Origin: Carboxylicivirga linearis
Lineage (GTDB): Bacteria; Bacteroidota; Bacteroidia; Bacteroidales; Marinilabiliaceae
Assembly (NCBI RefSeq): GCF_018271995.1
Contig: NZ_JAGUCO010000007.1
Span: 1-64,000, forward strand
Length of the DNA stretch: 64,000 nt
Direction: 5' to 3'
The position numbers and the translations under genes are program-made. The notes under the pieces are model-generated. The model saw only the letters and a program-made list of their open reading frames with translations. It had not been told where the DNA came from and did no database searches. Below are positions 1 to 64,000 of the stretch, piece by piece. How positions within the stretch are numbered: position 1 is the first letter of the stretch; the number at the start of each line of letters is the position of its first letter.

Positions 1-91
1 TGCTCGTCCTGACACTTTAGTCTACCGTCTTAGTCCCCCTATCGGGTGACACGACACCACGACTAATGCGCCACGACTTCATCCAGCCAAC
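1..91. other. Non-coding left edge, more GC-rich than the gene beside it
   Basis: No open reading frame that I can support. The stretch is visibly richer in G and C than the very AT-rich gene that follows and it runs straight into the inverted repeat at 92-101. It may be the end of a neighbouring cassette or a recombination site, but nothing here is recognisable. Confidence 0.3.
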
Positions 92-101
92 GTTGCCAGT
101 A
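92..101 (+). repeat. Left inverted repeat of the nuclease-helicase module
   Basis: GTTGCCAGTA here is the exact reverse complement of TACTGGCAAC at 3175-3184. The similarity continues inward for several more bases as a T-rich run. The two copies lie 28 bp before the first gene and 6 bp after the second, so they bracket the two-gene module closely. I infer cassette or islet ends; a function is not shown. Confidence 0.55.
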
Positions 102-128
102 ATTTTAAGAGACCTCACTACATAGATT

Positions 129-827
129 ATGGAAATTATAAATATTGAAAATATAGACATGAGTAAATATGGCAAAATAGCCAAAGGAAGTGTCTATAAA
201 ATTCATGTGAGGATTGATGATATTGAGGAAAGAGCGAAAGAATTAATAAAAACGATATCAGATAAAAGTTGGATATCGGGATTAGATATTATTGAACAAA
301 TATCATATGAAGCTAGAGCCGAAAAAACAATTACTAAGCTTGTAACTGAAATATTCGAGAAAGTTGACAATGTAGTAACAGAAGAATTTGGTGAATACTT
401 AGTTTCTGAATCTGCTAGAGATTCTCTCTGTGATAATTTCAAACATATTAAATTGCCCCTTGCAGAAATATGGAAAGAGAAGAAAACAGGTAATCCTGGA
501 TTTGATTTCCACACAGAAAGTGAAAGCAAATTACTGTCGTTTGGGGAGGCAAAATATAGTAGCTCTTCAAATCCTCATACGGATGCAATAAATCAGATAG
601 TAGGTTTTATTGCAAAGAATAAGGATAAGATGGAGCTAACAGACTTAAAGCATTTTTGCTCCAAAGAGGCTGTTGGAAATGCAATAAAGGGACACAAGGC
701 ATACGTAGCTGCTTTTTCTGTAAATGGACAACAATATGATAGAATATTTGATACAGCATTGAATTCGAAAGGTTTTGAGGAGTTGCTAGGTTTTCCTGAA
801 CTATACATAATTGGAGTGGAGGTATGA
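129..827 (+). CDS. HamA/AbpA-like PD-(D/E)XK nuclease subunit (putative phage defence)
   Basis: The 232-residue protein has a PD-(D/E)XK-like core: D126 in GFDFH, then E140 and K142 in the strand LLSFGEAKY. In Hachiman-type systems HamA is a nuclease of this fold (DUF1837-like) paired with an SF2 helicase, and E. coli AbpA/AbpB is a similar pair. The next gene here is exactly such a helicase and overlaps by ATGA (start 824, stop 825-827), so the two are probably translationally coupled. The residues and overlap are seen; the assignment to Hachiman/AbpAB rests on architecture and size. Composition is very AT-rich and the pair sits between inverted repeats, which fits acquisition by transfer. 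Other nuclease-helicase defence families remain possible. Confidence 0.6.
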   Translation: MEIINIENIDMSKYGKIAKGSVYKIHVRIDDIEERAKELIKTISDKSWISGLDIIEQISYEARAEKTITKLVTEIFEKVDNVVTEEFGEYLVSESARDSLCDNFKHIKLPLAEIWKEKKTGNPGFDFHTESESKLLSFGEAKYSSSSNPHTDAINQIVGFIAKNKDKMELTDLKHFCSKEAVGNAIKGHKAYVAAFSVNGQQYDRIFDTALNSKGFEELLGFPELYIIGVEV

Positions 828-3169
828 ATATTCTAAAATATATTGAAGGAGTAGAAGTTGAGGATGTTATTCAAGAAATTTTGGATAATATACATATTTA
901 TGGTCCAGTTAATACTCATGATTTTGAAAGACTTTCATTCATTAAAAAATATCATCCACAAGTTTTTTCTTTGTACGAAGGAAAGCTAATGCATTTAATA
1001 GGTTTGTTTTATAAAACTACCACACCTCAAAGTTTAATTGAGGAAGTTTATTCAATTTATGCAGATGCAATTGAGGAAGACACAGGTCATAGATTTACAC
1101 CAATACAAGCGAGTGCATTCCGAAAAATTAGTGATAAGAGATATTTTTCATTTTCTGCACCAACGAGTTCAGGCAAATCATACTTGTTTAGAGAGTTGAT
1201 TTTAAATACAGAAGAAGATATTATAATAGTAGTACCTTCAAGAGCTTTAATTTCGGAATACATCTTTAGGGTAAAAGACATGCTTAAAGATGACACCTCA
1301 GTTTTAGTTTTGCAGTTTATTGAAAATGTCAACATATACAATACAACAAGAAGAATCTATATAATTACTCCCGAAAGAGGTGAAGACTTATTTAGTAAAA
1401 TTGGTGATTTAAATATTGGGTTATTTCTATTTGATGAAGCTCAAATATCAGAAGAACGTATCAGAGGTATGCGGTTTGACTCTTTTGTGCGAAGAGTTGA
1501 TAGGTTAATTCCAAACGCAAAAAAAGTATTCACGCATCCATTTGTTGAAAATCCACAAGCTCAACTTCTAAAACATGGATTTGAAAACGACTCTGCTTAT
1601 GCACGATACAACCAAAGTTCTGTAGGGAAAATCTACATATCTGAAAGTAATAAAGGTTTCCATTATTTTTCTCCTTTTATAGATGATAAAAACAGAGAGT
1701 TTGTAGATGTTAATTATGACTTAGTTGAGGATGTTTTAATTAACAACGGAACATTACTTATTTACATCTCAAAGAATAAAATCTATGATGGTACATATAT
1801 TACAGATTACGCTAAGTATATAGAACTATGTCCTAAACTAGATGAAGAAGAGTCAATTCTGATTATTGATGAACTAAGAAGTTTTATCGGAGCCTCTACA
1901 GCTCTTGGAGACAAACATTCTCACATGATTGACATGATGGAAAAAGGGATTGTTGTTCATCATGGTTCAATGCCTTTATTTGCAAGACTTTTAATTGAAA
2001 AATTTGTAAACCAAGGTCATGCAAAAATTTGTTTTGCCACATCTACCTTGACTCAAGGAATAAACATGCCTTTTGATATCGTTTGGATTGATAATTTTAG
2101 ATTTCAGGGTAATGAAAATATTAAAAACCTTGATTTGAAAAATCTAATTGGTAGAGCTGGTCGAAGCACTCCTGAGCTTAACTCATTTGATTATGGATAT
2201 GTAATAATCAAATCAAGAAATGTAGGTAGGTTTTGTCTTCGTATGCAAGAAACAACAAATTTATCCGAATCATCAATGCTTGACTCTAGTATAGCTGATT
2301 TGGATGAAGACTTAAGAGATGTTTCAGAAGCAATCCAGAATGATACATTTGATAATGATTTACACCTGACACAAAGTCAAGTAGTGAGATTGTCAGAAGC
2401 CGAAATCAATGACCACATTCAGCTTATTTTAGATAATTTTTTAATTGACGAAAAACCGATTACTGGGAAAGCATACTATGAAATTGAGAATGATACAAGA
2501 AGTGCAATCAAGAATTCATTCAAACAAATTTATATCAGTCATTTAAGAAAAAATGCTCTAACAAAAGGAGAAGCAAGTGTTTTAAGTGTATCTATTCCTA
2601 TTTTGTTGTGGAAGATTCAGGGTAAATCATTTAAAGAAATTGTTTCCTTACGTCATGCATTCTTGACAAATAAAGATGCTCAGCGAAATATTCAAACTAG
2701 ATTGCGGAGACAAGAAATATTACCATCCGAGGCTGCAACACTAAGGGAGAAAATAACCATTAGACATTCAACGATTGCAACATCGCTTCCTGATTCGGGT
2801 GCCACAACTGCTGGTATTTTCAGAAGAAATACATCAATAATTCATTTTGACTATGATATTTTAGTTTATGACACCTACGATTATTTAGATAAAGTTATTT
2901 CACTGTCCTTATCAGACCCATTATCAGCTGCATTTAAAATTTATCATGATAAAACAGGTGATAATAGAGCATTGATACTAAGAAATTATATTAAATATGG
3001 CACCAATGATGATGTAGAAATTTGGCTTTTAAGATATGGTTTTGGTTTTGAAGAAATCGAATGGATAAAAGGTTATATAGTTTCCATAGATGAAAATGAA
3101 ATTGTATTTTCCGATGAAATAGATGGTTTGTCTGATTCGCGATATGAATTAATTGAGAGGTATGTATAA
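824..3169 (+). CDS. HamB/AbpB-like superfamily 2 helicase (putative phage defence)
   Basis: A 781-residue SF2 helicase. A Q-like motif FTPIQ is at 91-95, Walker A APTSSGKS at 112-119, and the DEAQ box at 204-207. The second RecA domain has HHGSMP near 378, ATSTLTQGINMP near 405-417 and GRAGR near 443-447, as in Ski2/RecQ-like and HamB-like enzymes. The last ~300 residues have no motif I recognise and may bind the partner nuclease. In Hachiman-type systems the helicase senses damaged or foreign DNA and releases the nuclease; that is family knowledge, not visible here. A good Shine-Dalgarno (GGAGG) sits inside the end of the nuclease gene just before ATG 824. At 781 residues it is nearer the AbpB size than the larger HamB proteins. 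Confidence 0.65.
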   Translation: MNILKYIEGVEVEDVIQEILDNIHIYGPVNTHDFERLSFIKKYHPQVFSLYEGKLMHLIGLFYKTTTPQSLIEEVYSIYADAIEEDTGHRFTPIQASAFRKISDKRYFSFSAPTSSGKSYLFRELILNTEEDIIIVVPSRALISEYIFRVKDMLKDDTSVLVLQFIENVNIYNTTRRIYIITPERGEDLFSKIGDLNIGLFLFDEAQISEERIRGMRFDSFVRRVDRLIPNAKKVFTHPFVENPQAQLLKHGFENDSAYARYNQSSVGKIYISESNKGFHYFSPFIDDKNREFVDVNYDLVEDVLINNGTLLIYISKNKIYDGTYITDYAKYIELCPKLDEEESILIIDELRSFIGASTALGDKHSHMIDMMEKGIVVHHGSMPLFARLLIEKFVNQGHAKICFATSTLTQGINMPFDIVWIDNFRFQGNENIKNLDLKNLIGRAGRSTPELNSFDYGYVIIKSRNVGRFCLRMQETTNLSESSMLDSSIADLDEDLRDVSEAIQNDTFDNDLHLTQSQVVRLSEAEINDHIQLILDNFLIDEKPITGKAYYEIENDTRSAIKNSFKQIYISHLRKNALTKGEASVLSVSIPILLWKIQGKSFKEIVSLRHAFLTNKDAQRNIQTRLRRQEILPSEAATLREKITIRHSTIATSLPDSGATTAGIFRRNTSIIHFDYDILVYDTYDYLDKVISLSLSDPLSAAFKIYHDKTGDNRALILRNYIKYGTNDDVEIWLLRYGFGFEEIEWIKGYIVSIDENEIVFSDEIDGLSDSRYELIERYV

Positions 3170-3174
3170 AAAAC

Positions 3175-3184
3175 TACTGGCAAC
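3175..3184 (-). repeat. Right inverted repeat of the nuclease-helicase module
   Basis: TACTGGCAAC, the reverse complement of 92-101, begins 6 bp after the helicase stop codon. It is followed by a short hairpin-forming stretch (ACGCG near 3184-3188 with CGCGT near 3204-3208), which could be a terminator or part of a recombination site. Confidence 0.55.
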
Positions 3185-3839
3185 ACGCGTTATAAAACAT
3201 AGCGCGTAAAGTGTTATATTTGAAAGAAACAATATTTAATCAACGGTTTAGCGGGCTGATAGATTTGTGCTTCGAAGTGCGCAACGTTTCATACGTGTGC
3301 CAAGACGCAGTACATCGGCGTTAAACAGTACTGCATGCTTTAATTGAGATGATGGAAACCAGTTGTACGGTTGGCCCATCGGTGTCGTCTTGCAGGAGAG
3401 GGCATCAAACCACCTAAAGGTGCTGTGGTAAAGAGCCATGGTATTGAGCGTTTAGGAAAAGCTTACTCCATGAGGGTTTGCAGGTAGGTATAAAGGAGAT
3501 GAACGTAAGTAAACCGCTGAAGAGGTGTCGAGAACGTGCCATACTCAGTCAAAAGCCGTAGAGGTATGAATGCGGTGATAAGTGTAGCGGAAACCTGATT
3601 ACTGGCTGCACGGCTGGCGTCATTCAGGCGGCATGAACTTTATACAGGCTTGGTTAAGGAACTTGGGAAACTGCATATCAATGCCAAGCGAAAGGTACAA
3701 TAGAATCAAGCTAGAGGCCGAAAAGCGAAGTGGTATGCAGAGACGGACTGACCAGTAGTAGCGATGAAGTACCTGTAATGGGAATGGAGCCAAGGGGTCA
3801 GGTTATACAGTATCATAACATTTACCAACTCGGAAGAGG

Positions 3840-5093
3840 ATGAATTTATGGAATGAAACAAAATCAATACCGATAAGTCGCCAAATGATCTGGGAGGCTT
3901 ATAAAAAGGTAAAGGCCAACAAAGGGAGTGAGGGAGTTGACGAGGTTAGTATGGACGAGTTCGATGCCAACCGAAGTAAGCACCTGTACAAACTTTGGAA
4001 TCGAATGGCATCAGGCAGCTATTTTCCACCACCAGTCAAAGAGGTGGAGATATCGAAAGATGATGGAGGAATTCGCAAATTGGGAGTGCCAACCATCGCA
4101 GATAGAGTAGGTCAAATGGCTGTAAAAGATTATTTTGAGCCAAGATTCGAAAAGCTATTCAGCGAACACTCTTATGGTTATCGACCTAACAAAAGTGCCC
4201 ATCAGGCATTGACTGATGTCAGGGAGAACTGTTGGAAGTATGATTGGGTGATCGATTTGGATATTAAGGGATTCTTTGACAACATTAGCCACGAAAAACT
4301 CATGGTAGCAGTACAAAGGCACGTTCCGGAACATTGGGCGTGCATGTATATCAAAAGGTGGTTAGAAATGCCTGTGCAACAGAAAGACGGAAATCTAATG
4401 GAGCGACAGGGTAAAGGCACTCCGCAAGGAGGTGTGATAAGCCCGTTGCTAGCAAATCTGTTTCTTCATTACACGTTCGATAAATGGCTAGAACTAAAAG
4501 CTTCTGGGGTAAAATATGTGCGTTATGCCGATGATGCCATAATTCACTGCAAAAGCCAAGCCCAAGCGGAATGGGTGTTAAGTCAACTGCATCAAAGAAT
4601 GAACGACTGCGGATTGGAATTACACCCCGAGAAAACAAAGTTGGTGTATTGTCGAGACTATAAGCGTAAAGGCAAGTACAGAACTGTAAAATTTGATTTT
4701 CTTGGTTTCTCGTTTCAACCTCGTACGACCAAATCCAAGAGGACAGGGAAACTGTTCTTGGGTTTTGATTGTGCAATAAGTATAAAATCACGTAAGAAAC
4801 TAGCCGACAAACTGGAGGAACTTGATATTATAAACATGAGTTTCAAAAGTATAGTAGGTATAGCCCAAAAGTTGAATCCACTTATTCGGGGTTGGATAAA
4901 CTATTATGGTAAATTCAGAGGACATGAGCTTTCAAAGGTATTCTACCTCTTGTGGTGCCGATTGGTACGCTGGGCGCGAAAACGGTATAAACGCTATAGG
5001 TATAGCCTCAATAAAGCCTATGCATGGTTGGATAGGGTAAGGAAACAATATCCTTACTTGTTTTACCATTGGCAATTGAGATATTCCCATTAA
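3840..5093 (+). CDS. ltrA: Group II intron reverse transcriptase/maturase, endonuclease-free
   Basis: At 417 residues it has the length of RmInt1-type proteins. The reverse transcriptase domain spans roughly residues 20-300: the substrate-contact motif GIRKLGVP, DIKGFFDNI with the first catalytic aspartate, TPQGGVISPLLANLFLHY, and YVRYADDAI with the catalytic YADD box. The maturase (X) domain follows with LNPLIRGWINYYGKF. The protein stops after X and a short basic tail; there is no HNH endonuclease, so retrohoming would rely on replication-fork or other primers, as known for RmInt1. It binds and splices its own intron RNA. Translation starts at ATG 3840 after GGAAGAGGA. No frameshift or stop is seen, so it is probably functional. 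Confidence 0.93.
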   Translation: MNLWNETKSIPISRQMIWEAYKKVKANKGSEGVDEVSMDEFDANRSKHLYKLWNRMASGSYFPPPVKEVEISKDDGGIRKLGVPTIADRVGQMAVKDYFEPRFEKLFSEHSYGYRPNKSAHQALTDVRENCWKYDWVIDLDIKGFFDNISHEKLMVAVQRHVPEHWACMYIKRWLEMPVQQKDGNLMERQGKGTPQGGVISPLLANLFLHYTFDKWLELKASGVKYVRYADDAIIHCKSQAQAEWVLSQLHQRMNDCGLELHPEKTKLVYCRDYKRKGKYRTVKFDFLGFSFQPRTTKSKRTGKLFLGFDCAISIKSRKKLADKLEELDIINMSFKSIVGIAQKLNPLIRGWINYYGKFRGHELSKVFYLLWCRLVRWARKRYKRYRYSLNKAYAWLDRVRKQYPYLFYHWQLRYSH

Positions 5094-5115
5094 CTTGTAG
5101 CAGATTGTATAACAA

Positions 5116-5149
5116 GAGCCGTATGATGGGAGACTATCACGTACGGTTC
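5116..5149 (+). ncRNA. Group II intron domain V (catalytic hairpin)
   Basis: This 34-nt stretch starts GAGCCGTATG and ends GTACGGTTC, folding into the standard domain V hairpin with a GGGA-type loop. It contains the AGC catalytic triad in the 5' strand. Domain VI follows at about 5150-5185 and should carry the bulged adenosine that starts splicing. Confidence 0.88.
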
Positions 5150-5196
5150 TGTGAGAGGCTTAGGGTGCAATTCCCTTTGCCTACTCGACCGCCACC

Positions 5197-5205
5197 GTTA
5201 TGGGC
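5197..5205 (+). repeat. Left inverted repeat of the HAD-hydrolase module
   Basis: GTTATGGGC is the exact reverse complement of GCCCATAAC at 6697-6705. It begins only 7 bp after the intron end and 48 bp before the first gene of the module. The layout parallels the pair at 92-101 and 3175-3184, and similar ends are common around accessory genes in Bacteroidota (from memory, not checked). Confidence 0.5.
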
Positions 5206-5252
5206 AAGGTTAACTGACGGGCTTTGATACTTTTACAGGTAATTAAAAGAGA

Positions 5253-5891
5253 ATGAATAAAGCGATTATATTTGATATGGATGGAGTCTTAATTGACTCG
5301 GAAAGATTTTGGAAGCAAGCAGAGAATGAGGTATTTACATCTTTAGGAGTAAAAGTCACTAATGAATACTCTAAACTAACGGAATCAATGACAACTTCAG
5401 AGGTTACTAAGTTTTGGTATGATAAATATCCTTGGAAAAACATAGAATTAAGGACTGTAGAAGAAATGGTTATTTCAAGAGTTATAGAATTGATTAAAAC
5501 TGAAAATTGTCAAATTAAAGGAGTAAAACCATTTATTGAAAAACTTAAAACAAAAAAATATAAAATTGGATTAGCAACAAATTCACCAGATAAAATCATT
5601 CCTGTGGTTTTAGAAAAATTAAATGTTTTTCATTTATTTGATTCCATTTCATCCGCGGAGTTTGAAATAAAAGGTAAGCCTGACCCTGCAATATATTTTA
5701 AAGCTGCAAAAAAGTTAGGGATTAAACCTGAAAACTGTATTGTAATTGAAGATTCTTATTCAGGTATGTTGGCAGCAAAAAATGCAAGAATGAAAGTTGT
5801 TGCTTTTACCAATGGAAATAGAGAATGTGACTTTGAAATAGCCGACTATAAAATAGAAAATTTTAACGATAAAGAAATCGAATTTATATAA
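5253..5891 (+). CDS. HAD-superfamily phosphatase (beta-phosphoglucomutase/HxpB type)
   Basis: The 212-residue protein opens with FDMDGVLIDSE, the HAD motif I with both catalytic aspartates. A helical cap follows (about 15-85). Motif II is at ATNSP and the motif III lysine at KGKPDP, then IEDSYSGMLAA is motif IV with the magnesium-binding acid. This is the subfamily of sugar-phosphate phosphatases and beta-phosphoglucomutases such as E. coli YniC/HxpB, acting on hexose- or hexitol-phosphates in the cytoplasm. The substrate here cannot be read. The next gene starts on the base after its stop codon, so the two are co-translated. It lies in an inverted-repeat-bounded module between an intron and an insertion sequence. 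Confidence 0.82.
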   Translation: MNKAIIFDMDGVLIDSERFWKQAENEVFTSLGVKVTNEYSKLTESMTTSEVTKFWYDKYPWKNIELRTVEEMVISRVIELIKTENCQIKGVKPFIEKLKTKKYKIGLATNSPDKIIPVVLEKLNVFHLFDSISSAEFEIKGKPDPAIYFKAAKKLGIKPENCIVIEDSYSGMLAAKNARMKVVAFTNGNRECDFEIADYKIENFNDKEIEFI

Positions 5892-6671
5892 ATGACAAAT
5901 AGTAAGAAAGATAATTGGTTTACAATTGAAAAAATTGACGAGAACACATCAATAATAAGTGAGTACAAACATTGGGAAGAAACACATTGCTATGTGCTAA
6001 ATGGGACAGAAAAATGTTTGCTAATTGATACGGGACTTGGAGTTGAAAATATTCTGGAACAAGTACAAATACTAACAGATAAACCTGTTACAGTCGTTAC
6101 GACACACGTGCACTACGACCATTTTGGTGGACATAAATATTTCCCTGACTTTTATGTGCACGAAGCAGAAACAGAATGGATAAATGGAGGATTTCCATTG
6201 GCAATAGAACAAGTTAGAAACTTTTTGATAGAAGAACCGTGCGATTTTCCAAAAGATTTTAATGTTAACGATTACGACCTTTTTAAAGGAGTTCCGACAA
6301 GAATACTAAAAGATAACGATACAATTGAATTGGGAGGACGAACAATACAAGTTTTACACACTCCTGGACATTCACCAGGACATATGTGCTTTTTTGAAAA
6401 AGATAAAGGCTATTTATACACAGGAGATTTGATTTATATGGATGTATTGTTTGCGGATTTTCCATCAACAGACCCAATTGCTTATATGAATTCAATTAAA
6501 AAATTATTGCCATTGACTGTAAAGAAAATTTTACCTGCACATCACGATTTAAATGTACCATTGTCGATTATAAAAGATATGGATAAAGCTTTTTCCAAAT
6601 TGTACGAGAAAGGAAAATTAAAACACGGAAGTGGAACATTTACATATGAGAATTTTGGAATAAGACTTTGA
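5892..6671 (+). CDS. Metallo-beta-lactamase-fold hydrolase
   Basis: A 259-residue MBL-fold protein. The metal-binding signature is THVHYDHFGGH (HxHxDH), followed by a histidine in HTPGHSPGHM and an aspartate in LYTGDLIYMD; a last histidine lies in LPAHHDLN. All five usual ligands appear present, so an active binuclear (zinc) hydrolase is expected. The subgroup includes glyoxalase II-like thioesterases, lactonases and others, so the substrate is open. Its ATG follows the HAD gene's TAA without a gap, which suggests linked function, perhaps detoxification or repair of a small metabolite (inference). The gene is AT-rich and part of the same module. Confidence 0.8.
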   Translation: MTNSKKDNWFTIEKIDENTSIISEYKHWEETHCYVLNGTEKCLLIDTGLGVENILEQVQILTDKPVTVVTTHVHYDHFGGHKYFPDFYVHEAETEWINGGFPLAIEQVRNFLIEEPCDFPKDFNVNDYDLFKGVPTRILKDNDTIELGGRTIQVLHTPGHSPGHMCFFEKDKGYLYTGDLIYMDVLFADFPSTDPIAYMNSIKKLLPLTVKKILPAHHDLNVPLSIIKDMDKAFSKLYEKGKLKHGSGTFTYENFGIRL

Positions 6672-6696
6672 AAACAAGAAAATTGATTAAAACCCA

Positions 6697-6705
6697 GCCC
6701 ATAAC
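6697..6705 (-). repeat. Right inverted repeat of the HAD-hydrolase module
   Basis: GCCCATAAC, reverse complement of 5197-5205, lies 25 bp after the stop of the MBL-fold gene. The left end of the IS1182-family element begins only 8 bp further on, so the insertion is at or beside this module end. Confidence 0.5.
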
Positions 6706-6713
6706 ATTTGTAA

Positions 6714-8402
6714 CTGTTGCACAACTAGCAAATAGCCAAAAATTATTAACTTAAGGCATGCAAGGCAATAAAGAATATCAGGAAAAGCTATTTGTTAGTT
6801 TTCAGCTCAGTCAAGTTGTTCCAGAGCATAACTTCTACCGCCGATTAAAGTCAGTATTGAATCTGGATTTTCTGCTAAAAGAAACCGAATCTTATTATGG
6901 TAATTGCGGTCAAAAAAGTATCGATCCACGTGTCTTTTTTAAGTTATGTATTGTGGGCTATTTAGAGAATATTATTAGCGATCGTAAATTAATTGAACAT
7001 TGTTCAATGCGTCTGGATATATTGTATTTTTTGGGATATGATATTGACGAGCCCTTGCCTTGGCACAGCACTGTCAGCCGCACCCGTCAGTTGTTTCCAG
7101 AGGATATTTTCGAAAAGGTATTTACTCAGATATTTAAATTGTGTGTTGACAGTGGTCTGGTGAGCGGACATACTCAGGCTACTGATGCCGCCCCTATCAA
7201 AGCCAATGCAAGCATGGATAGTCTGGAGTTAAAAGTACCGGAAGAAGAACTGGAAGAACATTTATCAAAAATAAGAGCCATCTCCCATGGAGATCAGCAA
7301 CCGGTGAGAAAAGCAAAGAAGGATAAAGCTCAATCTTCTCAAAGAAAAGTATCTGCCACTAAAGATGAACTCAATGAGATAGCTGCTCGCCAAAAGAAAT
7401 GGTCCACCGAGCAAACCACTCGTCAAGGAGCTAAATCCAAACGATCAAAATACACCAGCAACAAAACACATTACAGTCCTACGGATCCCGATGCACGTAT
7501 CAGCGTAAAGCCTGGAAAAGCTCGAAAGTTAAACTATCACGGAAACATTACGGTAGATACTTCACACAATATAATAAGCGACGTTCAAGCCTACCATGCA
7601 GATAGAGTTGACAGTAAAAACTTACAGGACATTGTTGAACGGACAAAAAATAGACTGACAAGATCCGGATTATTATGGACAACTATTTTGGCAGATGCCG
7701 GCTATAGCAGTGGCGAAAACTATCACTTTTTAGAAGACCAAAAACTGGTAAGTTACATCCCTAAGCACGGTACTTTTAAAGGAGGACCCGAAGGATTTAC
7801 CTTTGTAAAAGATCAGAATTATTGGATCTGTCCACAGGGAATTAAAGTAGTGTTCAAAAAACAAAAATACAGCAACGATTCATTACAAAATCATTATTAC
7901 ACCAAGCGAAGCGACTGTAAAAACTGTCCTCAGAAGAAGGCTTGCATTGGCAAATCGTTTGAAAAAAAGATTGCTATAACTGCTTATTTGGATGAATATC
8001 ATAGAAACAACAAACGTGTAAATAGCTGGTTTGGCAAACGAATGAAAGGCAAACGGCAAGCCACCGTAGAGCCAGCTTGGGGTACTTTAACCCAATTTCT
8101 TGGATTACGGAAGATTAATACGTTGGGACTAAAACAAGCAAATAAGGTTGTTCATATGGCTGCTTGTGCCTACAACTTGAAAAAACTATTAAAATATAGC
8201 ATAAGTAAGATTGAGTCTCAGGCAATGACTCCAAAAGCTAATATATTGACCAAATATGCTCTATTATTAGCCTTTTTAGACTCATATGGTACATTTTTAC
8301 GAATTATAACAAGAGCAACTAAAATGAGAATACAACTTTCTATTTTATGAATAGAATCTATATTAACGCATATAATTGTATAAAAAACGATTTGTGCAAC
8401 AG
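6714..8402 (+). mobile_element. IS1182-family insertion sequence
   Basis: An 11-bp perfect inverted repeat marks the ends: CTGTTGCACAA at 6714-6724 and TTGTGCAACAG at 8392-8402. They enclose one long transposase gene, giving an element of about 1.69 kb, normal for the family. No clear target duplication is visible; the flanks ACATTTGTAA on the left and ACATTTTGTATAA on the right resemble each other loosely. The transposase is uninterrupted, so the copy may be active. Confidence 0.82.
6758..8350 (+). CDS. IS1182-family transposase
   Basis: 530 residues. The N-terminal domain (about 15-100; KSIDPRVFFKLCIVGYLE and LPWHSTVSRTRQLFP) is the DUF772-type transposase domain. The DDE nuclease core has TQATDAAPIKANASMDS with the first aspartate and ILADAGYSSGENY with the second. 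A cysteine cluster CKNCPQKKAC precedes the C-terminal core, whose probable catalytic glutamate is in TVEPAWGTL. An inserted lysine- and glutamine-rich stretch (about 165-230) is typical. It catalyses cut-and-paste movement of the element. The gene fills nearly the whole interval between the inverted repeats. Confidence 0.92.
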   Translation: MQGNKEYQEKLFVSFQLSQVVPEHNFYRRLKSVLNLDFLLKETESYYGNCGQKSIDPRVFFKLCIVGYLENIISDRKLIEHCSMRLDILYFLGYDIDEPLPWHSTVSRTRQLFPEDIFEKVFTQIFKLCVDSGLVSGHTQATDAAPIKANASMDSLELKVPEEELEEHLSKIRAISHGDQQPVRKAKKDKAQSSQRKVSATKDELNEIAARQKKWSTEQTTRQGAKSKRSKYTSNKTHYSPTDPDARISVKPGKARKLNYHGNITVDTSHNIISDVQAYHADRVDSKNLQDIVERTKNRLTRSGLLWTTILADAGYSSGENYHFLEDQKLVSYIPKHGTFKGGPEGFTFVKDQNYWICPQGIKVVFKKQKYSNDSLQNHYYTKRSDCKNCPQKKACIGKSFEKKIAITAYLDEYHRNNKRVNSWFGKRMKGKRQATVEPAWGTLTQFLGLRKINTLGLKQANKVVHMAACAYNLKKLLKYSISKIESQAMTPKANILTKYALLLAFLDSYGTFLRIITRATKMRIQLSIL

Positions 8403-8717
8403 GCACATTTTGTATAAGTAATGGCAGGCGATGTGGTAAATATCAAGGTTTGTAGCCCGGTCAAACTGCGTAGTGGTTTGACAGGAAAGTGCCACGCAAT
8501 CTGCCACTACTCATAAAATCAACCGTGAAAAGGTGAAATGATAATCTTCCAATTAGCTTAAATACAATTATATATGGTTGTTTATTTGAAATTTATGGGA
8601 AATACAAATTGCCATACAAAAGGGTAAACAAAACACCTAAAAAATAATAGAAAACCTGTTGATAACTTTTATATTTTTTTATTTGTTGCCCTAATTTTGA
8701 TGTTCAATATAGATAGA
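8403..8717. other. Intergenic region between the insertion sequence and pit
   Basis: No gene seen in these 315 bp. A loosely paired stretch (TAGTGGTTTGA near 8471 with TGCCACTA near 8503) could fold into a hairpin. The left part is richer in GC than the right and resembles the other module junctions in this region. It separates the accessory modules from the phosphate-uptake genes. Confidence 0.4.
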
Positions 8718-9761
8718 TTATTTTGATATTGACGTTATGTGACTTACAAAGTCAAACTGAAAAAATATGTAAGTCAAAAGAAAAGATATACCAAACGCTA
8801 TTAAAGGAGCAATAAGCCACATTATAAAAAACTTATTCACTTCTGTTTTTCTAAAAATATTTCTGAAACCAAGCTTTGCTGTTCCAATTCCAATTATTGC
8901 AGCAACATTTAATTGAACCAAAGAAGTTGGAATCCCTTTAATAAGTGATGCAATAAGCAAAAGGGAGGCAGAAATAAAGGATATAATAACAGCCTCTATT
9001 TTGCCAAACAATACAATTTCTTTCCCTGTATTCTTAACCACTTTATAACCAAATAATGAGCTTCCTATTCCGAAGCAAGGTGCTATTATTAATGTTGAGA
9101 GTATTAAAATATAAACATAGTCACTTTCACTAATACTAAGAGTGTTGAATGAAAGATTAGCTAATGGGCCGACAGCATTAGCTACATTATTTGTACCAAT
9201 GGAAAAAGCAACATATAACGACATAGCGATAATTAATCCTTTTAGGATATGACTTTCATTCAATTGCTTTGACATTGTATAACCTCTTTTTCGTATAGGT
9301 TTATAGATATACTTACCTATTAAAAATGAAATAACAAATGAAGCAATTGGCATGATTAGCCATGTTGGAAGAATTTCGTAAAAAAGCTTATGAGTATTGA
9401 GTGAATTAAAATATACAGCAGGAGCTACAACTGATAAAACGGTTGCCTGGCTTGTTGATTGAGGTATGCCTAAAATATTTGCTATTAATAGAGATATGGA
9501 AACCGAAAATAAAATAATAGATACAACAACAAAGGTCATCATTTCCGGATTTAATATACCCTTTCCTATTGTTTTTGCTGTCTCCTTACCACCCACAATT
9601 GCTCCAATAAAAACAGCAACTCCAAATAAGCCGGGTATAAGACCTCTTCGTAAAACTCTGGCACCATAGGCTGCTGAAAAGGCTGGAGCAGTTCCACTTC
9701 CCCCCATGTTAATTGCCAGAAACATTGCTATAATAAAAGGAATTATAAAAGGAGTAATCAT
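8718..9761 (-). CDS. pit: PiT-family inorganic phosphate transporter
   Basis: A 347-residue integral membrane protein with about ten hydrophobic segments. The two halves each carry a PiT signature: near the N-terminus AINMGGSGTAPAFSAAYGAR, and in the second half GTNNVANAVGPLA. PiT proteins take up phosphate (often as metal-phosphate) with protons or sodium, with low affinity. I prefer ATG at 9761 to an upstream TTG at 9779: the TTG overlaps a TACCTTTG promoter box (9777-9784 on the minus strand). It is last in a minus-strand series from the two-component genes through pstSCAB and a barrel protein, so high- and low-affinity uptake are side by side. A strong palindrome lies upstream. Confidence 0.85.
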   Translation of the reverse strand: MITPFIIPFIIAMFLAINMGGSGTAPAFSAAYGARVLRRGLIPGLFGVAVFIGAIVGGKETAKTIGKGILNPEMMTFVVVSIILFSVSISLLIANILGIPQSTSQATVLSVVAPAVYFNSLNTHKLFYEILPTWLIMPIASFVISFLIGKYIYKPIRKRGYTMSKQLNESHILKGLIIAMSLYVAFSIGTNNVANAVGPLANLSFNTLSISESDYVYILILSTLIIAPCFGIGSSLFGYKVVKNTGKEIVLFGKIEAVIISFISASLLLIASLIKGIPTSLVQLNVAAIIGIGTAKLGFRNIFRKTEVNKFFIMWLIAPLIAFGISFLLTYIFFQFDFVSHITSISK

Positions 9762-9776
9762 ATTATATTTTTGTAA

Positions 9777-9784
9777 CAAAGGTA
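9777..9784 (-). promoter_or_regulatory. Putative -7 box for pit
   Basis: TACCTTTG on the minus strand matches the Bacteroidota -7 consensus TANNTTTG. It lies 15 bp before ATG 9761. No TTTG/TTG element is found about 19 bp further upstream, which suggests an activator is needed; a large palindrome sits at 9830-9869. Confidence 0.45.
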
Positions 9785-9829
9785 GTTCCCATCATTATGA
9801 TTTTAGTACATACAAAACCGTAAAAAAAT

Positions 9830-9869
9830 AATACGTTCAAAAACGTATATGTACGTTTTTGAACGTATT
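9830..9869. promoter_or_regulatory. Perfect 18-bp inverted repeat, likely operator upstream of pit
   Basis: The arms 9830-9847 and 9852-9869 are perfect reverse complements around a 4-base centre. Outer half-sites are AATACGTTC and GAACGTATT, inner ones ACGTA and TACGT. The arms are not GC-rich and no T-run follows directly, so a simple terminator is unlikely, though it does lie after the barrel gene. TACG/CGTA half-sites recur at 14802-14825 and 16565-16584. I infer a binding site for the nearby NarL-type regulator. Confidence 0.55.
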
Positions 9870-9890
9870 CACAATATTTTTCACAAAACT

Positions 9891-11183
9891 TTAATTAACG
9901 GTAGTTTTATCTGGTAAATCAAACAGAACCGATGGTTTAACAGTTATTGCAACATAGCAATATTGTGGTGTTTTTAGTTCTTGTCCCATTACTTTTTTTA
10001 GCTGCTTTAAAGTGTTGGTCATACTGTATATTGAATATCCGCATTCCAGATTTACAGACTTTTGTAATTCCCACTTTAGTTTCAAATCAATTTCATGTCC
10101 TAAATTTTTATTTATTTTTTCTACAGGGTTTGTTTCATCATACTTATTACTAGAAAGCAAGAAATAATGATAGTGCAACTGAATATCTAATTTATCGGAT
10201 GGATTATACGTTAGTTTTGCCATATAGTCTTGCAATCCCTGTTCTGGAGTTGTACTGAAGTAATCCATATACCCATACCATCCGTGACGACGACCATAAA
10301 GTATGTCAAACTTATTGTCCACTGTTGACGATGATGTTTCATCATTGCCTGATAGGTAATCCAGACCTATTCCCAGATTCAATTTTTGTACTAAATCATA
10401 ATATATAAAAGCCGAAAGGCAAATTGATGATACTTTTCCTCCCTCATCATTTAAATTATGCTGATAATAAGCAGATATATGAGAATTAAACTTCTTATTC
10501 TTGTAGTTTAGATTTGTTCCATATGTCCCTCTTAAAATGAAGTTTTCTGTGCTATCACTAACTGTGTTTTCTGTGACAACTGCAATACCTGAAAGGGTTA
10601 GTTTTTCAATTTTGTATTGGTAGTGGATAAAATCAAACGATTTAAACTTTGTTTCAGGAAACAAAATGTTGCTTTTACTTTCAGCATTATATGACAAACC
10701 TATATGCAGACGGTGTTTTGAGGTTTTGAACTCTGCAAGCAAGGCGTCATAAGTAACCTGATAATCATTCCAATTTCTTGCAGATACAATTCGTTGGTCA
10801 TCGTACGCAAATAATTGTCTTCCTATTTTTAAAGAAAGCATTTTGTTTAAGTTAAGTTTTACCCAACCTTGGTGTAAACTCAAACTTTCGGTGTTGCCAT
10901 AAACACCGCTGCTTTTATAATTGTTATCCTCGCCCCATAATCTTACATCTTGCAAAGAGATATAACTTTCTACTTTATCCTGCTGAAATCCAGCGTTTAA
11001 TCGAGTTCGCTGTGTAACATATAAAGGCGTACTTTCTCCTTTTAACTGTGGTGTTCCATAACCATTATCAATTAATAAACGAGGACGAAATTCTGCACCT
11101 ATTTGTAGCTTACCGGATTGAGCAGAAATTTCAATTGTAAATAATACAGCAATACTTATAAATGTTAGTTTTATTTTTTTCAT
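9891..11183 (-). CDS. Outer-membrane beta-barrel protein (alginate-export/porin-like)
   Basis: 430 residues with a signal peptide ending near FTIEISAQS (cleavage about residue 22). The mature part alternates polar and hydrophobic residues as in a barrel, with family-like stretches RQLFAYDDQRIVSARNW and YGRRHGWYGYMDYF. This resembles the alginate-export-type porins of Bacteroidota. It lies 32 bp after pstB on the same strand, so it is probably the outer-membrane channel for phosphate or phosphate esters in this locus (inference from context). No selectivity residues can be read. Not a TonB receptor: no plug domain is seen. Confidence 0.7.
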   Translation of the reverse strand: MKKIKLTFISIAVLFTIEISAQSGKLQIGAEFRPRLLIDNGYGTPQLKGESTPLYVTQRTRLNAGFQQDKVESYISLQDVRLWGEDNNYKSSGVYGNTESLSLHQGWVKLNLNKMLSLKIGRQLFAYDDQRIVSARNWNDYQVTYDALLAEFKTSKHRLHIGLSYNAESKSNILFPETKFKSFDFIHYQYKIEKLTLSGIAVVTENTVSDSTENFILRGTYGTNLNYKNKKFNSHISAYYQHNLNDEGGKVSSICLSAFIYYDLVQKLNLGIGLDYLSGNDETSSSTVDNKFDILYGRRHGWYGYMDYFSTTPEQGLQDYMAKLTYNPSDKLDIQLHYHYFLLSSNKYDETNPVEKINKNLGHEIDLKLKWELQKSVNLECGYSIYSMTNTLKQLKKVMGQELKTPQYCYVAITVKPSVLFDLPDKTTVN

Positions 11184-11215
11184 TGTGATTTTTGTTTTAA
11201 TTAATTCCTTAAATT

Positions 11216-12034
11216 TTAGTTTCCATCAACCAAATACTCTTGTAATTGAGAGGATTGAGGATTTTTAAATAGTTTATCAGGAGTGCCTTGTTCAATAATT
11301 TCTCCATTCGACATAAAAACAACATTATCAGCAATTCTAACTGCTTGCCTTAATACATGCGTTACCAAAACTATTGTGTAGTGTTTTTTTAAATCTCTGA
11401 AAAGGTTTTCAATTATTTTACTAGAAATTGGGTCAAGAGCTGATGTTGGTTCATCTGCCAGTATGATTCTTGGCTTTACGGCTAATCCACGAGCCAGGCA
11501 TAGTCGTTGTTGTTGACCTATCGACAGACTTTGTGGGGAACTATGCAACCTGTCTTTTACTTCATCCCATAAACCCACTTCTTTAAGATGTTTTTCAATA
11601 TTGTAATCAATCAGTTTATTGTCCCTTACACCTTTCAGTTTTATACCGTAGGCTACATTTTTGTATATAGATACAGGCAAAGGATAAGGACGCTGACCTA
11701 GCAATCCCATCTTCTGTCTTATAGAAGGTATATTTTTAGTTGTATTAAGGATGTTATCATTTTCGATATGGATACTGCCAGAAACACTTAGTTCTTTATA
11801 TATATCGGTAAGTCTGTTCATACATTTAAGCAGGGTTGTTTTTCCGCAGCCGGATGGCCCCAGTAAAACAGTAACCTTGTTTTTAGGGATTTTCACATTC
11901 AAATTTTTTAAAATATGATGTTCACCAGCATATACATTCAGATTGTTTACACGCAAAATGGATTCTGAATTTGTTGGAATATTTACATGGTTTAATTTAT
12001 CCACATTCATCATTTCTTTTTTTAGCAAATACAT
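11216..12034 (-). CDS. pstB: Phosphate ABC transporter ATP-binding protein PstB
   Basis: 272 residues, the usual PstB size. Walker A is GPSGCGKTT, the Q-loop LGQRPYPLPVSI, the ABC signature LSIGQQQRLCLARGLA and Walker B RIILADEPTSALDP, followed by the switch histidine in VLVTHVLRQ. The signature has LSIGQ in place of LSGGQ, a common PstB variant. It drives phosphate import through PstCA at the inner membrane. The start is uncertain: methionines 8 and 9 would give a more usual N-terminus. It lies 8 bp after pstA in a tight operon. Confidence 0.95.
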   Translation of the reverse strand: MYLLKKEMMNVDKLNHVNIPTNSESILRVNNLNVYAGEHHILKNLNVKIPKNKVTVLLGPSGCGKTTLLKCMNRLTDIYKELSVSGSIHIENDNILNTTKNIPSIRQKMGLLGQRPYPLPVSIYKNVAYGIKLKGVRDNKLIDYNIEKHLKEVGLWDEVKDRLHSSPQSLSIGQQQRLCLARGLAVKPRIILADEPTSALDPISSKIIENLFRDLKKHYTIVLVTHVLRQAVRIADNVVFMSNGEIIEQGTPDKLFKNPQSSQLQEYLVDGN

Positions 12035-12042
12035 AATTAAGC

Positions 12043-12897
12043 CTAGTTTAAATTGGTTTTTGAAAATCTTTTTGACAGAAACCTAGCCGAGAGGCTAATG
12101 AATAAAATTATGATAGTCAATAAGGCTGCTGCCGCAAAAGCTCTTTCTCTAACTTCGGGTATTGGTGAGCCAAGTTGAAAAAATATAACTAATGGTAAAG
12201 TTGCAGTAGGTTCATCAAGATGTATAGGAATCAAGTCGGTGTACCCGGCAGTAAAAAGAACAGAAGCTGCATCGCCAATACCCCTGCCAAAAGCTAATAG
12301 CAAAGCCGTAATAAATCCAGGAAACCCTTGCTTGAAAATAACCTTGAATGCCATTTCTGACCTTGTAGAACCCAATGATAATGAGGCTTCATGCAAACCT
12401 TTTGGTATGGTGCTCAAAACTTCATCAAAAGTGCGTACTACAATGGGAATAATAAGTAAAGCTACCGTTATAATTCCTGCTAGTAACGAAGCATTCATCC
12501 CTAAAAACAGCATAAGTGCGAAACCAAATGCTCCGTAAACAATAGAAGGTACACCCCACAATGCATCAAGAATGTAACGAATAGTATTTTGAATCTGCTT
12601 ATATCTTGACAAGTGTATATTGATATATAATGCAGCCGGAATACCAACTATAGTAGCAATGCTGGTTGCACCTACGGATATATACAAAGAGCCTATAATT
12701 GCATTTAAAACACCGCCTTCACCGCCATAATAATAACCTCCTTTGGGTGTATCAAACACCATTTGCCATGACAATGCTCCAAAGCCTTTTACAAAAATCA
12801 TGATGATTATAAATGCAAGTATTACGACAAGTGAGTAGGTTGCAAAGGCCGAAAATGCACGGAATAATTTTTCTTCGATGATTTTTCTTTTATTCAT
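12043..12897 (-). CDS. pstA: Phosphate ABC transporter permease PstA
   Basis: 284 residues with six hydrophobic segments and the inner-membrane component signature SLSLGSTRSEMAFKVIFKQG. Conserved PstA-like stretches include YINIHLSRYK, DALWGVPSIVYGAFGF and AFGRGIGDAASVLFTAGY. It forms the channel with PstC. Its first codons overlap the end of pstC by 8 bp, indicating coupled translation. Confidence 0.94.
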   Translation of the reverse strand: MNKRKIIEEKLFRAFSAFATYSLVVILAFIIIMIFVKGFGALSWQMVFDTPKGGYYYGGEGGVLNAIIGSLYISVGATSIATIVGIPAALYINIHLSRYKQIQNTIRYILDALWGVPSIVYGAFGFALMLFLGMNASLLAGIITVALLIIPIVVRTFDEVLSTIPKGLHEASLSLGSTRSEMAFKVIFKQGFPGFITALLLAFGRGIGDAASVLFTAGYTDLIPIHLDEPTATLPLVIFFQLGSPIPEVRERAFAAAALLTIIILFISLSARFLSKRFSKTNLN

Positions 12898-13780
12898 GTT
12901 TCTTTGTTCTGTAAATGAAATACCTAAATACCAGATTGATTAACAGGATTATGACAAAAAGCAAGAGCGCTGCAAACATTAAAGCCGAATCGTACATTGG
13001 AATTGAAAGCATTTCACCATAATTATTGGCTATTAGTGCTGGAAGAGGGTAAGCTGAATCAAACAAATGAAATTTGACTTGTACCATATTACCAACCACC
13101 ATCATCACTGCCATTGTTTCACCAAATGCTTTGGCAATTCCTAATCCAAATGCTGATAAAATACCGGGAAATCCCTTAGATATAACAGTATGTTTAACCA
13201 TTTCCCAAAACGTAGCTCCTATTGACAGAGAAGCTTCTTTTAAACCAAGAGGAATAGTATTGAATACTTCTATCAACATATTTAAAATGTACGGTATGCA
13301 CATAACACTTAAAACTATTCCTCCTGCAAGGATACTGTAACCACTACTGGTTGTGCCAAATAGAGGAGCCAGATAATCAGATACAAAAGGAACAATTACA
13401 ACAATTCCCCACACACCGTAAATAACCGATGGAAGACCTGCCAAAACGTCTATTACAGGATGCATAATTCGCAACACTCGTTTTGATGAGAACTGAGTGA
13501 GATATATTGCCGAGAATAAACAAATCGGAGCAGATAAAAGGAAGGCTATAAGTGTGACATACAGTGAACCTAAAATAAAAGGCAAGAACCCAAACTCCTT
13601 TTTATGAGGCAGCCAAGTACTTGAACCAACTAGTTCACCTAAGGGTTTTAGTTCTATTAATGGTGCTGCTTTGGTAAATAATCCAAATCCTATTATTATG
13701 GGCAGTATCACAATAATAAAAATAGAAGTAACCATCCACCACTCTGTAATTTTATCGGATACTATTCTTCTGTAAAGCAT
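12890..13780 (-). CDS. pstC: Phosphate ABC transporter permease PstC
   Basis: 296 residues with six membrane segments. The permease loop SLSIGATFWEMVKHTVISKG and stretches VLAGLPSVIYGVWG and GIAKAFGETMAVMMVVGN are typical PstC. Partner of PstA. It starts 16 bp after pstS and overlaps pstA. Confidence 0.94.
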   Translation of the reverse strand: MLYRRIVSDKITEWWMVTSIFIIVILPIIIGFGLFTKAAPLIELKPLGELVGSSTWLPHKKEFGFLPFILGSLYVTLIAFLLSAPICLFSAIYLTQFSSKRVLRIMHPVIDVLAGLPSVIYGVWGIVVIVPFVSDYLAPLFGTTSSGYSILAGGIVLSVMCIPYILNMLIEVFNTIPLGLKEASLSIGATFWEMVKHTVISKGFPGILSAFGLGIAKAFGETMAVMMVVGNMVQVKFHLFDSAYPLPALIANNYGEMLSIPMYDSALMFAALLLFVIILLINLVFRYFIYRTKKHE

Positions 13781-13796
13781 TCTTACAAATGATTAA

Positions 13797-14738
13797 TTAT
13801 TTAAGTTTATCCAGGTATTTGTTGATTTTTGATTGTTCGATAGGAACATATCCGGCTTCTTTAACAAATGCTTGTCCTTTAGTTAGTGTCCATTTAATAA
13901 AGTCGATGGCAGCTTCTTTTTCAGGTTTTCCTTTAGAAACAAAGTATAATTCTCGGGCGGGAGGAGCAGGATATATGCCATTTGCAATGGCTTTTAGTAT
14001 CTGTTCAAATGAATCATAAAAGTCTTCTTCGGGATCTATTTTTCCGTTAGCATTTATATCAATCGGAATAACCTCGATACCGTCACGTTTAGCACCTGTT
14101 TTTATGTTGAATGCAAAAATGGTATTGTTAAATGCAATTCCAACAGGGTCTTTGCTTACAGCGTCAGCAAGACCCGGGTCGCCAAAAATGCCTACTCCGC
14201 TTAAATTTTCCTGTTTGCCTCCAAGATATTTAGCCCATGTTCCGGCAGCTCCACAAGCATCAGAACGAGTATAGACTGAAATGGTATTTTTAAGTTCTCC
14301 TGCAACTAATTCATCCCATCCGCTAATGCTTTTATCAATAAAAATGGCTTTAAATTCATCACGTGTAAGCCCTCGTTTCTTTAATATCTCTAAATATGAA
14401 TTTTGGTTGCTGATAGTTGGTACTACAGCATCAATAGTTAAACCTACCCACCATACCCCTTTATCTTTTTCTTCCTGAGATATTTCACGAGAGAACATGC
14501 CCAGGTCAACCGCTCCAGCTAAAGCATCAGCCATACCCTTCCCAGCACCCCCACCAGAGATATTGAACCTGACATTGGGATTTTCCTTTTTATATTCATC
14601 TGCCCATTTTACAACCAAAGGATAAAGTGCAAATGCACCGGACAGACTAACCGTATTTTCTTTGCTTGATTTTGATGCACATGAGCTAATTAGAATAATA
14701 GCTGCTAAAGCAAGTGCAAGGATTCTGAAATTTTTCAT
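13797..14738 (-). CDS. pstS: Phosphate-binding lipoprotein PstS
   Basis: 313 residues with a lipoprotein signal peptide and lipobox LISSC, so anchored in the cell envelope. The substrate-binding fold begins with SLSGAFALYPLVVKWADEY; the loop ISGGGAGKGMADALAGAVDLGMFSR and SDACGAAGTWAKYLGG contain the Ser/Gly/Arg/Asp contacts expected for phosphate binding. It captures phosphate for PstCAB. First gene of the pst operon; a 24-bp palindrome lies 64-87 bp upstream of its ATG and a 7-bp inverted repeat (GTTCTGT/ACAGAAC, 14740-14764) lies directly upstream. Confidence 0.94.
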   Translation of the reverse strand: MKNFRILALALAAIILISSCASKSSKENTVSLSGAFALYPLVVKWADEYKKENPNVRFNISGGGAGKGMADALAGAVDLGMFSREISQEEKDKGVWWVGLTIDAVVPTISNQNSYLEILKKRGLTRDEFKAIFIDKSISGWDELVAGELKNTISVYTRSDACGAAGTWAKYLGGKQENLSGVGIFGDPGLADAVSKDPVGIAFNNTIFAFNIKTGAKRDGIEVIPIDINANGKIDPEEDFYDSFEQILKAIANGIYPAPPARELYFVSKGKPEKEAAIDFIKWTLTKGQAFVKEAGYVPIEQSKINKYLDKLK

Positions 14739-14801
14739 TGTTCTGTGTTTTTTAATTACAGAACAAAACTCCTATATATTAACCAATTGAAAAACAGGTG
14801 T

Positions 14802-14825
14802 TAATCGTATTTTAAAATACGATTA
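14802..14825. promoter_or_regulatory. Perfect 24-bp palindrome upstream of pstS
   Basis: The sequence reads the same on both strands (centre TTTTAAAA, flanked by ATCGTA and TACGAT). It is followed at once by TGAACGTAC, repeating the GAACGTA half-site found at 9861. It lies between the response regulator stop and pstS, where the pst promoter must be. Probable operator; the binding protein is inferred to be the adjacent NarL-type regulator. Confidence 0.6.
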
Positions 14826-14955
14826 TGAACGTACCTAAATGATTTTTTTCACCTCTTTTAATGAAACGGTATTTATATAAATTCTTGTAAGTCAAAGGCG
14901 GTGGAAAGATGATGTAGCTAAAAGTATATTTAAAATAATATTTAGTTGAGAAATT

Positions 14956-15600
14956 TCATATCTCGAAAAATTTGTTCTTAATAGCATACACAACCAATTC
15001 GGCAGTATTATTTGTTTGGGTCTTTGAAAGAATGTTTTCACGATGTTTATCAACAGTTCTTTTCGCTATATGGAGTTCCTCTCCAATTTCAGGATTAGAT
15101 AAACCTTGGCAAATACGCACTAATACTTCTTGTTCTCGTAGTGTTAATTTTTGACAAACAGGTATTTCTTGTTTTCGACTTAAACTTTTTACAATAAAGG
15201 ATAGAATTTCAGGTGAAAAGTAATTTCGGTTGTTATAAGCTTCTATTATTGCAGTTTCTACATCATTAAATTTTGAATTTTTTATTAGAAATCCAATTGC
15301 CCCAGCTTCAATCATTTCACTATAAAAATTCTCATCACAATGCATTGAGAGAGCCACAATTTTAAGCTCAGGTAAAATCTTTAATGCTTCTTTAGTGGTA
15401 TCAATACCATTCAATTCCGGCATCTCAATATCCATTAGCACCACATCAGGATTATAGGATTCCACGTCTGCTAAAAATTCCTGTCCATTTTTTGCTTCTC
15501 GAATTTCAGTAATGTACTGGCTATTATTTAATAAAAAGTGTAATCCTTCCCTAAACAAGGAATGGTCATCAACAATATATATTTTTAGACCTTTATTCAT
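14956..15600 (-). CDS. NarL/LuxR-type response regulator
   Basis: 214 residues. The receiver domain has IVDDHSLFREGL with the acidic pair and VVLMDIEMPELNG with the phospho-accepting aspartate near residue 56. The C-terminal LuxR-type helix-turn-helix is LTLREQEVLVRICQGLSNPE...IAKRTVDKHRENI. It overlaps the kinase gene by 4 bp (ATGA). It lies just upstream of pstS on the same strand, in the place usually held by PhoB/PhoR in other phyla. I infer control of the phosphate genes; nitrate or redox control, as known for other NarL proteins, is an alternative. Confidence 0.88.
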   Translation of the reverse strand: MNKGLKIYIVDDHSLFREGLHFLLNNSQYITEIREAKNGQEFLADVESYNPDVVLMDIEMPELNGIDTTKEALKILPELKIVALSMHCDENFYSEMIEAGAIGFLIKNSKFNDVETAIIEAYNNRNYFSPEILSFIVKSLSRKQEIPVCQKLTLREQEVLVRICQGLSNPEIGEELHIAKRTVDKHRENILSKTQTNNTAELVVYAIKNKFFEI

Positions 15601-16532
15601 ATTGGAAACTTTATACAGGTATAAAATCCATTATTTGGTGAAGTTATTATTTCAATAGTACCATTCAATGATTTTACTCTTGATTTGATATTGGTTAAAC
15701 CCATCCCATCTTCAATATTTGAAATATCAAAACCTATTCCATCATCATCATATTTCAACTCAATACTGTCAGTATTATCAGTAAGTAAAACAGATACATT
15801 TTTTGCATTGGCATATTTGAGAGTGTTGTTGATTAACTCACAACAGATTCGGTATAGTATTGCCTCAATGTTATTTCCATATCGTTTATTCCCAAGATTT
15901 GTTGAAATGTTCATTTCAATTGTCTCTTGACTTACAATATTTCGCACAAATGTATCAATTGCTTTTTTTAAACCATAACGCTCCAATATGTGTGGAGTAA
16001 GCTTATTTGATATTTCTCTGGTAGTAACAATGGCATTGTCTACCAGATTTTCAACCTTATTTAGTAATTGGATGTTTTGTTCAGAAACATTTGTTTTGTT
16101 GATAGCTGAAACAGTCATTTTTGCGGAAGATAACACTGGTCCTAAACCATCATGAATTTCTTTGGAGAAGTTTCTTCTTTCTCGTTCTTCTGTGGTTATT
16201 ATTGCTGTGAGTAACTTAGCTTCACTTTCTTTCCGAAGTTGATGAATACGGTTTAAGACTTCAAATATTTTTCTGATATATATAGAAGCGATTAACATTG
16301 CAAGAGATATGATTACAGCAATCCAACTATTAATATTTGTTAGATTATTCGATTCAATTTCTTTGAAAGAAACCAAGACTTCAAGCAGTCTCCGTATTGC
16401 CATAAGCAAAAAACCTATTGATATACTAATCCAGGCAATATTAAATTTTGTCTTTGGAATTAGGCTAATAGTGATGAAGAATGCCACAAATTGAGCGACT
16501 ACTGAAATTATTAATGCAATTTGAATTTCCAT
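15597..16532 (-). CDS. HisKA_3-type sensor histidine kinase
   Basis: 311 residues. Two or three hydrophobic segments occupy residues about 5-90 with almost no periplasmic loop, so it may sense within the membrane or through a partner. The phospho-accepting helix is RERRNFSKEIHDGLGPVLSSA (histidine in EIHDGLG), the NarX/NreB/DesK group. The ATPase domain has ELINNTLKYANAKNV (N box) and DDGIGFD, MGLTNIKSRV (G boxes). Partner of the overlapping response regulator. A TAAATTTG box directly before the ATG (16537-16544) and a palindrome behind it suggest an almost leaderless, regulated transcript. Confidence 0.88.
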   Translation of the reverse strand: MEIQIALIISVVAQFVAFFITISLIPKTKFNIAWISISIGFLLMAIRRLLEVLVSFKEIESNNLTNINSWIAVIISLAMLIASIYIRKIFEVLNRIHQLRKESEAKLLTAIITTEERERRNFSKEIHDGLGPVLSSAKMTVSAINKTNVSEQNIQLLNKVENLVDNAIVTTREISNKLTPHILERYGLKKAIDTFVRNIVSQETIEMNISTNLGNKRYGNNIEAILYRICCELINNTLKYANAKNVSVLLTDNTDSIELKYDDDGIGFDISNIEDGMGLTNIKSRVKSLNGTIEIITSPNNGFYTCIKFPI

Positions 16533-16536
16533 AGAG

Positions 16537-16584
16537 CAAATTTAATTGTATTAGTCCATTAAATGAATACGTCTATGCTCGTAT
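16537..16584 (-). promoter_or_regulatory. Putative promoter and operator of the two-component genes
   Basis: TAAATTTG (minus strand, 16537-16544) matches TANNTTTG. An interrupted repeat AATACG...CGTATT at 16565-16584 covers the position of the missing -33 element and shares half-sites with the palindromes near pit and pstS. This would allow autoregulation. Confidence 0.4.
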
Positions 16585-16648
16585 TTTTTTAATGAAGGGA
16601 TTAAGCTTATCTGTTAGTTGATAAATTTAATTCCTTCAATTCTTTTTT

Positions 16649-17644
16649 TTGCTTGTCCGCAAATACTCATAATATAGAATAAAATATTAACTTTGAGTAT
16701 GTTTCAAAAATACACCAATGAATATTTTTAGTTTTACGGCTCACTTCTCAAGTGAAGAGGCTTGCAAAGAGCATTTTAAAGAAGAGCGGGACAAGATTGG
16801 AGTTGTTTGCAATAAGTGTGGATGTACAGAACATTACTGGATAAAAAGCAGATGGAGCTATGAGTGTAAGAGCTGTAGGAGCCGAACCTCATTACGAAGC
16901 GGAACAATTATGCAGGGGTCGAACTTGTCTTTTATGATTTGGTATAAAACAATGTTTCTACTAACAGCTACGGAGAAAGGTTTTTCCAGTAAAGAGATTC
17001 AGCGACAGCTTGGTTTAAAGCGATACGAGCCTGTCTGGGCAATGGTACATAAGTTACGCAAGGCAATGGGGAACCGGGACTCTCGCTATTCACTTGAGGG
17101 AATGATTGAAATGGACGAAGGGTACTTTACTGTAGAGTCAACCGATATAGAGAAAGCAAAAGGCAAACGTGGTCGTGGCGCTGCTGGAAAATCAAATGTA
17201 GCCATCATGGCCGAATCAACACAGCTAGAAGATATTGAAACAGGTAAGAAAACAAGTCAGTGCAGGTACTTTAAAGCCAAAGTGCTCGAAACACATAAAG
17301 CGAACGAGATAAATCATACTGTAGAAAATTCATTTGCAGAATCCAGTATTGTATTTACCGATGATAGTTCTTCATATATTGATATTTCGGACTATGTAGA
17401 GCTGCATATTTCCGAAAAATCCAGCGAGGAACTCACAAAAGAAACACTTCGTTGGGTGCATATTACGATCAGTAATGCAAAACGAAATCTACTTGGCAAC
17501 TATCATAAGATAAAAGGGAAGTATCTACAGTTGTATCTCAACGAATTTGTTTACAAGCTAAATCGAAGGTATTTTGGAGAAAGGCTCTTTGATCGCCTTG
17601 TGATAGCTGGGATTACAGGATTATGATACATTGCGGATAAGCAA
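16649..17644 (+). mobile_element. IS1595-family insertion sequence (ISXO2-like)
   Basis: The ends TTGCTTGTCCGCAA (16649-16662) and TTGCGGATAAGCAA (17631-17644) are inverted repeats with 13 of 14 matches, giving an element of about 1.0 kb as usual for this family. No target duplication is evident. It sits about 65 bp beyond the inferred operator of the two-component genes, so it may cut off more distant regulatory sequence. Confidence 0.8.
16718..17626 (+). CDS. IS1595-family transposase
   Basis: 302 residues. An N-terminal zinc ribbon (CNKCGC ... CKSC, about 33-58) precedes a helical domain and an ISXO2-like DDE core: EMDEGYF carries the first aspartate and VFTDDSSSY the second, with the final motif in HITISNAKRNLLGNYHKIKGKYL. 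The end LYLNEFVYKLNRRYF is characteristic. No disruption is seen, so it is probably functional. It is convergent with the recombinase gene, 30 bp apart. Confidence 0.92.
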   Translation: MNIFSFTAHFSSEEACKEHFKEERDKIGVVCNKCGCTEHYWIKSRWSYECKSCRSRTSLRSGTIMQGSNLSFMIWYKTMFLLTATEKGFSSKEIQRQLGLKRYEPVWAMVHKLRKAMGNRDSRYSLEGMIEMDEGYFTVESTDIEKAKGKRGRGAAGKSNVAIMAESTQLEDIETGKKTSQCRYFKAKVLETHKANEINHTVENSFAESSIVFTDDSSSYIDISDYVELHISEKSSEELTKETLRWVHITISNAKRNLLGNYHKIKGKYLQLYLNEFVYKLNRRYFGERLFDRLVIAGITGL

Positions 17645-17656
17645 TAAATTAAATAC

Positions 17657-18862
17657 TTAAAAGGACTGCCATATATTCTTTATTTTTTTCATGTCCTTAC
17701 TTATTTTAGAATCAATTATTTTACCATATATCTGTGTGGTTTTTATTGAAGTATGACCTAGCATTTTAGAAACTGTTTCAATAGGAACTCCGTTTGCAAG
17801 AGTAATAGTAGTTGCAAAGGTATGTCTAGCTACATGCATTGTAAGAGCCTTTTTAATATCACATATATCAGCTATTTCTTTAAGGTAGGTATTCATTTTT
17901 TGGTTACTGTTTGTTGGAAGGAGTTTACCTTTGTTTACACTCTCCGGATAGTTTTCGTATTTTGTTAGTATGGCTTTTGCTTTTGGCAATATAGGTATTC
18001 GGCAGCGAGTTGATGTTTTAGTTCTGTCAATTATTATCCATTCTTCAGCATCATCCCCTTTGAATATATGAAATTTAGTCAGTAGATGTATATCAGAATA
18101 AGATAAACCTGTATAACAGGCAAATAAAAAAATATCTCTAACAGTTCTTACTCTTTCTATCTCAATTTTCTTGTTTTCAATTTTTCTGATCTCATTTAGG
18201 GATAAGAAGTCTCTATTAGGTTGATAACGCTTAATCTTAAAACGTGTGTATGGATTTTTATCGATTAAGCCTAAGGCAATGGAATCATTTAATACTTTCT
18301 TTAGTTTTTTATGATAGTGGCCAATTGTATTAGGACCGACACTATGATGTATTTTTAAAAATGAGTCAAATGAAGTTATAAACTTGAAATTGATACCTGA
18401 TAAAGGGATATCCGTTTTTTTGTAGGTTACTTTAATAAACTCCTTGAGTCTCCCCAAGATGGTTTTATAATGTTTGTAGGTTCCATAAGAATAGTCATAT
18501 CCTACGCGTCTATGGATATCATCAAGAATGGTTTGAAAGGTATCAACAAGGAAATGTTTGGGAGTGTTGGTTAGACATTCTTTTAAATTGTTGATATCAT
18601 ACGGATTTCCTATAGCTTCTAATTGGTAATACTTATCAAATATGGTATTTGAAAAATTATTTAGTTTCTTATTCAAATTCCTTGAATTCTCAGCTAATGG
18701 AACAACTTGTTGTGCTAAATTATCCCAATCGCATGAATTTAGATAAACGCCTGTTGATAATTCTATCCTTTTTAAATCAATTGTACAACGAATGTAAACA
18801 GGATATTTGCCGTCTTTTCTACGTTTTGATTTCTTTAATAAGAAGTTAGTAATGAGTCTCAT
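17657..18862 (-). CDS. Tyrosine site-specific recombinase (integrase), Bacteroidota type
   Basis: 401 residues. An arm-binding N-terminus (about 1-90), a SAM-like core-binding domain (about 105-205) and the catalytic domain (about 215-400). Catalytic residues visible: lysine in RTKTSTRCR, HVARH (His and Arg), LGHTSI (His), and the nucleophile Tyr in TQIYGKI. The usual first arginine is replaced: the stretch reads CYTGLSYSDI, as in IntDOT-like recombinases of conjugative elements in this phylum. The gene starts 300 bp from the 3' end of tRNA-Arg, with a repeat cluster between, as expected for an element integrated at that tRNA. Confidence 0.9.
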   Translation of the reverse strand: MRLITNFLLKKSKRRKDGKYPVYIRCTIDLKRIELSTGVYLNSCDWDNLAQQVVPLAENSRNLNKKLNNFSNTIFDKYYQLEAIGNPYDINNLKECLTNTPKHFLVDTFQTILDDIHRRVGYDYSYGTYKHYKTILGRLKEFIKVTYKKTDIPLSGINFKFITSFDSFLKIHHSVGPNTIGHYHKKLKKVLNDSIALGLIDKNPYTRFKIKRYQPNRDFLSLNEIRKIENKKIEIERVRTVRDIFLFACYTGLSYSDIHLLTKFHIFKGDDAEEWIIIDRTKTSTRCRIPILPKAKAILTKYENYPESVNKGKLLPTNSNQKMNTYLKEIADICDIKKALTMHVARHTFATTITLANGVPIETVSKMLGHTSIKTTQIYGKIIDSKISKDMKKIKNIWQSF

Positions 18863-18895
18863 AGTTCAATATTTTAAAATTACTATTCAATAATT

Positions 18896-19051
18896 GGTCT
18901 CGAAAGGTCTCGGCAAATTCGAAATTACACACTTGAATTATCGAATTAAAACCCAAAATGACCTAAAAGGAATCAATATAAATTTCAAAATATCAGAAGA
19001 TTATGATTTGCCGAGACCTATTTTGTAAAAAAATGAATAGGTCTCGGTAAA
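18896..19051. repeat. Cluster of GGTCTCG repeats between integrase and tRNA-Arg
   Basis: Four copies of GGTCTCG: 18896-18902 (+), within 18905-18918 (+), within 19006-19019 (-) and within 19039-19051 (+). AGGTCTCGGCAAAT (18905-18918) is a perfect 14-bp inverted repeat of 19006-19019. CCGAGACCTATT (19011-19022) is a perfect 12-bp inverted repeat of 19036-19047 with a 13-base loop. The two hairpins share a strand and exclude each other. Likely recombinase arm or core sites, or a switch controlling the integrase; neither is proven. Confidence 0.6.
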
Positions 19052-19104
19052 GTCTCTTTTAAGAGGGAATTTTAAGCTATTTTTTGCTGTTTGACTAAAA
19101 TTAA

Positions 19105-19138
19105 AAAAGCGCTTAAAACATTCATTTTAAGCGCTTTT
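19105..19138. terminator. Bidirectional terminator behind tRNA-Arg
   Basis: AAAAGCGCTTAAAA (19105-19118) pairs perfectly with 19125-19138 across a 6-base loop. A-runs and T-runs on both sides allow termination in either direction. It lies 25 bp past the tRNA 3' end. Confidence 0.7.
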
Positions 19139-19162
19139 AGTTGTTTTTGATATTCTTTCTAG

Positions 19163-19236
19163 TGATCCCGACAGGATTCGAACCTGTGACCCACAGCTTA
19201 GAAGGCTGTTGCTCTATCCAGCTGAGCTACGGGACC
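19163..19236 (-). tRNA. tRNA-Arg(TCT)
   Basis: 74 bases on the minus strand fold into a complete cloverleaf: acceptor GGTCCCG/CGGGATC with discriminator A, D-arm with AGCTGGATA, anticodon stem-loop CAGCCTTCTAAGCTG with anticodon TCT, and T-arm with GGTTCGAATCC. CCA is not encoded. It reads AGA codons, which are frequent in this AT-rich DNA. The 3' end faces the repeats and integrase, so it may be an attachment site. Confidence 0.96.
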
Positions 19237-19265
19237 ATCCTTATTGCCTTTTTACAAAAGCGATG

Positions 19266-19296
19266 CAAAGATAATCATTCAACTTAATTGATCAAA
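19266..19296 (-). promoter_or_regulatory. Promoter of tRNA-Arg
   Basis: On the minus strand TTTG (19293-19296), a 19-base spacer and TATCTTTG (19266-19273) match the Bacteroidota consensus TTTG-N19-TANNTTTG exactly. The -7 box ends 29 bp before the tRNA 5' end. Confidence 0.65.
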
Positions 19297-19453
19297 AGTA
19301 TTTTCATAAAATTACGATTAAAGTAAAGGTTCAGTCTGATGGAATAAATGTATAGTATTGACGTCTAGTAAAATGTTAGGTGTATTATATTTTAATTTTT
19401 TAATCACTTTATTTGAAATACCTTTTAGTAGTTTTGTAGCAAATTTGAGAGGA

Positions 19454-20815
19454 ATGTCAGATAGAAATGTCAAAGAGCTGGAAGGTGAGAAGATTTCGAA
19501 ACTATTATATAAATACTTCATGCCTGCGTTTGCAGGAGTGATTATCAATTCGTTGTATAATATTGTGGATCGAATCTTTATAGGGCAAGGAGTGGGATCT
19601 TTGGCTTTATCCGGATTGAGTGCCATCTTTCCGATCATGGTTATTATTATGGCTTTTGGTATGCTCATTGGAGTTGGTGCCGGTGTTCGGGTTTCATTTA
19701 ATCTGGGTAAAAAGGATTTTAATCGAGCAGAAAAAGTTTTAGGTAATGCTTTTGTTCTGATGATTGTTGTGGCATTTTTTATTACTCTAATAGGATTTTT
19801 GATTAAGCATCCCTTGTTAACTTTTTTTGGAGTAAATGAAGAAACATATGGGTATGCTAACGATTACCTTAATATTATTTTAGGTGGAACCATATTTCAA
19901 GTGGTAGGTTATTCATTAAATAATCTTATACGTTCAGAAGGAAGTGCTAAAGTAGCCATGTTTTCGATGGTAATTGCTGCTGGTTTAAACCTGATTCTTG
20001 ATCCTATTTTTATTTTCTGGTTAGATATGGGTGTAAAGGGAGCTGCCTATGCAACCGTTATTTCTCAAATAGTACTATGCTTTTGGGTTATTTCCCATTT
20101 TAGAAGCAATAGGGCGGTTATACGCTTACATTCTAAAAATTTCACCGTACAAAAAGATATTGTCTGGTATATTGTTACTATAGGTTTTTCTCCATTTGCT
20201 ATGCAGCTGGCTTCTAGTTTGGTATTTGGTACTTTTAATGTGCAACTGGTTAAATATGGAGGCGATATTGCTGTTGGTGCTATGGGTATTATTTTAAGTA
20301 TTGCAATGTTGATGGTGATGACAATTATTGCCATAAATATGGCGGCTCAACCCATCATCAGCTTTAATTATGGGGGAAAGGACTATAGAAGAGTAAAAGA
20401 AACATTGGTTATAGGTCTGATAGCAGCTACTGTTGTTTCAATTGTTGGATTTATGGCAGGAGAGTTGTTTCCCCGATCGATAATTAAATTATTTAATACC
20501 AACGACGCAGAACTTTTAGAGATTGGTGTCAGAGGCTTACGTATATTTTTACTGGCATTACCATTAGTTGGATTTCAGATTATCACAGGTAATTATTTTC
20601 AATCTACTGGTAAAGCCGGATTAGCTGCCCTTATTTCTTTACTTCGTCAAGTGATTGTTTTATTGCCTATTTTGTTGTTCTTACCCAAGTTTTATGGTTT
20701 AGATGGTGTTTGGTTTGCCGGACCAATAGCAGATACTATATCTGCATTTGTAACGTCATTTTTTCTACTAAGAGAGATGCGTAAATTAAATGCTCAAATA
20801 TCGGTTTATAATTAA
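19454..20815 (+). CDS. MATE-family multidrug/sodium antiporter
   Basis: About 453 residues and twelve membrane segments in two homologous halves. Typical stretches are YFMPAFAGVIINSLYNIVDRIFIGQGVG near the start and PIISFNYGGKDYRRVKE at the second half. MATE proteins export cationic drugs, dyes or metabolites in exchange for sodium or protons. An upstream in-frame start at 19358 would add 32 residues without similarity. ATG 19454 gives the normal N-terminus, follows GAGAGG, and lies 17 bp behind a TAGTTTTG box (19429-19436). Substrate unknown. Confidence 0.88.
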   Translation: MSDRNVKELEGEKISKLLYKYFMPAFAGVIINSLYNIVDRIFIGQGVGSLALSGLSAIFPIMVIIMAFGMLIGVGAGVRVSFNLGKKDFNRAEKVLGNAFVLMIVVAFFITLIGFLIKHPLLTFFGVNEETYGYANDYLNIILGGTIFQVVGYSLNNLIRSEGSAKVAMFSMVIAAGLNLILDPIFIFWLDMGVKGAAYATVISQIVLCFWVISHFRSNRAVIRLHSKNFTVQKDIVWYIVTIGFSPFAMQLASSLVFGTFNVQLVKYGGDIAVGAMGIILSIAMLMVMTIIAINMAAQPIISFNYGGKDYRRVKETLVIGLIAATVVSIVGFMAGELFPRSIIKLFNTNDAELLEIGVRGLRIFLLALPLVGFQIITGNYFQSTGKAGLAALISLLRQVIVLLPILLFLPKFYGLDGVWFAGPIADTISAFVTSFFLLREMRKLNAQISVYN

Positions 20816-20817
20816 AA

Positions 20818-20841
20818 AAGCCGGACTATGCAGCCCGGCTT
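20818..20841. terminator. Terminator between convergent genes
   Basis: AAGCCGG (20818-20824) pairs with CCGGCTT (20835-20841) over a 10-base loop; A- and T-rich flanks suit both the MATE gene and the minus-strand gene that ends at 20878. Confidence 0.7.
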
Positions 20842-20877
20842 CTTCATCTATCACTATTATTCTGTGGTGGAATTATT

Positions 20878-22182
20878 TTAATGTTCTAGCTTTTCAAGGT
20901 TTTTCTGAATTTTCTTTATCGCTGATTCAATTGATTTTTCAGGTTCAATAACATTGTAAGTGCCCCAAAAATTATCATCGGTGAAGCCCATTTGTGTATC
21001 AGACATTACAACGTTCATTTTCATACGATCTGAACCTTTGAAAGGTTTCTCATTAGTTGGTTTCCAGTCGGTGACAGCCATTTCTATACCGGTATGATAA
21101 ACCGAATTGAATAAGCGTTTTTTCCACTTAACTTTAAAAGTAAGTTCTCCTCTTGAATAACCATAAATCCATTTTCCATCCTTTTCGCGGTATGAAACCA
21201 TATAGCTGGCTTCTGTTGGGTAAACTTCGGCTCCCATTGGTTTACGCTTAATAAACATACGACCAACGGCTACTTTATCTTCTGTATTTATATTGTAAGT
21301 TGCATTTACAATGGCTAAGCTTTCAGCGTCAATGTATAGTTTACCGTAAAATAGAGGCTCTTTTACCCATTTTTGCTGAGCAAACTCAAGTACATAGAGT
21401 AGTCGGTTATCTTCTCGGGTGACATTGGCAATTGAAAAGTCATAGTCGTTAATAACATCATAATCCAATATCATGTATGGGTTTTTCATTATGTCTAACA
21501 TTAATGTTGAATATGGGCCACCCTGTAGTTTAAATACCAGCGTATCAAGTTTTGAGTAATCGGCACTTTTTCTGCCTTTCATTAATCGAACAACATCTTG
21601 TCGCTCGTTGCCATATGAGTGTTTATAAACTTCAACAACAGCTTCGGATAAAGATGCATACTTTCGTCTGTTTTTAATGGTCTCTCTATAAAAGGCTGTC
21701 ATTAAGCTTTCATCCTGCACATAGTTTTGTTGTCTGCGTTTTAAAACGGCCTGAATCAGAAGGTAGGGATCTTTAGGAAATACATTTATAGCATCTAAAG
21801 AAACAGTTAGTAGATCTAGCTTGATTTTATTTCTGTCTTCTTTTAGATCACTAATAGTAAACGATTTACTTTGGTAGCCAATGTAAGAAACAGAAAGTTT
21901 TTTGCTTAGCATTTCTTTTGGAACTTTTAGGCTAAAATCACCTTCAGAATTAGAAACTGTGGCGATGTTTGTTCCTTCAACGGCCAGATTGGCAAAAACA
22001 AGAGGTGAACCGTTGTCGGAGTCCATAATTTTACCTTTTACTGTTTTGAATGAGAGTGTGTCTGTTTGCTCTTGATTTCTCAATAAATTACTTGCAAAAA
22101 TATTTCCTGAAACAAAAAGAGCAATAATTAAAAGTGTAAGAACACGATTAACGGGGTTTGAAATTAAAGGATTTGTTTTCAT
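20878..22182 (-). CDS. Exported protein with carboxypeptidase-like regulatory domain
   Basis: 434 residues with an N-terminal signal segment (about 12-32). Residues about 45-130 form a carboxypeptidase regulatory-like beta-sandwich: VKGKIMDSDNGSPLVFANLAVEGT...SNSEGDFSLKVP...VSYIGYQSK. The remaining 300 residues are a conserved part found in Bacteroidota outer-membrane or periplasmic proteins of unknown role, with many aromatic residues and beta-strands. There is no TonB receptor barrel. No operon partner: about 120 bp of non-coding DNA separates it from the phosphatase gene upstream. Function unknown, probably envelope structure or turnover. Confidence 0.7.
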   Translation of the reverse strand: MKTNPLISNPVNRVLTLLIIALFVSGNIFASNLLRNQEQTDTLSFKTVKGKIMDSDNGSPLVFANLAVEGTNIATVSNSEGDFSLKVPKEMLSKKLSVSYIGYQSKSFTISDLKEDRNKIKLDLLTVSLDAINVFPKDPYLLIQAVLKRRQQNYVQDESLMTAFYRETIKNRRKYASLSEAVVEVYKHSYGNERQDVVRLMKGRKSADYSKLDTLVFKLQGGPYSTLMLDIMKNPYMILDYDVINDYDFSIANVTREDNRLLYVLEFAQQKWVKEPLFYGKLYIDAESLAIVNATYNINTEDKVAVGRMFIKRKPMGAEVYPTEASYMVSYREKDGKWIYGYSRGELTFKVKWKKRLFNSVYHTGIEMAVTDWKPTNEKPFKGSDRMKMNVVMSDTQMGFTDDNFWGTYNVIEPEKSIESAIKKIQKNLEKLEH

Positions 22183-22305
22183 GGTATAATAGGTTTAATT
22201 GATTTTTACTTGTCTTTCGATTAAAGGACAAGCAATCAAATAAAATACCCTTATTCAAATCTCAATTTTTTTAGAAATAGGAGAGAAAAATTTACTGTTT
22301 TATGA

Positions 22306-23481
22306 TTATAACCTTATTCCTATTAGTAGAATATCATCAATTTGATCAGTACTTCCTTTCCAGGTAGTTAAAAAGTTTTCAAACTGAATTTTCTGTTCAT
22401 CCATAGGTAAGTTGTGATGATCCATAATAAGTTGTCGAAATCCTTTTTGCATTAATTTTTTATCATTTGGACCTCCAAACTGAGAGGCATAACCATCGGA
22501 GTACATGTACAAGCAGTCGCCATTCTGATAATTGATGGTGTGATTTCTGAAAGAGCGATCGACTTCGCCGTAAGCAACAGGCATGTGATCGGCTGGGTAG
22601 ATATTCAAAAAGTCGTTTCTGATTAAGATGATGGGATTAAATGCACCCGCAAATTGCAACTCATTTTTTTCTTTATCAATGGTTACAATGCTAATGTCCA
22701 TACCGTCTTTAATCTCACTTTTTTCATCTTGCTGAAGCGATTGAATTACAATCTCTCTTAAGCGGTCAAGTATTTTGGCAGGCTCTGTTTCTCCTTTGTC
22801 ATTAATTATTTCGTGGAGGTAAGCAACTCCAAACATACTCATAATGGCACCAGGGACACCGTGTCCGGTACAGTCTGCTGCTACTATTATTACTTTGCCT
22901 CTTACTTCGCTCACCCAATAGAAGTCACCGCTTACAATGTCTCTGGGTTTCAGCATTACAAAGTATTCTGGTAACAATCTGTCTAATTCTGATTTTTTGG
23001 GGAGACTGGCTGTTTGAATCTTTTTGGCATACTCAATACTATCGGTCAGTTTTTTATTGATAGCTCCAATCTTCTGAATAAGTCTTTTATTCTGATCTCG
23101 CGCCATTTTAATGGCTACCTGAGTTTTAACTCTGGCTTTTAACTCAAGTATATTAAAGGGTTTGGTAATAAAATCCACAGCACCTGATTCAAATCCTTTA
23201 ATAATGCTATCCATATCATTCTGGCCGGTAATAAATATGACTGGAATGTCGCGAGTTACCTCGTTGCTTTTAAGTATTTTACAAACTTCAAAACCATCCA
23301 TTCCCGGCATGATTATATCCAATAAAATCAGATCTGGTTTTTCGCGCGACAGAGCCAATTCAATAGCAGTATCACCATTTAATGCTGATATGGTGATATA
23401 CTTTGATAACGAGTCTTTTAAGATTTCCAGATTAACCTGAGAGTCGTCAACAAGCAATATGGTTGGCTTCGTATTTATCAT
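22306..23481 (-). CDS. Response regulator with SpoIIE/PP2C-type phosphatase output
   Basis: 391 residues. The receiver domain (about 7-122) has LLVDDSQ, LILLDIIMPGMDG with the phospho-accepting aspartate, and a conserved lysine in FITKPF. A short coiled-coil linker (about 130-170) leads to a SpoIIE-type serine phosphatase domain: SGDFYWVSE, VIIVAADCTGHGVPGAIMS with metal-binding aspartates, and YMYSDGYASQFG. RsbU-like proteins of this shape dephosphorylate anti-anti-sigma factors in partner-switching stress pathways. No anti-sigma or STAS gene is nearby, so the target is elsewhere. Confidence 0.88.
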   Translation of the reverse strand: MINTKPTILLVDDSQVNLEILKDSLSKYITISALNGDTAIELALSREKPDLILLDIIMPGMDGFEVCKILKSNEVTRDIPVIFITGQNDMDSIIKGFESGAVDFITKPFNILELKARVKTQVAIKMARDQNKRLIQKIGAINKKLTDSIEYAKKIQTASLPKKSELDRLLPEYFVMLKPRDIVSGDFYWVSEVRGKVIIVAADCTGHGVPGAIMSMFGVAYLHEIINDKGETEPAKILDRLREIVIQSLQQDEKSEIKDGMDISIVTIDKEKNELQFAGAFNPIILIRNDFLNIYPADHMPVAYGEVDRSFRNHTINYQNGDCLYMYSDGYASQFGGPNDKKLMQKGFRQLIMDHHNLPMDEQKIQFENFLTTWKGSTDQIDDILLIGIRL

Positions 23482-23559
23482 AGATCAATATTGGATATAC
23501 TCAATTTACGGAAAAAATCAGTTAAAGTTTGATGTTATGATAAAATACCTGAAAATAAT

Positions 23560-24273
23560 TTATAATAATTCCGAAGCAGCTTCTTTGTCAAGTAACCAAG
23601 TAAGTTGATTGGTACTAACTAGCGATGCAGGGTAGCTATTGTACTGTTCTTTTTTATTAATGATTTCATTTACTTTTTCAGCTTTATTGCTGCCTGTTAC
23701 TAAAAAGAAAATGCGTTGTGAATTATTTATGGTTTTACCTGTAAGACTCACTCTTGTTTGTCCACTTTCGGGATGTTTTGCCAAAGTGCAAACCGTGTCT
23801 TCGTCCCAAAGATTAATCTGATGTGGGAAAATTGAAGCAGTATGTCCGTCATCACCCATGCCCAATAACATAATATCGAATTGAGGTAAATTATTTTCAA
23901 AAGGAACATTTTCCTCAATGCAGGTAATGTAATCCTCCAGTGCTTTCTCTTCGGATAATTCGCCTTTAACTCTGAATATGTTAATGCCTTTTGTTCCAAC
24001 ATGATCAAAAAGATATTCTTTGGTCATTCCAAAATTACTTTCAATATCATCAGGTGGAACACATCGTTCATCTCCCCAGAAGAATTTTATGGAAGCCCAG
24101 TCAATGTCTTTTGCATATTCTTGGGCCCATACCTTAAAAATAGCTTTGGGAGTGCTGCCTCCCGAGAGAGCTATGTAAAGCTCATCTTTTTGTTGTAGTT
24201 GTTCTTTTATATTTTCTGCAAGATAACGAGCTATCGCTTCTTTGCTTTCGAAGATCTGTGTATTTGCTTTCAT
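23560..24273 (-). CDS. pgl: 6-phosphogluconolactonase
   Basis: 237 residues of the NagB/Pgl fold. Motifs: LSGGSTPKAIF (phosphate loop), FFWGDERCVPPDDIESNFGM, LLGMGDDGHTASIFPH with the catalytic histidine region. It hydrolyses 6-phosphogluconolactone to 6-phosphogluconate, the second step of the oxidative pentose phosphate pathway. It follows zwf by 72 bp on the same strand. A 6-phosphogluconate dehydrogenase gene is not in the window. Confidence 0.93.
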   Translation of the reverse strand: MKANTQIFESKEAIARYLAENIKEQLQQKDELYIALSGGSTPKAIFKVWAQEYAKDIDWASIKFFWGDERCVPPDDIESNFGMTKEYLFDHVGTKGINIFRVKGELSEEKALEDYITCIEENVPFENNLPQFDIMLLGMGDDGHTASIFPHQINLWDEDTVCTLAKHPESGQTRVSLTGKTINNSQRIFFLVTGSNKAEKVNEIINKKEQYNSYPASLVSTNQLTWLLDKEAASELL

Positions 24274-24345
24274 TAGTATAAAAACAAGTGCTTAATTATT
24301 TAATTCAACAATTAAGCGGGTGTAAATAATTATTGTTGTCCCCAT

Positions 24346-25875
24346 TTATAACTCACAGTAATTGCCGTCGTTGGCTAAATTTTTACATGGATACCTCCAG
24401 GTAATGTTTTCTCCATCAATTAAATTATCTGATACATCAGGTCCCCAGGTACCGGCAGGATAACCATGCACTTTTATTTCGCTATTGTTTTTCCATGCTT
24501 TTAAAATAGGATCTACAAATTTCCAAGCTGCCTCTACGGCATCTCCTCTATGATACAGAGTGCTATCGCCCAACATACAATCTAGCAGAAGTCTTTCATA
24601 AGCACTTGGTAAATGAGTGCTGTCAAGATCACTATAATGAAAATCCATATTTACATTCTGCACTTTAAAACCGGCTCCAGGCACTTTCATTCCAAATTTA
24701 AACAGTAATCCTTCATCAGGTTGAATACGAATAACCAATTGATTGTGGTTATTTACAATGCTTTCGTTATTGGCAAATAAGTGATGTGGAGTTGATTTAA
24801 AATGAATAACAATTTCAGTAACTCTTGTTGGAAGCATTTTTCCACTTCTTATATAAAACGGTACATCAGCCCATCGCCAGTTATCGATAAAGCATTTCAT
24901 GGCCACAAAAGTTTCTGTTCGCGAATTGGGGTCTACACCTTTCTCTTCACGATAGCCTTTTACTTTTTCGCCCTTAATGTTAGAAGCTATATATTGACCT
25001 CTTATTACATAATTAGGAACTTCCTCTTCACTTATTGGACGTAAAGAATGAAATACCTTAGCTATTTCGTTACGTATGTTGGTTGAGTCTATGATGGTAG
25101 GTGGCTCCATGGCTACAATACCCACTAAAAGTAACAAGTGGTTTTGAATCATGTCACGCATAGCTCCCGATCCTTCGTAATATCCTCCACGATTTCCAAC
25201 TCCAATATTTTCCGCTGATGTTATTTCAACATGATGAATGTAATTCCTGTTCCATAAAGGTTCGAAAATTCCATTGGAGAAACGGGTAACCAATAAGTTT
25301 TGAACGGTTTCTTTTCCCAGGTAATGATCTATTCGATATATCTGTTCTTCTTTAAAGTGTTGAAGGAGTTCGTTGTTAAGTTTTTGAGCTGTTTCTAAAT
25401 CATAGCCAAAAGGTTTCTCAACAATCAACCGTTTAAATCCATCATTTTCATCGCTTAGACCTTGTTTGGCCAGTTGAGCAGGTATTACATTATACATGCT
25501 TGGCGGGGTAGCCATGTAGTAAATAAAGTTGCCATCAGTACCGCATTTTTCGTCCAATTCGCGTAATTGCCATTTTAATAAGGCATATTCGTCGGGCGAT
25601 TGAGTGTCAAATGAGAAATAGTATAACTGATTAACAAACGAGTTGATTTCATCTTCTCCAGAAGGTTTTGTAACAGAGAATTGTTGGATTCCTTCTTGCA
25701 TTTTATTTCTGAAATCTTCGTTTTCCATTTCTGTTCGACCAATTCCTAAAATAGCAAAGTTTTTAGGTAACAGTTTCTGATTAAACAAGTCAAATACAGC
25801 AGGAATTAGCTTTCGATAGGTTAAATCGCCGGAAGCTCCGAAGATAACTAGAATATGGTTTTTTGGTTTATTCAC
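24346..25875 (-). CDS. zwf: Glucose-6-phosphate 1-dehydrogenase
   Basis: 509 residues. The nucleotide-binding start FGASGDLTYRKLIPA and the active-site stretch RIDHYLGKETVQN (catalytic His and Lys) are diagnostic. It oxidises glucose-6-phosphate to the lactone with NADP reduction, supplying NADPH and pentoses. It starts 26 bp after the radical SAM gene and precedes pgl, so the three may be transcribed together. Confidence 0.96.
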   Translation of the reverse strand: MNKPKNHILVIFGASGDLTYRKLIPAVFDLFNQKLLPKNFAILGIGRTEMENEDFRNKMQEGIQQFSVTKPSGEDEINSFVNQLYYFSFDTQSPDEYALLKWQLRELDEKCGTDGNFIYYMATPPSMYNVIPAQLAKQGLSDENDGFKRLIVEKPFGYDLETAQKLNNELLQHFKEEQIYRIDHYLGKETVQNLLVTRFSNGIFEPLWNRNYIHHVEITSAENIGVGNRGGYYEGSGAMRDMIQNHLLLLVGIVAMEPPTIIDSTNIRNEIAKVFHSLRPISEEEVPNYVIRGQYIASNIKGEKVKGYREEKGVDPNSRTETFVAMKCFIDNWRWADVPFYIRSGKMLPTRVTEIVIHFKSTPHHLFANNESIVNNHNQLVIRIQPDEGLLFKFGMKVPGAGFKVQNVNMDFHYSDLDSTHLPSAYERLLLDCMLGDSTLYHRGDAVEAAWKFVDPILKAWKNNSEIKVHGYPAGTWGPDVSDNLIDGENITWRYPCKNLANDGNYCEL

Positions 25876-25901
25876 GGTAAATCTGTTTCAATAATTAACT
25901 T

Positions 25902-27071
25902 CTAAAAGGCTTTATTGTTCTCTGAGGTGCGACTAAAGAAATGTTTAGAGTCGCCCCATTCGCTATAGCCAACTTCTCTATCGGCCATTTCAACCCTAAT
26001 ATTAAGGCAATTTGAACAATCTTCAGCTCCTTCGTCAGTGCAAGGTTTATTTTCGTATAAGGTATAGTCTTTACGGTGGATGGTTGGTGTTATATTGGGC
26101 ATTATAACATTAGCGCCGTATTTCAGTGCTTTTTCTCTGCCCATAGGATCAATAGCTTGCAATGCAGTTGCAGCGGCAATATTAATGTCGGGCATTAATA
26201 AGCGTAAGCTTGCGATCATATTTATAGTAACATCAAATCTTCGTTGAAGCGACCAAAGTTTATCTTTATGTTGATATAATGGTGTTTCGGTATGCTCTAT
26301 AAACGGTCCCATGCCAATCATATCAATATCTATATCTTGAAAAAAGAGCAAATCGTCAGCCAGTTCTTCATAGGTTTGAAAGGGTAATCCTATCATAACC
26401 CCTGTTCCTGTTTGATAACCCACTTTTTGCAATGATTTCAAACAGTTTATTCTATTCTGAAAATTGTGATTCGTATCTTTGGGATGGATTTTATAATACA
26501 ATTCTTCATTAGAAGTTTCAATTCGTAAGAGATATCTATGTGCGCCTGCTTCAAACCAGGCCTGATATGTTTCTTCTGTTTGTTCTCCCAATGAAATGGT
26601 TATGCCCAATTTACCATCTGTAATATCTTTTATTTTCTTTAATAAATTGGTTATGCGCTTGATGAAAATAGGGTCGTTTCGTTCTCCGGACTGAAGAACA
26701 ATTGATCCATAATTATTAGTGTAAGCAAATTTTGCTGCCTTTAAAATTTCATCATCATCAATGTCATATCTGTCTGATGATTGATTGCTCTTCCGGATAC
26801 CACAATAAAGGCAATCTTTAGTACAGTAATTAGAGAATTCCACTAATCCTCTGAAAAAAACTTTTTTTCCAAGTGTCTGTACATAGTTTTCGCCTATCTT
26901 TTTTAAGAAATAATCCCTTTCATCACCTTTTAGTGAAATCAGGTATGTCAAGTCATCCTTAGTGAGTGTGTTTTTTTGAATAATATGGGTTGTTTTTCCA
27001 AACACTATAATTTCTTTTTTAGAAAGGGTAAAAATAAGAAAAAAAGAATATTTGTCAGTTTTAAAGTTCAA
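25902..27071 (-). CDS. hydE: HydE-type radical SAM protein ([FeFe]-hydrogenase maturase)
   Basis: About 367-389 residues. The radical SAM cluster motif is CTKDCLYCGIR (CxxxCxxC). HydE-like stretches follow: SIVLQSGE, TISLGEQTEETYQAW, MIGLPFQTYEELADDLLFF, IGMGPFIEHTETPL and VIMPNITPTIHRKDYTLY. Near the end PCTDEGAEDCSNC has the C-x7-C-x2-C spacing of the second cluster in Thermotoga HydE. HydE acts in building the diiron subcluster of [FeFe]-hydrogenase. No hydF, hydG or hydrogenase is in the window. The first ~22 residues are unlike the family; GTG at 27005 is a better start than ATG 27071. Confidence 0.85.
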   Translation of the reverse strand: MNFKTDKYSFFLIFTLSKKEIIVFGKTTHIIQKNTLTKDDLTYLISLKGDERDYFLKKIGENYVQTLGKKVFFRGLVEFSNYCTKDCLYCGIRKSNQSSDRYDIDDDEILKAAKFAYTNNYGSIVLQSGERNDPIFIKRITNLLKKIKDITDGKLGITISLGEQTEETYQAWFEAGAHRYLLRIETSNEELYYKIHPKDTNHNFQNRINCLKSLQKVGYQTGTGVMIGLPFQTYEELADDLLFFQDIDIDMIGMGPFIEHTETPLYQHKDKLWSLQRRFDVTINMIASLRLLMPDINIAAATALQAIDPMGREKALKYGANVIMPNITPTIHRKDYTLYENKPCTDEGAEDCSNCLNIRVEMADREVGYSEWGDSKHFFSRTSENNKAF

Positions 27072-27246
27072 TCATTCGTTTATTTTTATGTCGTTACAAA
27101 TTAATAGTCCATTTTAAATAATGGATGTTACAATTGAGTTTAATAATTTGTAAATTAATAAAATGGATGTTGTTATAATTTGAAATAGTAATAGCGTCTG
27201 TTTGTATAGATAAAGAGATTGCTTATCAATCAAAAGGTTAACTGAG

Positions 27247-29307
27247 ATGGTAAATACACAACTTATCAATCCTAAAAGTATAGTTGTTGTTGGAGGATCA
27301 GACAACATTCAAAAGCCGGGCGGAAAAATATTGAAGAACATTCTGGATGGTGGATATCAGGGCAATTTGTATGTAACAAACTTAAAGAGTGAATCGGTTC
27401 AAGGAATCAAGACGTTTGCTGATGTTACTGATTTGCCCGAAGGAATTGATATGGCTGTTATTGCTGTTGCTGCCCAGTTTTGTCCTAAAACAGTAGACGT
27501 GCTGGCGAAACAAAAAGGCACAAAGGCATTTATTATTATCTCAGCAGGATTTAGTGAAGAGAATGAACAAGGGGCTGATTATGAGCAACAGATTGTAAAA
27601 ACGATTAATGAAGTAAACGGTTGCTTGATAGGTCCCAATTGCATTGGGGTACTAACCACGCACCATAATAGTGTTTTTACTACTCCTATTCCACCTTTAG
27701 AAAAAGAGGGTGCTGATTTTATCTCCGGATCTGGAGCCACAGCCGTTTTTATAATGGAAGCGGGTGTGTCAAAAGGACTGAAGTTTAATAGTGTTTATTC
27801 TGTTGGCAATAGCGCCCAAATGGGTGTGGAAGAGGTGTTAGAGTACCTTGATGAAACTTTTGATCCAAACGAAAGTTCCCGAATAAAATTATTATATCTC
27901 GAAAGTATAAATAAACCGGCAAAACTATTGAAGCATGCCAGTTCGTTAATTCGAAAAGGCTGTAAAATTGCAGCTGTTAAGGCTGGAACTTCAGAGGCTG
28001 GAAGTAGAGCTGCCTCCAGTCATACCGGTGCTTTGGCAAGTAGTGATGTAGCTGTGGATGCCTTATTTCGTAAAGCCGGAATTGTTCGCTGCTATGGCCG
28101 GGAGGAGTTGGCTGATGTAGCCGCTGTTTTTATGGCTAAAGAATTGAAAGGAGAGAATATAGCTGTGATAACCCATGCTGGTGGGCCAGCAGTAATGTTA
28201 ACTGATATATTATCGGAGGGAGGATTGAAGGTGCCTTCGATTGATGGAGCAAAGGCTGAAGAGCTATTAAATAAGTTATTTTCGGGTTCAAGTGTTTCCA
28301 ATCCGATTGATTTTTTGGCGACAGGTACGGCCGAGCATTTAGGCTTTATTATTGATGCCTGCGAAAATGATTTTGACCATATAGATGGAATGGCAGTAAT
28401 TTTTGGTAGTCCTGGGCTATTTCCTATAAATGAAGTGTATGCTGTGCTGGATGAAAAAATGCGAACATGCAAAAAGCCCATTTACCCCGTGCTTCCTTCA
28501 GTTGTAAATGCTAAAGGTGCTATTGATGAATTTCTGGCAAAGGGTAATTTTGGATTTTCTGATGAGGTGAACTTTGGAAAAGCGATCAGTAAAGTTTATC
28601 AAACGCCAATTCCGCAACCAATAATCAAGGATGAACAGAATGTAGATGTTAAGAGAATAAGAAATATAATTGATCAGCAAAGTGATGGGTATGTTGCACC
28701 TGATGTGGTTCAATCATTATTGGATGCCGCTAATATTCCAAGAGTGAAAGAATTTGTAAGTAACCAATTGGAGGAATTGCTGGAATTGGTAAAAATAGTG
28801 GGTTACCCTGTTGTGATGAAGGTGGTAGGTCCGGTTCATAAGTCTGATGTTGGTGGTGTTGTTTTGAATGTAGAGTCGGATGAGCAAATGACTGATGAAT
28901 TTCATCGGTTAATGAAAATAGAAGATGCTGAAGCGGTGATGATTCAACCCATGTTAAGTGGCCTTGAATTGTTTGTGGGAGCTAAGTTTGAACCTGGCTT
29001 CGGGCATGTTATTTTATGTGGTTTAGGGGGGATTTTTGTTGAGGTACTTCAAGATGTTAGTTCTGGATTAGCTCCTTTATCTCAATCTGAAGCATTAACT
29101 ATGATTAGGAATCTGAAAGGCTACAAACTACTTCAGGGAGTTAGGGGAAAAGAAGGTGTAGATGAACACGTATTGGCTGATGTTGTTGAGCGAGTTTCTC
29201 GTTTACTGGAGTGCTCACCTGAAATAAAGGAGATGGATATCAACCCACTGTTGGGTAAAGGAAAAAAGATTGTTGCAGTAGATGCTCGAATCAGAATTGA
29301 AAAATGA
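27247..29307 (+). CDS. ADP-forming acetyl/acyl-CoA synthetase, fused alpha-beta
   Basis: 686 residues with the domain order of single-chain ADP-forming acyl-CoA synthetases. A CoA-binding Rossmann domain (about 1-130, VVVGGSDNIQKPGGKILKNI), succinyl-CoA ligase-like domains (about 145-430) with the phospho-accepting histidine H259 in SSHTGALASS, and a C-terminal ATP-grasp domain (about 470-686; VMKVVGPVHKSDVGGVVLNV). It turns acyl-CoA, ADP and phosphate into the free acid, CoA and ATP. Placed before a flavodoxin, an aminotransferase and vorDBAC, it probably harvests ATP from acyl-CoAs made from amino acids (inference). Confidence 0.9.
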   Translation: MVNTQLINPKSIVVVGGSDNIQKPGGKILKNILDGGYQGNLYVTNLKSESVQGIKTFADVTDLPEGIDMAVIAVAAQFCPKTVDVLAKQKGTKAFIIISAGFSEENEQGADYEQQIVKTINEVNGCLIGPNCIGVLTTHHNSVFTTPIPPLEKEGADFISGSGATAVFIMEAGVSKGLKFNSVYSVGNSAQMGVEEVLEYLDETFDPNESSRIKLLYLESINKPAKLLKHASSLIRKGCKIAAVKAGTSEAGSRAASSHTGALASSDVAVDALFRKAGIVRCYGREELADVAAVFMAKELKGENIAVITHAGGPAVMLTDILSEGGLKVPSIDGAKAEELLNKLFSGSSVSNPIDFLATGTAEHLGFIIDACENDFDHIDGMAVIFGSPGLFPINEVYAVLDEKMRTCKKPIYPVLPSVVNAKGAIDEFLAKGNFGFSDEVNFGKAISKVYQTPIPQPIIKDEQNVDVKRIRNIIDQQSDGYVAPDVVQSLLDAANIPRVKEFVSNQLEELLELVKIVGYPVVMKVVGPVHKSDVGGVVLNVESDEQMTDEFHRLMKIEDAEAVMIQPMLSGLELFVGAKFEPGFGHVILCGLGGIFVEVLQDVSSGLAPLSQSEALTMIRNLKGYKLLQGVRGKEGVDEHVLADVVERVSRLLECSPEIKEMDINPLLGKGKKIVAVDARIRIEK

Positions 29308-29477
29308 TAATTTTGGATTAGTCTTGAATCATATATTTTTAGATTAGTCTATTGAATTAGATCCGGTGAGTGATTGGCAATTAGAGTATTCGGGTCAAAT
29401 GTGATCTAGGTTTTGAGTTGCATATCTCACATAAAAAAAGCATATTTGAATTAACAGAATTAGTAAATACGCAAACT

Positions 29478-30002
29478 ATGTCTCAAATTGGAATCTTTTA
29501 TGGTCCGCAATTAGGAAGTGTTGAAAAAGTAGCAAATTTAATAGCGGAACGTCTTGGAAAAGATCGTGTTGAACTTATTCCGGTAAAAAATTGTGAAGGC
29601 TCAGAAATCAATAAATATGATAATGTAATATTAGGTGCTTCAACCATTGGTAAAACCAATTGGGATTCAGAATATAAAGATACAGATTGGGATGTTTTTG
29701 CTACCAAACTGAAGGATGCCAGTTGGGAAGGAAAAAAAGTAGCTATTTTTAGTTTGGGGGATCATATTCAATATCCAGAACATTTTGTTGACGCAATAGG
29801 ATGGATCTATGAGAGATTAGAAGAATTGCATGCGCATGTGGTTGGTTTCTGTCCTGCTGAGGAATATGTCTTTACAGAGTCGGAAGGTGTGCGTGAAGGT
29901 ATGTTTTTAGGTCTTCCTGTTGATGAAGATAGTGAACCTGAAAACACAGAGGAAAGAGTAAATAATTGGGTGAATCGACTCATTAACGAGTTCGGATTCT
30001 AA
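29478..30002 (+). CDS. Flavodoxin-like protein with atypical phosphate loop
   Basis: 174 residues. The fold and length match long-chain flavodoxins: QIGIFYGPQLGSVEKVANLIAERLG at the start, DNVILGASTIGKTNWDSEY, WEGKKVAIFSLGDHIQYPEHFVDAIGWIYE and the typical end FCPAEEYVFTESEGVREGMFLGLPVDED. It should carry FMN and move electrons at low potential. The FMN phosphate loop reads YGPQLGSVEKVA where most flavodoxins have TGNTE-type loops. The start ATG 29478 removes 20 N-terminal residues that do not fit the family. Candidate partner for the 2-oxoacid oxidoreductase downstream. Confidence 0.85.
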   Translation: MSQIGIFYGPQLGSVEKVANLIAERLGKDRVELIPVKNCEGSEINKYDNVILGASTIGKTNWDSEYKDTDWDVFATKLKDASWEGKKVAIFSLGDHIQYPEHFVDAIGWIYERLEELHAHVVGFCPAEEYVFTESEGVREGMFLGLPVDEDSEPENTEERVNNWVNRLINEFGF

Positions 30003-30073
30003 CATATAGCAGAGAGGGTGGTGTTTTAGTACCACTTTTTTTGTGCCATAAACCCGAACTTTATCGGGTGAAT

Positions 30074-31411
30074 ATGTCAAACAACAAAGCAATGCAGCAA
30101 CATTTGAGTACACCCATATCCATTGAGCTGGTTGATAAAATATTGGAAAAATATCAGCTGGAAGATCTAAATCAGGCAACCATTCGAGAGATTGTTTCTG
30201 TAGTAAATGATATTGAGGAAGAGTCGGGTGAAAAATACATCCGAATGGAAATGGGAGTACCGGGATTAAAGCCTTCAACTATTGGCACAAATGCTGAAAT
30301 TAATGCTTTGCAAAGAGGCGTCGCATCTAAATATCCAATGCTTGAGGGAATTAAAGAATTAAAGCAGGCGGCCAGCAGCTTTGTAAAAGCATTTATGAAT
30401 CTGGATATATCACCCGAGGGATGTGTACCAACGGTTGGTTCAATGCAGGCCTCGTATGCCAATTTTTTAGTTACAGGACAGTTATATCCTGAAAAAGATA
30501 CAGTTTTATTTATCGACCCGGGGTTTCCTGTACAAAAGCAGCAGTTAGATGTGTTGGGATATAAATATGAATCTTTTGATGTATATGATTTTCGTGGAGA
30601 GGCATTGCGTGAAAAGCTGGAATCGTATTTTTCAACTGGTAGAATAGCATCAGTTATATATTCCAATCCAAATAATCCAACGTGGATTTGTTTTACTGAT
30701 AGTGAGTTACGTATTATTGGTGAATTAGCCACTAAATATGATGTGGTAATTATCGAAGATCTCGCTTACTTTGCAATGGATTTTCGAAAAGATTTATCTT
30801 GTCCTTTCGAAGAGCCGTATCAGGCAAGCGTAGGAAGATATACTGATCACTATGTTTTGTTAATATCCAGTTCTAAAGCATTTAGTTATGCGGGGCAACG
30901 AACTGGTTTAATGTGTGTTTCTGATAAGCTGTTTCATCGCAAATACGACCATTTGCAGAAACGATTTGGGTTGCCAAAATACGGACAGGTGTTGGTGTCT
31001 CGTGTTTTGTATAGTTTATCATCAGGCACATCTCATTCAGCACAGTATGCCTTGGCAGCAATGCTAAAAGCAGCTTCCGATGGAAAATTTAAGTTTCTTG
31101 ACGAAGTAAAAGAGTATGGCATTCGAGGAGGCTGGATGAAAGAATTATTTTTATCGAATGGATTTGAGTTGATATATGATAGAGATATGAATGAGCCTTT
31201 GGCAGATGGCTTTTATTTTACAGTAAGATATGGCAATATGAGTGGTGGTGAATTGTTGAAAGAATTACTGTATTATGGGATAAGTGCCATTACCTTAGGT
31301 AAAACCGGCAGTAAGCAGCAAGGTTTACGAGCCTGTGTTTCACAAACCGGCAAAGAACGCTTTGCCGAATTAAAAGAGAGATTAGAGTTGTTCAGAAATA
31401 ATCATACATAA
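30074..31411 (+). CDS. PLP-dependent aminotransferase, class I/II
   Basis: 445 residues, fold type I. K268 in SSSKAFSYAGQRTGL is the Schiff-base lysine; YSNPNNPTW and IIEDLAYFAMDF (Asp that holds the pyridine nitrogen) are the other cofactor motifs. It transfers the amino group from an amino acid to 2-oxoglutarate, giving a 2-oxoacid. Its position immediately before vorDBAC suggests branched-chain or aromatic substrates for oxidative decarboxylation (inference). ATG 30074 is chosen over an upstream start at 30041 because the extra residues lack family character. A longer N-terminal region than in aspartate aminotransferase is present. Confidence 0.85.
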   Translation: MSNNKAMQQHLSTPISIELVDKILEKYQLEDLNQATIREIVSVVNDIEEESGEKYIRMEMGVPGLKPSTIGTNAEINALQRGVASKYPMLEGIKELKQAASSFVKAFMNLDISPEGCVPTVGSMQASYANFLVTGQLYPEKDTVLFIDPGFPVQKQQLDVLGYKYESFDVYDFRGEALREKLESYFSTGRIASVIYSNPNNPTWICFTDSELRIIGELATKYDVVIIEDLAYFAMDFRKDLSCPFEEPYQASVGRYTDHYVLLISSSKAFSYAGQRTGLMCVSDKLFHRKYDHLQKRFGLPKYGQVLVSRVLYSLSSGTSHSAQYALAAMLKAASDGKFKFLDEVKEYGIRGGWMKELFLSNGFELIYDRDMNEPLADGFYFTVRYGNMSGGELLKELLYYGISAITLGKTGSKQQGLRACVSQTGKERFAELKERLELFRNNHT

Positions 31412-31452
31412 ACGGCAAAGTGTGTGACGAATTGTAAGTTGTCTTTATGTGT

Positions 31453-31513
31453 TTAAAAACAAGTGTATAGTGATACTAATCATGTTGTTTTTAAGAAGTG
31501 ATGTGTAAATTTG
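31453..31513 (+). promoter_or_regulatory. Promoter and possible operator of the vor operon
   Basis: TTG (31485-31487), an 18-base spacer and TAAATTTG (31506-31513) form a Bacteroidota-type promoter 25 bp before vorD. TTAAAAACAA (31453-31462) is a perfect 10-bp inverted repeat of TTGTTTTTAA (31485-31494), and the right arm covers the -33 element. A regulator bound there would block or control transcription. Confidence 0.5.
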
Positions 31514-31538
31514 AAGTTAAATTAAAGACTCAAAAATT

Positions 31539-31775
31539 ATGGCAAAAGCAAAAGGTGCAATTGTAGTCGATACAGCAGCCTGTAAAGGTTGCGGAGTGTG
31601 TGTAACTGCTTGCCCTACAAAAGTAATTGAATTGGCTGCCGAGGTAAATGGCAAAGGGTATCATTATGCCTACATGGCCAACCCTGAGTCGTGTATCGGC
31701 TGTTCCAATTGCGGGATTGTTTGTCCTGATACATGTATTACCGTTTATCGCGCTAAGGCAGTTGCCACTGCTTAA
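31539..31775 (+). CDS. vorD: 2-oxoacid:ferredoxin oxidoreductase, ferredoxin-like subunit
   Basis: 78 residues with two [4Fe-4S] motifs: CKGCGVCVTACP (residues about 14-25) and CIGCSNCGIVCPD (about 52-64). It is the electron-transfer (delta) subunit passing electrons from the thiamine-diphosphate site to an external acceptor. First gene of a four-gene operon in the order D-B-A-C. The name follows the VorB-like second gene; korD is an equally valid label if the substrate is 2-oxoglutarate. Confidence 0.88.
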   Translation: MAKAKGAIVVDTAACKGCGVCVTACPTKVIELAAEVNGKGYHYAYMANPESCIGCSNCGIVCPDTCITVYRAKAVATA

Positions 31776-31808
31776 ATGTAAAACTGAATAAAGGAAATTT
31801 AGTCACAC

Positions 31809-32888
31809 ATGAGAGAATTAAAATTAATGAAAGGTAATGAGGCAATAGCAGAAGCTGCTATCCGCTGTGGCGTTGATGGGTATTTCGGATATCCAATTAC
31901 ACCGCAGTCGGAGGTTATGGAAACCCTCATGGACCGTGCGCCTTGGGATTCAACCGGAATGGTTGTATTGCAGGCCGAAAGTGAAATAGCTTCAATTAAT
32001 ATGGTATATGGTGGTGCCGGTTGCGGTAAGCGCGTTATGACATCATCATCCAGTCCGGGTATCAGTTTGATGCAGGAGGGATTAACTTATCTGGCAGGTG
32101 CAGAACTGCCTTGTGTTGTAGTAAATGTTGTTAGGGGAGGACCCGGTTTAGGAACAATTCAACCAGCTCAATCAGATTACTTTCAGTCTGTTAAAGGTGG
32201 TGGGCATGGTGATTATAAATTAATTACTTTGGCTCCGGCATCAGTGCAGGAAATGGCCGATTTTGTTGAGTTAGCTTTTGATTTGGCTTTTAAATATCGT
32301 AATCCGGCTATGATATTATCTGATGGGGTAATTGGCCAGATGATGGAAAAAGTGGAGTTGGGTGAGTTCAAGCCTCGCTGGACCAATGAATATATAGAAA
32401 AGAATTATCCTTGGGTGACCATGGGTAAAAATGGAAGAGAACGAAACATTATCACATCAGTTCAGCTGGAACCAAGTGTTCAGGAGGCATTCAATCATAA
32501 GCTTCAGAATAAATATCGCGAATGCGAGGAAAATGAGGTTCGTTATGAAGAATATATGTGTGATGACGCTGAGTATTTGTTTGTAGCCTATGGCTCAAGT
32601 GCCCGTATCTGCCAAAAATCAGTGGAGATAGCGCGAGAGAAAGGGATCAAAGTTGGGTTATTACGACCGATTACTTTATGGCCATTCCCAACAAAACAGA
32701 TAGCACATTATGCCGACAAAGTAAAGGGTATGTTATCAGTTGAGATGAGTGCCGGTCAGATGGTGGAAGATGTTCGTCTGTCGGTATGTGGAAAAGTGCC
32801 GGTTGATCATTTTGGTCGATTTGGAGGAGCCGTTCACTCACCAGGTGAAGTGGTTGAGGCATTGGAAAATAAACTCATAAAAGCGTAA
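31809..32888 (+). CDS. vorB: 2-oxoacid:acceptor oxidoreductase alpha subunit (VorB-like)
   Basis: 359 residues. The start ELKLMKGNEAIAEAAIRCGVDG then YFGYPITPQSEVMETL is characteristic of VorB/KorA-type subunits. The pyrimidine-binding domain covers about 1-200 and the transketolase C-terminal-like domain about 245-350 (LFVAYGSSARI...GLLRPITLWPFP). The complex converts 2-oxoacids and CoA to acyl-CoA and CO2 while reducing ferredoxin or flavodoxin. Substrate choice (3-methyl-2-oxobutanoate or 2-oxoglutarate) cannot be settled from sequence; the neighbouring aminotransferase and acyl-CoA synthetase favour amino-acid-derived acids. Confidence 0.9.
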   Translation: MRELKLMKGNEAIAEAAIRCGVDGYFGYPITPQSEVMETLMDRAPWDSTGMVVLQAESEIASINMVYGGAGCGKRVMTSSSSPGISLMQEGLTYLAGAELPCVVVNVVRGGPGLGTIQPAQSDYFQSVKGGGHGDYKLITLAPASVQEMADFVELAFDLAFKYRNPAMILSDGVIGQMMEKVELGEFKPRWTNEYIEKNYPWVTMGKNGRERNIITSVQLEPSVQEAFNHKLQNKYRECEENEVRYEEYMCDDAEYLFVAYGSSARICQKSVEIAREKGIKVGLLRPITLWPFPTKQIAHYADKVKGMLSVEMSAGQMVEDVRLSVCGKVPVDHFGRFGGAVHSPGEVVEALENKLIKA

Positions 32889-32891
32889 GAC

Positions 32892-33656
32892 ATGTCAGAG
32901 ACAAATTCTATAATATCTCCCGAAAATATTGTATATAAAAAATCACCTGTACTTTTAGATAATACAATGCATTATTGCCCGGGCTGTAGTCATGGTACGG
33001 TACATAAATTAATTGCAGAAGTGATTGAAGAAATGGGAGTGCAGGATATTACTATTGGAGTAGCTCCGGTTGGATGTTCTGTATTAGCCTACAATTATAT
33101 TGATGTTGACTGGCAGGAAGCTGCTCACGGAAGAGCGCCTGCTTTAGCAACTGGTATTAAGCGTCTTTTGCCAGAAAAGGTTGTGTTTTCTTATCAGGGA
33201 GACGGAGACTTGGCGGCAATTGGTACGGCCGAAACTATTCATGCATGTAACCGTGGTGAGAACATTGTTATGGTGTTTATCAACAATGGTATTTACGGTA
33301 TGACAGGTGGGCAAATGGCTCCAACAACCTTGCCCGGTATGAAAGCGGCAACTTGCCCTCAGGGACGCGATGTAAGTCATGATGGTATGCCTATTAAAAT
33401 TTCTGATTTGCTGGCTCAATTGCCAGGAACATGTTATGTTACTCGTCAGGCAGTTCATACACCGGCTAATGTGCGTAAAACCAAAAAGGCTTTACGTAAA
33501 GCATTTGAAAATCAGTTAGCCAACAAAGGTACGTCGCTGGTTGAAGTTGTGGCAACATGTAATTCCGGTTGGAAAATGAATCCTGTTCAATCTAACGAAT
33601 GGATGGAAGAAAATATGTTTCCAATGTATCCTTTAGGCGATTTAAAAGACGAGTAG
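32892..33656 (+). CDS. vorA: 2-oxoacid:acceptor oxidoreductase beta subunit (thiamine diphosphate)
   Basis: 254 residues. HYCPGCSHGTVHKLIAE is the beta-subunit start. The thiamine-diphosphate motif is GDGDLAAIGTAETIHACNRGENIVMVFINNGIYGMTGGQ, with GDGD and the closing N. Cysteines (CPGC, APVGC) occur where some relatives bind a cluster. It holds the catalytic cofactor together with VorB. It starts 3 bp after the vorB stop, so translation is coupled. Confidence 0.92.
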   Translation: MSETNSIISPENIVYKKSPVLLDNTMHYCPGCSHGTVHKLIAEVIEEMGVQDITIGVAPVGCSVLAYNYIDVDWQEAAHGRAPALATGIKRLLPEKVVFSYQGDGDLAAIGTAETIHACNRGENIVMVFINNGIYGMTGGQMAPTTLPGMKAATCPQGRDVSHDGMPIKISDLLAQLPGTCYVTRQAVHTPANVRKTKKALRKAFENQLANKGTSLVEVVATCNSGWKMNPVQSNEWMEENMFPMYPLGDLKDE

Positions 33657-33680
33657 TCATCTTGATTAAAAATTAGAAAA

Positions 33681-34223
33681 ATGAAAGAAGAAATAATCAT
33701 AGCCGGTTTTGGCGGTCAGGGTGTACTTTCAATGGGAAAAATTCTAGCTTATTCAGGCGTAATGCAAGGTCAGGAAGTTAGCTGGATGCCATCCTATGGT
33801 CCTGAAATGCGCGGAGGAACTGCTAATGTTACTGTAATACTCAGTGATGAGCGCATTAGTTCGCCCATCCTTCATGAATTTGATACTGCTATTATTTTAA
33901 ATCAGCAGTCGATGGATAAATTCGAGAATGATATTAAGCCAGGGGGAACATTAATTTATGATGGAAATGGAATAACACGTCATCCGGAACGTACCGATAT
34001 AAAAATATATAGGGTGGATGCTACCGAAGAAGCAGCCCGAATGCATTCTGTTAAAACATTTAACATGATTGTGTTGGGTGGATTTTTGAAAGTAAAACCT
34101 GTTGTTGAAATGGAAAATGTAATTGCAGGTTTGAAGAAGTCCTTGCCTGAGCGTCACCATCATCTTATTCCAATGAATGAGAAAGCGATTGATCGTGGAA
34201 CTGAAATTATAAAAGAAGTTTAG
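33681..34223 (+). CDS. vorC: 2-oxoacid:acceptor oxidoreductase gamma subunit
   Basis: 180 residues. IIIAGFGGQGVLSMGKILAYSG and WMPSYGPEMRGGTANVTVILSD are the signatures of the gamma (CoA-site) domain of pyruvate/2-oxoacid oxidoreductases. Last gene of the operon, 24 bp after the beta subunit. Confidence 0.92.
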   Translation: MKEEIIIAGFGGQGVLSMGKILAYSGVMQGQEVSWMPSYGPEMRGGTANVTVILSDERISSPILHEFDTAIILNQQSMDKFENDIKPGGTLIYDGNGITRHPERTDIKIYRVDATEEAARMHSVKTFNMIVLGGFLKVKPVVEMENVIAGLKKSLPERHHHLIPMNEKAIDRGTEIIKEV

Positions 34224-34310
34224 TTTCGATGGTGAGGTGATATCAGTTAACTAATGCCTTAGGGCATAAAATCCAATGGTCGATACGACCAGCATTATGA
34301 AAATCCGAAG

Positions 34311-34339
34311 AAAGCGCAACCTTCAGCAAGTTGCGCTTT
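34311..34339. terminator. Terminator of the vor operon
   Basis: AAAGCGCAAC (34311-34320) pairs perfectly with GTTGCGCTTT (34330-34339), followed by T-rich DNA. It reaches into the last codons of the minus-strand gene ending at 34323. A second small palindrome TGGTCG-ATA-CGACCA is at 34277-34291. Confidence 0.75.
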
Positions 34340-34769
34340 TCTTATGTGCTTTGGTTTGTTTTATGTTGTAATATAATCCGGCAATTAATAATATACCTCC
34401 TAATAGAGCCAGGTAATAGGGTGCCTTACCAGGTGTGTTGATACGAACCAGTAAAGAAGCATAAAGTGAACTGATAGTTACAACAATTCCTGAAACAAAA
34501 ATAATGATAACAGCCAATGTGTTTCGAGTTTTGTTAACCTGTATTTGAAGCAAAGAAATGGTAATTCCAACAGCCAGATATGCCCCGCCAAGAGCCTTCA
34601 TTAAAGCTAAAATTAGTTTCTGAAATTCCATAGGAACCTCCTCCCAAGGTAACGAAACTGCTTGCCTGTGATAGGGCATATATTGAGGATTAAAGAGATA
34701 AATTATTCCTAACACCATTAGAATAACAGAAGCTAAAAGATTGAAGGTACATGCTAGAGTCTTGTTCAT
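34323..34769 (-). CDS. Small four-helix membrane protein of unknown function
   Basis: 148 residues with four hydrophobic segments (about 8-27, 52-75, 85-107 and 117-134), a short polar loop with PWEEVP after the first, and a basic tail. Not recognised. It stands alone, convergent to vorC and divergent from the low-complexity secreted protein gene. The start is the first in-frame ATG, directly before the first helix. Confidence 0.6.
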   Translation of the reverse strand: MNKTLACTFNLLASVILMVLGIIYLFNPQYMPYHRQAVSLPWEEVPMEFQKLILALMKALGGAYLAVGITISLLQIQVNKTRNTLAVIIIFVSGIVVTISSLYASLLVRINTPGKAPYYLALLGGILLIAGLYYNIKQTKAHKKSATC

Positions 34770-34945
34770 AATTATGTAATGTACAAATTAATAACATAGG
34801 AGTAAAGCATATGCATGTGTTAAAAAAGTCTATTATTGATGATTAAACATTAACTTAGTAAAACTACCGTGCTAATTTTAAATTTAGGCACAGCAATTGC
34901 AATTACATAGATAGATATTGCATGTCTTACTTAAAAACCATTGTT

Positions 34946-36493
34946 ATGAAAACAAGATATTATATCATATTGCTGGTTGCATTCATCTCTGTTGTGGGGG
35001 TAAATGCACAACATAAAGATGGATTGAAAGATTTACTTGAAGAAGAAAGTTCGTTGATGGATGGGCTTGCTGCATATGATTTAACTATCAGAACAGATAT
35101 TCTTACGGTATCATTATATCCAGAGTTATTCGACAAAATGGAGAAGTTGAAACAAAATTCAGGTTCGGCTTTTCAAAATATTCTGAAACCTCACAAAAGA
35201 GAAGTTCAGGAAGGATTATATGATTTAACTCGTTACCCCGACTTAATTGCCGATTTGGTTGAGGGAGGGAAAAAGTCGAAAAAAGAAGTGGAGCAACTAT
35301 CGATGATCTATCCTGAAGATATTCATGAGTCTTGTAAAAAATATGGATCATCGCAATATGATGCTTTATTGGCTATTCATCGCCTGAATGAAAAGAGTAA
35401 AGAAGAATTCAGCAGAATGCTTTCTACTTATGATGAATCGTTACAGAATAGCATGACCCGCTTACTGGATTATCCTGATGTACTGTCGACAATGTCGGAT
35501 AATATTGAAGTGGTGCGTTTAATTGGTCAGGCTTATCGCGAGGATGCCCCAAGTCTTGAAGCTCATCTCGAAACGCGACATTTAGAAATAGTGGAGCAGA
35601 AAAGGCAGGAGCTAGCCGATTATCGGGCGCAATTAGAAGAAGATGAGGAGGCAATGGAAGAGATGGTGGATGCTGCTCAGCGATTTGCAGAAGAAACAGG
35701 AAATGGAGATGTTCATCAGCCCGTTCAAACACAAACTGAGGTGGTTTATGTACATCATTATTCATATTGGTATGGTTATCCACATTGGTATACTTCACCT
35801 TATTGGCGCCCATATCCATGGTATTATCATACCGGTTTTTATTATGGTCCTGGTGGAGGAATGATTTTTATAGGCATGCCATCGTATTGGTATGTAGGAT
35901 GGCAGTTTAGAAGATATCCTAATCGCTATCCGCATCTGTCATATCATTACTGTCGTCATTCATATCGTCATCCAAGGTCGCGCTATGATTTTAATAGAAC
36001 CGTACGTCGGAATATTAGCGATAACCGACAAGTAGATAGAAGGTCATTACGTCAGATTGACAGCAGGCGAGATAATATTTTAACTTCTAACGGAAGAGTG
36101 AAAAATGATAGAGTCTCATCCAGAGAGACCACACGAACAACCCGACCTGCAACCAGAGAGGCAAATACAAATACTCGTCAATCAACAACAAGGCAATCGA
36201 ATCAGACAACAACTCGTCAGGCGAATAAGACAAATAGCAGAGAAGCGACAACTCGCCAGTCAAATCAAAGTTCGACCAGGCAAACGCAACAATCAACTCG
36301 TCAATCGACCACACGACAAACACAGCAGTCGAATACAAGGTCAAATCAGAAAACGACCAGACCGATGAATTATAATAATTACAGGTCTAACGAGAGTTTT
36401 AGGTCCAATATGAGTACGCCGCGGTCAACGCCGTCAAGAAGCAGTACTCCAGCGCGCAGTGGGGGCTCATCTGGAGGAGGCAGAAGACGATAG
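34946..36493 (+). CDS. Secreted protein with YP-type helical repeats and aromatic and Arg/Gln/Thr-rich tail
   Basis: About 515 residues; no known family is sure. ATG 34946 gives a clean signal peptide ending near GVNAQ; an earlier ATG at 34922 would only add 8 residues. Residues about 20-200 are helical with a recurring Tyr-Pro unit (SLYPELFDKM, TRYPDLIADL, MIYPEDIHES, LDYPDVLSTM). About 260-350 is extremely rich in Tyr, Trp, His and Pro (HHYSYWYGYPHWY, YWRPYPWYYHTG). About 390-480 repeats TRQSTTRQ-like units, and the end is Ser/Gly/Arg-rich. The plan recalls DUF3300 proteins without clear identity. Probably an envelope-associated, surface- or polymer-binding protein (inference). Confidence 0.65.
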   Translation: MKTRYYIILLVAFISVVGVNAQHKDGLKDLLEEESSLMDGLAAYDLTIRTDILTVSLYPELFDKMEKLKQNSGSAFQNILKPHKREVQEGLYDLTRYPDLIADLVEGGKKSKKEVEQLSMIYPEDIHESCKKYGSSQYDALLAIHRLNEKSKEEFSRMLSTYDESLQNSMTRLLDYPDVLSTMSDNIEVVRLIGQAYREDAPSLEAHLETRHLEIVEQKRQELADYRAQLEEDEEAMEEMVDAAQRFAEETGNGDVHQPVQTQTEVVYVHHYSYWYGYPHWYTSPYWRPYPWYYHTGFYYGPGGGMIFIGMPSYWYVGWQFRRYPNRYPHLSYHYCRHSYRHPRSRYDFNRTVRRNISDNRQVDRRSLRQIDSRRDNILTSNGRVKNDRVSSRETTRTTRPATREANTNTRQSTTRQSNQTTTRQANKTNSREATTRQSNQSSTRQTQQSTRQSTTRQTQQSNTRSNQKTTRPMNYNNYRSNESFRSNMSTPRSTPSRSSTPARSGGSSGGGRRR

Positions 36494-36511
36494 TTAGAGC
36501 GAAAGAAAATT

Positions 36512-36562
36512 AAAAGCGGAAAAGCATTGACAATCGGGAAGATTAGCAGCTTTTCCGCTTTT
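36512..36562. terminator. Bidirectional terminator between convergent genes
   Basis: AAAAGCGGAAAAGC (36512-36525) is a perfect 14-bp inverted repeat of 36549-36562. A/T runs on both sides suit the plus-strand gene ending at 36493 and the minus-strand gene ending at 36566. Confidence 0.75.
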
Positions 36563-36565
36563 TGG

Positions 36566-37222
36566 TTAAAATTTTATTTTATAACCTATATCAATAATAT
36601 GCCTGTTTCGTGCTTCATTTAAATAGTAATCTAATTTATATGACAGGCCAATGCTGTTTTTCTTACTTATTTTATAATCAAAACCTACTGCATATCTTAG
36701 TTTATACCATTCAGAATTAGATAGGTCATGGTAAGCTTGAAAACTAGCTTTAGGGGTCAGTTTACAGTTTTTAATGTTGTATGAAAAGAATCCCTTATAA
36801 CGTAAAAAGGCTGAACCATCATTGTCATCGGTGTAATCAGTATAATTTAAACGAAACCCGGAAGTCCAGCGATCAAAATCTTTTTTTAAAGTAGCGTTAA
36901 ATAGGTATCGATGCATATATTCAGTATCCTTATTGACACGATAATTTATAATGTAACGATAACGGGTACCAATGGTTAAATAATCCAGTGCTTTATATTT
37001 TAGTTCAGCTTCCAGTTGTGTTCGATCTAAATTAAACTGATCTTCAAAACGTATTTCGGGAGCAATTTCCATTTTAAGTTTTTTAGCCAGTTTAAACTGT
37101 GCAGTAAAAGCTGTTCGTGTTTGCCATTCGTTCTCAATATTCTGTGCGGATAATGAGAAGGAAACAACTGTTAATAGTAATAAAAGGAATAGTTGTATAT
37201 ACGATTTTAAAAATTGTTTCAT
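36566..37222 (-). CDS. DUF2490-like outer-membrane beta-barrel protein
   Basis: 218 residues from the internal ATG at 37222, which starts a good signal peptide (LLLLLLTVVSFSLSAQ). A start further upstream would overlap the DUF4956 gene. Mature part begins ENEWQTRTAFTAQFKLAKK and consists of amphipathic strands with many Tyr and Arg (TIGTRYRYIINYR, SIGLSYKLDYYLNEARNRH), ending in IGYKIKF. This matches DUF2490 barrels. It follows the DUF4956 gene by 19 bp and probably serves the same process as the VTC and DUF4956 proteins. No enzymatic role is known. Confidence 0.75.
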   Translation of the reverse strand: MKQFLKSYIQLFLLLLLTVVSFSLSAQNIENEWQTRTAFTAQFKLAKKLKMEIAPEIRFEDQFNLDRTQLEAELKYKALDYLTIGTRYRYIINYRVNKDTEYMHRYLFNATLKKDFDRWTSGFRLNYTDYTDDNDGSAFLRYKGFFSYNIKNCKLTPKASFQAYHDLSNSEWYKLRYAVGFDYKISKKNSIGLSYKLDYYLNEARNRHIIDIGYKIKF

Positions 37223-37241
37223 TGATTTTAATTTGAATAAG

Positions 37242-37916
37242 TTAATTATTGCCATTTGCATTGAAGTAGAGTGTGATCTCAGCAATATCTCTCAGGAAAT
37301 CAATTTTTTTAATTTCATATCGTTTAATAGCTATTCCGGTTCTGATTTTTAAATCATCCAAAAGGTCTGCTTTTTTCATGGTATGAATGTTTTCAATCTT
37401 TTCATAAATCAACGTTATGTTGTTTTCTTGCTTGAGACTCAAACGTTTTTCCAGAAACCATAAACCAACCAAAATAATTCCGTTGGTTACCATCAATTCG
37501 GTATAACTAACTTTTTTGTTGGCCAATGCATTAATTACAGAAACGCCTATGACAATAAATAGATAAGTCATTTCTTTGATTGGAATAGCATCTGTTCTGT
37601 ACCGGATAATACCAAAGATGGCAAATAAGCCCATAGCAAAACCTAACTCCAGCTTAACACTGCTTAATAAAAAGCACATTAAAAAAACGATGACACCGAT
37701 AGATAAATAACTAAAGTAGAAGTCTTTTCGTTTGCTGTTACGAGCGTACATAAAATGTACAATAATGAAAATAAGCAACAGGTTGAGGCCGAAACGAACG
37801 ATTAACTCTGTAAAATCACTGAGGTTTATTACTTTAATGTCAAGAAAACGAAGTTGATCTTCCCATGCAAATGTTTTCAGTAGGAGAGAAAACAATACTG
37901 TTATAAATGTAATCAT
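37242..37916 (-). CDS. DUF4956-family membrane protein
   Basis: 224 residues with four or five membrane segments in the first 150 and a soluble alpha/beta C-terminus (about 160-224; KIENIHTMKKADLLDDLKIRTGIAIKRYEIKKID). The conserved stretch MGLFAIFGIIRYRTDAIPIKEMTYLF is the DUF4956 signature. These proteins are often encoded beside VTC-type polyphosphate polymerase domains and CotH or DUF4353 proteins (known association). It starts 6 bp after the VTC gene. Role unknown; could pass a polymer or precursor across the membrane. Confidence 0.82.
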   Translation of the reverse strand: MITFITVLFSLLLKTFAWEDQLRFLDIKVINLSDFTELIVRFGLNLLLIFIIVHFMYARNSKRKDFYFSYLSIGVIVFLMCFLLSSVKLELGFAMGLFAIFGIIRYRTDAIPIKEMTYLFIVIGVSVINALANKKVSYTELMVTNGIILVGLWFLEKRLSLKQENNITLIYEKIENIHTMKKADLLDDLKIRTGIAIKRYEIKKIDFLRDIAEITLYFNANGNN

Positions 37917-37922
37917 TAAAAA

Positions 37923-38741
37923 TTAAGTTAATTGATGAGTGAAAATGGAAATTCTTGATAGTTTTTGTAGATTCCGAATTTTAGGTTTAATGGCATTTGA
38001 CTTTATTTTTTCGTCAACCAATGATCTTCCCATAGCATACTTACTAAAACCTGATGGTTTAATACGCATATTACGCAATGCTATTGCTATTTCCGATAAA
38101 GTATTTCTATCACCTGTTTTGACTTCAATGATGGCTAAATCTTTCAAAACAACTTTTTCTTGATGTTGTATGAATTGTAAGTTAACATCAATGGTACACC
38201 TTTCCTTTAAGTTTTTGTTTACCAGTGTAATTCTTTTAAAACGGTTTTGTAAACCCGGTTGAAGATAAATAGGATCAAACGGGGTCTTGTCATTTAGAAA
38301 AACTTGCTCTTTTGGACTTAATTCTTTAAAGATAGCCTCCGTTTCTATTCTTTCTTTGATGGTTCTTCCTTTGTTATTTTTAAACTTTATCTCTATAAAA
38401 TGAATTCCAGTTGAGAGATAAGTTCTTCTTCTTATTTTATAGCGGTTTTTCTTCCCTCTTACATGGTTGGAATACATTAATGCTGATGGAGTATCGAAAT
38501 AGGTTGTTTCATAAGGAAGTTGGTTCTCTCCATCCATTGTTAAAACATAGTAATGTGGTTGAATCTTTTGAAATAATTCGTTAAGTTGATCGATAGTAGC
38601 ACAATATTTTGTGTCTGTTCTATTCATCAACTTCACTTCGTCCATATGTTCGAGAGATATTGGACGGAAGCAAGAAGTATCTAACATTTTCATAGCTCCT
38701 GTATGGTCTTTATTCGTGCATTGATTAATCAAATCCAGCAC
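37923..38741 (-). CDS. VTC-domain (CYTH-like) polyphosphate polymerase-type protein
   Basis: 272 residues; a start at 38693 (MKMLDTSC) would give 256. The tunnel-fold motifs are visible: MNRTDTKYCATIDQL, TTYFDTPSALMYSNHVRGKK, RYKIRRRTY, HFIEIKFKNNKGRTIKER (paired Glu and Lys) and IEVKTGDR with a C-terminal lysine in FSKYAMG. In yeast Vtc4 this fold makes polyphosphate from ATP. Bacterial members next to DUF4956 lack a proven activity. No SPX domain or membrane anchor is present. First gene of a three-gene unit with DUF4956 and DUF2490. Confidence 0.8.
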   Translation of the reverse strand: MLDLINQCTNKDHTGAMKMLDTSCFRPISLEHMDEVKLMNRTDTKYCATIDQLNELFQKIQPHYYVLTMDGENQLPYETTYFDTPSALMYSNHVRGKKNRYKIRRRTYLSTGIHFIEIKFKNNKGRTIKERIETEAIFKELSPKEQVFLNDKTPFDPIYLQPGLQNRFKRITLVNKNLKERCTIDVNLQFIQHQEKVVLKDLAIIEVKTGDRNTLSEIAIALRNMRIKPSGFSKYAMGRSLVDEKIKSNAIKPKIRNLQKLSRISIFTHQLT

Positions 38742-38939
38742 GAATTAGTTTTATAATAGTTTTCCTGTGTTGAAAAGGATTGAATGCTTTCCTTTTGCTT
38801 CACGATTTTACTGCAAATGAATGAGAAAGTAACTGTGGACTACTATTAAGCAACCATTTTAGCAGGTGAACTGGGAAATTTTAAGCTAGTAATAAGTATG
38901 GAATTTGCTATGTAGTTAAGGATGTTGAAATGCAGTTTG

Positions 38940-39695
38940 TTAGCTTTGAATAAGCCATTTTTTAAAGGATGAAACCCGGGCTTTACTTATGATGATTCGT
39001 TCTTGGGTGGGTACTACTAGAATAGCTGAAAGTCGATTGCCAAACCATATGGCAACTTCTTTAATGGCGTGATGAGAAATAATAAACTGGCGATTAGCTC
39101 TATAAAATGCTTCCGGGTCTAATTTAGTCATTAAGGTATCCAGGGACTTATCCATAGGGTAAGTTCGTCCATCAGTTGTTGTAACGGAAACTGCTTCATT
39201 GGAAGTGTAGAAGAAGGCAATTTGTGAAGTTGGGATGGGTATTAATTTATCTTTATGAGGAATTAAAAATGTTTTGGTATAATTTGTTCTACTCGATAGA
39301 AAGGTCTCAATTCGTTGAGTATATTCATCTTTATCAGTATGTGTGAGCTGTTTAAGTTTCTTTATTGCTTTGCTAACATCATTGGGTTCAATGGGTTTTA
39401 GCAAGTAATCAATACTATTTACTTTAAATGCTTCCAGTGCATATTCATCGTAGGCCGTGGTAAAAATTACCGGACATGTTAATTCAATTTTTTCAAATAT
39501 CAAAAATGACTGTCCGTCAGCTAAATGAATATCCATAAAAATAATGTCGGGCAATGGATTGTTTTGGAAATAATCAACTGATGCTTGAACACTATCGAGT
39601 ACATCCATAATTTCCATATCAGGTTCTTCCTGCTTTATAATGGCTTTTAGGTTTTCGGCAGCCGTATGTTCATCTTCAATTATTAGTGCTTTCAT
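38940..39695 (-). CDS. LytTR-family response regulator
   Basis: 251 residues. The receiver domain has LIIEDEHTAAENLKA, IIFMDIHLADGQS with the phospho-accepting aspartate and YLLKPIEPNDV. The LytTR DNA-binding domain (about 150-250) has FFYTSNEAVSVTTTDGRTYPMD and FYRANRQFIISHHAIKEV. It overlaps the kinase gene by 20 bp. It lies between the DUF4353 lipoprotein and the VTC unit on the same strand, so those are likely targets. Confidence 0.9.
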   Translation of the reverse strand: MKALIIEDEHTAAENLKAIIKQEEPDMEIMDVLDSVQASVDYFQNNPLPDIIFMDIHLADGQSFLIFEKIELTCPVIFTTAYDEYALEAFKVNSIDYLLKPIEPNDVSKAIKKLKQLTHTDKDEYTQRIETFLSSRTNYTKTFLIPHKDKLIPIPTSQIAFFYTSNEAVSVTTTDGRTYPMDKSLDTLMTKLDPEAFYRANRQFIISHHAIKEVAIWFGNRLSAILVVPTQERIIISKARVSSFKKWLIQS

Positions 39696-40875
39696 TATTT
39701 TCTTGATCTATTGAGGAAAGAGGTAATTCAACCACAAATATATTGTTAGTAATAAAGCTACTAATGTCTTGATTCATTAGTAATTTATATCGGTTATTTA
39801 AGTTACTTAATCCAATGCCAGTTCCAGGTTCAGTTTCAATTTTGGGTTGAATAGGATTAGAAACTATCAGTCTGTTGTTCTCTTTTATAAAGATATTAAT
39901 TTGCATCGAGTGAGTCTTGCTTATAATATTGTGCTTTATCACATTTTCAATTAGTGGTTGAAGCGATAAGTAAGGAAGTTGAAATTTATTGTATTCTTCT
40001 GGTGTGCCTTTAATCTCAAACGAAAGGTTATTTCCATATCTGATTTGAAGAAGGTATTGATAGGCCTTTAAAAAATTAATTTCGTCTTGCAATGAAACCA
40101 GATGTTGGCAATTACCCTTTAATACATATCTGAAAATACGAGATAATTCATTGATATATTTTAAGGCGTTAGAATTATCTTTTACTCTTACCAGTCCAGA
40201 CAATGCGTTAAGGGAATTAAAAAAGAAGTGAGGATTTATTTGAGCTGCCAGTGCATCAAAGCGATTGCGAAGATTTTCTGAACGTAATTTTTCCACCTCT
40301 AATCTAATTTCTTGCTGTTTAAACAAAACCTGAATAAGTTGACTAAATAACACCGCAATAATTCCAACAAAAAAGCATTTGAATAACACCATGCCGTTGA
40401 AGAAACCAAAGTCAGGCCCATGTGAGTTGATACCTCTAAAAATAGAATATAAATATTGGGCTAATACACAAATTAGCAATGTAGCAAATATTAAAAGACT
40501 AAGTCTGTATCGTGCAAATTTTTTCGAAGACTTTAAAAAGCTTTTAGGACTGTTATTGATATATAATAACAGTAATGCTAAAGCGAAAAAATAAAAGAAC
40601 TCAAATAATATTTTAGGGAGGAATTTTCTGGCTCCCGGATCTATTGGATTAAAGTGTTGTTCATTTGGAGGTCTGTCATACTCGCGATTGTCTGGAATAG
40701 GATGATTCGGGTTCTGAACAGGAGGTGGAATTAAAAATTGTTCTACTCGTTCGGGCATTTCTTCATTGTTCTCCAATTCTCTGGCAATGTCAGGAAATAT
40801 AACAAATAGTCCAATGATAATGGCTGCCATCCAGTTGATAGATCTGGTATTGAGTTTAAAAGGAGAGTTTGTCAC
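39676..40875 (-). CDS. LytS/YehU-type sensor histidine kinase
   Basis: 399 residues. One membrane segment (about 13-27) is followed by a proline-rich external loop (about 45-80, with PPPVQNPNHP), then three more segments (about 88-107, 127-145, 158-183). The kinase region has the His_kinase motif RFDALAAQINPHFFFNSLNALSGL and an ATPase domain with PLIENVIKHNI and GTGIGLSNLNNRYK. It would sense an envelope signal and phosphorylate the LytTR regulator. The proline-rich loop is the probable sensing part, of unknown ligand. Confidence 0.9.
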   Translation of the reverse strand: MTNSPFKLNTRSINWMAAIIIGLFVIFPDIARELENNEEMPERVEQFLIPPPVQNPNHPIPDNREYDRPPNEQHFNPIDPGARKFLPKILFEFFYFFALALLLLYINNSPKSFLKSSKKFARYRLSLLIFATLLICVLAQYLYSIFRGINSHGPDFGFFNGMVLFKCFFVGIIAVLFSQLIQVLFKQQEIRLEVEKLRSENLRNRFDALAAQINPHFFFNSLNALSGLVRVKDNSNALKYINELSRIFRYVLKGNCQHLVSLQDEINFLKAYQYLLQIRYGNNLSFEIKGTPEEYNKFQLPYLSLQPLIENVIKHNIISKTHSMQINIFIKENNRLIVSNPIQPKIETEPGTGIGLSNLNNRYKLLMNQDISSFITNNIFVVELPLSSIDQENNESTNN

Positions 40876-40947
40876 TTGGTTCTGTTTTGTTCGTATAGTA
40901 AATATATGATTTTAATTTATCCTTTTAGGTGAGTCACTTTTTAAAAA

Positions 40948-40981
40948 ACATAGCCTCTCGCTAAAAGCAAGAGACTATGTT
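40948..40981 (-). terminator. Terminator of the DUF4353 gene
   Basis: AACATAG (40948-40954) pairs with CTATGTT (40975-40981), with an imperfect CTCTCGC/GCAAGAG inner stem and a T-run on the minus strand. It separates the DUF4353 gene from the kinase gene, so these are distinct transcripts or read-through units. Confidence 0.6.
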
Positions 40982-41003
40982 GAGTATGAAAGAAAAATAG
41001 TTA

Positions 41004-42722
41004 TCATCCTCTGGGACCTCCGCCTCCGGGGCCACCTCCTGAACTACCAATTTGTGTTGTAATGCTGGAAGTAGTAAATGTTGTATATTGACTGCCGGCT
41101 GTATATGTTCCATTCGTATATAGTCCTTCATTTTCAGTTCCGGAATAGGAACCATTAAGGTAAGCAATGTAACTAGTACCAATGCTTAAATCAGGTGAGG
41201 AAATAACAATCGACTGATAAGTTTTAGCAGGTGAAAATGTTACTATTTCATCTCCATTACTGGTTTGAAGGCTAAATATTGTATTGGCCGTATTGCTTGA
41301 AGTGAAATTAATCATGATTGAAGGTTGCGAAGAAGATGTGCTGGGTAATTCTGCCATGCCCGAGCTTCCTGCTGCAACAAGTATTCCTCCCGATATGTTA
41401 AAACTTCTGTCATAATCTAGTGCTCCGTTTCCATTGCTAATTGGTCCATGTACTAAAACGGTTCCATCCGTCATAGAGGCTGATCCATTTACATCTATAC
41501 CATCACCTGAGGCATAAACAGCAATAAAGCCACCGTTAATTTCAAGTGTTGAGTTTCCTGAAGACATACCTCCGGATCCATCTGAGGCGTTAACTCCATC
41601 ATCGCTGGAATGTAAAATGGCTGAGCCTCCATTAAACACTATAGAATTACTTTCAATCCCTTCGTAACATTTTGAGATGGTATAATAACCATCGTTTATT
41701 TCTATTGAGTTATCAGCATGTATAGCATCGTCACCAGCTGCAATTTCTGCAGTACCACCATTAATAATCAGAGCATCATCAGAGTGTATAGCATCATCAG
41801 GTGTGTTAATAACAAATGTTCCTCCATCTATCTGTATTGTAGATCCGGCTTTTAAAGCCTTTGCAGAAGCATCATTGGCCAGATAACCTGAAGATCCGTC
41901 AGCACATTCAATTGTATAATACCCTTCAGTAATTGTTAAGTTACTGTATGCTTGTATTCCATCTCCATCTGATACTATATTGCATTCGCAATAATCGATT
42001 TCGATGTATCCGGTACCCGCATCTTCATTGTCAGATTTAAAACCATCACCTCCTGCTGTTATATCAAAAATACCATCTTTGATTATGAGATAGTCTTTCC
42101 CTCTGATAGCGTCATCAACTGCTGTAATAGTGTAATTTCCACTGGAGATGATTAAGCCATCTTTACTTGTGATGCCATCATTATAATTGGCGTTAACTAT
42201 TAAAGTGCCATTTCCATATAAGGTAAGATCTGATTTGCTAAATAAGGCCGCATTGGCATCTTCCTCATTTCCGTAAGTCGATCCATCTGTTATGCTGTTT
42301 GAAGTATCATCAGCCAGCATAATAACTGTTTTTTCAGATTGCTCAATATAGATTGCAGCATTGTTAGAACAGGTAATACTTGCACCATCTAGTTGAATGT
42401 GTACACTTTCACTATCTGTTGAGTTCACACGCAGTTGTCCGTCATTTAATGTGCCTGATACTGTATAATAACCTCCGCTGTCAATGGTTGCTACAGTTCC
42501 AGAAACACTAACTCCGCTTCCTTCAACATGAATATAAGTTTCTTCCAGTGCAATAAGGGTTCCATTGGATTCATCCCAATTATAGTCAATATCATCATCG
42601 TGACTATCACCACTGGCAGTATCGTCGTCATCGGCTATATCAATGTCCGAAGAACGATCGCAACTGTATTGAACAGCAGAAAATGCCAGTAACATCAGTG
42701 TGTAAAATATTAGTTTTTTCAT
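41004..42722 (-). CDS. DUF4353 carbohydrate-binding-domain lipoprotein (beta-helix)
   Basis: 572 residues. A lipoprotein signal peptide ends at AVQYSC, followed by an Asp-rich linker (DIADDDDT). Residues about 55-510 are a repetitive parallel beta-helix with short units such as DGITSKDGLIISSGNYTITA, DDAIHSDDALIINGG and DDAIHADNSIEINDGYYTI; such repeats define the DUF4353 family. The end is Gly/Pro-rich (SSGGGPGGGGPRG). The strong AGGAGG before the ATG is unusual in this phylum. DUF4353 proteins are often found with CotH, VTC-domain and DUF4956 proteins. I infer surface polymer binding or assembly; no enzyme residues are evident. Confidence 0.82.
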   Translation of the reverse strand: MKKLIFYTLMLLAFSAVQYSCDRSSDIDIADDDDTASGDSHDDDIDYNWDESNGTLIALEETYIHVEGSGVSVSGTVATIDSGGYYTVSGTLNDGQLRVNSTDSESVHIQLDGASITCSNNAAIYIEQSEKTVIMLADDTSNSITDGSTYGNEEDANAALFSKSDLTLYGNGTLIVNANYNDGITSKDGLIISSGNYTITAVDDAIRGKDYLIIKDGIFDITAGGDGFKSDNEDAGTGYIEIDYCECNIVSDGDGIQAYSNLTITEGYYTIECADGSSGYLANDASAKALKAGSTIQIDGGTFVINTPDDAIHSDDALIINGGTAEIAAGDDAIHADNSIEINDGYYTISKCYEGIESNSIVFNGGSAILHSSDDGVNASDGSGGMSSGNSTLEINGGFIAVYASGDGIDVNGSASMTDGTVLVHGPISNGNGALDYDRSFNISGGILVAAGSSGMAELPSTSSSQPSIMINFTSSNTANTIFSLQTSNGDEIVTFSPAKTYQSIVISSPDLSIGTSYIAYLNGSYSGTENEGLYTNGTYTAGSQYTTFTTSSITTQIGSSGGGPGGGGPRG

Positions 42723-42944
42723 ATTTTCCTCCTATGTAATTCTCAGCGATTTTACGATTTTAAAAAATGACTTGTTAAAGAATAAATTGTCAGTGAGAAA
42801 AAATGGATGGTGAAGTGGGTTTTTATTTGGATCTCTATTTAGTATTTTTGTCTGTTCCAAAATATAGATCATAAAAAGATGTTATTTCAAGATCTTTAAA
42901 TAGACGGATGGATAACGTTTTTAGATAAAAAATTAAGTAGGGTT

Positions 42945-43355
42945 ATGAGAACAGGTTTACAAAAGGTTGCAATTGGGTGCGTGTTGTTTGTGGCATTTCT
43001 ATTAACGTCGTGTTTGCCAGAAGATGATGTTAAATCATCTCTTACCGGATTAACTTCATTTGGATTTACAGCTGATGAAAATATTCCAGGTTTAGAGAAT
43101 ATTGAATTTAATATTGATGCTTTAAACAGAACAATCACAAATTCAGTACCGCTGCCATATAATTCAGATGTAACTTCGTTGATTGCTACCTTTGAAGCTA
43201 TTGAAAAAACAACTGTAACAGTGGACGGTATTGTACAAGAAAGTGGTGTTACAGCAAATGATTTTAGTCGGACCCTAAATTATGTGGTAACGGCAGAGAA
43301 TGGTTGGACCGAAATTACATACGAAGTAAAGGTAAAGGTTTCGCAGGTGGAGTAG
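42945..43355 (+). CDS. Small lipoprotein, DUF5018-like
   Basis: 136 residues with a lipobox LLTSC and an acidic start. The remainder is one immunoglobulin-like beta domain: SFGFTADENIP, IDALNRTITNSVPLPYNSDVTSLIATF, VTANDFSRTLNYVVTAENG, which matches the DUF5018 pattern of Bacteroidota surface proteins. It stands alone between a minus-strand DUF4353 gene and hemF. A TATTTTTG box at 42843-42850 could be its -7 element. Role unknown. Confidence 0.7.
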   Translation: MRTGLQKVAIGCVLFVAFLLTSCLPEDDVKSSLTGLTSFGFTADENIPGLENIEFNIDALNRTITNSVPLPYNSDVTSLIATFEAIEKTTVTVDGIVQESGVTANDFSRTLNYVVTAENGWTEITYEVKVKVSQVE

Positions 43356-43363
43356 GATAAAAA

Positions 43364-43390
43364 AGTTGGAAGGTAATTATTCTTCCAACT
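43364..43390 (+). terminator. Terminator of the DUF5018-like gene
   Basis: AGTTGGAAG (43364-43372) pairs with CTTCCAACT (43382-43390) over a 9-base loop, between convergent genes. Confidence 0.65.
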
Positions 43391-43426
43391 AAAAATTAGG
43401 TTTATATCTGATTGATTGGGCCGTGA

Positions 43427-44326
43427 TTATACAATATTGATCCAATCAATCTCCTTTTTTAATAATTTTTGAGTTTCGGCTTCTCTTGAACCTTCTATTG
43501 GTGTTTGCATATATTCCCACGAAGCATCGGGAGGCATGCTTAAAAGAATAGATTCAGTATTTCCTCCTGATACCAGTCCAAATTTAGTACCCCGGTCATG
43601 TACCAGGTTGAATTCAACATATCTTCCTCTTCGAAGCAATTGCCATTTTCGTTCTTCTTCCGAAACAGGTTTGTCACCATGACGTTGAATTAGCTCAGAG
43701 TAAATCTTAGGGTATAATTCACCTAAATCAATACTGAAGTTGAGCAGTTGTTGAATAGATAGTTTTTCATCTGGTTTAATTCTGTCGTAGAAAATTCCAC
43801 CTACGCCACGTGTTTCATTTCTGTGAGGTAAAAAGAAGTAATCATCTGCCCAAGGTTTAAAACGTTCGTAAAAATTGGGATAAGTTTTATCACATACCTT
43901 TTTTAACTGTTGATGAAACCATTGAGCATCTTCTTTAATGATGTAGTGAGGAGTGAGGTCAATACCTCCGCCGAACCAACTAATGCCATTATCTAGTTCG
44001 AAGTACCTCACATTCATATGAATTATCGGGACATGTACATTTATAGGATGCAAGATGGATGACACACCGGTTGCAGTATAGTTATTAGCATCTTCACCTA
44101 GTAATTGAGCCATTTGTTTTGTATAAGGCCCACTAACCTTAGAAAAGTTAACTGCTGCTTTTTCAATGTATTTGCCATCCTGCATTACTCCGGAAACTCC
44201 TCTGCCAATATCCTTTTGCCAGGGATTCATTTTAAAAGAGGTTTTACCATCAGCCTTATCTAATACTTTGCAAATATTCTGCTGCAGTTGCTCAAATTGT
44301 TCTGTTATATAATCAGAGTTGATCAT
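43427..44326 (-). CDS. hemF: Oxygen-dependent coproporphyrinogen III oxidase
   Basis: 299 residues, the family's normal length. Signatures: VSSILHPINVHVPIIHMNVRYF, WFGGGIDLTPHY, KPWADDYFFLPHRNETRGVGGIFYD, RRGRYVEFNLVHDRGTKFGL. It makes protoporphyrinogen IX from coproporphyrinogen III using O2 in haem synthesis. Its presence indicates that the organism meets oxygen. Single gene with its own surroundings; no other haem genes nearby. Confidence 0.96.
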   Translation of the reverse strand: MINSDYITEQFEQLQQNICKVLDKADGKTSFKMNPWQKDIGRGVSGVMQDGKYIEKAAVNFSKVSGPYTKQMAQLLGEDANNYTATGVSSILHPINVHVPIIHMNVRYFELDNGISWFGGGIDLTPHYIIKEDAQWFHQQLKKVCDKTYPNFYERFKPWADDYFFLPHRNETRGVGGIFYDRIKPDEKLSIQQLLNFSIDLGELYPKIYSELIQRHGDKPVSEEERKWQLLRRGRYVEFNLVHDRGTKFGLVSGGNTESILLSMPPDASWEYMQTPIEGSREAETQKLLKKEIDWINIV

Positions 44327-44470
44327 TTTTTAATCTGTTTAGGCTTAATAACGATTAAACAACCTTGTTGTTTATTTGAATGAAATAGATAAATAGAATT
44401 TTTGGGATGTAGCAATAAAGGATTATTCGTAGGTGTTTTATGAATGAGTTATTTAGCATTAATAATAAAA

Positions 44471-44493
44471 AGCCGGAAGAAAAACTTCCGGCT
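44471..44493 (-). terminator. Terminator of the efflux operon
   Basis: AGCCGGAAG (44471-44479) pairs perfectly with CTTCCGGCT (44485-44493) over a 5-base loop, with a T-run on the minus strand. It lies 55 bp after the PII-like gene, the last of the operon. Confidence 0.75.
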
Positions 44494-44547
44494 TTACGGG
44501 GGATTGTACCTGCATATAGCAGTTTGTTGTGCTCTTAATACAGGTTG

Positions 44548-44850
44548 TTAAAAACCTTTTTCAATATTTAATAAGTAAGCATGAAGATTACAATCCGGCA
44601 TCTCACGTTTACACTCCTCAAGTTTTTGCATTAGGTTTTCTGCCTGATCATCATCTATCATTGTGAAAAAGGCAATTTTACCTAAAGGTTGACTCCCATG
44701 GCCAAACCAATTACCTAGACGGTGCGGTTTCTTTGTTTTTTCAATACTACCCACTTCAAACTCGTTGTAAAAAGTGACGTTGTGTTCACTGAAAATTTTT
44801 TGAATCTGCTCGCTGTAATTGGTTGCAGATGTTGTGAAAAGCATTTTCAT
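44548..44850 (-). CDS. Small PII/CutA-like protein linked to RND efflux
   Basis: 100 residues. The pattern MKMLFTTSATNYSEQIQKIFSEHNVTFYNEFEVGS and KIAFFTMIDDDQAENLMQKLEECKR fits the ferredoxin-like fold of PII/CutA-type proteins, with a loop rich in His, Lys and Gly (KKPHRLGNWFGHGSQ) where PII proteins have the T-loop. No tyrosine for uridylylation is seen. It follows the RND pump gene by 37 bp. I infer a cytoplasmic modulator or metal sensor of the pump. The fold call is by pattern only. Confidence 0.5.
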   Translation of the reverse strand: MKMLFTTSATNYSEQIQKIFSEHNVTFYNEFEVGSIEKTKKPHRLGNWFGHGSQPLGKIAFFTMIDDDQAENLMQKLEECKREMPDCNLHAYLLNIEKGF

Positions 44851-44887
44851 ACGATTAATTATTTAGTTAGTTATTAAAGGTGAAAAT

Positions 44888-47800
44888 TCAATCAATAGCA
44901 TCCGTATCCAGTTCTGACTTGTTTTTTGTATCCTTTTTACTTCTATTCTTTTGTTCAACCATATAAAATATAAGAGGAACAATAACAAGAGTAAGGAAGG
45001 TAGATGCGATGGTTCCACCCATTAAGGATATTGCCAAGCCTTGGAAAATGGGATCAAAAAGAATAACAACAGCACCAATTACAACCGTTCCGGCTGTTAA
45101 GAGAATAGGTGTGGTACGTACAGCCCCGGCTTCAATTACCGCTTCTTTCAGCGCTGCTCCTTCGGCCAATCGAATATTAATAAAGTCGATAAGCAGAATG
45201 GAGTTTCGTACCATTATACCTGCCAATGCAATCATACCAATCATTGAAGTAGCTGTAAAGAATGCATCAAGCATTAGGTGCCCCAATACAATTCCAACCA
45301 ACGATAATGGAATAGCAATCATCATAACAAATGGAACCTTTAGGTTCTGGAACCATCCAACAATAAGCATGTAAATAATTACTAATACTACAGCAAAGGC
45401 GGTTCCTAAATCGCGGAATACTTCATATGTAATTTGCCATTCGCCATCCCATTTTAGACCAAATTCGTTCTCAAGGAATGGTTGTCCGTTATAAAACTCA
45501 TCTATCTTATAGCCAGATGGTAGTTTTATTTCATTAAGCCTTTCCGACATATCTAATATCGCATAAACCGGACTTTCAAGTGTGCCTGCAACATCGGCTG
45601 TTACAAATACAACCTCTTTTTGGTTTTTACGATAAATACTTTTTTCTTTTATTTTTTCTCCTATTTCAGTTACGTCTCCAATTGCGACCATATCACCATG
45701 ATTAGAAAGTAGATTGATCTTTTTGATGCCATCAAGATTGATTCGATCTTCTTGAGAAAGACGTAATTGAATGCCCACTTGTTGATGATCCTTTTCGGCA
45801 TATAAATATGAAACAGTAGCACCGCGAAGGTTCATATTAATGGCATGAACTACTTGCTGTGGTGTAATTCCATAAAGGAGAGCTTTTTCCTTGTCAACCT
45901 CAAAGGTGTATTCAGTTTGATCATCTTCAACCATCCAATCCACATCCACAACACTCTCTGTAGTTTTAAACAGGTCTTTTATCTGACTAGCTACATTTAT
46001 TTGAGATTCGTAATCAGGGCCATAAACTTCTGCTACCAATGTTGACATCACCGGAGGTCCAGGGGGAACTTCAACCACTTTAACATTAGCGTTATATTTC
46101 TTTCCAATCTTTTGTAAGGCTGGCCGCAACTCTTTTGCGATGCCATGGCTCTGTATATCGCGTTCTTTTTTTGATATCAGGTTGACCTGAATGTCGGCTA
46201 CATTTGATCCGCGTCTGATATCGTAATGACGAACTAAACCATTGAAGTTAATTGGAGCTGAGGAGCCCACATAAGTTTGATAATTATCAACCATCTCATG
46301 GTTTCTCAAATAAGCAGCTAATTCCTTAGTTACATTTGCCGTTTGTTCCAAAGTTGTACCTTCTGGCATGTCTACTACAACCTGAAATTCATTTTTATTA
46401 TCGAATGGTAATATTTTAACCGTAACAACCTTAAATAAGAATAAACTGGCTGATGCAAAAAGTAATAGTGTAACACCAATAATGAATGCCCATCTTTTAA
46501 AGGGGCTTTCGATCATGGGTCTCATGGTTTTGTTATAAAGCTTATAGATGATTGTTTTCTCCAACGAATAGTCTTTGGTTTTGTCCTCATCTTCATCAGT
46601 CTTCAATAAACGATAGGCCAACCATGGTGTTATCATTAAAGCAATGAATAATGAAAAAATCATAGCAATGGACGCTCCAATTGGCATTGGGCTCATGTAA
46701 GGTCCCATCATTCCGGATACAAAAACCATTGGTAGAACTGCAGCAATTACTGTAAAAGTCGCCAGTATAGTGGGATTACCCACTTCATCTATCGAACGCA
46801 ATGCAGCCTGCCAAAAGGGTAATTCACGCATTTTAAAATGCCGGTGCATGTTTTCAGCAATAATGATGGAGTCGTCCACCACAATGCCGGTCACAAATAC
46901 CAGGGCAAATAAAGTTATGCGGTTTAAGGTGTAATCCAGAAAGTAATAACTAAACATGGTTAAGGCGAAGGTGATGGGTACAGATATGAAAACCACTAAT
47001 CCACCTCTCCAGCCCATGGCAAGCATAACTACTATGGTAACAGCAATAATAGCTCCCATAAGATGTAATAATAACTCACCAACTTTGTCGGAAGCAGATT
47101 CACCATAGTTACGAGTAATTTCAATATGTATGTCTTCAGGGATCAATTCCGATTCCAATGCTACTATCTTTTGTTCTATCTGATCGGCCAAACGCATGGC
47201 ATCTGCACCTCTTCTCTTGGCAATAGATAATGTAACCGCATTATATTCTCCCGGAAAGCTATTTTTTTCTTCGTTAGCAGCTCCATACCCAAAAGCAACA
47301 TAATTGGCTGGGCGTTCAGGTCCATCAGAAATGGTGGCAACCTGATGAAGGTATACAGGTTGGTTATGGTTGTTTCCAATGACCAGGTTACCTACTTCTT
47401 CAGCAGATTTGAGAAATGATCCGGTTGTAACCAAATACTCATTGTTATTTTGGTTAAATGATCCGGAAGAAGACTGTAAGTTGGAGGCTTGAATCATTTG
47501 GGAAATAATTAAAGGATCTACTTTGTAAGTAGCCATCTTGTCACGATTCAATACAACTTGTATTTCGCGGTTGCGTCCTCCTATTATTTTAGTTTCAGAA
47601 ACATCCGTTACTTTTTCAATTTCGGAATTAAGTTCCTGAGCAACTCGTTTTAGTTGGTAGTCGGAATAGTTTTCACTCCATAATGTTAATCCTAAAACAG
47701 GTACGTCATCAATAGAACGGGTCTTAACCAAAGGAATGGAAGATCCTTGTGGCATTTGATCCATATTCTTCATGATTTCGTTGTATAGTTTTACCAAACT

Positions 47801-48124
47801 ACGTTCCACATCCTCGCCAACGTAAAACTGTACAATCAGCATAGCCTGTTCGGGCATTGATGTGGAGTAAACGTATTCCACACCTTTTACATTAGAAACT
47901 ATTTTTTCTAAAGGTTTAACAATTCTCGATTCTACTTCTTTGGGGCTGGCTCCTGGGTAGCGGAAGTAGATATCAGCAATGGGTACATCAATCTGCGGCT
48001 CCTCTTCACGAGGTGTGAGATATGAGCTATAAAGACCAATTGCTAAAAATGCCACCATCAATAATGGTGTTAATTTTGAATTTATAAATAATCGGGCCAG
48101 AGTTCCTGCAAATCCTGTCTTCAT
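44888..48124 (-). CDS. RND-family efflux pump, inner-membrane subunit
   Basis: 1078 residues with twelve membrane segments and two large periplasmic loops. The proton-relay region GIVVDDSIIIAENMHRHF (paired aspartates) and the start RLFINSKLTPLLMVAFLAIGL with YPGASPKEVESRIVKPLEK are typical of AcrB/MdtC-like pumps rather than heavy-metal CzcA proteins. It exports drugs, detergents or metabolites by proton exchange. Operon order is TolC-like gene, adaptor, pump, PII-like protein. A charged tail (KNRSKKDTKNKSELD) ends it. Substrate unknown. Confidence 0.93.
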   Translation of the reverse strand: MKTGFAGTLARLFINSKLTPLLMVAFLAIGLYSSYLTPREEEPQIDVPIADIYFRYPGASPKEVESRIVKPLEKIVSNVKGVEYVYSTSMPEQAMLIVQFYVGEDVERSLVKLYNEIMKNMDQMPQGSSIPLVKTRSIDDVPVLGLTLWSENYSDYQLKRVAQELNSEIEKVTDVSETKIIGGRNREIQVVLNRDKMATYKVDPLIISQMIQASNLQSSSGSFNQNNNEYLVTTGSFLKSAEEVGNLVIGNNHNQPVYLHQVATISDGPERPANYVAFGYGAANEEKNSFPGEYNAVTLSIAKRRGADAMRLADQIEQKIVALESELIPEDIHIEITRNYGESASDKVGELLLHLMGAIIAVTIVVMLAMGWRGGLVVFISVPITFALTMFSYYFLDYTLNRITLFALVFVTGIVVDDSIIIAENMHRHFKMRELPFWQAALRSIDEVGNPTILATFTVIAAVLPMVFVSGMMGPYMSPMPIGASIAMIFSLFIALMITPWLAYRLLKTDEDEDKTKDYSLEKTIIYKLYNKTMRPMIESPFKRWAFIIGVTLLLFASASLFLFKVVTVKILPFDNKNEFQVVVDMPEGTTLEQTANVTKELAAYLRNHEMVDNYQTYVGSSAPINFNGLVRHYDIRRGSNVADIQVNLISKKERDIQSHGIAKELRPALQKIGKKYNANVKVVEVPPGPPVMSTLVAEVYGPDYESQINVASQIKDLFKTTESVVDVDWMVEDDQTEYTFEVDKEKALLYGITPQQVVHAINMNLRGATVSYLYAEKDHQQVGIQLRLSQEDRINLDGIKKINLLSNHGDMVAIGDVTEIGEKIKEKSIYRKNQKEVVFVTADVAGTLESPVYAILDMSERLNEIKLPSGYKIDEFYNGQPFLENEFGLKWDGEWQITYEVFRDLGTAFAVVLVIIYMLIVGWFQNLKVPFVMMIAIPLSLVGIVLGHLMLDAFFTATSMIGMIALAGIMVRNSILLIDFINIRLAEGAALKEAVIEAGAVRTTPILLTAGTVVIGAVVILFDPIFQGLAISLMGGTIASTFLTLVIVPLIFYMVEQKNRSKKDTKNKSELDTDAID

Positions 48125-48156
48125 TTGTATAATTCTTTTGTTTTTTTAATAATGAA

Positions 48157-49224
48157 TTAGTTAAGACTTAGGAAAAGGCCATCGTATAAACGACTGTCGC
48201 ATTCCAAAATGAGCTGATCACCATTTGATAATCCTGAAATTACTTCCTTTTTGTTATCAAATGATTTACCAAGTTGAACCCATCTCAACATAGCATGTCC
48301 CGAGCTGCTAACAGTCCAAACGCCGTTTAACTGACCGCGATTAATAATCAGGTCAGATGGAACCAATATTTTTTCTTCGGTGCCTTTGGCTAATTCAACC
48401 TTGGCATAAATGCCGCTTCTGATCATTGAAAGTTGCTCATTGGTTGGCTCCAGTATAACCCGGGCTTCAAACTGTGAACCTGAGAATCGACTGGATGGGC
48501 TTACACGAGATACATAGCCTTTTATGACTTTGTTTGAGTGATTCAATAGTACGGTAACTGAATCAGCTTTTTCTATTAAATCAATCTCTGATTCAGGTAC
48601 TCTTGCAATTACTTCAAACTTATTGGGTGACTCGATTGCAACAAGAGGTATCCCTGGATTGGCCATGTCGCCACCATCAACAAAGCGTTCGGTAATAACA
48701 CCGTCATAGGGTGCTCTAATATTGGCATAATTAAGTGTTTCCTCAACTTGCTTTTGGGCTTCTTCAGCCGCTTTTAATTGAGCTTTAGTCATTAAAAAGT
48801 GAGTTGTAATATCGTCCAATTCTTTTTGGGTTGCACTTTTTGATTTATGTAGTTTTTGAATTCGTTTGTAGTCGGTTTGAGCATTTTTATAGGCAGCTTT
48901 TGTAGCTGCTATATTAGCTTCAACCTGACTTTTTTTAGCAACTATATCATTGCTTTTTAAGGCTACTAATAGCTGCCCTTTCTCAACCTTGTCGCCTTCG
49001 TGAACTAAAACTTTGTCTATTTGCCCCATTATGCGTGTACTTAATGTAGATTTTTTAACGGAAGAAATAGTACCTGAAAAGGTATATGTTTTGGATACTT
49101 TTTCAGTTTTTATGGTTGTAGTTTTTGTTGGAATAGCTTTTTTTTCGTTGATTTTATTTGAATCGGAACTACAACTGTGCAACATCCATGCTGCACCCAT
49201 TACTAATAGGAAAATTTTCTTCAT
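48157..49224 (-). CDS. RND efflux periplasmic adaptor (membrane fusion lipoprotein)
   Basis: 355 residues. A lipoprotein signal (AWMLHSC) anchors it. Barrel-sandwich/lipoyl halves flank an alpha-helical hairpin: IDKVLVHEGDKVEKGQLLVAL ... YANIRAPYDGVITERFVDGGDM, with a long coiled coil between (about 85-150). It couples the inner-membrane pump to the TolC-like channel. It lies 32 bp before the pump gene. Confidence 0.93.
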   Translation of the reverse strand: MKKIFLLVMGAAWMLHSCSSDSNKINEKKAIPTKTTTIKTEKVSKTYTFSGTISSVKKSTLSTRIMGQIDKVLVHEGDKVEKGQLLVALKSNDIVAKKSQVEANIAATKAAYKNAQTDYKRIQKLHKSKSATQKELDDITTHFLMTKAQLKAAEEAQKQVEETLNYANIRAPYDGVITERFVDGGDMANPGIPLVAIESPNKFEVIARVPESEIDLIEKADSVTVLLNHSNKVIKGYVSRVSPSSRFSGSQFEARVILEPTNEQLSMIRSGIYAKVELAKGTEEKILVPSDLIINRGQLNGVWTVSSSGHAMLRWVQLGKSFDNKKEVISGLSNGDQLILECDSRLYDGLFLSLN

Positions 49225-49261
49225 GATTATTTAATTTTTTGTTGTTATCAAATTTCGAAGC

Positions 49262-50596
49262 CTATCGATTAGACTGAGATGCCAGTAATTCATATTTGAA
49301 TACAGCAATATTAAATTGGTAAATGGCATTTATTCTTTTCAGTTCACTTTCTTCGTAACTAGCCTCGTTAGCTAATAAATCAGAGGTTCGCTCAAGTCCT
49401 TCTTTGTATCGTTCAGATATGATTCGCATTGATTCTTTTGCCTGCTCAGCTGCCAGCTGATAACTCATAGCCTGACTTTTTTTAACTTCTATATTGCGAA
49501 TGGCTTTTGATAGTTCAATGTTTTCTTTGGCTATATATTCCTTATAAGAAAGTTCTGTTTTATGAAGCTGAGCTTTTGATTTATTGATACTACCTATGTT
49601 TTTACCACCGTTAAATATTTTCCATTGCAGACTTAAACCAACCATCCAGCTGTTAGAGTCAAAACTGGCAAATTCCGAATCGTATAGGTTATACATTCCA
49701 AAACCGTTCACACGAGGCAAGAACTTCATTGAGCTGCTCTTTTTCATGAGCTTTTGAGCTTCTAAACCATTATGCATGGCCTTTACGTCTGAACGGTTTG
49801 AGACGCTCAGAGTACCATAGTTTGTATATTCAACCTTTTCAATGTTATCGGCAATGGTGAATTTTGTTTTCAATTCTCTTCCCAAAAGGAAGTTCAACAT
49901 TTCAGACACTGATTGTATCTGATCTTCTGCTTCTTTAACTTTAGCTTCTAAATCCAATAACCTAACTTTTACTGCCAGTACATCAGTTATTTTTAGATAG
50001 CCTTGTTTCATGTTATCCTCTGCTACTGCAACATGAGCCTCTGTTGCTTTCAGAGCCTTTGAAAGTACAAGTTGTTTTTCCTCCGCCAATTGTAATGCAT
50101 AATAGGTTTGTTTTACAATAAATCGAATGTGTTCTTTGGTATAGTCACTTTGATACTCAGCTGCTTTAATAGCATGGTTCGTTGCACTTTTTGCCATCCA
50201 TGCATCTAGGTTAATGATGGGTTGTGCAACCTTTATCTGACTATTAAAATGATCAATGCGGTCCGGATTATTCAACAAGTCCGGATTAAAATCGTTTTGT
50301 GTGACGATTCCTTGTTGTAGCTTATTGCCAAAAGCATATAGTGGATCGTTTGTAGTTGAGTAGTTATATGAAAGATCAACAGAAGGTAAAAAAGCGGCCA
50401 GTAATTGTTGTTGGTCAGCTTTTGCATTTTTAATATTTGCTAAACTCTTTAATATTTCCGTATTATTAGCTTCAGCAAGTGCTAGTGCATGATCTAAGGT
50501 TAATACACTGGAGGTGTCTTTCCAATTTGCAAAAGAGCTTACATTTAGCCCTACAATGATGATGAGAATAGTTGTAATGATTTTTTTCGTATGCAT
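49262..50596 (-). CDS. TolC-family outer-membrane channel
   Basis: 444 residues with a signal peptide (ending near NVSSFA). Two outer-membrane efflux repeats: LDHALALAEANNTEILKSLANIK at the start, long helical stretches, and the second repeat with LSLQWKIFNGGKNIGSINKSKAQL. It forms the exit duct of the RND system. First gene of the operon, 37 bp before the adaptor. Confidence 0.92.
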   Translation of the reverse strand: MHTKKIITTILIIIVGLNVSSFANWKDTSSVLTLDHALALAEANNTEILKSLANIKNAKADQQQLLAAFLPSVDLSYNYSTTNDPLYAFGNKLQQGIVTQNDFNPDLLNNPDRIDHFNSQIKVAQPIINLDAWMAKSATNHAIKAAEYQSDYTKEHIRFIVKQTYYALQLAEEKQLVLSKALKATEAHVAVAEDNMKQGYLKITDVLAVKVRLLDLEAKVKEAEDQIQSVSEMLNFLLGRELKTKFTIADNIEKVEYTNYGTLSVSNRSDVKAMHNGLEAQKLMKKSSSMKFLPRVNGFGMYNLYDSEFASFDSNSWMVGLSLQWKIFNGGKNIGSINKSKAQLHKTELSYKEYIAKENIELSKAIRNIEVKKSQAMSYQLAAEQAKESMRIISERYKEGLERTSDLLANEASYEESELKRINAIYQFNIAVFKYELLASQSNR

Positions 50597-51122
50597 GTTT
50601 ATTAATATTTGACTTGTTTTCGCATTAAAGAATGCAAATATATAGATAATAACATAAAAAGATATATTGGGAAGTAACCATGAATCTCATTTTTGGTTTA
50701 ATTTGGTATGAAAAAATTTATACTTTTTTCTTTGTTTTGATCTAAATACTAATCTATGTGTTTGAATGTGAGGTTTGTGTATTTGTGAGAAAATCGTGTG
50801 CAGATTGATGAAAAAAAATTATTAATTGTTGTAAAGGAGGCTCTAAAAAGGGGGGGCAGACTTAGTAATTTTGGTTTTAAGAGGGTTGTCATATGAATGG
50901 TAGGTAAATGAAAGTTTAAATCTATTAAACAGCATCAATACCAAAAATTGTTCTTTGTATCACCAAAGAAGTTGTGAATTTTATTTTGAAATACAGCGTA
51001 TTTTTTCTAAATTATGTACAGCTAAAGAGAATCAGGTCTTTGTTGCATTGTGATTAAACCCTGTTTGACGGACGAGCCTGTGTCAAGTGTTAATTTTAAG
51101 TGGAACTAATTAATTCTTGCTC
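50597..51122. other. Long divergent intergenic region
   Basis: About 525 bp between the divergent TolC-like gene and a small coiled-coil gene. No gene or stable RNA recognised. TATATTTG on the minus strand (50635-50642) fits a -7 box for the efflux operon, without a clear -33 element. A run of seven G at about 50850 stands out in otherwise AT-rich DNA. Confidence 0.4.
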
Positions 51123-51494
51123 ATGAAAAATGGAAAGATAAATCTGGTGGATCTTGATTTTGAATATAAGATGTGGAAAAATCGTCTGACTTTATTTGTT
51201 CAGGAGATTGATATTTTAAAGAATCGTAATGAGGAGGTGAAGACAGAAGAATACATTGAAGAGTTAAATATGGTTGAATTAATGGTGTTGGATGAGCACA
51301 TTGATCAGTTAAAAAAGTTAATAAACCGTATTAAAGTTCAGGAGAATGAAATGCAGTATTACAACAAAGATTTTCCCATAACAAATGATCATAAATATTA
51401 TAAGGAACACGAGTTATTGCGCAAGCAAATGAATAGTATATCAAAAGTACATTTGACCAGGGTAGCTGATTTAACCAATGCCTTAGGTATTTAA
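51123..51494 (+). CDS. Small coiled-coil protein of unknown function
   Basis: 123 residues, no signal peptide, charged, with heptad-like helices over most of its length (DFEYKMWKNRLTLFVQEIDI, LDEHIDQLKKLINRIKVQENEMQ). ATG 51123 is used; a TTG at 51117 is less likely. Not recognised. It precedes the SRPBCC gene by 87 bp on the same strand, so they could be co-transcribed. Confidence 0.6.
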   Translation: MKNGKINLVDLDFEYKMWKNRLTLFVQEIDILKNRNEEVKTEEYIEELNMVELMVLDEHIDQLKKLINRIKVQENEMQYYNKDFPITNDHKYYKEHELLRKQMNSISKVHLTRVADLTNALGI

Positions 51495-51581
51495 AAATTT
51501 TTCGGAAACTGGTTTTGGATTTTGGTCTTGTCCATTGGGTGGCAAGGCCTTTTTTTGTTTCTTTGCAGAAATATCAATACT

Positions 51582-51971
51582 ATGCCTAAAGATTTTAAAA
51601 CACGCATTAAGATAAAAGCCGAGATGGAAGATGTGTTTGCAGCTTTCACCAATCCTTTTACCATTGAGTTATGGAGTGGTTATCCGGCTAAAATGAGTAC
51701 TGAGCCGGGTGCGCCTTTTGAATTATGGGAAGGTGATATTGTTGGGCATGTGGTTGAAGTTGAAGATCAAAAACGCATTGTGCAAGAGTGGTATTTTGGA
51801 CCGCAGGAAGAACAATCTATTGTTACTATTAAATTATTCCCTCAAGGAGGCAATAAAGTGCAGGTAGATGTTTTTCATACTAATATACCTGACGAAGCAT
51901 ATGAAGAAATCGTAGAAGGATGGAATGATTACTTCCTAGGACCTATCAAAGAATTTTTGGAAATAGAATAA
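51582..51971 (+). CDS. SRPBCC/START-like (AHSA1-type) domain protein
   Basis: 129 residues, one domain. FKTRIKIKAEMEDVFAAFTNPFTIELWSG at the start, FELWEGDIVGHVVEVEDQKRIVQEW in the middle and EEIVEGWNDYFLGPIKEFLE as the long C-terminal helix match AHSA1-like SRPBCC proteins with a hydrophobic ligand pocket. Ligand unknown. ATG 51582 is chosen because residues further upstream (rich in Phe and Leu) do not belong to the domain. Confidence 0.82.
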   Translation: MPKDFKTRIKIKAEMEDVFAAFTNPFTIELWSGYPAKMSTEPGAPFELWEGDIVGHVVEVEDQKRIVQEWYFGPQEEQSIVTIKLFPQGGNKVQVDVFHTNIPDEAYEEIVEGWNDYFLGPIKEFLEIE

Positions 51972-51990
51972 ATGGGCTATTTAGCCCATT
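51971..51990. terminator. Compact hairpin over two convergent stop codons
   Basis: AATGGGCTA (51971-51979) pairs perfectly with TAGCCCATT (51982-51990) across two bases. The stem includes the last base of the SRPBCC stop and the whole stop of nspC. Only 9 bp separate the convergent genes, so one hairpin may serve both. Confidence 0.5.
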
Positions 51991-53123
51991 CTTCCTTTGT
52001 AATCTTCGTATCCAAACTCACGAACGATTTTTAATCCTTTTTCATCATTCCAAATTGCAATTGAAGGATGAGGAACTCCGTTGAACATGGTGGTTTTTAC
52101 CATGGTGTAATGAATCATATCTTCAAAAATAAGCTGGTCTCCAATCTTTAATTCATTATCAAACGACCATAATCCCATATAATCGCCCGCCAGACAACTA
52201 TTACCACCTAGTCGGTAGGTTGGCTTCCCTTTTTTAGGTTCCTGATAAGCGCCTGTTACTTTGGGTTTGTATGGCATCTCAAGGCAATCGGGCATATGAG
52301 CAGTAAACGAAACATCTAAAACGGCTGTTTTAATTTCATTGTCTAATACAATATCAACCACTGAAGCTACCAAATCGCCTGTTTGCCACATAAAAGCACT
52401 TCCTGGTTCCAGGATGATTTTCAGATTCCATTTTTCTTTAAAAGCTTTCAATATTTTAATCAGGTGTTCAGTGTCGTAACCTTTTCGAGTCATTAAATGT
52501 CCGCCACCCATGTTAATCCATTTTGCTTTTAGTAGATAAGTAGCAAATTTCTTCTCAATAGCTTGTAAAGTCTTTTCCAGATCAAAGGATGAGGATTCGC
52601 ATAAAGAATGAAAATGTAAGCCTTCAATTTCTTCAGGTAATTCATCTGGCAGGTTATTGGCAGCTACTCCTAAACGAGTTCCCGGAGCGCAAGGATTGTA
52701 TAAGTCTGTTTCTACATCGCTAAACTCAGGATTGATCCTTAATCCAACAGATATATGTTCCTTGTGATTTTTTAAAGTGTCTTTATGAGCCTCAAACTGA
52801 GTAAGTGAATTAAAAGTAATATGACTACTGTATTTTAAAATTTCAGTAAACTCCTTACGTGTAAAAGCAGGGGAGTAGGTGTGAGCTTTAGTACCCATTT
52901 CTTCAAACGCCAGACGAGCTTCATGAATAGAACTAGCTGCAGCTCGGGGAATGTATTCATTAATGATTGGAAAAGCACTCCACATGGCACAGGCTTTAAA
53001 AGCCATAATTATTTCAATGCCTGCGTTATCCTGAACCTTTTTAATTAATTCAAGATTTTTTCTTAAACGTGTTTCGTCTAAAACATAACAGGGTGAAGGA
53101 ACTTGTTTGTAATCAATAGCCAT
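51981..53123 (-). CDS. nspC: Carboxynorspermidine/carboxyspermidine decarboxylase
   Basis: 380 residues, fold-III PLP decarboxylase. IIMAFKACAMW carries the PLP lysine; HFHSLCESSSF, WINMGGGHLMTRKGYD, ILEPGSAFMW and SCLAGDYMGLW (active-site Cys/Asp) are CASDC motifs. It decarboxylates carboxyspermidine to spermidine (or the nor-form). The dehydrogenase that makes its substrate is encoded at 55232-56425, with asnB between them. Confidence 0.94.
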   Translation of the reverse strand: MAIDYKQVPSPCYVLDETRLRKNLELIKKVQDNAGIEIIMAFKACAMWSAFPIINEYIPRAAASSIHEARLAFEEMGTKAHTYSPAFTRKEFTEILKYSSHITFNSLTQFEAHKDTLKNHKEHISVGLRINPEFSDVETDLYNPCAPGTRLGVAANNLPDELPEEIEGLHFHSLCESSSFDLEKTLQAIEKKFATYLLKAKWINMGGGHLMTRKGYDTEHLIKILKAFKEKWNLKIILEPGSAFMWQTGDLVASVVDIVLDNEIKTAVLDVSFTAHMPDCLEMPYKPKVTGAYQEPKKGKPTYRLGGNSCLAGDYMGLWSFDNELKIGDQLIFEDMIHYTMVKTTMFNGVPHPSIAIWNDEKGLKIVREFGYEDYKGRMG

Positions 53124-53150
53124 TGTTTCTAATTTTTTGCAAATAAAGTA

Positions 53151-53185
53151 AAAAAGCCGAAATGCTCAACGCATTCCGGCTTTTT
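53151..53185 (-). terminator. Terminator of asnB
   Basis: AAAAAGCCGAAATGC pairs with GCATTCCGGCTTTTT (53171-53185) over a 5-base loop, with one mismatch. It separates asnB from nspC. Confidence 0.75.
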
Positions 53186-53228
53186 CGTGGTTAATGTATT
53201 CTATGGCTAATGTTTTGCTAAATATTTT

Positions 53229-54815
53229 TTAGCTTCCGCTTGCTCCGTAGTTAGGCAATACGCGGGCGCTTGGGTCGTTTACATCGCAGTTTTCCCATTC
53301 TTTGTTTGGCATCCAAAAATCAACTACCGCTTCACTTCGGTCAGGGAAGTGTGATTCAAATATCTCACGATACATCAATGATTCTTTTGAGATTGGAGTC
53401 GCGTGTTTGTATTTAAACTGAGCTTTTTGCAAGTCATCATCAGTATACATCTCTTCGGCATATGCTTTCAGATAATCAACACAGCTATGTCCAACAGCAT
53501 CAGAGAATGCTGCCTTTTCGCGATACAAAATATCATGTTGTAAATATTCTCCTTCAAATGCTTTACGCAACAGATATTTTCCAACACCGGTAAAGTTCAT
53601 CTTTTTCTTAGGATCGATGCTCATCACATACTCAACAAAATCAAGATCTCCGAATGGAACACGAGCTTCCAATCCATTACACGAAATACTTCTGTCGGCA
53701 CGTAATACATCGTACATGTAAATCTCGGTCAATCTCTTCTCTGCTTCTTTCTGAAATTCTTCAGGTGATGGAGCATAGTCAGTGTATTTATAACCGAAAA
53801 TCTCATCACTTATTTCACCTGTCATTAATACTTTAATGTCTGTATTTTCAGAGATGTATTTACAAACCATGTACATACCCATCGAAGCACGGATGGTAGT
53901 AATATCATAGGTTTCGATACAATAAATAAGGTGACTTAGTGAGTCAAAAATATCCTGACGCTTAAATAATACTTCAGTATGGTCGGCTCCAAGGTAATCA
54001 GCTACCTGACGAGCGTATTTTGTATCAATAGGATCGTCTTCGATACCAACAGCAAATGTTCTGATAGGTTTATTAAGCATTTTAGCACCTACGGCACAAA
54101 CAACACTTGAATCTAATCCGCCACTTAAAAGGAAACCTACCGGTACATCAGCATTTAATCTTTTTTCAATACCAGCTACTAATTTTTCGTTGATGTTTTT
54201 ATAGATTTCATCTAAATCATGATCAACAAAAGCTTCGACTTTGGCAATGTCGCGATATTGTTTGATGCTTTCACCATCGTAATAATGCCCCGGAGGGAAT
54301 GGTTTAACATCATCACACATTTTGTGCAAGGCTTTCATTTCACTGGCAAACATGATGTTTCCATCTTTTGAATGACCGTAAAATAAAGGACGAATCCCGA
54401 TAGGATCACGTGCTGCAAAATATTTTTTAGCTACCGAGTCAAAAATTACAAATACAAACTCTGCATCTAATGATTTGGCTGTTTCTTCAATTCCTTTTTC
54501 AAGAAATAAAGGTATAATTACTTCGCAATCGCTGTTTGATTTAAATTCGAATGATGAATCGTAATTAGCTTTAAGCTCATTGTAATTGTATACCTCTCCA
54601 TTACATACCAAATTAATGTGCTTATAAACTAAGGGCTGATTACCGGCTGCCGAAACATCCATAATACTCAAACGGTGAAATCCCATCCAACCGTCATCTT
54701 CAAAATCCCGGGTAATTGAGTTGTCAGGTCCACGGTACTGGATCTTCTTAAACTCTCTGGCAAACTGAAGTTTGTCCATCTTGTCACATCCTGTATACAC
54801 TGCAAATCCACACAT
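53229..54815 (-). CDS. asnB: Asparagine synthase (glutamine-hydrolysing), AsnB type
   Basis: 528 residues. MCGFAVYTG has the nucleophilic Cys2 of the glutaminase domain (about 1-190; RLSIMDVSAAGNQPL, CNGEVYNYNEL). The synthetase domain has the pyrophosphate loop LLSGGLDSSVV and VLMTGEISDEIFGYKY. It makes asparagine from aspartate, glutamine and ATP. A full promoter lies upstream. Placement between the two polyamine genes looks incidental. Confidence 0.95.
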   Translation of the reverse strand: MCGFAVYTGCDKMDKLQFAREFKKIQYRGPDNSITRDFEDDGWMGFHRLSIMDVSAAGNQPLVYKHINLVCNGEVYNYNELKANYDSSFEFKSNSDCEVIIPLFLEKGIEETAKSLDAEFVFVIFDSVAKKYFAARDPIGIRPLFYGHSKDGNIMFASEMKALHKMCDDVKPFPPGHYYDGESIKQYRDIAKVEAFVDHDLDEIYKNINEKLVAGIEKRLNADVPVGFLLSGGLDSSVVCAVGAKMLNKPIRTFAVGIEDDPIDTKYARQVADYLGADHTEVLFKRQDIFDSLSHLIYCIETYDITTIRASMGMYMVCKYISENTDIKVLMTGEISDEIFGYKYTDYAPSPEEFQKEAEKRLTEIYMYDVLRADRSISCNGLEARVPFGDLDFVEYVMSIDPKKKMNFTGVGKYLLRKAFEGEYLQHDILYREKAAFSDAVGHSCVDYLKAYAEEMYTDDDLQKAQFKYKHATPISKESLMYREIFESHFPDRSEAVVDFWMPNKEWENCDVNDPSARVLPNYGASGS

Positions 54816-54867
54816 GTCGTTCTACTTTTATAATTGTAATGGAGTTATTTGATTTAAATTTCTATGT

Positions 54868-54897
54868 CAAAAGTAATGATTTAATATTAAATGACAA
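54868..54897 (-). promoter_or_regulatory. Promoter of asnB
   Basis: On the minus strand TTG (54895-54897), 19 bases and TACTTTTG (54868-54875) fit the Bacteroidota promoter consensus. The 5' leader would be about 50 bases. Confidence 0.5.
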
Positions 54898-55181
54898 TGA
54901 AAACTAACAAAAAATAAGAATAGGTACCCTCAAACTATCAAATCAACACAATAGAAAAATAGGGGTGTCTTGCTTTAAATTGTCAAAAAGTGAGTTGGTT
55001 TACCGATGATTATGGGGGTTGAGGTTCTTTTTAAAGAAAAAAAATACGAAAGAGTAATTTTGAATGGGGAGTAATGAAAAAAAATAAAAATGATGATTTG
55101 ATAGAAAAAAAATGGATGAGGTTTCAGATTGATTATTTAGAGCTGATTTGGTTGTAAATAGGAAACTAATAAAAGAAAAAA
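54898..55181. other. AT-rich intergenic stretch without genes
   Basis: Very A-rich on the plus strand. An open frame of 70 codons on the minus strand is almost only Phe, Ser, Leu and Asn and has no coding character. Nothing else seen. Confidence 0.45.
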
Positions 55182-55207
55182 AACCGCTAATGATTGCATT
55201 AGCGATT
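55182..55207 (-). terminator. Terminator of the carboxyspermidine dehydrogenase gene
   Basis: CGCTAATG (55185-55192) and CATTAGCG (55197-55204) form a perfect stem with a 4-base loop; a long T-run follows on the minus strand. Confidence 0.75.
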
Positions 55208-55231
55208 TCCATTAATATAAATTGGTAGTTC

Positions 55232-56425
55232 TTATAATTCTAAATCTATATTGTGTAATTCATTCCATGGAAGACCTAACTTGTTAAGTTGCTCCATAAA
55301 CGGATCAGGATCAAATTCTTCTACGTTAAATACACCCGGTTTTTTCCATATATTTTGCAGGTACATCATGGCTCCAATGGTGGCTGGTACTCCGGTAGTA
55401 TAACTTACCCCTTGGGCACCTGTTTCATTAAATGCATCCTGATGCTTACAATTATTATATACGTAATAGGTTTTTTCTTCTCCGTCTTTTACACCTTTAA
55501 TTCTACAACCTATAGATGTTTCTCCTGTATAGTTTTCTCCTAAATCGCCCGGGTCGGGTAAAACTGCTTTCAGGAACTGAATAGGAACAATTTCTTTTCC
55601 TTCGTACATAATAGGTTCGATACCTGCCATACCAATGTTCTGAATCACACGTAAGTGAGTCAAATATTCTTGTCCAAAAGTCATCCAGAAGCGAGCTCGT
55701 TTGATACTTGGAAAGTTCTTCACCAATGACTCTAATTCTTCGTGATAAATAACATACGATTCGCGATCGCCAATATTAGGATAATTTAATGGCTTGTGAA
55801 TTTCGTGTGGTTCTGTTTCAACCCACTGACCATTCTCCCAGTATTTACCTTTTTGGGTTACCTCGCGAATGTTAATTTCGGGATTGAAGTTGGTGGCAAA
55901 AGCTTTACCGTGATCTCCACCATTACAGTCAACAATATCCAGGTACTGAATTTCGTCGAAATGATGCTTGGCAGCATAAGCCGTGTAAATACTGGTTACA
56001 CCCGGATCGAATCCGCATCCCAAAATAGCAGTAATGCCCGCTTCTTCAAAGCGTTCTTTATATGCCCACTGCCATTTGTATTCGTACTTAGCTTCGTCAA
56101 GAGGCTCGTAATTGGCTGTATCAAGATATGCTGTTTTGGTTTCTAAACAGGCGTCCATAATTGTCAGATCCTGGTATGGAAGAGCCACATTAACTACAAT
56201 ATCTGGTTGATAGGAGTTGATTAACTCAACCAACTCAGGTACATTGTCTGCATCAACTTGTGCAGTTTGTATCCTGTTATTTCCAATTTTATTGGCAATG
56301 GCATCGCACTTGCTTTTTGTACGACTTGCCAACATAATTTCAGAGAACACCTCTGGCAAGGATGCCATTTTATGGGCTACAACGGTACCTACACCGCCAG
56401 CGCCAATAATCAGAACTTTACCCAT
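55232..56425 (-). CDS. Carboxy(nor)spermidine dehydrogenase (saccharopine dehydrogenase family)
   Basis: 397 residues. N-terminal NAD(P)-binding motif VLIIGAGGVGTVVAHKMA, then DTANYEPLDEAKYEYKWQW and GCGFDPGVTSIYTAYAAKHHFDEI typical of the CASDH group of saccharopine dehydrogenases. It joins aspartate semialdehyde to a diamine reductively to give carboxyspermidine, which NspC then decarboxylates. Close presence of nspC supports this over lysine metabolism. Confidence 0.9.
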   Translation of the reverse strand: MGKVLIIGAGGVGTVVAHKMASLPEVFSEIMLASRTKSKCDAIANKIGNNRIQTAQVDADNVPELVELINSYQPDIVVNVALPYQDLTIMDACLETKTAYLDTANYEPLDEAKYEYKWQWAYKERFEEAGITAILGCGFDPGVTSIYTAYAAKHHFDEIQYLDIVDCNGGDHGKAFATNFNPEINIREVTQKGKYWENGQWVETEPHEIHKPLNYPNIGDRESYVIYHEELESLVKNFPSIKRARFWMTFGQEYLTHLRVIQNIGMAGIEPIMYEGKEIVPIQFLKAVLPDPGDLGENYTGETSIGCRIKGVKDGEEKTYYVYNNCKHQDAFNETGAQGVSYTTGVPATIGAMMYLQNIWKKPGVFNVEEFDPDPFMEQLNKLGLPWNELHNIDLEL

Positions 56426-56640
56426 TCTTGTTTTTCAATTAAAAATAAATCTGTTATAAATATCAATGTACAAATAGACGAAAAAATAGCATGATGTCAA
56501 ATGGATGCAGATAGATTTAGTGAATTTTTTTAATCATTCATAAATGAGATGACTTTTTCTTACTGGGCGTCTATTTATACACTGGTTTGAACCTGTTTAA
56601 TATGGAAGGGTTTAAATCAATTGTTGATAGGTTTTGTAAA

Positions 56641-56675
56641 AAAAAGACCGTGATTACAAGAGTAACACGGTCTTT
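56641..56675 (-). terminator. Terminator of the TonB-receptor/DUF5689 operon
   Basis: AAAAGACCGTG (56641-56651) pairs perfectly with CACGGTCTTTT (56665-56675), with a T-run on the minus strand, 22 bp after the last gene. Confidence 0.75.
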
Positions 56676-56697
56676 TTATATAACTATTTAAGAAAAA

Positions 56698-58350
56698 TTA
56701 GTTTTCAAAGCAGTTGATGTTGTCAATCTGCCAGGTGGTAGTTTGACTTGTACTACCGATATATTTAAATGCTATATGAATGGAACCGGAGAACGATGAA
56801 AGATCCATGTCTCCTGAACTCTCGAAATTATCACCATAGCCACTTGAAGGTACGCTTGGTAATGTAATGTCTAATTTGGTTGCAGTTGCATCCCATGGAT
56901 TTGAACTTCCATCATAATCAGTTAATACATACACCTCAAGTATAGCACCATTATCATAGCCTCCTTTTAAATCACAATTAAATGTTGGATTGGTTTTTCC
57001 ATCTATATTGATTGATGGTGTAACCAGCCAAATGTCATTGTTGTCATCGCTTGAGTTATATGCAGTAGCTTGAGCATAGTTGTTATTGCTATAATTGTTA
57101 CCTTGCCATAAACGTTCTCCTGTTTGTGCTTTGTTATCCCATCCTGTAATGAAAATATCCATATCATCCATCGTATTTTCGAAGTTTTCAAAGAAGAAAC
57201 TTCCGGTAGGATAATCTGTTTCCGGAGTTGGATCATCCTCTGTTCTGTTATCTGGGTCAATTCCGGCACCATCAAGCCAATAACCGGTCAGGCTTTTAAC
57301 ACCACTGAAACCGTAATACCATTCTAAGCTACCCAATACAATGACTTCTTTACCAAGGTTTGATTCGTTGTCAACCAAATTTAAAGCGGTTCGAATGGAG
57401 CCGCTTGGTAACTGAACACTTACCATGTTCTCAACGTTGGTTTCATCTGCTGAGGCAGCAATCAGCATATTGGTGGCAACATCAAAGGGGGCTGTTAAAG
57501 TAGCTTCACCTGTAGCAGGTATAGTACCAATAATATATCCTTTTACCCATCCTGAGATTGAACCATCATCTGCAGAAGACAATACGTAAGCTACATCATA
57601 AGGATCGTCTTTTGTGCCGGTTCCATCACCTGATCCGCCACCTCCACCGGAACAGCGTTCTCCGGTCATGTCCAGTTCTGAAGGATCTCTTAATAATATT
57701 TGAGCACTGTTGTAATAAGAAGCAATACCAACCAGGGTTCCATTGCCTTCGGGTAAATTATCGCTGGCAAAATCAGAAGCACTTCTTGTATATACAGCAA
57801 TATTATCAGTACAATCTGTTAATGTTTGAGAACCACTAAAAGTTCCCGGAACACTACTGAATTGTACATTGCTTATTTGAACCAATTCACTTTGGTGACT
57901 ACCATCTGTTAAGTCAGCAATAGTAACTGATGTTGGAGTTACTTCAGAGCCTGTTGGAAGCAATACTTCAACCATAGAGGTATAATCAACACTTCCGAAT
58001 TGGAGTAAGCCATTGTATTCGGTTAGAGTTAAGCCCTGGCAATTAACTTTAATTTTACTGCCTTCTGTAAATGAATCTGTTCCTGATTCTGTTAAGGTAA
58101 TTGCTGCTGTTTCATCTTGAATATAAGCTACAAAATCAGGAATATTACCTTGACTTGGTGTAAAGGTTATAGTTCCTTCTATGTAAACATCATCAGAAAC
58201 ACTAATGTCAGCCCCTGAATACAATGCTCTGAGTTGATTGATTGTAAGTTTTGTTCCTTCAGGAGTAGAAGGAGCCTCAGGGTCTTCGCTACAGCTAAAT
58301 GTGACAAAAGCAATTAGCAAAAAATAAAAGCTTAGTTTAAATAACTTCAT
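56698..58350 (-). CDS. DUF5689/choice-of-anchor-J surface lipoprotein
   Basis: 550 residues. Lipobox AFVTFSC. A DUF5689 domain (about 35-240; TINQLRALYSG, VYIEGTITF, AYIQDETAAITL) resembles an OB-fold found with secreted nucleases. A second domain (about 245-370; GSISGWVKGYIIGTI) is DUF6359-like. A choice-of-anchor J/jelly-roll domain closes it (about 380-550; FFFENFENTMDDMDIFITGW...IWLVTPSINIDG...TWQIDNI). Likely outer-surface ligand-binding partner of the TonB receptor. It lies 17 bp after the similar lipoprotein gene. No enzyme residues are recognisable. Confidence 0.8.
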   Translation of the reverse strand: MKLFKLSFYFLLIAFVTFSCSEDPEAPSTPEGTKLTINQLRALYSGADISVSDDVYIEGTITFTPSQGNIPDFVAYIQDETAAITLTESGTDSFTEGSKIKVNCQGLTLTEYNGLLQFGSVDYTSMVEVLLPTGSEVTPTSVTIADLTDGSHQSELVQISNVQFSSVPGTFSGSQTLTDCTDNIAVYTRSASDFASDNLPEGNGTLVGIASYYNSAQILLRDPSELDMTGERCSGGGGGSGDGTGTKDDPYDVAYVLSSADDGSISGWVKGYIIGTIPATGEATLTAPFDVATNMLIAASADETNVENMVSVQLPSGSIRTALNLVDNESNLGKEVIVLGSLEWYYGFSGVKSLTGYWLDGAGIDPDNRTEDDPTPETDYPTGSFFFENFENTMDDMDIFITGWDNKAQTGERLWQGNNYSNNNYAQATAYNSSDDNNDIWLVTPSINIDGKTNPTFNCDLKGGYDNGAILEVYVLTDYDGSSNPWDATATKLDITLPSVPSSGYGDNFESSGDMDLSSFSGSIHIAFKYIGSTSQTTTWQIDNINCFEN

Positions 58351-58367
58351 GGTAGTTAATTATTAAG

Positions 58368-59744
58368 TTAGTTTATTGTAATATTATCGATTCTCATTGA
58401 TGTACTTTCAGTATCTGAACCTGAATATATAAAGGCTATAACAATCGAATTGTTTGATGTTGGTAATGAAATGTTACCTGAATCTACCCATGTAAATTCA
58501 TTATCAATTCCATCTGTTGCAATGGTGGCATCTAACTCAATCCAGTTTGAATTGGTTGGATCACCTCCAGTAAAATCGGTAGAATAAACTACTTTTAAAG
58601 GTGTATTACCATTTGTGTGTGCCCAATAGGCAAATTGAGTTTCAAAAGTTAGTGTTTTTGCAGCAGATGTAGTAACCGGAGGCAGCATTAGCCACGATTC
58701 AATAGAAGCTTCTCCTGAATTGTAACCGGTAGCCTGAGCATATATTTCATCGCTATAAGTTCTTCCTCTCCATACTCTTGTTCCCGAAGTTGTGAAGTTA
58801 TTCCAGCCTGTAATACTAATATCTGTATTATTACTTTCAGAGCTAAAATCTTCATTAATATTGTCAACCGGATCGCCCAATGTGATATCAATGTCGTTTC
58901 CGCATCTTTCACCTGTAAGTTGAACTTCATCAATACTTCGAATAACAATTTGTATAGTAGTTGTTGTGCCACTGGTGAATTTGGTTACAATACCCACAAA
59001 ACTTCCATTTCCTTCGGGCAAATAATCACCGGCGAAAGATGAATAACCACTTGAACGAACAATTATGGAGTTGCCATCACAATCGGCTAATGTTCTATTT
59101 GCAGAAGCAGCATCCTGATCTTCCGTTTCTGCAATTGCATAGGTTAATCCCAATTGGCTATCGGCAAATTGTACATCATTAAACTGAACCAGCATTCCCA
59201 TGTATTCTTCACCAGCCTCATTTATTGAAATAACTTTAGGTTCGATGACCTGTCCTTCAACTACATTTCGTTTGATATAATCGTGTTTGTCAATACCGGT
59301 TAAACGGTAATTGTTGCTATCATCAAAATAAGGAACCCCACCCAATTGAATAAAATCGCCATAGTCACTTAAATACAGTCCTTTTAGGTTAATGGTTACC
59401 GAGTCGTTTACATATAAACCTCCGGTTGATTGAAAAGTCATTCGCAAACCACCTGTTTCGTCCTGCACATAGGCTTCTTTATATAAATTACCATTTGAGG
59501 TTTTGTCGTCAGCAACAATAACTCCTTTTAAACTAATGTCTTCAGTAATTTCCACCGGAACTCTATCTGTCCAATATTTTGCTAATTCTTCATCATATAA
59601 TGATTTAACATACATTACTGTTGTGGTCTCTCCGGGAACAAATTCTTCGTAGGGAGGTGCATCTTCGTTATTAAAATCGCAAGCACTTAACAACGATGTC
59701 ATTAATACAATTAGAATGATATATATGCTGTTTATTCTTTTCAT
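58368..59744 (-). CDS. DUF5689 surface lipoprotein with choice-of-anchor-J-like end
   Basis: About 458 residues from ATG 59744 (MKRINSIYIILIVLMTSLLSAC, lipobox LLSAC). The DUF5689 domain follows (about 40-270; YVQDETGGLRMTF, YLSDYGDFIQLGGVPYF), then a jelly-roll domain (about 290-458; DINITVGW-type strands with ITGWNNFTTSGTRVWRG and SMRIDNITIN). Same plan as the next gene without the DUF6359-like part, so the two probably arose by duplication. It starts a few bases after the TonB receptor gene and likely sits with it at the cell surface. Confidence 0.8.
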   Translation of the reverse strand: MKRINSIYIILIVLMTSLLSACDFNNEDAPPYEEFVPGETTTVMYVKSLYDEELAKYWTDRVPVEITEDISLKGVIVADDKTSNGNLYKEAYVQDETGGLRMTFQSTGGLYVNDSVTINLKGLYLSDYGDFIQLGGVPYFDDSNNYRLTGIDKHDYIKRNVVEGQVIEPKVISINEAGEEYMGMLVQFNDVQFADSQLGLTYAIAETEDQDAASANRTLADCDGNSIIVRSSGYSSFAGDYLPEGNGSFVGIVTKFTSGTTTTIQIVIRSIDEVQLTGERCGNDIDITLGDPVDNINEDFSSESNNTDISITGWNNFTTSGTRVWRGRTYSDEIYAQATGYNSGEASIESWLMLPPVTTSAAKTLTFETQFAYWAHTNGNTPLKVVYSTDFTGGDPTNSNWIELDATIATDGIDNEFTWVDSGNISLPTSNNSIVIAFIYSGSDTESTSMRIDNITIN

Positions 59745-59756
59745 GATCATAAACTC

Positions 59757-62474
59757 TTAAAAGCTAACACTTAGGTTAAGAAAATAGTTAAAGCCGTAAT
59801 AGTAGTAGTACTTAGGTGCAAATAATTCCGGACGTTCCGGGTTAAATCTTAATTGTTCGTATCCACCTGTAATAAAGCTTTGGTTGTTAGTTATATTACT
59901 TAAGTTGGCACTAAGTGAGATGTAATAACCGTTAAATCTCCAGCTTTTTCCGGCAAAAGCATCAATGGTATAGGCTGCATCTAACTGTTCAGGTGTACTC
60001 CAATATAGATATGATGTACGAGGTATTGGATTGTAATCCATATAAATCTGATCGAAATAAGAAGCTGTTACACCTGCCCACCAGTAACGTGGTGAATTGT
60101 ATTTTATACCTGCAGAGTATGCATGTTGTGGAGTACCACTAATTTTAAACCCTTGCGAATAAACGGTGCTGGTCTCCAAAATTTCGCGACTGTTATCCTG
60201 GGTGATAATTACACCCGGATTGGATTGATAAGTGTATTCACCTAACGAAGCTACAGCATTAACAGTAATAGTGTTGGTTAGCTTGTACTCAGCTCCAAAT
60301 TCAAATCCCATATATTGCTTATCGATGTCGTACATCGAATAGTTTACAAACGATCGTAATTCTTCGTGATAGAAGTTCATGTTTTTAACTTGATCGTTAA
60401 TACGGGTGAAATATCCGGTGGCTCTCATGGTAAGGTTTGGAGAGCTGTAGAAATATCCTCCATCAACCGACATATGTGTTTCTTCTTTTAAGTTAGGAAC
60501 AATATCATGTCGTGTACGAGGCGAAACGTATGCATTACGGAATACAGGTGGTTGAGTACTGTAACTGGCATTAGCCTTTACAATATGTCTACCTGTAAAA
60601 CGGTATTCACCACCTAATTTTAAACCATAGGTATGAAACTGTTGTTTCTCTGAATCACCAAACGAGTTATCTGGAAACAAGCCTTTTCGCATTAATCCTT
60701 CGCGCCAGAATTCATTGTATTTATAATGACCTCCGAAATAAACGGAATATTGTGTTCCTGTATATTGGGTCATCAACCAAATATTATAAGTGTTAATATG
60801 TGGTTTGTAATGATGAGAGTATATATCACCTTCTTTAACAATTCGGTTGGGATTATTAAGGTCGTTTTGAATAATGTTATCATCATTGGGGAAGTCGCGT
60901 TCTGCAAACTGGTCAATATCTAACCAGTAATCACCTCCTAATAAATCATCCACCACATTAAAAACGTCACCTGTATAAATATCAACATTTAGTCCGCTGT
61001 TTATCTTCCAATTGTCATTAAAAGAATGTTCGAGGTTGGTGTTGAACTGAAATTGTGAAATGTCGTTTCTGCGATCTTCAACAATATAGAATGAACGGTT
61101 TCCACTATATGATTCGGTTCCTCCGTTAGCATTTTCAACCGTAAAATATCCGTTGTTACGGTTGGCTCTGTATAGAGCATCCCAATCGATTTGTCTAACA
61201 GTAGGATCAGTTCTCCACATTTCGGCAATTCTTTCCTGGTCGGCCGAATTGGTATAATAGCTTGGTAAGTATCGATAATAATCAGGGCGAGGATCTTTAG
61301 CATTGTTCCAGTTTAGCGAAGTATAACCTCCTTTACCAAACCAATAACCTGCAGTTGATTTAACTTTAGTTGAGGGTGTTGGTGTCCATGTGTGTTGTAA
61401 TGTAAATAATGGTTTGTTACCACTTCTTACACGGGAATTACGTTTTTCACCATTCTGATACCCCCAATATGGATTGTAATAATTATCATCAACCAAATCA
61501 TACACTTCCTGCATGGCACCACCACCAACTCCTCTTTCATACATGGCTGTCAAGGCAGTAAAATTTATTCGGTGTTTTTGATTAAATATTTTTTCAGCAG
61601 AAATGAAAAAGCTATTCGCATCATAAAAAGTAGCTTCTTTGTATCCTTCTTCACTCCATCGTCGAGAAGCAGAAACAGTAAGAGCCCAATCGTTTTCCAT
61701 TAAACCGGTAGAAGCTGTAACCATGGCTCTGTTTCGATACGAACGGTTTGAACTGGAATAAACTAATTTAATGCCGGGGCGATATTCCGATGCAGAGGTA
61801 ATTACTTGTGTTAGTCCGCCAAGCGGTTCGAACATAGCACCTGTTGGTGAGGCATCGCTGGTAATTATTGTGTTGCGCATTACATCGTTTAATCCTCCCC
61901 AGTTCGACCAATAGGGGCGTCCACTTTCGGCTTCATTCATAATAAAACCATTAATCATCACTTTTTGCAACTCAGAGTCGTATCCTCTTATTCTAAAGCG
62001 AGCCGGCCCAAAGGTATAGGCTGCTGCCGAAACAAACACATCTCGCGATGAGCTTAATAAGCCATGGATGGTTTGAGATTCCAAAGAGTTTTCGCTGTCT
62101 GAGTCGGTAATGGTTATAGTAGGAACATCCTGATTGGCCGTGGTTAGGTTTACTAAGAAAACATTCCCCAGATCGGTTGTGCCTTCACTACTAACAGAAG
62201 CATACATGGTTAAGCTTCTGTAGCCTTCTTTCGAAAAAGTAACCTGATAATCTTTGCCTTCGGTTACATTTATACTAAAAAAGCCTTGTTCATTACTGGT
62301 AGTGGTGTTTGTGATGTTTTCGATTTCAATGAGTACCTCATTAAGAGGTTGGTTTGAATCGGCATCTTTTACAACACCTTTAATGGCTGAGTTTTGGCCA
62401 AATGCACTTGAAGCAAGAAAAATGAGCCCCAGAAGCCATAAGATTTTAGGTTGCATAAACAGATTTTTTTTCAA
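59757..62474 (-). CDS. TonB-dependent receptor with carboxypeptidase-like N-terminal domain
   Basis: 905 residues. Signal peptide (about 8-26, FLASSAFGQ), a carboxypeptidase regulatory-like domain (about 30-115; IKGVVKDADSNQPLNEVLIEIENI), a plug domain (about 130-240; YTFGPARFRIRGYDSELQKVMINGFIMNEAE) and a long barrel rich in aromatic strands, ending FLNLSVSF. It imports a large or scarce ligand at the outer membrane using TonB energy. It is not SusC-sized and there is no SusD partner; two DUF5689 lipoproteins follow instead. With the divergent secreted nuclease this suggests uptake of nucleic-acid breakdown products or phosphate esters (inference). Confidence 0.9.
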   Translation of the reverse strand: MKKNLFMQPKILWLLGLIFLASSAFGQNSAIKGVVKDADSNQPLNEVLIEIENITNTTTSNEQGFFSINVTEGKDYQVTFSKEGYRSLTMYASVSSEGTTDLGNVFLVNLTTANQDVPTITITDSDSENSLESQTIHGLLSSSRDVFVSAAAYTFGPARFRIRGYDSELQKVMINGFIMNEAESGRPYWSNWGGLNDVMRNTIITSDASPTGAMFEPLGGLTQVITSASEYRPGIKLVYSSSNRSYRNRAMVTASTGLMENDWALTVSASRRWSEEGYKEATFYDANSFFISAEKIFNQKHRINFTALTAMYERGVGGGAMQEVYDLVDDNYYNPYWGYQNGEKRNSRVRSGNKPLFTLQHTWTPTPSTKVKSTAGYWFGKGGYTSLNWNNAKDPRPDYYRYLPSYYTNSADQERIAEMWRTDPTVRQIDWDALYRANRNNGYFTVENANGGTESYSGNRSFYIVEDRRNDISQFQFNTNLEHSFNDNWKINSGLNVDIYTGDVFNVVDDLLGGDYWLDIDQFAERDFPNDDNIIQNDLNNPNRIVKEGDIYSHHYKPHINTYNIWLMTQYTGTQYSVYFGGHYKYNEFWREGLMRKGLFPDNSFGDSEKQQFHTYGLKLGGEYRFTGRHIVKANASYSTQPPVFRNAYVSPRTRHDIVPNLKEETHMSVDGGYFYSSPNLTMRATGYFTRINDQVKNMNFYHEELRSFVNYSMYDIDKQYMGFEFGAEYKLTNTITVNAVASLGEYTYQSNPGVIITQDNSREILETSTVYSQGFKISGTPQHAYSAGIKYNSPRYWWAGVTASYFDQIYMDYNPIPRTSYLYWSTPEQLDAAYTIDAFAGKSWRFNGYYISLSANLSNITNNQSFITGGYEQLRFNPERPELFAPKYYYYYGFNYFLNLSVSF

Positions 62475-62541
62475 AAATTAAGTTAATATTAAATTTCGAC
62501 TTTAATATTTTAAAGTACAAATTAAGTAAAAAATATTGTAC

Positions 62542-62555
62542 AGACCGGACGGTCT
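62542..62555. promoter_or_regulatory. TetR-type palindrome between divergent genes
   Basis: AGACCG-GA-CGGTCT is a GC-rich perfect 6-bp inverted repeat in very AT-rich DNA, matching the form ACCGNNCGGT common to TetR-family operators. It lies 68 bp upstream of the TonB receptor gene and 150 bp upstream of the nuclease gene. No TetR gene is in the window. Confidence 0.5.
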
Positions 62556-62705
62556 ATGTCTAATTTTGATGAACTTAACACCTAATTAATATGTCGTGTT
62601 AGTTATTAATCAAAATTTAACTGGGTTTGGTCACCTTATAAGATGATGATATTTGTTTTTTATCCTTAAAAAATACTAACTTGCTCGCAAAAATCATATA
62701 ATAGT

Positions 62706-63752
62706 ATGTTAAATAAGATGATTAAATTTTTACTGACACTTGTTGTAGTAATTTCATTTTTACCTGTACAGGCCCAAACTTATAAAGCAGGTATTATTGC
62801 ATTTTATAATCTCGAGAATTTATTTGATACCATAGATACACCGGATGTAAGAGATACTGAGTTTACCCCTTTAGGAGATAAAAAGTGGGATGGAGACAGA
62901 TACTGGGCGAAAATTGGTAAAATGGCCGAGGTGATATCTGAACTAGGAGCAGAAAAAGGCTTAGGAGCACCGGCAGTGGTGGGTATGTGCGAGATGGAAA
63001 ATAGAGATGTTATTGAGGATTTAGTGAATGATCCGAAACTAAAGCCTTTTAACTATCAAATAGTGCATTACGACTCGCCTGATAGAAGAGGAGTGGATGT
63101 GTGTTTGATTTATCAACCTCGGTTTTTTCAGGTAACTAACTCAAAATCGATACCCTTATATATACACGATAAAAATTCAGGCGATCGAATCTTTACTCGA
63201 GATCAGTTAATGGTATCTGGTGTTTTCGATGGAGAACCAATGCATTTTATAGTTAATCATTGGCCTTCGCGTTATGGAGGAGAGGCCCGAAGTGCACCTT
63301 TAAGAAATGAAGCTGCCAAATTAAGTCGTTCAATAGTCGATTCTATTCAAGCGGTTGATGAATGGGCAAAAGTAATTTTAATGGGAGATTTGAATGATGA
63401 TCCGATTAATGAAAGCGTCGAGCTATATCTAAAAGGGATTGGAAAGAAAAGCAAAATGCGTGATGGAGATATGTATAACACCATGTATAAACATTACAAA
63501 AATGGTATAGGAACATTGGCTTATCGCGACAAGTGGAATTTGTTTGACCAGGTTATTATTACCGAATCATTATTGGGTAAAGATTTTTCTACCTATAAAT
63601 TTAAATCCTCACACATTTATAATAAGCCCAAAATGATAGTGCCTGAGGGTCGATATAAAGGATATCCGCTTCGAACCTATGTGGGTAATCGATATCAGGG
63701 AGGGTACAGCGATCACTTCCCGGTTTATATTGTTTTGTTGAAGGAATTATAA
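62706..63752 (+). CDS. Secreted endonuclease/exonuclease/phosphatase-family protein
   Basis: 348 residues with a signal peptide ending near PVQAQ. The EEP fold is complete: FYNLENLFD (Asn and metal site), VVGMCEMENRDV (catalytic Glu), FIVNHWPSRYGGEA (His-Trp-Pro-Ser), ILMGDLNDDP (Asp and Asn) and GGYSDHFPVYI (final Asp-His). It should hydrolyse phosphodiesters, such as extracellular DNA or RNA, or phosphate monoesters or lipids. Similar enzymes are often encoded beside DUF5689 proteins and TonB receptors in this phylum. It is divergent from that receptor and shares its upstream region. Confidence 0.88.
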   Translation: MLNKMIKFLLTLVVVISFLPVQAQTYKAGIIAFYNLENLFDTIDTPDVRDTEFTPLGDKKWDGDRYWAKIGKMAEVISELGAEKGLGAPAVVGMCEMENRDVIEDLVNDPKLKPFNYQIVHYDSPDRRGVDVCLIYQPRFFQVTNSKSIPLYIHDKNSGDRIFTRDQLMVSGVFDGEPMHFIVNHWPSRYGGEARSAPLRNEAAKLSRSIVDSIQAVDEWAKVILMGDLNDDPINESVELYLKGIGKKSKMRDGDMYNTMYKHYKNGIGTLAYRDKWNLFDQVIITESLLGKDFSTYKFKSSHIYNKPKMIVPEGRYKGYPLRTYVGNRYQGGYSDHFPVYIVLLKEL

Positions 63753-63796
63753 ATATTTGATATTTGTTTGAATTACCTTATCCAAAGGAGAAGAAG

Positions 63797-63813
63797 CCAA
63801 TCATATTGATTGG
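63797..63813 (+). terminator. Terminator of the secreted nuclease gene
   Basis: CCAATCA (63797-63803) pairs with TGATTGG (63807-63813) over 3 bases, followed by a run of T, 44 bp after the stop. Confidence 0.7.
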
Positions 63814-63820
63814 TCTTTTT

Positions 63821-64000
63821 TTATTGGTATAAATGATTGGTGTTTATGTAATTCATAACTGCTGGAGAAGTAAGAAATGGCAATTGTTTCCCATTCTTAA
63901 TCCACTCTCTTATTTGGGTAGATGATACTTCAATATTAGGAGCTTCAGTAATACGTACACTTAACGGTAATTGCATGTGATCAGTGGAGTATCTCAGGCG
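63821..64000 (-). CDS. nadD: Nicotinate-nucleotide adenylyltransferase, C-terminal part (cut by window edge)
   Basis: An open frame of 59 residues ends in TAA at 63821-63823 and runs off the right edge. It contains ITEAPNIEVSSTQIREWIKNGK and PFLTSPAVMNYINTNHLY, matching the C-terminus of NadD with its SSTxIR motif (adenylate-binding). NadD makes deamido-NAD in NAD synthesis. The N-terminal two thirds lie outside the window. Confidence 0.85.
   Translation of the reverse strand, partial: RLRYSTDHMQLPLSVRITEAPNIEVSSTQIREWIKNGKQLPFLTSPAVMNYINTNHLYQ

What the first reader, a model, noticed from the sequence alone, without database searches (positions are those of the whole stretch)
92..3184. Nuclease-helicase defence-like module inside its own inverted repeats
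A PD-(D/E)XK protein (D126, E140, K142) and an SF2 helicase overlap by ATGA and are bracketed by a perfect 10-bp inverted repeat. The pair resembles Hachiman (HamA/HamB) and AbpA/AbpB, but the helicase is short at 781 residues and the nuclease at 232. It may be a distinct branch. The tight repeat borders suggest the module moves as a unit.
Basis: partly seen in the sequence, partly recalled or inferred. Interest (0 to 1): 0.7.

Follow-up and report, generated by a model that had tools for sequence, protein, structure and literature searches.

The report
Compact Hachiman-like defence pair in cassette
Two overlapping genes encode a small DNA-cutting protein and a partner helicase that look like a divergent, stripped-down relative of the known bacterial anti-virus system Hachiman, and their 'inverted repeat' borders show that the pair was carried as a gene cassette in an integron-like array.

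Summary
The genes, the ATGA overlap and the 10-bp inverted repeat are real. ORF1 (232 aa) hits no HamA model in Pfam or PADLOC, but its predicted structure matches HamA best (Z 10.8, 185 residues; AbpA's HamA-like domain 9.0; next 5.6). D126, E140 and K142 are invariant in eight aligned relatives. ORF2 (781 aa) is a Ski2-like helicase hit by HamB models (3e-56). A helicase-profile search of 395 genomes of the phylum found three of this type, each beside an ORF1 relative, and four HamB-like ones, each beside a Pfam HamA. This is a compact, divergent Hachiman-like variant; defence itself is inferred.

The repeat is not private to the module. It is the R'/R'' pair of an integron-type cassette; the genome holds about 28 copies of the attC-like repeat, and two relatives keep nearly the same cassette ends. 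A group II intron splits the module's own attC, so it may be stuck.

The recombinase at the head of an array in this genome lacks the IntI-specific domain. Relatives of it, also without that domain, head tiled cassette arrays in 15 of 25 loci tested (this one included; 14 of 1000 shuffles; 3 of 197 control segments). That may be an undescribed integron type.

The parts
1..91 (+). 3' part of the preceding attC-like site (the contig begins inside it)
   Evidence: 28 matches at E <= 1.3e-9, self included, on 13 contigs of the own genome; fuller copies printed
92..101 (+). Cassette start, R' and extension (GTTGCCAGTA)
   Evidence: Exact inverted match to 3175-3184; the same 16 bases GTTGCCAGTAATTTTA open the related cassettes L024 and L023
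129..827 (+). ORF1: compact HamA-fold PD-(D/E)XK nuclease, 232 aa (D126, E140, K142)
   Evidence: AlphaFold2 pLDDT 88.6, pTM 0.88; HamA 8vx9_A Z 10.8, 185 aligned, rmsd 4.2; Foldseek 8vxy_A E 2e-4, prob 1.00; no PF08878 or PADLOC HamA hit
824..3169 (+). ORF2: Ski2-like SF2 helicase of a divergent HamB-like clade, 781 aa (Walker A K118, DEAQ 204-207, motif VI ending R447)
   Evidence: PADLOC HamB1 E 3.3e-56; Pfam DEAD and Helicase_C; tree and lengths; AlphaFold2 pLDDT 73.9 and structural matches
3175..3184 (+). Cassette end, R'' and extension (TACTGGCAAC)
3178..3276 (+). 5' part of the module's own attC (R'' 3178-3184, candidate L'' GCGTT 3187-3191) up to the intron
   Evidence: Starts like the attC of L024; L'/L'' placement is my reading
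3277..5189 (+). Group II intron in the L' part of that attC; ends placed by GTGCG start and ...CGAC end (inferred)
   Evidence: Rfam group-II-D1D4-2 at 3366-3485 (95.3 bits) and Intron_gpII at 5114-5189 (66.8 bits); boundary search
3840..5093 (+). Intron-encoded reverse transcriptase/maturase, 417 aa
   Evidence: Pfam RVT_1 7e-41, GIIM 9.5e-13; no endonuclease family listed at E <= 0.001
5197..6705 (+). Next cassette (HAD hydrolase 5253-5891; 5892-6671 looks like an MBL-fold hydrolase), ends GTTATGGGC / GCCCATAAC
   Evidence: 9-bp inverted ends; HAD hits; MBL label from an HxHxDH motif, recalled, not searched

Best explanation
The module is a compact, divergent Hachiman-like nuclease-helicase system carried as one gene cassette of an integron-type array. 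Shown by computation: ORF1 is predicted to have the HamA fold with D, E and K invariant; ORF2 is a Ski2-like helicase related to HamB; the two form a conserved, overlapping gene pair; the module has cassette ends. Inferred from the published biochemistry of E. coli HamAB (PMC12278908): the proteins form a complex in which the helicase holds the nuclease inactive on intact DNA; when the helicase loads on aberrant DNA and hydrolyses ATP, the nuclease is switched on and degrades phage and host DNA. The short helical N-terminus of ORF2 would be the nuclease-holding part. The module probably came here by attC recombination; a group II intron has since split its own attC, so it may no longer be excisable.
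For: Structure: HamA on top and clear of the next unrelated nuclease (10.8 and, for AbpA, 9.0 against 5.6); Foldseek's one hit below 0.001 is HamA. Active site: D126, E140, K142 invariant in 8 of 8; profile-profile alignment puts GEAK on GEAK of Pfam-defined HamAs, and in 8vx9_A that motif is E138-A-K140 (counted), the published catalytic pair. Helicase: 21 of the 25 PADLOC rows shown (29 in all) are HamB; the best PDB sequence relative, 9wh1_B (6.7e-26), shares its entry with an AbpA/HamA-type chain. Pairing: of 7 helicases found in 395 genomes, 3 of this type all follow an ORF1 relative and 4 HamB-like all follow a PF08878 HamA (at most two candidates per genome were scored). Settings: Mrr, TIR and integrase genes (L050), PIN and YqaJ (L045), Clp-like protease (L044), Dam-type methylase (L043). 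Cassette.
Against: No HamA model in Pfam or PADLOC hits any of 8 ORF1-type proteins at E <= 1; profile-profile support is modest. In that alignment D126 is not on the canonical aspartate: equating the two needs a loop 4-5 residues shorter. Identity to HamA in the structural match is 9%, rmsd 4.2. The helicase core is as close in structure to Hel308, Mtr4 and Pol theta as to AbpB (Z 19.2-20.7), HamB 8vx9_B is not among the 50 rows, and PHROG 6819 (called branch-migration helicase) outscores the best HamB model (237.8 against 189.3 bits). The helicase model is middling (pLDDT 73.9). There is no defence assay, and the MAG relative L023 has a stop codon inside the nuclease gene.
Confidence: 0.8

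Rival explanations
1. The pair is an AbpAB-type system: a helicase plus a protein whose HamA-like part is only structural.
For: AbpA's C-terminal domain is the second-best fold (8zue_A Z 9.0); AbpB aligns to ORF2 over residues 1 to 749 (Z 19.2).
Against: ORF1 has 232 residues, spanned end to end by the HamA-like match, so no N-terminal nuclease domain; its D, E and K are invariant in 8 of 8, whereas the HamA-like site of AbpA is reported inactive (PMC12278908, passage).
Confidence: 0.08
2. The pair is a repair or restriction-like module acting on host DNA, not a defence system.
For: Helicase core equally similar to Hel308 and Pol theta, best PHROG is a branch-migration helicase; repair nucleases NucS/EndoMS are among the fold matches at Z 5.2-5.6.
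Against: Rare and patchy (3 of 395 genomes of the phylum) and found in cassettes, viral-collection contigs and islands, unlike core repair genes; nearest fold is HamA.
Confidence: 0.1
3. The flanking repeats are ends of a small transposon or MITE-like element, not attC parts.
For: A 10-bp inverted repeat is what brackets the module; no match in the genome passes the IntI cut-off of TIGR02249.
Against: The letters change from cassette to cassette but stay matched within one (9 bp or more in 12 of 22 own pairs against 4 of 462 non-own pairs); such cassettes tile head to tail behind a recombinase gene on C119 (six in a row).
Confidence: 0.04

Closest known systems
Hachiman (HamA/HamB)
   Same: Order nuclease-helicase in one operon; HamA fold with D and E-x-K; Ski2-like helicase hit by HamB profiles
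   Different: Nuclease invisible to PF08878 and PADLOC HamA models, 227-245 aa as called ORFs in seven of the eight aligned loci (L043 sits in an open frame of 391 aa) against 220-314 aa in the eight Pfam-defined HamAs fetched; Walker A lysine at residue 117-120 against 131-272 in the 7 HamBs compared; separate clade
AbpA/AbpB
   Same: Ski2-like helicase of similar size (AbpB chain 729 aa); HamA-like fold in AbpA
   Different: No N-terminal nuclease domain; HamA-like active-site residues kept
Integron gene cassettes (chromosomal arrays)
   Same: attC-like sites with R''-L''...L'-R' layout, tandem same-strand genes, recombinase at the array head
   Different: The head recombinases examined lack the IntI-specific segment (60-65 residues between two landmarks against 102 in IntI1); the module holds two genes in 3.1 kb

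Membership tests
Hachiman (HamAB) | Two-gene operon, nuclease followed by Ski2-like SF2 helicase | tested here: met
   ATGA overlap; adjacent in 8 of 9 distinct loci, the ninth cut by the contig end
Hachiman (HamAB) | Nuclease matches DUF1837/PF08878 or a PADLOC HamA profile | tested here: not met
   No hit at E <= 1 for any of 8 members, while PF08878 finds a canonical HamA in this genome. ORF1 is not a PF08878 member as now modelled, so the system is filed as Hachiman-like, not as Hachiman
Hachiman (HamAB) | HamA fold | tested here: met
   8vx9_A Z 10.8, 8vxy_A Z 10.5; Foldseek prob 1.00; on a predicted model
Hachiman (HamAB) | D-E(X)K active site | tested here: met
   D126, E140, K142 invariant in 8 of 8; E and K columns equal E138/K140 by profile alignment; equivalence of D126 is inferred
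Hachiman (HamAB) | HamB-type helicase | tested here: met
   PADLOC HamB1 E 3.3e-56; but PHROG 6819 scores higher
Hachiman (HamAB) | N-terminal helical bundle (NAH) of HamB that binds HamA | tested here: inconclusive
   Model has helices 3-8, 12-26, 31-43, 45-59, 71-87 with weak confidence around 61-70; AbpB aligns from residue 1
Hachiman (HamAB) | HamA-HamB complex, DNA-triggered nuclease, phage defence | not testable with these tools
   needs bench work
AbpAB | AbpA with an N-terminal nuclease domain and an inactive HamA-like C-terminal domain | tested here: not met
   ORF1 is 232 aa, matched end to end by HamA, active-site residues invariant
Integron gene cassette | Cassette bounded by R' and R'' and followed by an attC site | tested here: met
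   its own attC is split by an intron
Integron (canonical) | IntI with the IntI-specific additional domain | tested here: not met
   0 of 1 genome with a TIGR02249 match over the cut-off; array-head recombinase lacks the segment. The assembly has 180 contigs, so an unassembled IntI is not excluded

The most novel reading that the evidence does not exclude
A compact Hachiman subtype outside current HamA profiles travels as a cassette of an integron type, apparently widespread in Bacteroidota, whose recombinase lacks the IntI-specific domain described as necessary for cassette recombination. Relatives of the recombinase without this domain stand directly before tiled cassette arrays with textbook attC-like sites in 15 of 25 loci tested, so domain-based integron searches would score these as arrays without integrase.
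Probability: 0.65. Interest if true: 0.85.

Novelty: new variant of a known kind. Interest (0 to 1): 0.65.

Why it matters
A HamA-fold nuclease that profile-based defence finders miss means that Hachiman-like systems are probably undercounted, and the compact pair is a minimal version for asking which parts of HamA and HamB are needed for sensing and release. Its vehicle matters as much: if a recombinase without the IntI-specific domain moves cassettes, the accepted definition of an integron integrase is too narrow and a large stock of cassettes in Bacteroidota, this defence pair among them, has a so far unassigned enzyme that can be tested directly.

Tried and rejected
Single-sequence searches of ORF1 in Pfam, PADLOC, NCBIfam, PDB sequences and PHROGs gave nothing usable; a profile of 8 relatives against PDB sequences gave nothing either. 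ORF1 in plasmids and phages: no match. ORF2 in plasmids (89 records) and phages (2 records): partial helicase-core matches, none covering 80% of the query. L051, returned by the ORF1 profile scan, is a short motif match in a phage amidase-like ORF and was dropped. HamB 8vx9_B is absent from the 50 rows; that proves nothing either way.

A transposon reading of the repeat was dropped because the letters vary between cassettes but match within each. Results against my reading: 10 of 22 pairs had runs of only 3-6, some because my pattern skipped an intervening site (finer scan of C119); one cassette end was used for two starts in that list; 4 of 462 non-own pairs also reached 9. In the window the finer scan found 6 pairs of 9 bp or more where shuffling gives 2.9, and only two of them are cassettes. 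Of four attC-like sites folded as bottom strand, z-scores were -1.8, -4.8, -3.9 and 0.0, and R'-R'' pairing appears in two of the three from this genome. The tiling test gave two or more tiled cassettes in 15 of 25 loci, one in 6 and none in 4; the Pontibacter plasmid is among the four, although attC-like sites and matched ends are visible in it. Shuffles reached two or more in 14 of 1000 (40 each for 25 loci), upstream stretches in 0 of 6 that were long enough, overlapping 5-kb control segments in 3 of 197. A 26th locus (L115) had too little sequence downstream. The 25 are C119, the Pontibacter plasmid, G117 and G303 (picked for long matches) and 21 of the 23 best other genomes rows (G092 not fetched, G212 = L115 too short). 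Relatives in Natronoflexus and the Bacteroidales MAG match only in the catalytic part and their surroundings were not tested. Two plasmid records covered 80% or more of the recombinase (capped at 5000 records); I looked at one. C105 of the own genome holds pieces of a second recombinase with no direct repeats of 25 bp or more in its first 12 kb.

Testing them and 20 more showed that this was wrong for G076 and G111; the probability of the novel reading went from 0.4 to 0.65, its interest from 0.75 to 0.85, and overall interest from 0.55 to 0.65.
Full report
Observation. ORF1 (129-827, 232 aa) and ORF2 (824-3169, 781 aa) overlap by ATGA. The inverted repeat is exact over 10 bp (92-101 / 3175-3184) and 93% over 15 bp. 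Shuffled flanks gave an equal or longer perfect repeat in 7 of 500 trials, so the repeat alone is weak evidence.

ORF1. No Pfam, PADLOC or NCBIfam family fits. Relatives were found in two Bacteroidales-type genomes (L023, L024), in two more genomes of the phylum (3 of 395 with the own) and in viral-collection contigs (five rows, one a false match, one the locus already found). Eight proteins were aligned (A3); L023 was left out because its frame has a stop at codon 173, and I set the starts of L043 and L050 by similarity. D126, E140, K142 lie in the shared blocks GFDF and FGEAK. The AlphaFold2 model (8 rows) has pLDDT 88.6 and pTM 0.88. Foldseek finds one PDB match below E 0.001, HamA 8vxy_A (2e-4, probability 1.00). 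VIA-align 2 puts HamA 8vx9_A (Z 10.8, rmsd 4.2, 185 aligned, 9% identity), 8vxy_A (10.5) and AbpA residues 263-520 in 8zue_A (9.0) first; the next, a repair endonuclease, has 5.6. Profile-profile comparison with HamAs is modest but puts GEAK on GEAK (5 HamAs: 81.0%, E 1.2e-5; 7 HamAs: 82.5%, E 9.8e-6). In 8vx9_A that motif is E138-A-K140 (counted), the pair whose mutation abolished defence (PMC12278908, passage).

ORF2. Pfam DEAD and Helicase_C; PADLOC HamB1 3.3e-56, with HamB in 21 of the 25 rows shown. The best PDB sequence match is 9wh1_B (6.7e-26, labelled as Pol theta helicase domain); HamB 8vx9_B has 4.8e-11 and AbpB 8zue_B 3.6e-7. 9wh1_A is an AbpA/HamA-type protein, so 9wh1_B is probably its HamB/AbpB-type partner (inference). 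PHROG 6819, called branch-migration helicase, scores higher than the HamB models (237.8 against 189.3 bits). A tree of 8 ORF2-type and 7 HamB helicases keeps the ORF2 type together (100/100) on a branch of 2.99; HamB end branches reach 3.81, two long ones meet, and the root is unknown. The Walker A lysine lies at residue 117-120 in the ORF2 type and at 131, 165, 166, 167, 172, 176 and 272 in the HamBs. The ORF2 model (pLDDT 73.9, pTM 0.70) is helical in most of residues 3-87. VIA-align gives Hel308, Mtr4, Pol theta and AbpB within 1.5 Z of each other; AbpB is one of two of the 50 rows that align from residue 1.

Pairing. A helicase-profile search of 395 genomes at E <= 1e-30, scoring at most two candidates a genome, gave seven helicases in six genomes. 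Three score 1199-1404 bits and each follows an ORF1 relative (window, L044, L045). Four score 128-142 bits and each follows a gene that Pfam calls HamA, one of them in this genome at C180:3820-7298. Helicase-seeded scans of viral contigs gave two distinct loci (L043, L049), both with the nuclease upstream. Over all seeds the helicase is adjacent in 8 of 9 distinct ORF1 loci; in L048 the contig ends. Of 10 neighbours chosen by hand and scanned, 9 have a Pfam hit: Mrr, TIR and integrase (L050), PIN_12 and YqaJ (L045), Clp-like protease and, below its cut-off, DUF4145 (L044), Dam-type methylase (L043), Schlafen-AlbA_2 (L024).

Cassette. The stretch 1-128 has 28 matches (E <= 1.3e-9, self included) on 13 contigs of the genome, 0.5-1.8 kb apart on the small contigs with one gap of 4.1 kb. 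Fuller copies read AAC-ACGCTGGAATAAAGCATGG...CATCCAGC-AAACG-TT. Start and end of a cassette match inversely over 9-10 bp in 12 of 22 pairs, the module included (10), against 4 of 462 mismatched pairs; in all eight pairs with runs of 10, base 11 is A at the start and G at the end. L024 and L023 open with the same 16 bases GTTGCCAGTAATTTTA and close with ACTACTGGCAA; L024 goes on C-ACGCGGCATAAAACATTGG like an attC of another body, L023 has T instead of the final C and I did not test its flanks as attC, though two stretches of 358 and 163 bp on either side of its module are repeats of each other. The L024 nuclease is 71% identical to ORF1 and the two helicases are 73-74% identical to ORF2. A group II intron, about 3277-5189, sits in the L' part of the module's attC. 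The following cassette (5197-6705) has ends GTTATGGGC/GCCCATAAC, and a transposase gene starts 53 bp beyond it.

Recombinase. On C119 a 495-aa tyrosine recombinase stops 27 bp before the first cassette (3753), and six cassettes tile behind it on the same strand. It scores 205.6 bits with TIGR02249 (cut-off 265) and has 60 residues between two catalytic-domain landmarks where IntI1 has 102, plus about 200 extra N-terminal residues. A 38%-identical, full-length relative on a Pontibacter kalidii plasmid shares both traits and precedes same-strand small genes with attC-like sites. Of 395 genomes, 81 have a relative at E <= 1e-60, mostly over the catalytic part only. I tested 25 loci for cassettes tiled behind the recombinase: 15 have two or more in a row, beginning 27-123 bp after the stop codon; 6 have one, 4 none; shuffles 14 of 1000, control segments 3 of 197, upstream stretches 0 of 6. 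In all 26 recombinases measured the landmark distance is 60-65. The gaps printed for four arrays look like attC: long imperfect palindromes between AAC and GTT. Integrons in Bacteroidota are known, but a survey reports complete ones there as recent and few (Salinibacter ruber; passage of PMC9024848; also PMC8618304), and the IntI-specific domain is described as necessary (passage of PMC9668308). No relative in Natronoflexus, the MAG or the Pontibacter plasmid passes the IntI cut-off (0 of 3). That the recombinase moves these cassettes is inferred from position only.

Literature. PMC12278908: abstract, section 8 and passages. PMC8618304, PMC9668308, PMC8352920, PMC9024848: passages. Others: search listings. 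In some searches I saw, in listings, no paper on this compact HamA type, on Hachiman in an integron cassette, or on integron integrases without the IntI domain; only open-licence papers are held and I opened five. I recall, without having seen them here, 2025 papers on phage-defence genes in integron cassettes, so 'defence in cassettes' is not new.

Verdict. A divergent, compact Hachiman-like pair (new variant of a known kind) carried as an integron-type cassette. Fold, active-site conservation, pairing and cassette ends are shown by computation; complex formation, DNA-triggered cutting and phage defence are inferred.

Noticed in passing
G000:C119:2238-3725 (L029); L092, L093, L104-L107, L109, L110, L112, L114, L116-L119: Tyrosine recombinases without the IntI-specific segment directly precede tiled cassette arrays with attC-like sites in 15 of 25 loci tested; possible undescribed integron type of the phylum.
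   Followed up: partly
L058:3820-7298 (G000:C180): The same genome also carries a canonical Hachiman pair: HamA (PF08878, 2.6e-62) and a helicase of 861 aa.
   Followed up: partly
3277-5189: Group II intron with a 417-aa reverse transcriptase, inserted in the L' part of an attC in the same orientation as the cassette genes.
   Followed up: partly
6758-8350: Transposase (DUF772, DDE_Tnp_1_6) starts 53 bp beyond the end of the second cassette, apparently at its attC.
   Followed up: no
L023:8001-8696: The nuclease of the MAG relative has one in-frame stop at codon 173, after the catalytic core, with the rest of the frame open.
   Followed up: no
17657-18862 and 19163-19236: Tyrosine recombinase (Arm-DNA-bind_5, SAM_5, integrase) near a tRNA gene, possibly a separate integrative element.
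   Followed up: no
PDB 9wh1_B: A chain named DNA polymerase theta helicase domain is the best sequence match of ORF2 and shares its entry with an AbpA/HamA-type chain, so the name may be a transferred label.
   Followed up: no
G000:C129:1-93: Its first 93 bases (minus strand) equal window 1-93; C129 may lie upstream of the window, but the overlap is in a repeat.
   Followed up: no
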